Virus record (IMG/VR): IMGVR_UViG_3300028393_000256
Location: 1-29,739 of that record
Source: a virus
Length of the DNA: 29,739 nt
Direction: 5' to 3' (one strand)
In this document: piece after piece, positions 1-29,739 of the stretch
How the letters are laid out: every line of letters starts with the position of its first letter
How positions within the stretch are numbered: position 1 is the stretch's first letter
Notes under the pieces: model-generated
Database searches by the model: none
Told to the model about the DNA's origin: nothing
What the model saw: only the letters and a program-made list of their open reading frames with translations
Translations under genes and position numbers: made by a program

Positions 1-55
1 TATATTATTACAAACTGCTTTATTATAGCAGGGGTTGTTCGACACTGGAATTAAA

Positions 56-202
56 ATGAAAGATAAAGATTGGTTAGAGCGAGTAAGTATCGCATATAAA
101 GTGTATTCGGATCAAGTGGGTCCAAACTTGCCCATTGAAAATTTTATTGCCTGGTTATACAGACAATACGGTATTGTACAATCTGATAAAAAGTCAGATT
201 GA
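56..202 (+). CDS. small unknown protein (48 aa)
   Basis: A short open frame encodes 48 residues, starting MKDKDWLERV and ending QSDKKSD. An in-frame TAG at 26-28 means the start lies inside the window. I chose ATG 56 because a GGA precedes it by a few bases; TTG at 35 would add seven residues. The protein is charged and probably helical, with no motif that I recognise. Its stop codon overlaps the -35 box of the next promoter. Reality as a gene is moderately likely, because the next genes are equally small and tightly packed. Confidence 0.45.
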   Translation: MKDKDWLERVSIAYKVYSDQVGPNLPIENFIAWLYRQYGIVQSDKKSD

Positions 203-227
203 CTATTTCCGTAAAATCGTGTACAAT
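199..227 (+). promoter_or_regulatory. sigma70-like promoter with symmetric -10
   Basis: TTGACT (199-204), a 17-base spacer and TACAAT (222-227) make a strong host-type promoter for the small genes that follow. GTAAAA at 211-216 and TTTTAC at 232-237 form an inverted repeat centred on the -10 box, a possible operator. Confidence 0.75.
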
Positions 228-249
228 AGTGTTTTACAAGGAGAGTATT

Positions 250-426
250 ATGGGTCAATTTCGTAATTGGTACGTTCGCAATCAAGATGCGATCACATGG
301 TTTTTGGTTGGTTGGTTGTCTCTTAGCTGTATCGATAATCTATACAGGGAAAATTATGTTTGGGCGGCCGTGGATGCCATCATTGTTTACATTAATATTA
401 AATTCAACGACTTTAGAATGCAATGA
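250..426 (+). CDS. small membrane-associated protein (58 aa)
   Basis: The start ATG at 250 follows an AAGGAG-like ribosome site around 238-244; an upstream in-frame ATG at 199 lies within the promoter and is rejected. The product starts MGQFRNWYVRNQDAITWFLV, is rich in Trp and Tyr, and has two hydrophobic stretches (about residues 14-25 and 36-48), so it may sit on or in the inner membrane. Its stop overlaps the next gene through ATGA. It is the first gene behind the promoter at 199-227, so early expression is likely. Function unknown. Confidence 0.7.
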   Translation: MGQFRNWYVRNQDAITWFLVGWLSLSCIDNLYRENYVWAAVDAIIVYINIKFNDFRMQ

Positions 427-596
427 CACACTGGACTGTGAATATCGAAGAAGCCGATGACGGCAGTGGTGATCTTGTATTACCTCTGCCTCAAGAACTA
501 CTCGACTTACAGGGTTGGGTAGAAGGCGATACTTTAGAATGGATTGACAACAAGGATGGCTCTTGGAGCATCCAGAAAGTCCAAGATGGGAAGTGA
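423..596 (+). CDS. AbrB/MazE-like small protein
   Basis: This 57-residue frame starts MTHWTVNIEEADDGSGDL and carries LPQELLDLQGWVEGDTLEW, which fits the swapped-hairpin AbrB/SpoVT fold pattern (hydrophobic-Pro-x-x-hydrophobic, then G-W-x-x-G-D-x-h). Proteins of that fold bind DNA as dimers or serve as antitoxins. Here no toxin partner is visible, so a transcription-regulator role is inference. It overlaps the previous gene by ATGA, indicating translational coupling. It is too short to exclude a different fold. Confidence 0.65.
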   Translation: MTHWTVNIEEADDGSGDLVLPLPQELLDLQGWVEGDTLEWIDNKDGSWSIQKVQDGK

Positions 597-600
597 TCAT

Positions 601-693
601 ATGTTCTATGGAACAATACTGGCCATATTTGCCTTTATAACAGGTAATCCAGGCATTGCTTTAATTATATTCTGTTTAAGTGTTATTTTATGA
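601..693 (+). CDS. tiny hydrophobic protein (30 aa)
   Basis: A 30-codon frame, MFYGTILAIFAFITGNPGIA and then LIIFCLSVIL, is almost wholly hydrophobic and reads as one or two membrane segments split by a GNPG turn. It starts four bases after the previous gene, and its stop overlaps the ATG of the UvdE-like gene (ATGA), which supports it as a real, coupled reading frame. Function unknown; a small membrane peptide acting on the host is possible. Confidence 0.5.
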   Translation: MFYGTILAIFAFITGNPGIALIIFCLSVIL

Positions 694-1718
694 CTAAAAA
701 AATCGGATTTGCCTGCAAGTGGATCGACACTCCTGCACAAGTTAATGGTATCAAACCCAACGATGATGCCAAACAGTATAATACCAGCAGTACTACTGTC
801 GCATGGTTAAATAGACAGAGCAAAGAAATTGCAGAACAAAAGCTATGGGACCTAATGGTAGGTAATATCGAAGCTGTTCGCAAGCTCGTTGAACGTGTAG
901 GTGGTCTTGATGAAAATCTTAGGATGGTTCGGCTTGGCAGTGATATTTTGCCTGTTTATACCCAACGCGACTGGAGTTATTTTTGGCGTCGTAGCGATGT
1001 TGTTAACTATTGCAATAAAAATTTTATCACTATTGGCAACAGTGCTAGGGACAATAATGTTCGGCTTAGCTTCCATCCTGGACAATTTACTGTCCTTGCC
1101 AGCGATAATTCCGACATTGTCAATCGAAGTATAGAGGAGTTTGAATATCATGCAGATATGGCCAGGTACATGGGCTACGGTAAATCATTTCAGGACTTTA
1201 AAATCAATGTCCACATCTCGGGTAGAGCCGGTCCCGAAGGTATTCGCGCTGCCTACCAAAGACTTAGCCCCGAAGCAAGAAACTGTATCACAATCGAAAA
1301 CGAAGAAAACGCCTGGGGACTAGATGATTGCCTTGAGCTTTCCGACATTATACCTATAGTGTTAGACGTTCACCATTTTTGGTGCCGTGAAGGTCTATAT
1401 CTAGATCCTAAATCAATCTTTGCCCAACGTGTTGTAGGTTCTTGGCGGGATGTTCGACCCACTATGCACTATTCTGTTAGCAGAGAAGATTGGCTTCCTG
1501 GCCACGATACCAATGTAATGCCAGATTTTAAAGCATTAATAGCGCTGGGACACAAAAAACAAAAGCTCAGAGCACACTCAGATTTCTACTGGAATACAGC
1601 AGTAAATGAATGGGCCCTGAGCTTTCTAGATCAGTTCGACATTATGGCAGAGAGTAAAGGCAAAAATCTTTCGAGTTTTGCCCTTGCTGATCAAGCTCGA
1701 AAGTTAAGCCTTCTTTGA
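690..1718 (+). CDS. uvdE: UvdE-like UV-damage endonuclease
   Basis: The 342-residue product matches the UvdE/UVDE family, TIM-barrel metal enzymes that nick DNA 5' of UV photoproducts and start an alternative excision repair. Family motifs appear in order: FACKWIDTP near the N-terminus, RMVRLGSDILP (about 79-89), LSFHPGQFTVLAS (about 125-137), INVHISGR, ITIENEENAW, IVLDVHHFWC, MHYSVSRE and the terminal RAHSDFYWN, providing the His, Glu and Asp metal ligands expected of the family. Length agrees with bacterial enzymes. The ATG overlaps the stop of the preceding small gene. The 3' end overlaps the convergent minus-strand gene by 15 bases. A repair role for virus DNA in sunlit water is inferred. 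Confidence 0.93.
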   Translation: MTKKIGFACKWIDTPAQVNGIKPNDDAKQYNTSSTTVAWLNRQSKEIAEQKLWDLMVGNIEAVRKLVERVGGLDENLRMVRLGSDILPVYTQRDWSYFWRRSDVVNYCNKNFITIGNSARDNNVRLSFHPGQFTVLASDNSDIVNRSIEEFEYHADMARYMGYGKSFQDFKINVHISGRAGPEGIRAAYQRLSPEARNCITIENEENAWGLDDCLELSDIIPIVLDVHHFWCREGLYLDPKSIFAQRVVGSWRDVRPTMHYSVSREDWLPGHDTNVMPDFKALIALGHKKQKLRAHSDFYWNTAVNEWALSFLDQFDIMAESKGKNLSSFALADQARKLSLL

Positions 1719-2045
1719 CTTAGCTTTTGGAGCAGCTTTAATAGCAGCAGCCTTTTTAGGGGCTGCTTTTTTTGCGGCTGGTTTTTCTGCAGGAGCAGCT
1801 TTAGGAGCACGTGGTTTACGTGGCTTCTTGGCAGGTGTCTCAATAGCTACAGGAGCTTCTACCGCAGGAGCAACTTCAACAACAGCTTCTACAACTGTAG
1901 CAGGTGTTTCAACCTTAACTTCTTCAACTACCAACGGAATTGGTGTTGTAGCAGCTGGTTCTGGTACTTTGTATGGTGCAGACTCAACTAGTGCAGGAGC
2001 AGGAGCTGGCTTGCCTACAAAAAACTCTTTAATTTTCTTAAACAT
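1704..2045 (-). CDS. Lys/Ala/Pro-rich histone-H1-like protein
   Basis: The minus-strand frame of 113 residues begins MFKKIKEFFVGKPAPAP, continues with an acidic Val/Glu/Ala/Pro linker (about 20-68) and ends in a basic tail of repeated KKPRKPRAPKAAP and PAAKKAAPKKAAA units. Such tails bind nucleic acid non-specifically and resemble histone H1 C-termini and bacterial PAKKA proteins. The N-terminal amphipathic helix (FKKIKEFF) may contact membrane or another protein. An AAAGGA ribosome site precedes the ATG, and a TAAATA box on the minus strand at 2076-2081 may drive it. A DNA-condensing or packaged role is inference. The opposite-strand frame is a shadow. Confidence 0.75.
   Translation of the reverse strand: MFKKIKEFFVGKPAPAPALVESAPYKVPEPAATTPIPLVVEEVKVETPATVVEAVVEVAPAVEAPVAIETPAKKPRKPRAPKAAPAEKPAAKKAAPKKAAAIKAAPKAKSKKA
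1746..1773 (+). terminator. possible rho-independent terminator for uvdE
   Basis: AGCAGCC (1746-1752) and GGCTGCT (1761-1767) form a stem with an 8-base loop, followed by seven T residues (1767-1773). It lies 28 bases after the uvdE stop, inside the antisense gene, where it is made from Ala-Pro-Lys codons; it could therefore be incidental. Confidence 0.5.
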
Positions 2046-2075
2046 AGTAATATCCTTTTGAATTAAGTGATACTT

Positions 2076-2081
2076 TATTTA
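2076..2081 (-). promoter_or_regulatory. TAAATA box, putative late promoter
   Basis: TAAATA read on the minus strand, 31 bases before the ATG of the histone-like gene. It resembles the core of the T4 late promoter (TATAAATA). It pairs with a plus-strand box at 2114-2119, making a divergent late region. Confidence 0.45.
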
Positions 2082-2113
2082 ACCTTCTAGAATTATTGAT
2101 CTTAGATTTTAGG

Positions 2114-2119
2114 TAAATA
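2114..2119 (+). promoter_or_regulatory. TAAATA box, putative late promoter
   Basis: TAAATA on the plus strand, 72 bases upstream of the tail gene at 2191, in the 145-base divergent intergenic stretch 2046-2190. An AT-rich leader follows. No good sigma70 -35/-10 pair was found here. Confidence 0.45.
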
Positions 2120-2190
2120 CCTTATACTGGGCCAAATACTGGAATGATTAATAACACATTTAATCCGTTGATCAATTACGGAGTTGCAAT

Positions 2191-3192
2191 ATGAGCGGAA
2201 TTACTACCATAACCTGGGCTTCTACTGGAAGTTTAGGAACATTGCTACCTGGCCAAATTAGTGAATTATATGTCAATGCATTGGCTAATACATCTACATT
2301 TTATCCTAAATATACTGTATCAAACGGTGTATTACCGTCAGGTCTATTGATGGAAAGAGATGGTACGATTAGCGGCCAGGTAAATGTAGATATATATAGA
2401 AATAGTTTTACAGAAACTAGCACATTTATTGTTTCAGTCACAGATCCTAACAATAAAGCATTATTAACTGGTCAATTTTCTATTACCGTAAATCAAAAAG
2501 AAAATATTGATCGTACAGACATTTATTGTAGACCATTTTTATCACAGGATAAACGTGACGGTTTTAGAAATTTTATTAGAAATGAATCTATTTTTCCCAC
2601 AAATATGTTGTATAGGCCATTTGATCCTAATTTTGGGAGGCACGAAGATCTAATAATTTATTTAGATTTTGGAGTGGAGAAACTCACCTACGAACAATAT
2701 GCCAAGATCACTTCGACAAATTTCTATAAAAGAGCAGTGTCTGTTGGAGGAATTAAAACTGCCGTGGCTAAGAATGCAGATGGTACCGTAAAATACGAAT
2801 TCATATATCTCGATGTAATTGACAAACATGTTAATACGACCAAAATAAGTATACCTTTGGCATTTACATATAACGGTGCTACATATTATCCTCCTAGTAT
2901 CCCTAATATGAGAAGTAGGATTGCAGAAAACTCTACTATTTCAACAGCGAGATACCCTAGTTTTACAAACTATGTACAACAGGGAGATGCTGTTAAATTA
3001 GGATACATTCCGTTTATACCACTATGTTATGTGTTGCCCGGCAAGAGTGGTACCATAATAAGAAAAATATCCGAGAGCGGATTTAAATTTAATACTATTA
3101 ATTTTGAGTTAGACAGGTTAATTGTCAAAGATGTACAAAACGAAACCGGTGCTAAATATCTATTATTGAGCAGGAATACAAAACTTGCATAA
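2191..3192 (+). CDS. tail/baseplate protein with Ig-like domain
   Basis: The 333-residue product begins MSGITTITWASTGSLGT. Residues about 10-105 include SNGVLPSGLLMERDGTISGQ, a putative-Ig (He_PIG) signature in which a G-x-LPSGL strand is followed by DGTISG. Such domains occur in phage adhesins and baseplate decorations. The remainder is rich in aromatic and polar residues (RPFLSQDKRDGFRNFIRNES, then RPFDPNFGR) with no family that I can name. It opens the fibre module, is preceded by a late-type box, and is followed 38 bases later by the collagen fibre gene. A role in joining fibres to the baseplate is inferred from position. Confidence 0.7.
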   Translation: MSGITTITWASTGSLGTLLPGQISELYVNALANTSTFYPKYTVSNGVLPSGLLMERDGTISGQVNVDIYRNSFTETSTFIVSVTDPNNKALLTGQFSITVNQKENIDRTDIYCRPFLSQDKRDGFRNFIRNESIFPTNMLYRPFDPNFGRHEDLIIYLDFGVEKLTYEQYAKITSTNFYKRAVSVGGIKTAVAKNADGTVKYEFIYLDVIDKHVNTTKISIPLAFTYNGATYYPPSIPNMRSRIAENSTISTARYPSFTNYVQQGDAVKLGYIPFIPLCYVLPGKSGTIIRKISESGFKFNTINFELDRLIVKDVQNETGAKYLLLSRNTKLA

Positions 3193-3204
3193 ATTATTTT
3201 TCCA

Positions 3205-3211
3205 ATAAATA
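3205..3211 (+). promoter_or_regulatory. ATAAATA box, putative late promoter
   Basis: ATAAATA in the short gap before the first fibre gene, ending 19 bases before its ATG. Same core as the other late-type boxes in the window. Confidence 0.45.
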
Positions 3212-3230
3212 ATGTGAGCGAATTAAAACC

Positions 3231-5738
3231 ATGACCACAACACCACGTCCAAATCTAGTATCATTGCCGATTTTAACTGAGCCGAGCGAATTAACCACCT
3301 ACATTTTAGCACAAGATTCAGCTGTTAATCAAATGATGGATGTTCCTACTGCAAGGGCGCTATTACAAACACCTAACGGGCCAACAGGGCCAACCGGTCC
3401 TAGGGGACCTCAAGGACCACAGGGTGTTCAAGGACCACAAGGTGTAACTGGACCACAAGGTGTAACTGGACCACAAGGACCACAAGGTGTAACTGGACCA
3501 CAAGGACCACAAGGTGTAACTGGACCACAAGGACCACAAGGTGTAACTGGACCACAAGGACCACAAGGTGTTCAAGGACCACAGGGTGTTCAAGGACCAC
3601 AAGGTGTAACTGGACCACAAGGTGTAACTGGGCCATTAAACAATACAGCAACTAACTTAGCTGGCGGAAATACTGGATCGATTGCAATTCAAGCTGCAAC
3701 TAGTGTAACAACATTTATTCCTATCGGAGCCAATGGTACGCTATTGCAAAGTAACGGAGTGACTGCCAATTGGGCATCTACTAGTACATTAAAAGTAGGA
3801 TACGCCGTCTCGGTTGATCAGTTGTTTATCAACCAATTAACCACTTCGACAAATCCAGCTATACGTTATCCTGCTATGGCAATTGGAGCAGGCGGTTATG
3901 CTACATTAGGTGCTGCACAAGAATTAACATACGACACAAATAGCCAGTCATTAACTGCTGGCGGAATGACCTTGACTAATGTTACTTCGGCAACTAGTTT
4001 ATATTCCGGTGCGTTGGTAGTTGGGGGCGGAGTTGGTATTGCAGGTGATTTGTGGGTCGGCGGTATTTTACATATTGATACTGTTAGTACAGCTACTAAT
4101 ATTGCAGGTGGGACTGCTGGACAAGTTCCATTTCAAACAGCTACAAGTGTTACAAGTTTCTTTGGTCCGGGTACAGCGGGAAATGTTCTTGTAAGCAACG
4201 GAACAAATGCTCCTACATACAATAATACACTAACATTAACCAGCTTAACCGGTGCCACATCAACGTCAAGTGGTGCATTGCAAGTTGTAGGCGGAGTTGG
4301 TATTGGCGGCAATTTGTATGTTGGTGGGAAAATTGTTGCGCAAGAATTAGATATTCAATTAACAACCATAACAACAACGTTGGTAGTCACTGACGATATC
4401 ATAAAAACATATAACACCACTACATCCAATTCTACTACCAGTGGTGCATTAGTTGTTGCGGGTGGCGCAGGTATCGGTGGAGATTTATATGTTGGGGGGA
4501 ATATATATCCCCTTGGTATTATAGGAACAATATCCACTGCATCTAATATTGCAGGTGGGACTGCTGGACAAGTTCCATTTCAAACAGCTACAAGTGTTAC
4601 AAGTTTCTTTGGTCCAGGTACAGCGGGAAATGTTCTTGTAAGCAACGGAACAAATGCTCCTACATACAATAATACACTAACATTAACCAGCTTAACCGGT
4701 GCCACATCAACGTCAAGTGGTGCATTGCAAGTACGTGGCGGCGCAGGTATCGGTGGAAAACTATATGTAGGCGGTTTGGCTAATAACACTTCTTCATATA
4801 TTGTTTATTATAACACATCCAATGGTGAACTCGGGTACGGTGTTAATTATGGTGGTAGCAGTGGAGGCATTACTAGCCCATACGCCGGAATATTTACAAT
4901 TACTAATACCACTTCTGCTATATCAACTACCACTGGTGCTTTACAAGTTCGTGGCGGCGTTGGCATCGGCGGCGACATATACGGCGGCAAAAATTTATAT
5001 ATAACAACTCCAGGAAATGCAACTAACTCTTTGTTTATAGGACCAACAGGTAATACTGTAGGCGGCGGCCAGGCTAATTTATATTTAGGCAACAGCGCCG
5101 GAAATACGGTAGCCACAGCATCAGTCTTTTTTAATAACTGGAGCGCTGGCGCGCCAGGATCTGCATACCTACAATACACTAATTCTAGTGGTAATTTTGA
5201 ACTTAAGAATAATCAGAGTGGCGGAAAGATTATAATATCCAGTTCTGCAGGTACTGCTATTACTGTACCTGCTAATACGAAAGATGTACAATTTGCAGGT
5301 ACTGTTACTATTGCTAGTGCAGCAGTATCAACTAATACTTTTACTGGAGCATTACAAGTTGTAGGCGGTGTTGGTATTGGCGGAGATTTGTATGTTGGTG
5401 GGCAAATATATGGTCTAAGTGAAATTACCGCATACTACGGTAGTCCTTCGGATAGCAGATTAAAAACTAACATTGTAAATATTGATAACGGGTTGGCTAA
5501 AGTTTTGATGTTAGACGGAGTTACATACAATTGGAATGAACTGGCCATTAACAAAGATCTTACCACTAAAGAAGTAGGCGTTATTGCTCAGCAAATTCGA
5601 GATGTACTTCCAGAGGCAGTTGTCGAAAAAGAAGATGGTTACTTAACAGTCAAATATGAAAGAATTATTCCGTTATTGATCGAAGCTATTAAAGAGTTGT
5701 CAGCCGAAGTTGAAGACCTTAAAAAGAAAATTCAGTAA
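3231..5738 (+). CDS. tail fibre with collagen repeats and S74 chaperone domain
   Basis: This 835-residue protein has (1) an N-terminal attachment segment of about 48 residues, (2) a Gly-x-y collagen-like stretch (about 50-134) with GPQGPQGV and GPQGVTGP units, (3) a long beta-rich shaft containing six copies of a module of type SGALxVxGGxGIxGDLYVGG, and (4) a C-terminal peptidase S74 intramolecular chaperone starting [11 protein letters not shown]. In S74 domains the catalytic Ser and a Lys five residues later cut the chaperone off after trimerisation; here S740 and K745 have that spacing. The end is a coiled coil ([15 protein letters not shown]). It should form trimeric receptor-binding fibres. 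A near-perfect 190-bp direct repeat lies in the shaft. Confidence 0.9.
3379..3633 (+). repeat. collagen-like tandem repeat DNA
   Basis: Tandem variants of GGACCACAAGGTGTAACT and GGACCACAA encode Gly-Pro-Gln and Gly-Val-Thr/Gln triplets. Units are almost identical at the DNA level, so slippage or recombination could change fibre length. Confidence 0.9.
4096..4285 (+). repeat. 190-bp direct repeat, copy 1
   Basis: It matches 4543-4732 at an offset of 447 bases. The only difference I find is G at 4169 against A at 4616. It encodes an [17 protein letters not shown] fibre segment. Confidence 0.9.
4543..4732 (+). repeat. 190-bp direct repeat, copy 2
   Basis: Second copy of the repeat at 4096-4285, in the same reading frame of the fibre gene. 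Near identity at silent sites means recent duplication or gene conversion. Confidence 0.9.
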
Positions 5739-5741
5739 ATA
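5736..5741 (+). promoter_or_regulatory. TAAATA box, putative late promoter
   Basis: TAAATA overlaps the stop codon of the fibre gene and ends 21 bases before the GTG start at 5763. Confidence 0.4.
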
Positions 5742-5762
5742 GTAAAAACATCGGAGTTAATA

Positions 5763-6326
5763 GTGTCTAGTACAGTTACCAATTATAGCAATCAAATTAA
5801 TACGCATTTCCCTATTGCAGGACAAGATAACGATTCTGAAGGATTTCGTAATAATTTTTCCAAAATACAGAATGCGTTTTCTTCAGCGGCCAAAGAGCTT
5901 ACAGAACTACAAACGAATTCTGTAAGTCTAAATGCACAAAATGATTTTGGTAACAATGTTATCAAGCGAGCAGCATTACAGGGCGCATCCCAGGTAGTTA
6001 ATAATGCAGGAGCATTTGACGGAACTACTGGAACAATCACTGTTAACTACGCAGAAGGCAGTTATCAACAATATTCGGTAGATCCTGCTACATATATTTT
6101 TACTGTGCAAAATTGGCCGCCGACTGGAAAGCTAGGTACAATTAGATTAGAAATTACGCCCACATCAGCGTCTACTACTATTGTCAGTTTTGGCGGTCCG
6201 GTGACTTTCTTAGATATAGGCATTGCTGGGTCAACAGTTAGCTACACTCAAACAAGACCAATCGTATGGGAATTGTTCACTCCGGATGCTGGCAACGGCA
6301 AAATCTTAGCTTGGCAAGTAATGTAA
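5763..6326 (+). CDS. fibre-associated structural protein
   Basis: A GTG start at 5763 follows CGGAG by a few bases and gives 187 residues starting (M)SSTVTNYSNQINTHFPIAG. The N-terminus, with GQDNDSEGFRNNFSKIQNAF, resembles the attachment segments of phage fibre proteins (compare [17 protein letters not shown] at the start of the 18897 fibre). The C-terminal half is beta-rich (GTITVNYAEGSYQQYSV, VSFGGPVTFLDIG). It probably caps or joins fibres as a virion protein, but no enzyme motif is visible. It lies in a co-directional fibre operon, and the next gene starts one base after its stop. Confidence 0.65.
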   Translation: MSSTVTNYSNQINTHFPIAGQDNDSEGFRNNFSKIQNAFSSAAKELTELQTNSVSLNAQNDFGNNVIKRAALQGASQVVNNAGAFDGTTGTITVNYAEGSYQQYSVDPATYIFTVQNWPPTGKLGTIRLEITPTSASTTIVSFGGPVTFLDIGIAGSTVSYTQTRPIVWELFTPDAGNGKILAWQVM

Positions 6327-6327
6327 A

Positions 6328-6570
6328 ATGTTCAATCCGCTACTTCCGGATTTGTCTAATTTAAAAAATGAAGATATAGACAAAAAGATTACTGAGCTTA
6401 TGCAAAAATACTTTTTTGCAGCAAGGAGTGGTATGGGAGGAGTGATGCAACAATTGGGCGTTCTTCTAGAAGCATATAAGGCTGAACAAGCGCACCGGCA
6501 TTCTCAAGCTACTCGAAAATTTAATAGCCAAAATAAAAATTTAGACGATTTTATCAACGTAGATTCTTGA
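6328..6570 (+). CDS. small helical conserved phage protein
   Basis: An 80-residue, mostly helical protein starting MFNPLLPDLSNLKNEDIDKK, with an LMQKYFFAARSGMGGVMQQL segment that could be an amphipathic helix, and a polar C-terminus. The start lies one base after the preceding stop, so translation is probably coupled. Position between fibre genes and an early-type promoter suggests a structural or baseplate accessory, but I recognise no family. The promoter for the next gene lies across its stop codon. Confidence 0.65.
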   Translation: MFNPLLPDLSNLKNEDIDKKITELMQKYFFAARSGMGGVMQQLGVLLEAYKAEQAHRHSQATRKFNSQNKNLDDFINVDS

Positions 6571-6595
6571 CTTCTCGGGCGAAGGCCTGTAAAAT
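6567..6595 (+). promoter_or_regulatory. sigma70-like promoter giving a leaderless mRNA
   Basis: TTGACT (6567-6572), a 17-base spacer and TAAAAT (6590-6595). The expected start of transcription, seven bases past the -10, is 6602, exactly the A of the ATG. Confidence 0.75.
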
Positions 6596-6601
6596 GTAAG
6601 T

Positions 6602-7117
6602 ATGAATATCAACGAATACGGCGCAGTATTTCTAACACCTGAAGAACTATTTGAGAATCTTTATAACGGTAAAGTTAAAGATTTTAAAAATATCCATTTG
6701 GATAAAGCTACCACAGACCAATTTAATTCTGCAAAGAATCTAAACAAAGATAGTTTTGATAATTTAGAAGAATATCAACAGCCCGCAGAATCGTTAGATT
6801 TATTTGATCGAGCAAATCAAGAAAATTGGTTTATGCCCGAAGAATACAAAAGCATGGACATAGAGGGTTTTTTAGTCGATCAATGTCCTGAACAAAATTA
6901 CGAACGTTTAGTGGATGAGCTAGTACTGTTCCGCCAACATAATATGATACCCCTACTGAGATACCTTAAATACTTAGTAGATACAATGCGTGAAAATAAC
7001 ATTGTATGGGGTGTAGGACGTGGTAGCAGTGTTGCAAGTTATGTGCTATATCTAATTGGAGTTCATAAAATAGACAGTATCAAATATGATCTAGATATTA
7101 GAGAATTCTTAAAATAA
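6602..7117 (+). CDS. orphan DNA polymerase III alpha-like fragment
   Basis: The last half of this 171-residue protein matches the region just before the catalytic palm of C-family DNA polymerases: YERLVDELVLFRQHNMIPLL, then VWGVGRGSSVASYVLYLIGV and HKIDSIKYDLDIREFL. In DnaE the same order (RL..EL, the GRGS loop, IDPLKYxLxFERFL) is followed by the catalytic aspartates. Here the protein stops immediately after EFLK, so those aspartates are absent and polymerase activity is not expected. The N-terminal half is acidic, polar and unrecognised. Its mRNA is probably leaderless. It may bind primer-template or polymerase parts, or be a domesticated relic; both are guesses. Confidence 0.75.
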   Translation: MNINEYGAVFLTPEELFENLYNGKVKDFKNIHLDKATTDQFNSAKNLNKDSFDNLEEYQQPAESLDLFDRANQENWFMPEEYKSMDIEGFLVDQCPEQNYERLVDELVLFRQHNMIPLLRYLKYLVDTMRENNIVWGVGRGSSVASYVLYLIGVHKIDSIKYDLDIREFLK

Positions 7118-7127
7118 GGAGAATAAA

Positions 7128-7385
7128 ATGGTAAGATCAATGCAGGGTAAAGAAATTGACATGGACAAACTGATGAGGCAAAATGAATTGATGCCCGCAG
7201 TAGGTAATGTCAAAGTTAATGCACGTGGGGATGAACTAGGCCCAGGTGGGAAAATTGTTAGAAAGCGTGAGGACGTTTTAGCCGAGTATTATGAAGATAA
7301 TCCAAAAGCGAAACCAGACATGGTAGAACCAGTTAAAACAAAAACAGAAGTTGAAGAACAACCAACTTCGAGAAGGACAAAATGA
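7128..7385 (+). CDS. conserved small phage protein
   Basis: An 85-residue hydrophilic protein starting MVRSMQGKEIDMDKLMRQNE, with VGNVKVNARGDELGPGGKIV in the middle and a charged Lys/Glu/Pro tail. From memory this pattern recurs in T4-like phages, but I cannot name a function. AAGGAG at 7117-7122 serves as ribosome site. Its stop overlaps the ATG of the GroES-like gene, and the two are surely co-translated. A virion or assembly-factor role is inferred only from the co-chaperonin neighbour. Confidence 0.7.
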   Translation: MVRSMQGKEIDMDKLMRQNELMPAVGNVKVNARGDELGPGGKIVRKREDVLAEYYEDNPKAKPDMVEPVKTKTEVEEQPTSRRTK

Positions 7386-7723
7386 CAGTAGTACTAGGAA
7401 CAATCAAACCTCTACATGATAGAGTGTTTGTTAGCGACATGGAATTTGGCGATCAAAAAACTGCATCAGGGATTGTTATTCCAACTGCCAATGGTAAGCC
7501 ACAAGGTATTAGTCCGCGTTGGGGTCGAGTATGGGCGATTGGTCCAGACCAAAAAGATGTCCAAATTGGCGAGTGGGTGTTAGTTGAACACGGGCGATGG
7601 ACACGCACAGTCGAAGTAAAGCAAGAGGATGATTCTATCCTAGAAGTTCGAATGGTAGAAGCAGCCGCAATTATGATGAGTTCGGACGAAGAGCCAGAAG
7701 AACATATCTATCGAGCTAATTAA
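7382..7723 (+). CDS. GroES/gp31-like co-chaperonin
   Basis: The 113-residue product begins with IKPLHDRVFVSDME, the first strand motif of the Cpn10 family (GroES has IRPLHDRVIVKR). It keeps TASGIVIPT, the position of the mobile loop that docks on GroEL, and GRVWAIGPDQKDVQIGEWVLVEHG, matching the G..vAVG.G....G......VKVGD..L pattern. It is longer than GroES (97 aa), as is T4 gp31, which replaces host GroES to fold the capsid protein. No GroEL is in the window, so it should work with host GroEL. The ATGA overlap couples it to the preceding gene. Confidence 0.88.
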   Translation: MTVVLGTIKPLHDRVFVSDMEFGDQKTASGIVIPTANGKPQGISPRWGRVWAIGPDQKDVQIGEWVLVEHGRWTRTVEVKQEDDSILEVRMVEAAAIMMSSDEEPEEHIYRAN

Positions 7724-7726
7724 ATC

Positions 7727-7755
7727 TTGACCTAGAATAAATCCCATGTTATAAT
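7727..7755 (+). promoter_or_regulatory. sigma70 promoter giving a leaderless mRNA
   Basis: TTGACC (7727-7732), a 17-base spacer and consensus TATAAT (7750-7755). The ATG at 7761 is six bases past the -10, so transcription should start at or within a base of it. Confidence 0.82.
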
Positions 7756-7770
7756 TTAGCATGGGATTTA
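7738..7770. promoter_or_regulatory. 11-bp inverted repeat around the -10: operator or hairpin
   Basis: TAAATCCCATG (7738-7748) and CATGGGATTTA (7760-7770) are perfect inverted copies separated by 11 bases that contain the TATAAT box. The right arm includes the start codon of the next gene. A repressor bound here would block promoter and start together. Confidence 0.8.
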
Positions 7771-8003
7771 AATTTTCGTATAACATCACAAACGCGGCAC
7801 GTGAGATCAATGCTGCCGCATACGATGCTTCGGACATGAGGATAGATAGTTATCTTCAGTGGGGAGCAAAACAAGACCTTTACAGATTAAAGTGGATCCT
7901 TGAGGATGCACTAAAGCGTTGCCCCACCTTTGCTCCGGAAGAAGAATGGCTACGGGAACAAGAAAAGAAAAAAGTTATAAAGATTCTCAGCGATGATTTT
8001 TAA
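7761..8003 (+). CDS. small helical unknown protein (80 aa)
   Basis: The product begins MGFKFSYNITNAAREINAAA and is predicted to be helical and charged, with YLQWGAKQDLYRLKWILEDA in the centre and an EEEWLREQEKKKVIKIL tail. No family is recognised. It is first in a tight operon (7761-9031) and is read from a consensus promoter with a palindrome. No ribosome-binding site exists upstream of ATG 7761, in keeping with a leaderless transcript. It overlaps the next gene by 11 bases. Confidence 0.7.
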   Translation: MGFKFSYNITNAAREINAAAYDASDMRIDSYLQWGAKQDLYRLKWILEDALKRCPTFAPEEEWLREQEKKKVIKILSDDF

Positions 8004-8457
8004 TAAAATAAAACAACTAAAACAAGATGGGCTAACAATTGGTATTGTATTCAGTAGCTTTGATCTGTTTCACGCAGGGCATGTGGCCATGTTAGCTGAA
8101 GCCAAAAATCATTGTGACTACCTTATTGCCGCACTGCAAACTGATCCAACTATTGATCGCCCCGAAACAAAGAATCCCCCAATCCAAAGTATTGTAGAGC
8201 GACAAATACAAGTTAGTACTAATCGCAATGTGGATGAAGTTGTTGTTTATCAAACAGAAAAAGACCTCGAAGACCTATTGCTAATTCTGCCTGTTGATGT
8301 TAGAATATTAGGTGTAGAGTACGCAGACAAAGATTTTACAGGTAAAGATATTTGTAAAGCACGGGGCATCGAAATCGTGTATAACGGTAGAGATCATAGT
8401 TTTAGTTCATCAAGTCTACGCAAACGTGTAGCAGAAGCAGAAAGGATTAAGAAATGA
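7993..8457 (+). CDS. TagD-like nucleotidylyltransferase
   Basis: This 154-residue protein has the cytidylyltransferase-like fold: IVFSSFDLFHAGHVAML (about 19-35) provides the HxGH catalytic motif, LIAALQTDPT the second strand, and HSFSSSSLRKRV near the C-terminus the ISSTxIR nucleotide-binding motif. Glycerol-3-phosphate cytidylyltransferases (TagD) and HldE/RfaE C-terminal domains are close in length and motif order. These enzymes join CTP or ATP to a phosphorylated small molecule. The substrate cannot be told from sequence; phage use in modifying surface sugars or cofactors is possible. It starts within the end of the previous gene and overlaps the next by ATGA. Confidence 0.85.
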   Translation: MIFNKIKQLKQDGLTIGIVFSSFDLFHAGHVAMLAEAKNHCDYLIAALQTDPTIDRPETKNPPIQSIVERQIQVSTNRNVDEVVVYQTEKDLEDLLLILPVDVRILGVEYADKDFTGKDICKARGIEIVYNGRDHSFSSSSLRKRVAEAERIKK

Positions 8458-8828
8458 ATTATGCAACAGCATATGCAACAAAATCAATGGTAGAAGAAAA
8501 GTATGATTCAGACGTCCAAAAGCCTAAGAAGCGACAAGGTTGGATCAAACGTCTACTATCGCGTAGTAGAGATGATGAGGGAGCTAATATGAATAATATA
8601 GGGTTAACAGTAACTCCGGGCAGGTTGGATCGAGGCGATCCACAGATTGATCAACCAGAACGTGCTATTCAATTTACTGTCTACAATGCTAACGGTGGTC
8701 GTGTTGTTGAGACACGCCGCTATGATCGTCAGAAAGATCGTAGCCAAACTGGGCTGTATATTATTACCGGCGAACAAGACTTTGGTAAAGAGATTGATAA
8801 AATTATCACAATGGAAGCACTACGATGA
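8454..8828 (+). CDS. unknown protein (124 aa)
   Basis: The N-terminal third is basic (KKRQGWIKRLLSRSRDDEG). The rest forms a small beta-rich region with AIQFTVYNANGGRVVETRRY and GLYIITGEQDFGKEIDKIIT. No family is recognised. An internal ATG at 8589 (MNNIGLTVTP) precedes the folded part and could be a second start. It is coupled by ATGA overlaps on both sides in the operon leading to the clamp loader. Confidence 0.7.
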   Translation: MNYATAYATKSMVEEKYDSDVQKPKKRQGWIKRLLSRSRDDEGANMNNIGLTVTPGRLDRGDPQIDQPERAIQFTVYNANGGRVVETRRYDRQKDRSQTGLYIITGEQDFGKEIDKIITMEALR

Positions 8829-9031
8829 AAAGACTAATTAGCGATGTAGGTGGAATGAAAACATTCTTAGAGATCCGCGATCTCGAAACTCCTGCTAAAA
8901 TGAAATATCTTAGAGTATCTACATTCTATGATGGTGCTAAAGATCCTAATGGGGAACGCACACGGTTTGACATGTGTTTGGAAGAAGAACATTTCCAGAC
9001 CCTAAAGGACATTATCAATGACCTGTATTAA
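8825..9031 (+). CDS. unknown small protein upstream of clamp loader
   Basis: A 68-residue protein starting MKRLISDVGGMKTFLEIRDL and ending with an acidic helix (EEEHFQTLKDIINDLY). No known motif. It is the last gene of the 7761 operon, and the promoter for the clamp loader begins inside its 3' end. A link to DNA replication is suggested only by position. Confidence 0.65.
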   Translation: MKRLISDVGGMKTFLEIRDLETPAKMKYLRVSTFYDGAKDPNGERTRFDMCLEEEHFQTLKDIINDLY

Positions 9032-9049
9032 CGAAGGCTATAATATAAT
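9018..9049 (+). promoter_or_regulatory. probable promoter with double TATAAT
   Basis: TATAATATAAT (9039-9049) contains two overlapping perfect -10 boxes. The -35 side is weak (ATGACC at 9018-9023, spacing 15 or 20). TTAAC (9028-9032) and GTTAA (9056-9060) flank it symmetrically. An activator or sigma variant may be needed. Confidence 0.5.
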
Positions 9050-9078
9050 AGTAGTGTTAAATCAACAAAGGAAAAATT

Positions 9079-9999
9079 ATGAAGAAATTATGGGTCGAAG
9101 CGTATAGACCAAAAACAATTAAAGACTATGTGTTTAGAGATGCCGATCAACGAGCACAGGTAGAGTCGTGGGTTAAAGACGGCAGCATTCCACACTTGCT
9201 GTTCAGTGGTAGTGCAGGTATCGGCAAAACTACATTGGCTAGAGTACTGCTAAATGAATTAGGCATTGAGGAATTTGATATATTAGAAATTAACGCATCA
9301 CGTGAAAACAATGTAGACACAGTTCGCGATAAGATTGTTAATTTTGTACAGATGATTCCGTTTGGCCCATTTAAGGTTGTACTATTAGATGAGGCTGATT
9401 ATTTGACTCCTAATGCACAGGCTATCTTGCGTGGTGTTATGGAAACATACAGTAATCACAGCCGTTTCATTCTAACCTGTAATTACAAGAATAGAATCAT
9501 TCCTGCACTGCATAGTCGCTGTCAAGGTTTCCACATTGAGAAAACTGATCAAACAGAATTCACTGCTCGTGTTGCTACAATTCTTGTAGATGAAAATATC
9601 GATTTTGATCTCGACACATTAGACACTTATGTCAAAGCAACTTATCCTGATCTGCGTAAATGTATCAATACAGTTCAACAAAACGTTAATCAAGATAATG
9701 CTCTTGTTGCACCTAGGTCAATCGAAGGCACGGCCGACTATAAGATCGAAATGGTCGAACTGTTTAAAAAGGGCAAGATCAGAGAAGCACGTACACTAGT
9801 ATGTGCAAAGGCTCGCCCGGAAGAGATGGAAGAAATTTATCGTTGGATGTACGATAATATTGAACTGTTTGGAAAAACAGATGATACAATGGATCAAGCC
9901 ATTATCATCATTAAGCAAGGTCTAGTGGATCATACTATCTGTGCAGATAGTGAGATAAATTTAGCATCTACATTAATTAAACTAGCAAGACTGCAATAA
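9079..9999 (+). CDS. 44: sliding-clamp loader ATPase, T4 gp44-like
   Basis: The 306-residue AAA+ protein begins LWVEAYRPKTIKDYV, the typical start of clamp-loader subunits. It has Walker A GSAGIGKT (44-51), the DEAD Walker B (104-107), sensor-1 TCNYKNRI (133-140) and the SRC arginine-finger motif (146-148). The C-terminal helical region matches the collar of gp44/RfcS. In T4 four gp44 subunits and one gp62 load the gp45 clamp; neither partner is in this window, so they must lie elsewhere. An AAAGGA ribosome site lies just before the ATG. A bidirectional-looking hairpin and convergent phoH follow. Confidence 0.93.
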   Translation: MKKLWVEAYRPKTIKDYVFRDADQRAQVESWVKDGSIPHLLFSGSAGIGKTTLARVLLNELGIEEFDILEINASRENNVDTVRDKIVNFVQMIPFGPFKVVLLDEADYLTPNAQAILRGVMETYSNHSRFILTCNYKNRIIPALHSRCQGFHIEKTDQTEFTARVATILVDENIDFDLDTLDTYVKATYPDLRKCINTVQQNVNQDNALVAPRSIEGTADYKIEMVELFKKGKIREARTLVCAKARPEEMEEIYRWMYDNIELFGKTDDTMDQAIIIIKQGLVDHTICADSEINLASTLIKLARLQ

Positions 10000-10004
10000 A
10001 AAAA

Positions 10005-10048
10005 TAGAGCGAGCAACGAGGGGCAGGTTGATCGTTTTGCTCGCTCTA
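10005..10048 (-). terminator. phoH terminator between convergent genes
   Basis: TAGAGCGAGCAA (10005-10016) and TTGCTCGCTCTA (10037-10048) form a 12-bp perfect stem with a 20-base loop. Read on the minus strand it is followed by seven T residues (9998-10004), so it terminates phoH well. On the plus strand no T-run follows, so it is at best a weak stop for the clamp-loader transcript. Confidence 0.85.
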
Positions 10049-10055
10049 CGAGTCT

Positions 10056-10802
10056 TTACTCTTCGTTATAAATCTTCAAAATTTCTTTAACTACAGGGTG
10101 TCTTTCGACATCTTTAGTCTCAAATTCTGCTAGTCCGATCATACGATAATCACCTCCTCGGCCGTATAATTCGCAAAATTCTAGCAAACCGTTTTCCCGT
10201 GGTCGGTCAGCCTGATTTAAGTCTCCTGTAACTACCATTCTAGAATTATCTCCTATCCTGGTCAATAACATCTTCATCTGTGACGGTGTGGCATTCTGCA
10301 TTTCGTCAGCGATAACGAATGCATTTTTAAAAGTACGTCCACGCATATAAGCTAGCGGCGATATTTCAATCGCACCATCTTCCAGCATTTCTGCAACTTC
10401 TTTTGGATGATAGTATTCTTCGAATACATCAAATATCGGTCTGGTCCAGGGAGCCATCTTGGCATTCAAGTCCCCTGGTAAGAAACCATGTTCTTCATCA
10501 ACACTAACAGCTGGCCTTGTTACAATTATTTTACTAATCGTTCCCTCCTTAAACAATTTAATGGCCATTTGTACCGCAAGCATAGTCTTGCCTGTACCGG
10601 CAGGACCGATGGCAAATACAATATACTTTTTGGGATTTTTGAGTAGCTCTAAATAAGTTTCCTGGCTCAAGTTCCGTGGAACTATGTTGACTTCGCGCTT
10701 CTTTTTTAAGTAAGGCTTAATAGGAATTAAGTTACTGCTAACTCGCTCTTGGAATCGGGGATCCGGTTGGAAGTCCCGCTCTTTTCTTCTGGTTCTAGGC
10801 AA
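10056..10802 (-). CDS. phoH: PhoH-like ATPase
   Basis: The product has the PhoH P-loop order: FAIGPAGTGKTMLA (Walker A), IIVTRPAVSVDEEHGFLPGD, then GRTFKNAFVIADEMQNATPS (Walker B) and VVTGDLNQADRP. PhoH is widespread in marine and other environmental phages, with RNA-helicase/nuclease relatives in bacteria; its phage role is unsettled. I place the start at TTG 10802-10800 because AGGAGG sits five bases before it; a further upstream in-frame TTG at 10829 has no ribosome site. The start gives (M)PRTRRKERDFQ, 248 residues. It is alone on the minus strand in this part, with a TAAATA box 36 bases upstream and a strong terminator after it. Confidence 0.95.
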   Translation of the reverse strand: MPRTRRKERDFQPDPRFQERVSSNLIPIKPYLKKKREVNIVPRNLSQETYLELLKNPKKYIVFAIGPAGTGKTMLAVQMAIKLFKEGTISKIIVTRPAVSVDEEHGFLPGDLNAKMAPWTRPIFDVFEEYYHPKEVAEMLEDGAIEISPLAYMRGRTFKNAFVIADEMQNATPSQMKMLLTRIGDNSRMVVTGDLNQADRPRENGLLEFCELYGRGGDYRMIGLAEFETKDVERHPVVKEILKIYNEE

Positions 10803-10838
10803 ATTTACCTCCTGATCAAAGTGAATCAACCTGCAAAG

Positions 10839-10844
10839 TATTTA
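10839..10844 (-). promoter_or_regulatory. TAAATA box, putative late promoter for phoH
   Basis: TAAATAC on the minus strand, 36 bases upstream of the TTG start. The minus-strand TTGACT 12 bases before it lacks a correctly spaced -10. Confidence 0.4.
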
Positions 10845-10904
10845 CGACCAAAGTCAAAATCAGTCCTGAAACAGGCCAAAAACGGCTCCCTGGTATCTTT
10901 TAGC

Positions 10905-10910
10905 TAAATA
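10905..10910 (+). promoter_or_regulatory. TAAATA box, putative late promoter
   Basis: TAAATA 19 bases upstream of the ATG at 10930. With the minus-strand box at 10839-10844 it makes a second divergent pair of late-type boxes. Confidence 0.45.
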
Positions 10911-10929
10911 TTTCATAAAGAGAAAAATT

Positions 10930-11460
10930 ATGCCTGATATAATTGATGTTATTAAAAATTTACAAACACTTAGCGAGAATAACTCTGCATTTAAAGTACT
11001 AAAAGACTTCGAACGAGTACTCGACGAGTTGGACATCTACGTCTTTAAAAACTGGGAAGACGGTGAAATTGTCACAGGTCCCGATGTTGATCGTTATGCA
11101 GTGACCTGCAAGTTGATGTGGGATCGCAAGCATATGCCCGATCCAGAAGGTGGTAAGAGATTGAACGACTACGGTTGTAAAGTTGTATATGCCAAAGAAG
11201 AAATCATGGTCCCACGTAAGATCAAAGAACCAGGTGATTTCCGACCTGGCACTAAAAAAGGAAAAATTGACGCACATCCTATTTGGACTGTGACAATTAC
11301 CATGCCTAAGAAATTAATGCAAGATGTTAATATAGGCAAAGATAACAAAGAAAATAATAGAATGGCCGAATTAATGAAATACAGCACAACTGAAATAAAT
11401 GCTGACACCGCAGCACAGGAGGCGCCGACAGATGTATCAGCACAACAACCAACAACTTAA
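10930..11460 (+). CDS. conserved phage protein, probably structural
   Basis: A 176-residue protein starting MPDIIDVIKNLQTLSENNSA. It has an N-terminal helical part and a central beta-rich region (VDRYAVTCKLMWDRKHMPDP, then GCKVVYAKEEIMVPRKI and WTVTITMPKKLM), and a disordered Thr/Ala/Gln tail. I recognise no named family, but the pair with the next gene looks like the paired virion genes of T4-like phages (recall only). It overlaps the following gene by 29 bases; that gene's ribosome site lies within its coding sequence. Confidence 0.7.
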   Translation: MPDIIDVIKNLQTLSENNSAFKVLKDFERVLDELDIYVFKNWEDGEIVTGPDVDRYAVTCKLMWDRKHMPDPEGGKRLNDYGCKVVYAKEEIMVPRKIKEPGDFRPGTKKGKIDAHPIWTVTITMPKKLMQDVNIGKDNKENNRMAELMKYSTTEINADTAAQEAPTDVSAQQPTT

Positions 11461-12187
11461 TGAAGGCCTTAGATCCGGAGATCTAAAAGACTACGTATCC
11501 GAAATCTTTACTGTAGATAGATACAGTAGCAAAATGGGTGAGGATCAAGACATTGTCGTCCTAGGTTTCCGTGTAAAGGAAAAGAATCCAGCAGTTGATA
11601 TGATGGAATTTATTGAGAAAGGTTATCCTTTTATTTTAGATGCAGATGTCAGTGCCGGAGAAGAACATGACGGACAGTATCAAGTATTTGTCGAAATTCA
11701 AAGGACTCCTCAATTAGCTGAACAAATGAGAGAATTGCTAAGAGGTATTGGACAATTAGCTGATAATCGTAATTGGCGGTTTCGTTATCAAACAGCTCCG
11801 GAAAGTGTAGAATTTAATGAAGATTCTGTTGTTAAAAATATTCCATTAACCAAAGAAGACTATCAAGCAAAAGTACTCGCTATTAAAGAAAGTGATGTTA
11901 AAGAATTCTTTAATCAAGGTGCTACAGATTTAACCCTAGATGAAAATAATACAATAACTTTTACCAAACCATATGCGGGTGATATTAGTGCAAAGTTTAT
12001 TGCAATTGGTGAGTATGAGGATGTTAAAGACAGTGTTCCTGGTAAATTAAGTTTAGATGAGTCTAGTCAATGCCAGATGCTCTTTTTGAACAAATTTTTA
12101 GGCAACTACGATATCAACAAAATGGGTAATAAATTTTTAATTAGAAACGGAAGCAAGGCTGTTGTAATCGAAAAGGATCGTTGGTAA
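11432..12187 (+). CDS. probable virion protein with QLNEG leader
   Basis: The start at ATG 11432 is fixed by AGGAGG at 11417-11422; the in-frame ATG at 11399 lacks such a site. The 251-residue product begins MYQHNNQQLNEGLRSGDLKD. LNE/G fits the T4 prohead-protease rule (Leu/Ile-x-Glu, then a small residue), so the first ten residues may be removed in the capsid. The remainder is acidic and mixed alpha/beta (QDIVVLGFRVKEKNPAVDMM, GQYQVFVEIQRTPQLAEQMR). Function unknown. Its stop shares bases with the ATG of the spanin-like gene (TAATG). Confidence 0.72.
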   Translation: MYQHNNQQLNEGLRSGDLKDYVSEIFTVDRYSSKMGEDQDIVVLGFRVKEKNPAVDMMEFIEKGYPFILDADVSAGEEHDGQYQVFVEIQRTPQLAEQMRELLRGIGQLADNRNWRFRYQTAPESVEFNEDSVVKNIPLTKEDYQAKVLAIKESDVKEFFNQGATDLTLDENNTITFTKPYAGDISAKFIAIGEYEDVKDSVPGKLSLDESSQCQMLFLNKFLGNYDINKMGNKFLIRNGSKAVVIEKDRW

Positions 12188-12621
12188 TGTGGCTACTATC
12201 TTTTTTGCCTGACTTTGTTTGGCACCTATTAACTGTGGCAGGTATTGTTGCAGTAGGAGCAGCACTATTATTAAAAAATATTCCTCTTGTCAGTAGCTAC
12301 AGAATTCCCTTACAATACGGTGGCATAGCCGCTGTGCTACTTGGCATTTGGATGGAAGGTGGGATGGCCAATGAAGCAAAATGGCAAGCTCGTGTTAAAG
12401 AACTAGAAGCTAAGATTGCAGTTGCTGAAGAAAAGAGCAAAGAAGAAAATGTAAAAATTGTTAACAAGGTTGTAACAAAAACAGAATACTACAAACAGCG
12501 TGGCAACGACATTGTTCAATATGTAGATCGAGAAATTACAAAATACGACAACACTTGTCCAGTGCCTAAAGAAGTAGTCAAGGCACATAACGATGCTGCG
12601 ACACCAGGAGACAAGAAATGA
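12187..12621 (+). CDS. inner-membrane spanin (Rz-like)
   Basis: The 144-residue product has hydrophobic segments at about 5-30 (LPDFVWHLLTVAGIVAVGAA) and 42-56 (YGGIAAVLLGIWME), then a long coiled coil (KWQARVKELEAKIAVAEEKS and on) and a soluble tail with one Cys (TCPVPKEV). This is the layout of i-spanins, which span the periplasm and, with an outer-membrane lipoprotein, fuse the membranes in the last step of Gram-negative lysis. ATG 12187 is chosen over the TTG at 12181, which adds two residues. The next gene is the lipoprotein partner, overlapping by ATGA. Confidence 0.8.
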   Translation: MWLLSFLPDFVWHLLTVAGIVAVGAALLLKNIPLVSSYRIPLQYGGIAAVLLGIWMEGGMANEAKWQARVKELEAKIAVAEEKSKEENVKIVNKVVTKTEYYKQRGNDIVQYVDREITKYDNTCPVPKEVVKAHNDAATPGDKK

Positions 12622-12881
12622 AATATTATATCATTGCACTGTTACTGTGTTTAACAGGATGTACATCTGTTCCTGTTGCACGTAAGTTTCCAGAAGTACC
12701 TAATGTATTAATGGAAAAATGTCCACAGTTAAAAACTATCGATACAGAAACAACAGTCTTTAGCGTACTGACAAAAACTGTGGTACAAAACTATACTACC
12801 TATTACGAATGTGCAGTCAAGAATGATGCATGGATAGAATGGTATCAAATACAAAAACATATTTTTGAAGAGGTAAAATAA
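12618..12881 (+). CDS. outer-membrane spanin lipoprotein (Rz1-like)
   Basis: An 87-residue protein starting MKYYIIALLLCLTGCTSVPV. LTGC is a lipobox: signal peptidase II would cut before Cys15, and Ser at +3 does not hold the lipoprotein in the inner membrane. The mature part has two further Cys residues, which may pair. Size, lipobox and place directly behind the coiled-coil membrane protein identify an o-spanin or LysC-type partner. It is coupled to the neighbours on both sides (ATGA and TAATG). Confidence 0.82.
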   Translation: MKYYIIALLLCLTGCTSVPVARKFPEVPNVLMEKCPQLKTIDTETTVFSVLTKTVVQNYTTYYECAVKNDAWIEWYQIQKHIFEEVK

Positions 12882-13504
12882 TGGCAGATTTTATTTTGAG
12901 CAAGTCTCAATTAGCACAACTATTACCAGGAAATCCCTATTTGGATTTTTGGTATCACGCCTTAGAACAAGCGTTGCCAGATTATGATATCAATACTCCA
13001 CCTCGAGTAGCAGCATTCATGGCACAATGTGCTCACGAGAGTGGTGGTTTTCGTGCATTAAAAGAAAACTTAAACTACAAGGCAGCAAGCCTACGCCGTG
13101 TATTTCCTAAGTATTTCCCCAACGATGATATTGCTAATCAATATGCAGGCAAACAGGAAATGATTGCCAACCGTGTATATGGGGGACGCATGGGCAACGG
13201 TCCAGAAGAATCTGGTGACGGATATCGCTACTGCGGTCGTGGTCTAATCCAATTAACTGGTCGTAGCAATTACCAAGCATTTGCTGACAGTATCGAAACA
13301 CACATCGATGATTTGCCAGAATATCTAGCAACTTTTGAAGGGGCAGCACAGTCAGCCTGCTGGTTTTGGGAAAGCAACAATCTAAACCAATTTGCTGACA
13401 AGGGCGATATTCTAACAATGACCAAACGTATCAATGGCGGCACTATTGGACTTTCTGATAGAGAGGCTCATTATACACATGCGCTACACGTAATGGGAGC
13501 ATAA
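12881..13504 (+). CDS. endolysin, glycoside hydrolase family 19
   Basis: This 207-residue enzyme carries family-19 chitinase/lysozyme motifs: FMAQCAHESGGFRAL with the catalytic acid Glu (about residue 51), YGGRMGNGPEESGDGYRYCG, GRGLIQLTGRSNYQAF and WFWESNNLNQFAD, MTKRINGG. Phage members cut the glycan strands of peptidoglycan. No signal peptide is present, so release should depend on a holin. Its place after the two spanin genes and before a two-helix membrane protein forms a complete lysis cassette. Confidence 0.92.
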   Translation: MADFILSKSQLAQLLPGNPYLDFWYHALEQALPDYDINTPPRVAAFMAQCAHESGGFRALKENLNYKAASLRRVFPKYFPNDDIANQYAGKQEMIANRVYGGRMGNGPEESGDGYRYCGRGLIQLTGRSNYQAFADSIETHIDDLPEYLATFEGAAQSACWFWESNNLNQFADKGDILTMTKRINGGTIGLSDREAHYTHALHVMGA

Positions 13505-13508
13505 TTTT

Positions 13509-13823
13509 ATGACAGATCACAAACTAGTTAAATATATACTACTATTATTAGTATTACCCTTAGGATTGGCAATGTGTAGTGGCGATAGATTCCGCTACCC
13601 ATGTCAGGACCCGGCAAACTGGGATAAAGATTTTTGTAAGCCGCCAATTTGCGATGTCACAAGAACTTGCCCAGAACATATTTTTAAAGGTCAACGTGAC
13701 CCAAGATTAGGACCACCAAAAGATGGACAACCTCAAACACCTACTCAAAACTTTGCGGCACCGAGTGCTGCACCGAGTGCATGTGTGGCACAACCAACAC
13801 AAGGAGCAAACTGTGGAAAATAA
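13509..13823 (+). CDS. exported Cys/Pro-rich protein
   Basis: A 104-residue protein beginning MTDHKLVKYILLLLVLPLGL, followed by AMCSGDRFRYPCQDPANWDK. The N-terminal hydrophobic segment is a signal sequence or anchor, and LAMC could be a lipobox. The mature region has eight Cys residues (PCQDP, FCKPPICD, TCPEH, SACVA, ANCGK), suggesting disulphides in the periplasm, and a Pro/Ala/Gln-rich end. It lies between the endolysin and the putative holin, so a lysis accessory role is likely but not shown. Confidence 0.7.
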   Translation: MTDHKLVKYILLLLVLPLGLAMCSGDRFRYPCQDPANWDKDFCKPPICDVTRTCPEHIFKGQRDPRLGPPKDGQPQTPTQNFAAPSAAPSACVAQPTQGANCGK

Positions 13824-14382
13824 TAAAACCCCTATGATTTATACTGAAGAGCAGCTAATGGCTCGACTAAAATTCTTTATCGGCATTTGTCTATCATTGA
13901 CATTGTTTGGCATTGTATTTGTTGTATTGTATTCACTGATTTTTGTAACACAACCACTTAACGCAATTAGTCCAATTGACTCTAAATTCTTTGAACTTAT
14001 TATCCCAATTGCCACATTTTTAACAGGTACACTATCTGGTATTATGTTAGCGAGCCCAGGCGATAAAGAAGCACAGTCTATGGCATTAAAGGCAGCAAAC
14101 TCGGGATGGGAGCGTCCACCAAACCCAACACCGACTAACGGAGGATCATCAAATGGCGGATTCGGTTCAACAACACCAACAACAGGATTTGCGAGCGGGG
14201 CAACAACACTTGGCGCACCGTCAGCAGGATTTGGTGCAGCACCAGGGGGCTTCGGTTCTCCAGCACCAGCAGCAGGCTTTGGTAGCAGTGCAGGATTTGG
14301 AGCGCCAGCGGCTACACCAGCAGTCGTGGCAGGATTTGGAGGAAAGCCAGCACCAGCGCCAGCACCTCAACCAGCAATTTAA
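13813..14382 (+). CDS. holin-like protein with FG-rich tail
   Basis: I set the start at GTG 13813 because AAGGAG lies at 13801-13806, six bases upstream; ATG 13834 is the alternative. Of 189 residues the first half holds two transmembrane helices (FFIGICLSLTLFGIVFVVLY and about LIIPIATFLTGTLSGIMLAS). The second half is low-complexity Gly/Ala/Pro/Thr with some ten Phe-Gly dipeptides (GGFGSTTP, AGFGAAPGGFGSPAPAAGFG). Neighbouring spanins and endolysin make a holin the best guess. The FG-rich tail recalls phase-separating FG repeats of nucleoporins, an analogy only. It overlaps the preceding gene by 11 bases. Confidence 0.7.
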   Translation: MENNKTPMIYTEEQLMARLKFFIGICLSLTLFGIVFVVLYSLIFVTQPLNAISPIDSKFFELIIPIATFLTGTLSGIMLASPGDKEAQSMALKAANSGWERPPNPTPTNGGSSNGGFGSTTPTTGFASGATTLGAPSAGFGAAPGGFGSPAPAAGFGSSAGFGAPAATPAVVAGFGGKPAPAPAPQPAI

Positions 14383-14393
14383 AGGAAATTAAA

Positions 14394-14594
14394 ATGAAAA
14401 AATTATTAGTAGCATTATTAGCAACAGCATTTGTTGGAATGGCATTTGCCGAAGCAGAAAAGAAAGAAGTATGCCATGACAAAATGGACAAAGCAGGTAA
14501 GCCAGTTATGAAAGATGGTAAAGCTGTACAAGAATGCAAAGTAGTCAAAGTGCATAAAAAATTAGAGGGAACAGAAGTTCCAGTTAAGAAATAA
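14394..14594 (+). CDS. small periplasmic protein, host-like
   Basis: A 66-residue protein with a clean signal peptide, MKKLLVALLATAFVGMAFA, cut after AFA. The mature 47 residues are basic, with two Cys and the segment CHDKMDKAGKPVMKDGKAVQ, ending KKLEGTEVPVKK. From memory this looks like small exported proteins of betaproteobacteria rather than a phage family, so it may be a captured host gene; this is inference. AAGGAAATTAAA before the ATG is a good ribosome site. It is followed by the terminator-like hairpin at 14612-14644. Confidence 0.75.
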   Translation: MKKLLVALLATAFVGMAFAEAEKKEVCHDKMDKAGKPVMKDGKAVQECKVVKVHKKLEGTEVPVKK

Positions 14595-14599
14595 AAGTC

Positions 14600-14628
14600 T
14601 TGACATCACCCAAAGGGTATAGTATAAT
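14600..14628 (+). promoter_or_regulatory. consensus sigma70 promoter for dnaJ-clp
   Basis: Perfect TTGACA (14600-14605), a 17-base spacer and perfect TATAAT (14623-14628). Expected transcription start is near 14635, giving a leader of about 15 bases without a clear ribosome site before ATG 14650. Confidence 0.88.
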
Positions 14629-14644
14629 TTACTATACCTTTTTT
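14612..14644 (+). terminator. hairpin with T-run overlapping the -10
   Basis: GGTATAGTA (14616-14624) and TACTATACC (14630-14638) form a 9-bp stem, extendable by a G-T pair and A-T pairs, with a 5-base loop, followed by TTTTTT (14639-14644). It can end the transcript of the upstream gene and, as DNA, is an operator-like palindrome across the dnaJ -10 box. Confidence 0.7.
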
Positions 14645-14649
14645 CTATT

Positions 14650-15474
14650 ATGACTAACCATTATCAAACACTGGGCGTTGACCAAGGCGCAAGCCCCGAT
14701 GACATCAAACGTGCGTATCGCAAATTGGCGGCGCAACATCACCCAGATCGCGGAGGTGATACTGCCAAGTTCCAAGAGGTGCAGGCAGCATACGAAACTC
14801 TAAGCGATCCTGGCAAACGACAACAATACGACAACCCGCAGCCGCAAGGGTTTCCGGGCGGATTTGGGGGACCTCCTCCCGGATTTGAGGATATGTTTGC
14901 TCAAATGTTCGGAAGCAATCCTTTCTTTGGCCAGGGATTTAGACAACAACCACAACGTAATAGGAACCTTAATCTACAAACTGTTATTACTCTTGAAGAA
15001 GCATATACTGGAAAAGATGTGGTTGCGAGTATAAGGCTACCTTCCGGAGCTGATCAAGTATTTGAAGTAAAAATTCCGGCAGGCGTTCGCGACGGCACAA
15101 CTCTTCGACTTGCAGGTATGGGAGAAGATACTTATCCAAATGTACCCAGAGGGGATATTCACTTAACTGTTAATATTCAGCCGCACCATTTATATCAACG
15201 ACAAGGGGATGATTTATTTAGATCAATATCTATAAGTTGTTTTGATGCAATTTTAGGCAAAACAATGACTTTTGAGACTTTAGATAATCGAAGTTTAGAA
15301 ATTAACATAGCTCCAGGAACACAGAATGGACAAATATTAGCTGTGCAAAACTATGGCATGCCTCATATGGGCGACAATCGAATGAAGGGTAGATTACTTT
15401 TAGAAATTAAAATAACTGTGCCAACTGACCTCACAGAAGGTCAAAAAGATCTCATCAGACAAATAGTTTCTTAA
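14650..15474 (+). CDS. DnaJ/CbpA-type co-chaperone
   Basis: The 274-residue product has a J domain (residues 3-64) with YQTLGVDQGAS and the HPD tripeptide in AAQHHPDRGG needed to stimulate Hsp70. It is followed by a Gly/Phe/Pro-rich linker (QGFPGGFGGPPPGFEDMFAQ) and two C-terminal beta domains (VFEVKIPAGVRDGTTLRLAG and LEINIAPGTQNGQILAVQNY). No zinc-finger Cys cluster is present, so it is type B, like CbpA. No DnaK is in the window; it must use host DnaK. It is co-transcribed with the Clp unfoldase. Confidence 0.93.
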   Translation: MTNHYQTLGVDQGASPDDIKRAYRKLAAQHHPDRGGDTAKFQEVQAAYETLSDPGKRQQYDNPQPQGFPGGFGGPPPGFEDMFAQMFGSNPFFGQGFRQQPQRNRNLNLQTVITLEEAYTGKDVVASIRLPSGADQVFEVKIPAGVRDGTTLRLAGMGEDTYPNVPRGDIHLTVNIQPHHLYQRQGDDLFRSISISCFDAILGKTMTFETLDNRSLEINIAPGTQNGQILAVQNYGMPHMGDNRMKGRLLLEIKITVPTDLTEGQKDLIRQIVS

Positions 15475-15477
15475 ATA
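15472..15477 (+). promoter_or_regulatory. TAAATA box before clp
   Basis: TAAATA overlaps the dnaJ stop; the ATG follows 17 bases later behind an AGAAGGA ribosome site. It may give late expression of clp separately from dnaJ. Confidence 0.4.
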
Positions 15478-15494
15478 TCGTAGAAGGACAATAG

Positions 15495-17780
15495 ATGCTA
15501 CAACCAAACAAAGACTTAGAACAAATTTTCGATTCCGCAGTTGCAAAGGCAGGAGAACACAATCATGAGTATGTCACTCTTGAACATTTTTTATATAGCC
15601 TAGTCACACACGAATCTTTTGCAAAATTACTAACTGGATTCGGTGCAGATGTTAAAACATTAACCAAAGAAGTAAATGATTTTATTACAGATGACTTAAA
15701 AGAAATTGTCAATAAACAAATTGATAGACCTAAAAAGACCAGCACTGTTGATAAAGTATTAAATCGCGCATTTACACATGTATTGTTTAGTGGACGTCAG
15801 GTTATCGAACCTGTTGATTGTTTTATCAGTATGTTTGCAGAAAAGAAAAGTTATGCATTATATTTTATTCGTAAAGCAAATATCGACAAAGATAAGTTCT
15901 TAAGTTTCCTACAAAAAGAAATTATTAAAGAAGAAGAAGCTGAAGAAAAAGAAAATCACAAGAATCCTCAAATTGAGAAAATGATTAGTCAGTTCTGCAC
16001 AAACTTAACTGCCCGTGCCAAGGCCAAGAAGATTGACCCGGTTATTGGACGTGAAAAAGAAATTGAAGAACTACAATTGGTATTGGCTCGTAGAAATAAG
16101 GCCAACGTAATGCTCATTGGCGATCCGGGTGTGGGTAAAACTGCTATTGCAGAAGGACTGGCACGTAAGATTGTAGAGGGCAGTGTTCCTAAATTTATTC
16201 AGGATCACACTGTTTATAATCTTGACATCAGTGCCATCCTAGCAGGCAGCAAATATCGTGGAGACTTTGAAGAACGCCTAAAGGCCATCATTGGGGCTAT
16301 TGAAAAGAAAGGCAAGTGTATCCTGTTTATCGACGAAGCACACATGATGAGTGGAGCAGGTGCAGCCAACGGCAGTAGCAACGACATGGCCAATATGTTA
16401 AAGCCTGCATTGAGCAAAGGCACATTAAAAGTTATTGCTAGTACAACATGGGAAGAGTTCCGTAAACACTTTGAAAAGGATCGTGCCCTGATGCGTCGAT
16501 TCCAACGTGTCACCGTTGATGAGCCAAGTGAAGCAACCTGTATTAAAATCCTTAAAGGTCTTAAAAAGTATTACGAAAAACATCACAACGTTAAGATCAC
16601 TAATCAGGCAATTATTGATGCTGTCACATACTCTGTAAAGTACATGAGTGATAAGAAATTGCCCGACAAGGCTATTGACCTAATCGACTGTGCCTGTGCC
16701 AGATTTAAAGTTAAAGACGAAGAAAACGGTGTTGTAGATCACGACGAGATCCTATTTGAAGTGGCTAAAATTGCCAACTTGCCAGTAGAACAAATCGGCG
16801 CCAAAGAAGGTTCCAATATTGCCGGCCTTGAAAAGAATCTACGCAGTAAAGTATTTGGTCAGGAAAGTGCTATTGAAAGTTTGCTGGATAAGATTTTTAT
16901 TGCACAGGCCGGACTAAAGGCAGTTAATAAACCTATTGGTAGCTTCTTATTTGTTGGTCCTACTGGTGTTGGTAAGACAGAAGTAGCCAAACAACTTGCC
17001 AGCAATATGAGTGTTAAACTTGTACGATTTGATATGAGCGAATTCCAAGAGAAACACAGTGTTGCCAAATTCATTGGTGCTCCTCCCGGATATGTTGGAT
17101 TTGATGATAATGCAGGACAGTTGATTACTAACCTGCAAGAACATCCCAACTGTATCCTGTTGCTAGATGAAGTTGAAAAGGCTCACCCGGATGTACTAAC
17201 TGTTATGCTGCAATTGATGGACAATGGTTTCATTACCGGCAGCAATGGTAAGAAAGCAGATGGACGTAATGCCATTATCATTATGACAAGCAATTTAGGT
17301 GCTGTTGATGCTGAAAAGAATGGTGTAGGTTTTGGTAGTTTGGAACGTGACAGCGATCCTAAGGATGCTGTTAATAAATTCTTTGCCCCAGAATTCCGCA
17401 ATCGTTTAGATGGTATTGTTAAGTTTGGCAAATTGGATCAAGTCAATATGATCAAAGTTGTTAAAAAGTTTATCGACGAACTTAATGCACTAGTCAAAGA
17501 TAAAAACATTCACGTTAAACCCAATGCAGAAGCTGTTGAGTATTTGATTGCCAAAGGCTTTAATGCCAAAATGGGTGCTCGGCCTTTGCAACGCACTATT
17601 GATGAATACATCAAGAAGCCGTTGAGTAAGGAAATCTTGTTTGGCAAGCTAACCAATGGCGGTGTTGTCGATGTAGTTGTAGAAAAGGACAAGCTAAAAC
17701 TTGTTATTGTTGATGTTTTACCCGTTGAGAAAACAAAGGTAATTGATGAAAACCCAGATAACAAAGCTGAAGTCGAGTAA
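15495..17780 (+). CDS. clpA: ClpA-like AAA+ unfoldase
   Basis: This 761-residue protein has the full ClpA layout: an N domain (about 1-145; EHNHEYVTLEHFLYSLVTHE), first AAA+ module with Walker A GDPGVGKTAIAEG, GSKYRGDFEERLK and Walker B CILFIDEAH, no ClpB-type middle coiled coil, and a second module with GPTGVGKTEVAKQL, GAPPGYVGFD, Walker B CILLLDEVEKAHPD and FFAPEFRNRLDGIV. Length is close to E. coli ClpA (758). Residues 611-613 are VGF, at the position of ClpA's IGL ClpP-docking loop, so it may feed host ClpP. It follows dnaJ in one operon; together they could refold, unfold or destroy host or phage proteins. Confidence 0.94.
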   Translation: MLQPNKDLEQIFDSAVAKAGEHNHEYVTLEHFLYSLVTHESFAKLLTGFGADVKTLTKEVNDFITDDLKEIVNKQIDRPKKTSTVDKVLNRAFTHVLFSGRQVIEPVDCFISMFAEKKSYALYFIRKANIDKDKFLSFLQKEIIKEEEAEEKENHKNPQIEKMISQFCTNLTARAKAKKIDPVIGREKEIEELQLVLARRNKANVMLIGDPGVGKTAIAEGLARKIVEGSVPKFIQDHTVYNLDISAILAGSKYRGDFEERLKAIIGAIEKKGKCILFIDEAHMMSGAGAANGSSNDMANMLKPALSKGTLKVIASTTWEEFRKHFEKDRALMRRFQRVTVDEPSEATCIKILKGLKKYYEKHHNVKITNQAIIDAVTYSVKYMSDKKLPDKAIDLIDCACARFKVKDEENGVVDHDEILFEVAKIANLPVEQIGAKEGSNIAGLEKNLRSKVFGQESAIESLLDKIFIAQAGLKAVNKPIGSFLFVGPTGVGKTEVAKQLASNMSVKLVRFDMSEFQEKHSVAKFIGAPPGYVGFDDNAGQLITNLQEHPNCILLLDEVEKAHPDVLTVMLQLMDNGFITGSNGKKADGRNAIIIMTSNLGAVDAEKNGVGFGSLERDSDPKDAVNKFFAPEFRNRLDGIVKFGKLDQVNMIKVVKKFIDELNALVKDKNIHVKPNAEAVEYLIAKGFNAKMGARPLQRTIDEYIKKPLSKEILFGKLTNGGVVDVVVEKDKLKLVIVDVLPVEKTKVIDENPDNKAEVE

Positions 17781-18435
17781 ATTATTCTATAACAAATGGC
17801 CCTATAAAGTTGAATGTCTTCAGAATGGGGCCAGTAGAATTGTACACAGTGGACTGTTACATTGCAAACAATGGTGTGCCACTGGTAAAGGTATGACATT
17901 TGGCAGTTATTATGCCAAACCAGAACCTAAACAGTTTTTAGCATTTATTAATGCAGTGCAACCGTTTCTGGAAAGAAAAGAAGAAATTCAGATCAGAGTA
18001 GAAGGATCTCACTTTAATCTATTCTGTAAAGATCCTGCTATTCTTGAGGAAATTGATAATGCTGTTAGTCAATGGGTTAGGAAGATTGTAGGACCTACTA
18101 GCCTAGAAGAATTAGAATTTATGTTAGATAACGGACATAAAAAGATTCTACGAGATAATCTGCCCAAAGAAAAGTACAGATATCGTGTATTTTTTAAGAA
18201 TAAGTTTCCGGCGGATAAACGAGCTGCGTTCCTAGTATGGGCAAACAAGTATTACGATAAGATAGAGATCAGCGATTCTAGTTATGATTGGTTAAAAGGT
18301 ACTAAATGGTATGTGCAAGACCCGTTTATGTATGTAGAAGACGATAAAATGCTCAGCATGGCGGGTTTATTCCTAAGCGGCAATATTAAAAAGGTAGAGG
18401 AATTCATACTACGGGAGAACGCATTGGTGGCATAA
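17746..18435 (+). CDS. conserved phage protein of unknown function
   Basis: The ATG at 17746 overlaps the clp end by 35 bases, giving 229 residues starting MKTQITKLKSSKLFYNKWPY. The KLFYNKWPYKVECLQNGASR start, a central acidic region and YRYRVFFKNKFPADKRAAFL suggest a mixed alpha/beta fold. I recall similar Lys-Leu-Phe-Tyr-x-Lys-Trp starts in phage proteins but cannot name a function. The last residues carry the stop that overlaps the ATAAATA box for the next gene. It belongs to the dnaJ-clp transcript. Confidence 0.72.
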   Translation: MKTQITKLKSSKLFYNKWPYKVECLQNGASRIVHSGLLHCKQWCATGKGMTFGSYYAKPEPKQFLAFINAVQPFLERKEEIQIRVEGSHFNLFCKDPAILEEIDNAVSQWVRKIVGPTSLEELEFMLDNGHKKILRDNLPKEKYRYRVFFKNKFPADKRAAFLVWANKYYDKIEISDSSYDWLKGTKWYVQDPFMYVEDDKMLSMAGLFLSGNIKKVEEFILRENALVA

Positions 18436-18438
18436 ATA
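18432..18438 (+). promoter_or_regulatory. ATAAATA box, putative late promoter (near-leaderless)
   Basis: ATAAATA overlaps the stop of the preceding gene and ends seven bases before the ATG at 18446. AAATAACATATTATG here nearly equals AAATAACATATCATG at 27985-27999. Confidence 0.5.
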
Positions 18439-18445
18439 ACATATT

Positions 18446-18886
18446 ATGCCAGCACTAAGTCAAAATCTTGTTTTTAAAATCAATAATGGTAACACAGTAC
18501 AAGTAAGTTACCCTAACTCCGGTACCACCGCACTAAGCTACATTAGCGAAAAAACAAAGGGCGACGGGTACTTCGGAAATAGCGACGGTTTTCATACCGT
18601 TTTTTGGAGCGTTTCAAATTTTGTGGGGAAAGTTGCAGTACAGGGAGCACTGGCTGCAGATCCGCAAGATGGAGACTGGGTCAATGTCAAACTCATTCCT
18701 CCTAGCAACAACCTTTCAGTAGATACTACAGGCCTTATTAGGGCTAGTGGAACAACATCTACCAATTACACTTCTAGAACAACTACTATACAATCGTATA
18801 ATTTCACCGGTAATTTTGTGTGGCTTCGCGGTTGTATCAGCGATTTCACAGAAGGCGTAGTACACACTATCAGCATAAACAGATAA
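18446..18886 (+). CDS. tail/fibre structural protein
   Basis: A 146-residue, beta-rich, Ser/Thr/Asn-rich protein starting [24 protein letters not shown]-like patterns ([40 protein letters not shown]) are typical of jelly-roll or baseplate-fibre connector domains, but I cannot assign a family. It directly precedes the 1278-residue fibre and probably belongs to the same tail substructure. No ribosome site is visible; the TAAATA box lies right upstream. Confidence 0.65.
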
Positions 18887-18896
18887 CAGGAGCACT

Positions 18897-21800
18897 ATGT
18901 CAAAACAGATTATCAATGTAGGGTCAGCAGAATTAACAGGAGACGGCGAAAGTCTCCGAAGTGCTTTTATAAAAGTCAATGCAAATTTTGACGAAGTCTA
19001 TTCAGCAACAAACACTATTCTCACGGTACCAACTAATATAAGTGCATTTAATAATGATATAGGATATCTAACATCTAGTACTTTATCAGCATATTTGCCC
19101 AACGATAACGATACTGAATATGCTACCAAAACATTTGTCACCGGCCAAGGTTATACAACAACTGCTACCGTTAACACATCAATAGCCAATAGTCTAACTA
19201 ATTATGCTACCAAAACATTTGTCACTACTCAAGGGTACCTAACAACTTCTACATTACCGGTAGTACACACCGACCGCATCTCAAGTGGTACTGTATCTAT
19301 ATATGTCGCCGCCGATGGCAAATTAAATCTACCAAGAGGTAGTTTGGTATTCAACAATACTGCCAGTGTAGTTGCTAGTTTGGCAGATATAAATCTTCAA
19401 CAAGTATTAACTCACAGTACTACCAGCACTGATTATATTGCCGCTGGTACATACGATAATGCCAATCCTTACAATGCTCCATACGTGGTAATTCGGTTAG
19501 AAGTAACTCCACCTGTACCATTATTCCAAGGTGATATTCTAGCAGGTGCTGGATTCCCTGTACCTACTACGATCAAATATGCCGGCACTGGAACATTCTC
19601 CAATGTATTGATATTAGACTGCGATTTTTCAAGAGTATTGTTGCCTGCTCCTCCTGTGACTATAACAGTGGCAAGACCTTTAGTTAATGATGCGTTAACT
19701 ATCGAAAGCACTGATGGTATAGATCTAGTACTAAAGCCGGGCGGCGATAGAAATACCATTATACACAATGACCTAATACCATACGGCCAATATGGTAGCA
19801 GTTTAGGATCACCTATCAACAGATTCAAACACCTATGGATGGGTGGTGGTACTATCTATCTCCAAGACGAAATTACCAATGCTGACACTGCCATTACTGC
19901 CCGTAATGGACAGTTCACTATATTAGGTGCTGCTGGATTAACAGTTGGTGAATTTACCTTTGTTGATAATCAGATTAAAATTGCCAATCCTGCTCGTGAG
20001 ATTATTATAGGAACAACAACTGCCACAGGTTTTGTTAACTTTAACCGTCCTGTGAAGATGACAGGAAGCAGTGGCAATAAGGTATTTGAAATTGATAGAT
20101 CTGGATTGGTTAGTATATATCCAAAGCAGAGCATTTCTGTATCAGAATCAGCATTGAGCATTATTGGTAATGCCGCAGGCCTACAACAGGACCGAAACTT
20201 TACTGGTACTATGCTACAAATTACTGGGCAGAACGGTGTTAGTACTCGAGTTAGTATTGATTCGTTTGGTACTGGTGCTTATCCTGTTATCGCAGGTCGT
20301 GCTGCACGTGGTACTGTTCAAGCACCAACTGCGACCAAGGCAAATGATGTATTGTTTAGGCTGGCCACTCAAGGGTATGGAGATAACCAATATGTGCAAA
20401 GTATTGGTCGTATTAGTATCCAGGCCTCACAAGACTTTACCAATGCACACGCTGGCACACAGGTAATAATACAAACTACCCCAAATGACTCTAACATAAT
20501 CACAACCAGTACTGTATTCAACGATCGGGGTATAGACTTTGATGGCAATGCTACGGGTGGAATAACGTTCTATGATCGTACTCGTCAAACCACAGCCTGG
20601 ACTGGCACAGTTGATGTTAGTTTGATTAATAATTTAGGCAGCGGTGCAGTAACATCCATTATTATTAATACAGATGGATTAAGTGGCACAAGTGGTCCAG
20701 GTGCTGCCTCACTTAATAATACTGGAGTAATATCTGTTGCGGGAACTACCAATCAAGTATATATTAATACTGTTGGAAATACTACAGCCACTAGTGGTCA
20801 CATTACACTTACATTACCTCAAGATATTGCTCCTACAAGTAATGTAACATTTAATGATGTTAATATCAACGGACAATTAAATTTTGTAGGGACAGCCACA
20901 ATCTTAGTTCCAAATACGGTAGAAGGTACAACTTTACTATTGGGATCTTCTGCTACTAGTATAAGTCAATTAGATGGAGGCGGTATAATATTAGGTAGTA
21001 CTGCTACAGGTCGAACTTCAATACTATGGAATAGGACAGATAATTATTGGGATTTTGATGGTAGTGGCATCAACACACAAAAACTACAGGTAACTACAAC
21101 GGCCACTATTAATAGTCTTGTAGTAGCAGACAGTGCTCACTTTGGTAATAGTAATATTATTGGTGATTATCCAACCGCCGAAATACAGATTGATAGTAAG
21201 ACTGACAGTTATAGTCAAATAATATTCCAAAATCATAGTTCCAGCACATTTGCAAGTACAGATTTTGTAGCCACAAATGAAATTGGCACAGACACTACTT
21301 ACTACATTGATATGGGTATCAATAGTAGTCACTACTATGACCCTACAAATTGGAACATAAACGGTGCCAGCGACGGATATCTATATGTTAACAGCGGTAA
21401 TTTAGCTGTCGGTACTACTAAAGATGAAATTGTATTCTTTACTGGAGATCAAACTGATGCCGGTTCAATACGTGCTACTATTGATAGCACAGGGTTAAAT
21501 GTTGCAAACACAGTGACCAGTTCTAGATTTTATGGACCACTAACGGGTGCAGTCACTGGCAATGTAACAGGCAATGTTAGTGGTAATGCTGGGTCAGTGA
21601 CCAACGGTGTTTATAGTAATCAAACTTATAACAACCCTGTTTGGATTGGATCACTGGCAGGTAGTAAGATCACCGGTGCAGTAGCATTGGCTACCACGGT
21701 AACTAATGGAATTTATAATACCGACACCGGAACAGTTACAAACAATATGTTGGCCGGTAATATTGCCAATAACAAACTAGCATTTAATCAAATAACATTT

Positions 21801-22733
21801 ACTGCTGGTAACGGGATTGGAGTTAGTGTAGCAAGCCCAAGTTTAGGCGGTAGTACAAGAATTGATAATTTGGGTGTCACAAGTATTGTTGCTGGCACCG
21901 GTACACACGTTAGTACATCAACAGACGGTGTTGTTGTATGGATTGACGGAAGCTATGGGCCACAAGGGCCACAAGGACCTACAGGTAATACTGGACCACA
22001 AGGACCACAAGGACCTACAGGTAATACTGGTGCAGTTGGGCCACAAGGACCTACAGGTAATACTGGACCACAAGGACCACAAGGACCTACAGGTAATACT
22101 GGTGCAGTTGGGCCACAAGGACCTACAGGTAATACTGGACCACAAGGACCTACAGGTAATACTGGACCACAAGGACCTACAGGTAATACTGGACCACAAG
22201 GACCACAAGGCGTAATTGGTAATACTGGTGCAGTTGGACCACAAGGACCACAAGGCGTAATTGGTAATACTGGTGCAGTTGGACCACAAGGACCTACAGG
22301 TGCTGCAAGCACAGTTTCTGGTCCACAAGGACCAAGCGGGCCGACAGGTGTAAATGGTGTTACTAGCATATTAGCAGGTACAGGCACAGTTATATCAACA
22401 TCAACTGGTGCTGTGACTGTTAGTATTAATACTGCTACATTGATGACTCAAGCAGTGTCCCTTATCGGTGTCACAAGTATTGTACAAGGTAGTATATCAA
22501 TTGATTTTGCAAACGTGGGTAAAAACGCTGCATCAAGTCAGACATTTCTAATACCAGGACTGACTACAAATCATCATATTATTATTCAACCGGCGGCGGC
22601 TATGACGTTTGGATTAATAGTTACAGCAGCTTGGGCAAGTGCTACCAATTCGGCAACAATACAAGTAATGAACTTAACCGGTGGTGGTATTGATCAGGCA
22701 GCAATCAATGTTAATTATTTTGCCTGGGTTTAA
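18897..22733 (+). CDS. giant collagen-repeat tail fibre (1278 aa)
   Basis: The N-terminus, [20 protein letters not shown] and NFDEVYS, is a fibre attachment domain found in many phage fibres. Next come two copies of a [11 protein letters not shown] unit (about 77-120), a very long beta-rich shaft of Thr/Asn/Gly-rich strands with [14 protein letters not shown] and [15 protein letters not shown] segments, a collagen-like region (about 1021-1152) of GPQGPTGNT and [12 protein letters not shown] units, and a C-terminal domain of about 125 residues. Unlike the first fibre it has no S74 chaperone. AGGAG sits just before the ATG. It is probably the long receptor-binding or side fibre. Confidence 0.88.
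21958..22353 (+). repeat. collagen-like tandem repeat DNA
   Basis: Higher-order repeats of GGACCTACAGGTAATACT and GGACCACAA, interspersed with GGTGCAGTTGGGCCACAA, encode Gly-x-y triplets. The unit composition differs from the 3379-3633 array, although the GGACCACAA core is shared. Confidence 0.9.
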
Positions 22734-22735
22734 TA

Positions 22736-22990
22736 GTGAAAACTATTTGGTTAGAAAAAGAAATTAAAGGACAATGTACCGGAGGGTTATCATGTAATGG
22801 AGGATGTTGTAGAATAAGAACATACAGCGATCATGAAACCTATATAGAAACATTTTGCGAACACTATGCTACAGCTACAGGATTATGTAAAATTTACGAA
22901 GATAGATACGATGGATGCCGAACATTTCCTATCAGTTTATCGCCAATGATTGTACAGCTCCCTAGAGGCTGTGGATATTACATTGAATAA
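22736..22990 (+). CDS. YkgJ-like Cys-rich metal-binding protein
   Basis: The GTG start at 22736 lies two bases after the fibre stop and gives 84 residues with eight Cys: CTGGLSCNGGCCRIR, FCEHYATATGLCKIYEDRYD, GCRTFPIS and RGCGYY. CxxxCC followed by C-x-IYE-x-R-x-x-C-R-x-FP is the signature of the YkgJ family, thought to bind zinc or an iron-sulphur cluster. Function in phages is unknown; a redox or maturation factor for fibre or accessory proteins is conceivable. No ribosome site is visible, so it is likely translated by coupling to the fibre. Confidence 0.72.
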   Translation: MKTIWLEKEIKGQCTGGLSCNGGCCRIRTYSDHETYIETFCEHYATATGLCKIYEDRYDGCRTFPISLSPMIVQLPRGCGYYIE

Positions 22991-23005
22991 CCTAGAGAAC
23001 AAACT

Positions 23006-23015
23006 TAAATAAATA
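23006..23015 (+). promoter_or_regulatory. double TAAATA box, putative late promoter
   Basis: TAAATAAATA contains two overlapping cores; the second ends six bases before the ATG at 23021, so a T4-like start would fall on or beside the start codon. Confidence 0.55.
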
Positions 23016-23020
23016 TCACT

Positions 23021-23383
23021 ATGAAACTACTAGAATTTTTTAACAAGCCCATGGACCCTAACAAGGGCAAAAAAGACGATAAGTCTATGGAAAAACTTGA
23101 CGACGAATTGTTCTGGTACATCATCGATCACGATAAACTGCACAAAGACTATTTCTTTACCATTGCTAAAAAATTAAAGAGTCTAAAAGAGTGTGGTCGT
23201 GAAATGGTATTAGAATTATACATGCCCATGGTCAATAAAGGATGCAAAGAATTCTACTCTGAAAAAAAATTAAATGGCAAATTAGGTAAGTTGTTTCCTG
23301 CAGAATTAAGAGAAGGCATGTGCGAAAGACTACACGATCATTACTTTGATGATATTAGAAACGGAAATTATAAGTTAGGATAA
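23021..23383 (+). CDS. unknown helical protein opening the accessory module
   Basis: A 120-residue protein starting MKLLEFFNKPMDPNKGKKDD, then mostly helical with WYIIDHDKLHKDYFFTIAKK and CERLHDHYFDDIRNGNYKLG. His, Asp and Glu residues are frequent, but no metal motif is clear. It is the first gene after the double TAAATA box and probably heads the transcript running to the Pol-beta-type gene, with which it is nearly contiguous. Function unknown; a virion protein is the best inference. Confidence 0.7.
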   Translation: MKLLEFFNKPMDPNKGKKDDKSMEKLDDELFWYIIDHDKLHKDYFFTIAKKLKSLKECGREMVLELYMPMVNKGCKEFYSEKKLNGKLGKLFPAELREGMCERLHDHYFDDIRNGNYKLG

Positions 23384-23387
23384 TAAA

Positions 23388-24119
23388 ATGCAATTAAATG
23401 AAGGCGGTAATGTAATCCCAGGTGCAGTCGAATTACAAAAGGCAAATTTTCCTTTAGTAATGGCCAACTTAAAAAAGATTCTTCCTCCAGGAGTGAATAC
23501 ATATCCTATTGGATCAGCAGGACACAAAGAAGTCAGTAGCGATATTGATGCACTGATCGATGCCGCAGAATTAATGAAGGCATTTCCCGCTAAAGAATTA
23601 AAACTATCACGCAAGGCTTTAGAAGATTACTTTAAAAGCAAAGGGCTGTATGCTGCTCGTACAGGTGTTAGTATCCACGTTGGTATTCCAATTGGCTCTA
23701 CACAAGATGTAGTACAGGTAGATTTAATGGCTGTGGAAAATGCAGCCGCTGCTCAACCACTGCACACACATGACTATACTGATCCTCAAATGAAGGGTGG
23801 CACACTACATGGTATGTGGGCTGACCTAGCCAACATGAGCTCAAGCCCAGAACACCCCAGTATGATGATGAGTCCTTATAAAGGTCTTGTTGATCGTACA
23901 ACCAAAGAACTTATTACTGCTAACAAGGATGAGATTGCCAAGACTATTATTGGACCAACTGCCACAGCAGCCGATATGGGCAATCCACAACGTGTTCTAG
24001 CCGCATTGAAACAGTATCCAGAAAAATATACAGCTATCAGAGACAAATACTTTCCTGGTGCTGACCTAAAAGAAGGCTCGCGTGAATGGTTTAGATTCAT
24101 GTTAGACCATATCGTATGA
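23388..24119 (+). CDS. Pol-beta-type nucleotidyltransferase
   Basis: The 243-residue protein shows the Pol-beta superfamily signature: YPIGSAGHKEVSSDIDALID with G42-S43, then D52 and D54 as metal ligands, and VQVDLM with D112 as the third. Such enzymes transfer nucleotides to RNA, protein or small molecules (tRNA nucleotidyltransferases, antibiotic adenylyltransferases, MNT toxins); the target here is unknown. The start, MQLNEGGNVIPGA, has LNE/G close to residue 5, resembling a prohead-protease site. It overlaps the next gene by ATGA, so both are made together. Confidence 0.8.
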   Translation: MQLNEGGNVIPGAVELQKANFPLVMANLKKILPPGVNTYPIGSAGHKEVSSDIDALIDAAELMKAFPAKELKLSRKALEDYFKSKGLYAARTGVSIHVGIPIGSTQDVVQVDLMAVENAAAAQPLHTHDYTDPQMKGGTLHGMWADLANMSSSPEHPSMMMSPYKGLVDRTTKELITANKDEIAKTIIGPTATAADMGNPQRVLAALKQYPEKYTAIRDKYFPGADLKEGSREWFRFMLDHIV

Positions 24120-25258
24120 AAATAACTGAACTATTGTCCGAAGCAGCAGCCCCTACAGTGGGTCGCAAGTACCAACACATCGAAGATTTGGTCTTTACCA
24201 ACGGCAGCAATGGTGGATTACACGCCGTTGAGCGATTACAAAGTATGGGCACACAGGGCAGTACCATTGAATTAAAATGGGACGGTAGTCCAGTAATGTA
24301 TTGGGGCAAGGACGAGCAAGGTCGCTTTAGCATGATACCAAAGAATGCTTGGGAATATCTCAAGCGTGGTAAAACTGAAGTAGCACCAGGCGTTCCAGCA
24401 GCAATGTACAGCCCGGAAGATATTAAAAACTTTATCATGGGCACAGGTAAAGCAACTCCTGAACAGGCACCACAACGTCAAGCCTATGCTGAAGAAATGA
24501 TGAGCCTATGGCCTTACTTTGAAAAGGTAAGCCCACAAAAAGGTTATGTTGAAGGTGGATTACTATTCTATCCCAGTAAGCCTGCACAAATGAATCCCAG
24601 CACACAGGAATACGATTTTACTCCTAACATCACAGCATTTCATATTCCAGTAGGTAGTGAGTTGGGCAAACGTATTGCCAAAGCCAAAGTTATGGTCGCT
24701 GTCACAGGATACTACGATGGTCTGGGTAGCGGTGAAGAAGGACGGTATCCCAACGCAGAAGCATTGAGCACACCAGATGTTATTGTACAGGGTACAACCT
24801 ATGTTGAGAAAGCACCAGGTGTTGAAGATGCAGGCCTAAAGAAAGCTGAGCAATTTATCACTGCCAATGCTGCCGCAATTGATGCGTTCCTAGCACCAAA
24901 GCCCGGATTAAGCAAGCCCGGAGATATCTTATATAAATTCTATAATCAAAATCTACGCATACCGGGTGTTGCTGACAAGTTCCAAGAATGGGTCACAGCC
25001 AATGTAAGTGCAGGTCAGGCACAGAAGATCCTTGCTGATCAGAAAGGACTTAACGCTGTTCTACAATCTGTAGATATGTTAAGTAAAGAAAAGTTACAAT
25101 TGATTACCAAACTAAGTGCAGGCACACACGGTGGTATCCGTCAAACCAAACCAGAAGGTTATGTACAGGCACACCCAGGTACGCAATTCAAGCGTGATCT
25201 ACCTGGACAGTTTGTCAAAGCAATCGACCAAGCCAATTGGGCACCAAGAAGAGACTAA
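24116..25258 (+). CDS. ligase/capping-type nucleotidyltransferase with capsid-targeting leader
   Basis: The 380-residue protein begins MKITELLSEAAAPTVGRKY. ELLSE/A is like the leader of T4 internal proteins (MKTYQEFIAEA), removed in the prohead. IELKWDGSPV gives K54-x-D56-G57, motif I of covalent nucleotidyltransferases, where Lys takes AMP or GMP. YVEGGLLFYPS (E146) fits motif IV, and AKAKVMVAV may be the KxK-like motif V. DNA and RNA ligases and capping enzymes share this fold; the exact class is uncertain, as spacing between motifs is longer than usual and no OB domain is obvious. It is flanked by two other nucleotidyltransferase types. Confidence 0.72.
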   Translation: MKITELLSEAAAPTVGRKYQHIEDLVFTNGSNGGLHAVERLQSMGTQGSTIELKWDGSPVMYWGKDEQGRFSMIPKNAWEYLKRGKTEVAPGVPAAMYSPEDIKNFIMGTGKATPEQAPQRQAYAEEMMSLWPYFEKVSPQKGYVEGGLLFYPSKPAQMNPSTQEYDFTPNITAFHIPVGSELGKRIAKAKVMVAVTGYYDGLGSGEEGRYPNAEALSTPDVIVQGTTYVEKAPGVEDAGLKKAEQFITANAAAIDAFLAPKPGLSKPGDILYKFYNQNLRIPGVADKFQEWVTANVSAGQAQKILADQKGLNAVLQSVDMLSKEKLQLITKLSAGTHGGIRQTKPEGYVQAHPGTQFKRDLPGQFVKAIDQANWAPRRD

Positions 25259-25259
25259 T

Positions 25260-27758
25260 ATGTTTTTAAGAAATATTTTCGAAGCTATACAACGAACAGG
25301 ACAAGGCAAGACAGCCGTTGTTGGTTGGGGCAGAGGTATGGGCCACAAAGGACATATGATGTTGGCCAGTAGTGTTATTACACAGGCAAGTAAAGTAGGT
25401 GGCGATCCTTACTTTGTTGTTAGTAAGACCGTGGGAAAAGATGATCCAATTACTCCAGATGAAAAGATAGCAATCTACAAGAAAGTATTTCCACAAAGCG
25501 GACACATTTTCCAACCTGCTACAGATGAGATTCCGGATCTAACTCGCGTATTGGCCAATTTAAATCAACAAGGTTATACAAGTGTCACAGTAGTGCTAGG
25601 TGCTGATCAAGTTAAGGCCTTTCAATACCTGAAGAATTATAACAATAAACCAGACAAATCAGGCAATATTCTATACAGTTTTGACAATTTAGACGTCATA
25701 AGTCGTCAAGAAACAGGAGATCCTAGTGCAGGGGAAGAAGGACCACGAGCTACACCAATGCGAGCCGTATTAATGGATCCTAGCAAAAGTGAGCAAGAAC
25801 AATTCCAAGTTTGGCGTGACGCAATGAGTCCAGAGATTGGAGACGACGAAGTTCGAGATCTAATGATGAAGGCCAAACAGCGTATGCAGGCAATGGTCAA
25901 GCCAAAGAAAGGTTTAAAAGAAATGGACAAATCACAAACTCCTCCGGGACGTGACGGACATGTAAGTCACGGCACATACGGTTCTAGAGACAAGAAAGAT
26001 CCGGATGCTGGTAAGAAGCAATATACTGCTAAAGGAATTACTGCCAAACAAGCAACTACAGCAGCTACCGATATCCTTAGCAAGGCATTTAAAGACTCAC
26101 AAAGAGTAGATCCACGCACTGGTAAAAAGATGGTTCAGAAAGGTGTGGCAGAGGTCACTGGTGATAAACCGTTTGACAAGATGATGACAACTATCAAGCA
26201 GGGAACTAACAAACAAAAAACCGCAGACCGCAAGGAACAGCAAAAACAAACTCAACAAAGAGCACGTGATGCTTTTGGTAATATGTTTGGTGGTGGCAAT
26301 CCTGCTGACCAGTTAAAAATTAGAGAGCAAGGTGTGGCGGAAGGCTCGGGCATGAATGTAGTCAAATCAGTCAAGGTAGGAAACTTCAGACACGATTTGG
26401 TCAATACTGGAATGGGTTGGCAGGTTCGGATCTATAACGGTGATGAACTTTATGATACTGGGTTGAGCAAGAACTCTGAAGAAAAAGGTTTAGCCGCATT
26501 GGATAACTCAGTGGCATACACTAAAAAGCAACTAAACATTAAAGAGCAAGGTGTGGCGGAAGGCTTGGATCCTGATCAGCGAGCAAGATTAGATGACCTA
26601 ATTAACACCTATAGAGATGCTACTGATCCATCCAACGACGGATACGGCGTTGACGATCATTACGATCCCGATGAAGTGTTAGATCAGATCCGACAAGAGT
26701 TTGGTGATAATGTTGCCAACAAGGTAGAAGCAGGCACAAATAAGATGCATTTTCCACGCCAGAATCACTCTTCGGGGTATGGCGACTCAATGCGTTGGAA
26801 AGAACCTATAGGTCGTATTACCAAAGCAGGTAAGATGTTTAAGCAAGACAGCGACTATAGAAAGAACACACTAAAATCTAGATTACGCAATACAGGAAAA
26901 GTAACAGAGCAAGGTGTGGCGGAAGGCTTGAACGAATTTGCTCAGGGTGATTTTAATGGCAGTGATGACAGCAATGATTTACAACTTTATCTTAATGTTG
27001 CTAAAAAGTTGAATATGAAAAAATATAAGCCATCAACAGCACACGACCTAATCGCAAAGAAAATGGCCGAGTTAGTTGATGCGGTTGATGATGAAAAAGT
27101 AGATTGGGCTCGTCATATGGCTCGTAAGGCACAAGGCTTACCGAGTATGTTGGATCAGCAAGGTGTGGCGGAAGACTTGTCAGAAATGGATAATCGTACA
27201 CCGAGCGGTGACCGCCGCGAACAAAGAGCAAATAGCCCAGAAGCAAAAGCCCAGCGTGAAAAAGAACAACAGAAACGTTTAAAAGATACAAGCCCCGAAA
27301 TGCGTAAAAAGTTACGCTTACCAGAACCAAAAGAAGGTGTGGCGGAGGCAGGCAGCAATGCCATGGATACTGTAGCTAAACGCTTGACCAATCCTAAAGA
27401 TGGAATGTCTGCTAAACTACGTGCGGCCGGTGATAAGAAACGTGATAGTCAGTATATGGGCTCACAGATTGCCAAGAACGATCGTACTAGCAAAGACGAA
27501 TGGGGCAACCTAAAAGAACTATCCAATGATACGTTAGGTCGTTATAAAAAAGCCGCCAGTGCAGATGCAACTGCTGCTGATAAAGCAGGCGACTACAAAC
27601 GTGCAGACAAACGTTTCAGTGGTATTGTCAATGCAACTAAGAAACAGTTTGCTAACGATGCTAAAAGTGTCCCAGTTAGCGAAGGTGTTGAGAACATTAT
27701 GGACAATCTTATCAATAAGATTATTATGAATGAAGCAATATCGAATAACCGTAGATGA
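25260..27758 (+). CDS. HxGH nucleotidylyltransferase fused to GVAEG-linked cassettes
   Basis: ATG 25260 is chosen, two bases after the preceding stop; the frame is open further up, but that part overlaps the ligase-like gene. Of 832 residues, 1-225 form a cytidylyltransferase-like domain: VVGWGRGMGHKGHMMLASSV (HxGH-type motif as GHKGH), VTVVLGADQVKAF, and EGPRATPMRAVLMD in place of ISSTxxR. The rest is hydrophilic, with six copies of [E/Q/K]-[Q/E/K]-GVAE-x (residues 293, 356, 429, 550, 633 and 691) separating cassettes of about 58-121 residues. It ends INKIIMNEAISNNRR. I infer a packaged multi-domain protein, perhaps cut at VAE/G. Confidence 0.8.
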   Translation: MFLRNIFEAIQRTGQGKTAVVGWGRGMGHKGHMMLASSVITQASKVGGDPYFVVSKTVGKDDPITPDEKIAIYKKVFPQSGHIFQPATDEIPDLTRVLANLNQQGYTSVTVVLGADQVKAFQYLKNYNNKPDKSGNILYSFDNLDVISRQETGDPSAGEEGPRATPMRAVLMDPSKSEQEQFQVWRDAMSPEIGDDEVRDLMMKAKQRMQAMVKPKKGLKEMDKSQTPPGRDGHVSHGTYGSRDKKDPDAGKKQYTAKGITAKQATTAATDILSKAFKDSQRVDPRTGKKMVQKGVAEVTGDKPFDKMMTTIKQGTNKQKTADRKEQQKQTQQRARDAFGNMFGGGNPADQLKIREQGVAEGSGMNVVKSVKVGNFRHDLVNTGMGWQVRIYNGDELYDTGLSKNSEEKGLAALDNSVAYTKKQLNIKEQGVAEGLDPDQRARLDDLINTYRDATDPSNDGYGVDDHYDPDEVLDQIRQEFGDNVANKVEAGTNKMHFPRQNHSSGYGDSMRWKEPIGRITKAGKMFKQDSDYRKNTLKSRLRNTGKVTEQGVAEGLNEFAQGDFNGSDDSNDLQLYLNVAKKLNMKKYKPSTAHDLIAKKMAELVDAVDDEKVDWARHMARKAQGLPSMLDQQGVAEDLSEMDNRTPSGDRREQRANSPEAKAQREKEQQKRLKDTSPEMRKKLRLPEPKEGVAEAGSNAMDTVAKRLTNPKDGMSAKLRAAGDKKRDSQYMGSQIAKNDRTSKDEWGNLKELSNDTLGRYKKAASADATAADKAGDYKRADKRFSGIVNATKKQFANDAKSVPVSEGVENIMDNLINKIIMNEAISNNRR
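26136..26156 (+). repeat. GVAEG repeat, diverged copy
   Basis: CAGAAAGGTGTGGCAGAGGTC encodes QKGVAEV. First copy in the 25260 gene. Confidence 0.75.
26325..26345 (+). repeat. GVAEG repeat, consensus copy
   Basis: Encodes EQGVAEG. The DNA core CAAGGTGTGGCGGAAGGC is identical to the copies at 26544, 26907, 29444 and 29612. Confidence 0.95.
26544..26564 (+). repeat. GVAEG repeat, consensus copy
   Basis: Encodes EQGVAEG after NIK; all 21 bases equal those at 26325-26345. Confidence 0.95.
26907..26927 (+). repeat. GVAEG repeat, consensus copy
   Basis: Encodes EQGVAEG after GKVT; all 21 bases equal the consensus copy. Confidence 0.95.
27156..27176 (+). repeat. GVAEG repeat, near-consensus copy
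   Basis: Encodes QQGVAED; it differs from consensus at the first base and in the last codon. Confidence 0.9.
27330..27350 (+). repeat. GVAEG repeat, diverged copy
   Basis: AAAGAAGGTGTGGCGGAGGCA encodes KEGVAEA; the core GGTGTGGCGGA is kept. Confidence 0.8.
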
Positions 27759-27990
27759 TGTTCCACAGGACAGCGGCGATGACGCTTATCTTGACCCAGC
27801 GGATCCAATACACGCCCTAAAAGCAACCAGCATTATGGGTGGATTAGGTGGGCAAGCACGTCTAGCAGAATACAATGCTACTCTTAGACAGCCTGTTGTA
27901 GGTAGCAACAAAGGTCAAATACAACGCGAACAAGGAATTAAACCTGGCACAGATGAATGGTTTAAACTCTGGTTCGGTAAGAATAAATAA
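27730..27990 (+). CDS. unknown small protein (86 aa)
   Basis: The start lies 29 bases inside the end of the cassette gene. The product begins MKQYRITVDDVPQDSGDDAY and ends TDEWFKLWFGKNK; GTDEWFKLWFG resembles the end of the Pol-beta-type protein (GSREWFRFMLDHIV), perhaps a shared short motif of this module. No named family. It ends in the TAAATA box ahead of dps. Confidence 0.65.
   Translation: MKQYRITVDDVPQDSGDDAYLDPADPIHALKATSIMGGLGGQARLAEYNATLRQPVVGSNKGQIQREQGIKPGTDEWFKLWFGKNK
27984..27989 (+). promoter_or_regulatory. TAAATA box, putative late promoter for dps (near-leaderless)
   Basis: TAAATA overlaps the preceding stop and ends seven bases before the ATG at 27997, with the same spacing as at 18432-18446. 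Confidence 0.5.
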
Positions 27991-27996
27991 CATATC

Positions 27997-28440
27997 ATGG
28001 ACAAATTAATTCAACTCACTCGCATTGGATTTGGTACAACTTTTAGCTTTTATGTGAAAGTTCATAGCTTTCATTGGAACGTGGAAGGTAGTGATTTCTA
28101 CGAATATCATAAACTTTTTGAGGAAATCTACAATGAAGTTTACGGTGCAATAGATCCCTACGCAGAAAATGTGCGTAAGCTAGGTGGCTACATCCCTACC
28201 AGTTATCATAATCTCAGCATGTTGACCAAGATCGAAGACGAGGATCATGTGCCAACTAAAGAAGAAATGGTACAAGAATTACTACAAGATAGTGAACGTA
28301 TACAGATTGTTCTTAAGAAAAACTACGATGCTGCCGAAGCTGCTGGGGAACACGGGCTTTCAAACTTCCTAGCAGAACGCATGGACAATCATAGAAAACA
28401 TGCATGGTTCCTACGTGCAAGTCTAAAAGGATCAATGTAA
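27997..28440 (+). CDS. dps: Dps-like mini-ferritin
   Basis: The 147-residue protein carries the Dps signature KVHSFHWNVEGSDFYEYHKL and IDPYAENVRKLGG. H26, H38, D53 and E57 have exactly the spacing of the E. coli Dps ferroxidase ligands (H51, H63, D78, E82), so iron oxidation in a dodecamer is expected, protecting DNA from peroxide. It lacks the long Lys-rich DNA-binding tail. There is no visible ribosome site; a TAAATA box ends seven bases upstream. It sits among genes with capsid-type leaders, but its own N-terminus (MDKLIQLTRIG) has none. Confidence 0.9.
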   Translation: MDKLIQLTRIGFGTTFSFYVKVHSFHWNVEGSDFYEYHKLFEEIYNEVYGAIDPYAENVRKLGGYIPTSYHNLSMLTKIEDEDHVPTKEEMVQELLQDSERIQIVLKKNYDAAEAAGEHGLSNFLAERMDNHRKHAWFLRASLKGSM

Positions 28441-28814
28441 TGCGTATCAATGAATTAATTAGTGAAGCTGTTGTTGGAAAAATGAAAAAGCGTCACGCTG
28501 CTGTTCAACAGGGTGTGACTAAAAGCCGCGACGTTGGTGGATACGATCGTGTAAATTATATGAACCGTAAGTGGATGGCTACTGCTATGGCTGACGGTAA
28601 GAATAAGAACAAGGGTGTTGATATGGACGCATATAGTTGGATGGAAAAATACAACACCGAACATCCATACACCGAAGAAGAATACAACATGTTCCGCCAA
28701 GCTGACAAAACCGTTCCAGGTGATGTCAAACATGTGACTCCGTGGAGCAAGAGTTCAGAACCAGAAGATACTCATAAGGTAAGCCCCATAGCAAATTGGA
28801 ATAAAACAAAATGA
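28440..28814 (+). CDS. small basic protein with capsid-targeting leader
   Basis: The ATG at 28440 overlaps the dps stop (TAATG). The 124-residue product starts MRINELISEAVVGKMKKRHA; ELISE/A parallels ELLSE/A in the 24116 gene and the T4 internal-protein leader. AVQQGVTKSRD at about 22-32 looks like a decayed GVAEG repeat. The rest is Lys- and Trp-containing, with no known family. A small packaged DNA-associated protein is the inference. It overlaps the next gene by ATGA. Confidence 0.72.
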   Translation: MRINELISEAVVGKMKKRHAAVQQGVTKSRDVGGYDRVNYMNRKWMATAMADGKNKNKGVDMDAYSWMEKYNTEHPYTEEEYNMFRQADKTVPGDVKHVTPWSKSSEPEDTHKVSPIANWNKTK

Positions 28815-29739
28815 ACAACGAATTTAAAAAAGTAAAAGGTGTTAATGAAACACACTATATTTTAGAAACTGCCAGCGGCGGTGCTACCAGTGCAGGTGCT
28901 GTTGCATCTGTAGCAGGAGGCGTAGGCAAAGTTCAGAAGCGCGGAAACTTATTAGCACAAGAACAAAAGAAAGAAGCACCCAAGCCTCGTAACTTTGTAG
29001 TCAAGAACGCCAAGATGGGCGGTGCTGGTCAGCACAAGGATAAGAAGAAGGCAGAGAAACAGGGCGATGTAAAACATCGTAAACCATTTGCCGAGCAAGG
29101 TGTGTCAGAGGGAGAAAATTGGGATAAATTGACTCCGCAACAAAAAGCACACGAATATAATTTAGATGCAGCACAAAGAGAATTAGATCGCCGACATGAA
29201 CAAGGCGAAGACATGACTGGTGCCAAGATTGATAAGAAAACTTATAAAATCGTTAAACCTAAACAGCAAGGTGTGGCGGAAGGTGAATACAATCCTGATA
29301 CTTTCGTAGGCAAAAAAGGAACATACAAAGGATATGGCATAACACAGGAAGGCCCATACCAATGGGGTATCAGTTCTAGTCTTAGAAAATTCTCCACGCT
29401 GGCGGCTGCCAAACGACATATTGATAAGGTCTTGGTAGTGTCAGAGCAAGGTGTGGCGGAAGGCAAAGAAGATCCAGCATCATTAAGAGCCAAAGCCAAA
29501 GAGATCAGTGACAAAATTGATGCTATTGTAAAAGATGGTGGCCGAGTTGGTTTTAACGATCCATTAAGCAGACAATTAAAAGGAATACGAGCAAAGATTC
29601 AACAAGCTAAAAAACAAGGTGTGGCGGAAGGCTCGGAACAAGAAAAACCAATCAAGAAAAGTGACTGGTTTGACCCAACTGATATGCGTAGCCCAGAAAA
29701 GCAAAAGGCTGCTTACTTGAATCACTTAGCTGCTAAGAA
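28811..29739 (+). CDS. GVAEG-cassette protein, partial at 3' end
   Basis: An open frame runs from ATG 28811 past the window edge (309 codons seen). It starts MNNEFKKVKGVNETHYILET, then a Gly/Ala-rich stretch (ASGGATSAGAVASVAGGVGK) and a basic region with KRGNLLAQEQ; this type of start occurs, to my recollection, in T4-like virion proteins. Four GVAEG-type repeats at residues 95, 152, 212 and 268 separate short cassettes. One of them (EYNPDTFVGKKGTYKGYGIT and on) resembles in plan the 26346-26543 cassette: a small beta unit with a central Trp and an Ala-rich helix. It is the second protein of the same modular design. Confidence 0.8.
   Translation, partial: MNNEFKKVKGVNETHYILETASGGATSAGAVASVAGGVGKVQKRGNLLAQEQKKEAPKPRNFVVKNAKMGGAGQHKDKKKAEKQGDVKHRKPFAEQGVSEGENWDKLTPQQKAHEYNLDAAQRELDRRHEQGEDMTGAKIDKKTYKIVKPKQQGVAEGEYNPDTFVGKKGTYKGYGITQEGPYQWGISSSLRKFSTLAAAKRHIDKVLVVSEQGVAEGKEDPASLRAKAKEISDKIDAIVKDGGRVGFNDPLSRQLKGIRAKIQQAKKQGVAEGSEQEKPIKKSDWFDPTDMRSPEKQKAAYLNHLAAK
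29093..29113 (+). repeat. GVAEG repeat, diverged copy
   Basis: GAGCAAGGTGTGTCAGAGGGA encodes EQGVSEG; the first 12 bases equal consensus. Confidence 0.85.
29264..29284 (+). repeat. GVAEG repeat, near-consensus copy
   Basis: Encodes QQGVAEG; it differs from consensus only at the first and last bases. Confidence 0.95.
29444..29464 (+). repeat. GVAEG repeat, consensus copy
   Basis: Encodes EQGVAEG; identical to the copies at 26325, 26544 and 26907. Confidence 0.95.
29612..29632 (+). repeat. GVAEG repeat, consensus core
   Basis: Encodes KQGVAEG; the 18-base core CAAGGTGTGGCGGAAGGC is intact, the first codon is AAA. Confidence 0.95.

Follow-up and report, generated by a model that had tools for sequence, protein, structure and literature searches.

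Architecture of the repeat-bearing locus

The window analysed here is a stretch of 29,739 nucleotides, positions 1 to 29,739 of the viral record IMGVR_UViG_3300028393_000256. Two of its open reading frames (ORFs) are divided into cassettes by a short repeat. The genes and cassettes are as follows (CTS, capsid-targeting sequence; a slash marks a predicted cut).

24116–25258, plus strand: gene for a DUF6267 protein, CTS-like start MKITELLSE/A
25260–27758, plus strand: ORF 1, with a CTS-like start MFLRNIFE/A, a cytidylyltransferase-like N-terminal domain, then cassettes split by six repeat copies
26343–26561, plus strand: cassette GSGMNVVKSV...IKEQGVAE, 73 aa, also found behind unrelated neighbours in L020, L179, L177 and L256
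26562–26924, plus strand: cassette GLDPDQRARLDD...QGVAE, 121 aa, with relatives behind other cassettes in L018, L099 and L168
28404–28814, plus strand: ORF containing the start MRINELISE/A, with an SRDVGGYDR domain
28811–29737, plus strand: ORF 2, running off the window, with a start MNNEF...YILE/TASGGATSAG resembling a gp23 maturation site, then cassettes
29282–29461, plus strand: cassette GEYNPDTF...VVSEQGVAE, 60 aa; a cassette in L018 is 90% identical in DNA, with both neighbours different

The DUF6267 gene is probably a stand-alone cargo gene. The SRDVGGYDR domain recurs as the C-terminal segment behind RAQEFIKE/G in L199, and also lies in similar segments of L211 and L212. The repeat copies are listed below.

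26139–26156, plus strand: copy 1, KGVAE/V, diverged
26328–26345, plus strand: copy 2, QGVAE/G, exact
26547–26564, plus strand: copy 3, exact
26910–26927, plus strand: copy 4, exact
27159–27176, plus strand: copy 5, QGVAE/D, one mismatch
27333–27350, plus strand: copy 6, EGVAE/A
29096–29113, plus strand: copy 7, QGVSE/G, diverged
29267–29284, plus strand: copy 8, one mismatch
29447–29464, plus strand: copy 9, exact
29615–29632, plus strand: copy 10, exact

A preliminary description of this DNA had reported ten in-frame copies of a 21-bp element in two genes. Their number and frame hold (10 of 10 in the frame of the host ORF, six in the ORF at 25260 and four in that at 28811). The length does not hold for every copy: conservation is confined to a block of about 20 nt with sharp edges at −2 and +17, AGCAAGGTGTGGCGGAAGGC, and one to five changes are present in the weaker copies. 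As described there, GAG plus the 18-mer is identical over 21 bases at 26325, 26544, 26907 and 29444, and the copy at 29615 is an 18-base match. At three or fewer mismatches the real window contains seven matches, against none after dinucleotide shuffling.

Distribution and DNA-level conservation of the repeat

At least 120 contigs in IMG/VR contain the same 18-mer, nearly always in frame, and the other segments of the ORFs that carry it are mostly unrelated. The carriers are T4-like freshwater phages, and all repeat-bearing sequences are metagenomic contigs. At up to five mismatches there are 526 in-frame copies, 362 of which carry one to five mismatches, against three out-of-frame and three antisense copies in the same ORFs. 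Cassettes span about 25–255 aa (median 75), and the 581 distinct ones fall into 390 families. Domain matches among them include recognisable GNAT acetyltransferases, sigma-70 region 4 (L163), ParB_N (L192), deaminase and nucleotidyltransferase. A structure model built on a three-cassette alignment is weak (mean pLDDT 55) and places the repeats in low-confidence segments; a fold search with it gave no match at E ≤ 0.001, and one cassette compared with PDB sequences gave no convincing match.

In bacterial genomes (257 Gb) the exact 18-mer gave 26 single matches, many in high-GC sequence and none accompanied by a second copy, which by estimate is near chance level. Among cultured phages the DNA repeat gave only 17-base matches (E = 3), and cyanophages hold related domains without the adapter. 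Literature searches found no paper on QGVAEG, and none of the papers they returned describes such adapters or this system.

The codons within the repeat depart strongly from background. In non-exact copies GCG accounts for 99 of 120 Ala codons, GTG for 95 of 120 codons at the Val position and GGT for 109 of 120, against 10%, 25% and 46%, respectively, elsewhere (for GCG, in the same ORFs). A second set was drawn by similarity to the window proteins, the repeat not being used as a query; of its 50 QGVAEG-type copies, 23 agree with the 18-mer at every base and 46 carry GCG. The proposal that silent sites are fixed is borne out both by background codon rates and by these homology-fetched loci. 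The same description offered that the DNA had been spread, converted or held under nucleotide-level constraint. Recombinational spread accounts for the data better than a site frozen in place, and constraint is too strong a term: copies decay, and related cassettes below 95% protein identity match at 62–79% of silent sites in the repeat versus 40–66% in the cassette body. A protease site alone leaves the fixed Gln-Gly and the fixed codons unexplained.

One DNA sequence scattered in frame over many genes could also be a selfish element spreading into coding regions, like the Rickettsia palindromic elements. This reading is disfavoured and very improbable. The ORFs examined hold almost no out-of-frame or antisense copies, the 20-nt block is no palindrome, the copied unit is a cassette plus repeat rather than a bare repeat, and amino-acid selection persists in old copies.

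Exchange of cassettes at the repeat

Exchange of cassettes at the repeat is well supported. The sequences show that cassettes are gained, lost and swapped with breakpoints in the adapter. Relatives that are 60–96% identical in the N-terminal domain carry other cassettes or none, and alleles with and without cassettes have both flanks in common. The empty alleles L186, L187 and L190 terminate in CAAGGTGTGGCGGAA-TAA; at the CAAGGTGTGGCGGAA point L192 holds two additional cassettes (267 aa), followed by the same stop, beyond which homology resumes. One of these two cassettes is present in L188, and another cassette occupies L185. Homology ends within 6 nt of a repeat at 404 of 1461 internal ends, compared with 81 expected and a maximum of 103 in 200 draws. 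Of 294 pairs of cassettes whose DNA is 80% identical or more, 45 have unrelated sequence on both sides and 71 on one side. These pair counts are not independent, since some loci overlap or are near-duplicates. Single cassettes 80–100% identical are found between unrelated neighbours, and two ORFs of L050 each contain a copy of one cassette, the copies being 99.4% identical. Where a neighbour has changed, differences concentrate at the end of the repeat that faces it. Empty and filled alleles, clustered breakpoints and singly transposed cassettes thus uphold the exchange first proposed for this locus; relatives do not share one set of cassettes in one order, and the linker codons do not vary freely.

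Misassembly of metagenomes at a short exact repeat could imitate such mosaics, since the sequences are all metagenomic contigs and 20-bp repeats can mislead assemblers. We regard this as highly improbable: the same cassette order recurs in L155–L159, from five metagenomes, and in L186, L187 and L190, from three; ORFs remain open for up to about 1500 codons across many repeats; and the window is identical to L154 over 10,137 bp.

The fixed codons, the sharply bounded block and the movement of single cassettes, also within one genome, would suit a recognition site for a dedicated recombinase or nuclease, with integron-like or homing-like movement. This explanation is distinctly unlikely. Copies with mismatches are common, the change-over within the repeat shows no fixed point, and a recombinase was not seen among the window ORFs. 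Ten of 15 records carry a gene of the RecA/UvsX family, and general recombination is therefore available.

A candidate prohead protease site

At the protein level, the repeat most likely acts as a cut site, GVAE/G, for a prohead protease of the gp21 type (Peptidase S77). The predicted P1 residue, Glu at codon 5, is replaced in 2 of 164 copies with one or two mismatches, 3 of 135 with three or four, and 7 of 63 with five. In copies with three or four mismatches, changes in the Glu codon are 31 silent and 3 replacing, as opposed to 3 silent and 75 replacing for Gln, and the P3 Val changes only to M, I or L and so stays hydrophobic. Gln and the final Gly vary freely in decayed copies. T4 gp21 cleaves after L/I-X-E, and T4 IPIII carrying Asp instead of that Glu escapes processing (PMC9026906); the P3 consensus of the repeat is V, which departs from this requirement, and candidate gp23 sites in the same phages use L. 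Adjacent genes, too, have CTS-like N-termini with V-X-E, such as MRAREFVKE/A, where its use as a site is likewise putative. The candidate gp23 site in these phages, HLAE/SATAGATSAGNIAT, may be compared with repeat-ORF starts such as YVLE/TATSGATSAGVVAT.

The predicted enzyme accompanies the repeat. Peptidase S77 is encoded in 14 of 19 records checked. In a set of 15 records, 11 have both S77 and gp23, and S77 is present in every gp23 record; G002, whose end overlaps the window end by 457 identical bases, encodes S77. Peptidase S78, considered as an alternative protease, was found in none of eight records.

Many repeat ORFs open with a T4-like capsid-targeting sequence or with a segment resembling the maturation site of the phage's own gp23. 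CTS-like N-termini are present in 75 of 138 repeat ORFs, versus 17–20 after shuffling and 309 of 1415 other ORFs, the pattern being permissive enough that 22% of other ORFs match it. T4-GC190, a cyanophage homologue of the N-terminal domain of ORF 1, was detected in S-SM1 virions by mass spectrometry, and the virion evidence covers this homologue of the N-terminal domain only (PMC3037559). The S-SSM7 member of T4-GC190 begins VKSFGQFLTE/A.

The repeat could instead be a flexible linker and recombination seam within an uncut, multidomain protein of the polyvalent type. Seam exchange would account for the mosaics without cleavage, and multidomain polyvalent proteins that are packaged are known from phages (PMC5512222). 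A linker, however, has no need for Glu or for a hydrophobic residue two positions before it, yet these two persist in decayed copies, and it is Gln and the final Gly that change freely. Nor does it call for ORFs that stop exactly at QGVAE-stop, as some do, or for the accompanying S77 protease, gp23-like sites and CTS-like starts. We consider the uncut linker unlikely, although it keeps some weight. The suggestion that the linker is a protease site gains from the selection on Glu and P3, the CTS-like N-termini, the likeness to gp23 sites and the gp21-type protease in the same genomes; cleavage itself is still inferred.

Proposed mechanism and implications

We consider it likely that cassettes are exchanged at an adapter that also encodes a gp21-type cut site, yielding polyproteins that become head-packaged, ejected cargo. 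The in-frame adapter of about 20 nt joins unrelated cassettes into long ORFs, and its GVAE/G would be cut by the phage's own prohead protease. The polyprotein would enter the prohead through its N-terminal capsid-targeting sequence, and cuts after each Glu would release separate cargo proteins, retained in the head and then ejected into the host, like the T4 internal proteins and Alt. Crossover at the adapter may proceed through ordinary phage homologous recombination, by UvsX or annealing. Against this step, 20 bp is short for RecA-type recombination. Any cassette with the standard sequence on its flanks could then be taken up in frame and bring a functional cut site, and this would maintain one DNA spelling across many phages even as single copies decay. 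A bolder version, to which we give slightly less than even weight, holds that the 20 nt are a community-wide standard part, kept in many T4-like phages for being at once recombination adapter and head-protease site, which makes packaged effector cassettes interchangeable between phages and is possibly served by a dedicated recombinase.

If this mechanism is correct, these phages carry an open, fast-changing set of proteins delivered alongside their DNA, and the recombination seam doubles as the separator of products. Any segment between two adapters would be a candidate host-takeover or counter-defence protein. How modular phage proteins remain in frame and separable during shuffling would also become testable.

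Comparison with known systems

Short conserved coding DNA motifs also serve as seams for swapping variable segments in T4-type adhesin genes. The adhesins share this use of seams but differ in that the exchanged part is a receptor-binding tip on the virion exterior, whose motifs are rich in Gly and are not known to contain a protease site. In Rickettsia palindromic elements, one repeated DNA sequence lies in frame in unrelated genes; these are longer, palindromic insertions, whereas here a cassette flanked by a non-palindromic 20-nt repeat moves.

In phiKZ and SPN3US (PMC5694885), the prohead protease processes head and ejection proteins; many head proteins are cleaved behind X-X-E, a number of them at more than one position, which resembles the arrangement proposed here. 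In the part of that account drawn on here, the cuts mainly strip propeptides, and neither cassette exchange nor an in-frame adapter conserved at the nucleotide level is described. The polyvalent proteins that phages and conjugative elements encode likewise combine many unrelated domains per chain, are thought to be delivered with DNA, and were compared by their authors to viral polyproteins (PMC5512222). Their release is proposed to occur via embedded peptidase domains (PMC5512222), whereas here the head protease would cut at the seam; a Pfam search of 61 ORFs found no embedded peptidase family at E ≤ 0.001.

The T4 internal proteins IPI–III and Alt, whose CTS is cut by gp21, share with the repeat ORFs a short N-terminus that ends in hydrophobic-X-E/small residue, and the S77 protease and gp23 occur in the same phages; head cargo is expected here, as a prediction from sequence. 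Most T4 cargo genes yield a single mature protein, with Alt also cut near its C-terminus, whereas many cassettes share an ORF here. In the present system the predicted internal site is repeated and its DNA sequence is nearly fixed.

The repeat and its reading frame

Both repeat-bearing ORFs lie at the window's right-hand end, on either side of a ferritin-like gene:
25260-27758: ORF 1, with repeat copies
27997-28440: Dps/ferritin-like protein (Pfam Ferritin), lying between ORF 1 and ORF 2
28811 to the window end: ORF 2, with repeat copies

A recount confirmed the preliminary description of ten in-frame copies encoding QGVAEG-like peptides across both genes. All 18 bases of CAAGGTGTGGCGGAAGGC are identical in five copies, and in four of these the identity extends to 21 bases with the preceding GAG. 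Matches to the 18-mer at ≤3 mismatches number 7 in the window versus 0 in shuffled windows.

Scanning IMG/VR for the exact 18-mer returned at least 120 contigs. Among the matches listed, the repeat lies in frame inside long ORFs, commonly in many copies per ORF; at ≤5 mismatches, copies within the ORFs of these contigs are in frame (526), out of frame (3) or antisense (3). A base profile of 279 copies places the conserved block at -2 to +17, with flanking information near zero. Alanine is encoded by GCG in 99 of 120 non-exact copies against a background of 10%, so the DNA is fixed beyond the protein's need, as first proposed from the silent sites. Because these contigs had been selected by the repeat, the count was redone on loci picked by homology to the window proteins, independently of the repeat, where 23 of the 50 copies match exactly and 46 of 50 use GCG.

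Elsewhere in the window, the large genes at 3231-5738 and 18897-22733 both contain long collagen-like G-P-Q/T repeats and are probable tail fibres; the product of the first ends in what looks like an intramolecular tail-spike chaperone. A short ORF (6602-7117) is apparently a fragment, and its end is similar to a stretch (GVGRGSSVASYVLYLIG) conserved in bacterial replicative DNA polymerase.

Cassette content and exchange

There are 581 distinct cassettes, which represent 390 families, including 290 singletons; those with a boundary at each end have a median length of 75 aa. Most matched no known family by domain matching. Recognized domains include GNAT acetyltransferases, DUF6321, deaminase, nucleotidyltransferases, SutA RNAP-binding, ParB_N and sigma-70 region 4, the last at this locus:
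L163, 6664-7548: cassette-bearing cytidylyltransferase ORF, with sigma-70 region 4 shortly after the repeat (E = 2.9e-18)

Relatives 60-96% identical to the ORF 1 N-terminal domain have very different downstream cassettes, or none. In three loci (L186, L187, L190) the ORF ends with CAAGGTGTGGCGGAA followed by TAA. At this end point L192 carries two additional cassettes (267 aa), after which come the shared stop and further homologous sequence; the second of the two sits directly at the site in L188, and L185 has a different cassette there. These six loci show alleles of one site.

Across all repeat-ORF pairs, 404 of 1461 internal homology ends lie ≤6 nt from a repeat versus 81 expected, and random placement reached a maximum of 103 in 200 draws. 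Among 294 cassette pairs with ≥80% DNA identity, which are not independent because some loci overlap, both neighbours are unrelated in 45 and one in 71; they include the window cassettes GSGMNVV... (with L179 and L020) and GEYNPDTF... (with L018). Where a neighbour has changed, repeat differences cluster on the side toward it, as expected if the crossover lies within the repeat. A dedicated recombinase is possible. The allelic site, the homology ends and the transposed cassettes support the proposal that domains are exchanged at the repeat, and sequence comparison establishes both the mosaic and the seam.

The preliminary description also held that the DNA was recently spread, converted or under nucleotide-level constraint. 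Among related cassettes below 95% protein identity, silent-site agreement is 62-79% in repeats versus 40-66% in cassette bodies; repeat silent positions are thus conserved above the bodies, yet not frozen. In our view, single copies decay and spread is renewed, which fits these figures better than an absolute constraint on the DNA.

The peptide as a candidate head-protease site

In copies with 3-4 mismatches, the Glu codon shows 31 silent and 3 replacing changes and the Gln codon 3 and 75; Val is replaced by Met, Ile or Leu only, and the last Gly mostly by Ala, Asp, Glu, Val or Ser. What is retained is a hydrophobic position, next a residue that is mostly small, and then Glu. This is close to the rule of the T4 prohead protease gp21, L/I-X-E with the cut after Glu (PMC9026906), although the repeat has V where T4 has L/I.

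Peptidase S77, the T4-type prohead protease, occurs in 11 of 15 records, and gp23 in the same 11. With four further records S77 is found in 14 of 19; the other five are short fragments or linear contigs, possibly incomplete, and gp23 is absent from all four S77-lacking records checked for it. Contig G002, encoding S77, gp23 and a RecA-family gene, overlaps the window end by 457 identical bases and likely, but not certainly, belongs to the same genome, since the overlap falls in exchangeable cassettes. A three-cassette structure model, itself weak, has its first two repeats separated by one folded cassette and all four contained repeats in low-confidence segments; it supports repeat accessibility only. 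The cut-site role, which is probable, best accounts for the amino-acid pattern and for the features that accompany the repeat.

Proposed link to the phage head and comparison with known systems

CTS-like starts occur in 75 of 138 repeat ORFs, versus 17-20 with shuffled N-termini, and in 309 of 1415 other ORFs. Examples resembling T4 capsid targeting are MKLNDVILE|A, MNVFELFE|A and MRAQEFITE|G (bar, predicted cut position). A second group, including ORF 2, starts MNNEF...YxLE|TASGGATSAG, resembling the presumed gp23 maturation site in the same phages, HLAE|SATAGATSAGNIAT. Mass spectrometry of purified S-SM1 virions detected T4-GC190, the cyanophage homologue of the ORF 1 N-terminal domain (PMC3037559); the T4-GC190 member from S-SSM7 starts with VKSFGQFLTE|A. 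Neighbouring genes in L154-L310 include many stand-alone genes with T4 IP-like starts (MRAREFIAE|S, MKIRELIIE|A, MRAKEFIVE|T), which suggest a large set of putative head-packaged cargo genes.

The literature searched contained no description of the adapter-cassette system. In the cultured cyanophage Synechococcus phage S-SM2, a 708-aa protein (L337:4099-6225) is a chain that includes some of these small domains but has no QGVAEG adapter, and may represent a state before, or outside, the system. By analogy with T4 Alt and the internal proteins, the cassettes would be delivered into the host; that each is delivered separately goes a step beyond a cut site, and we lean only slightly toward it.
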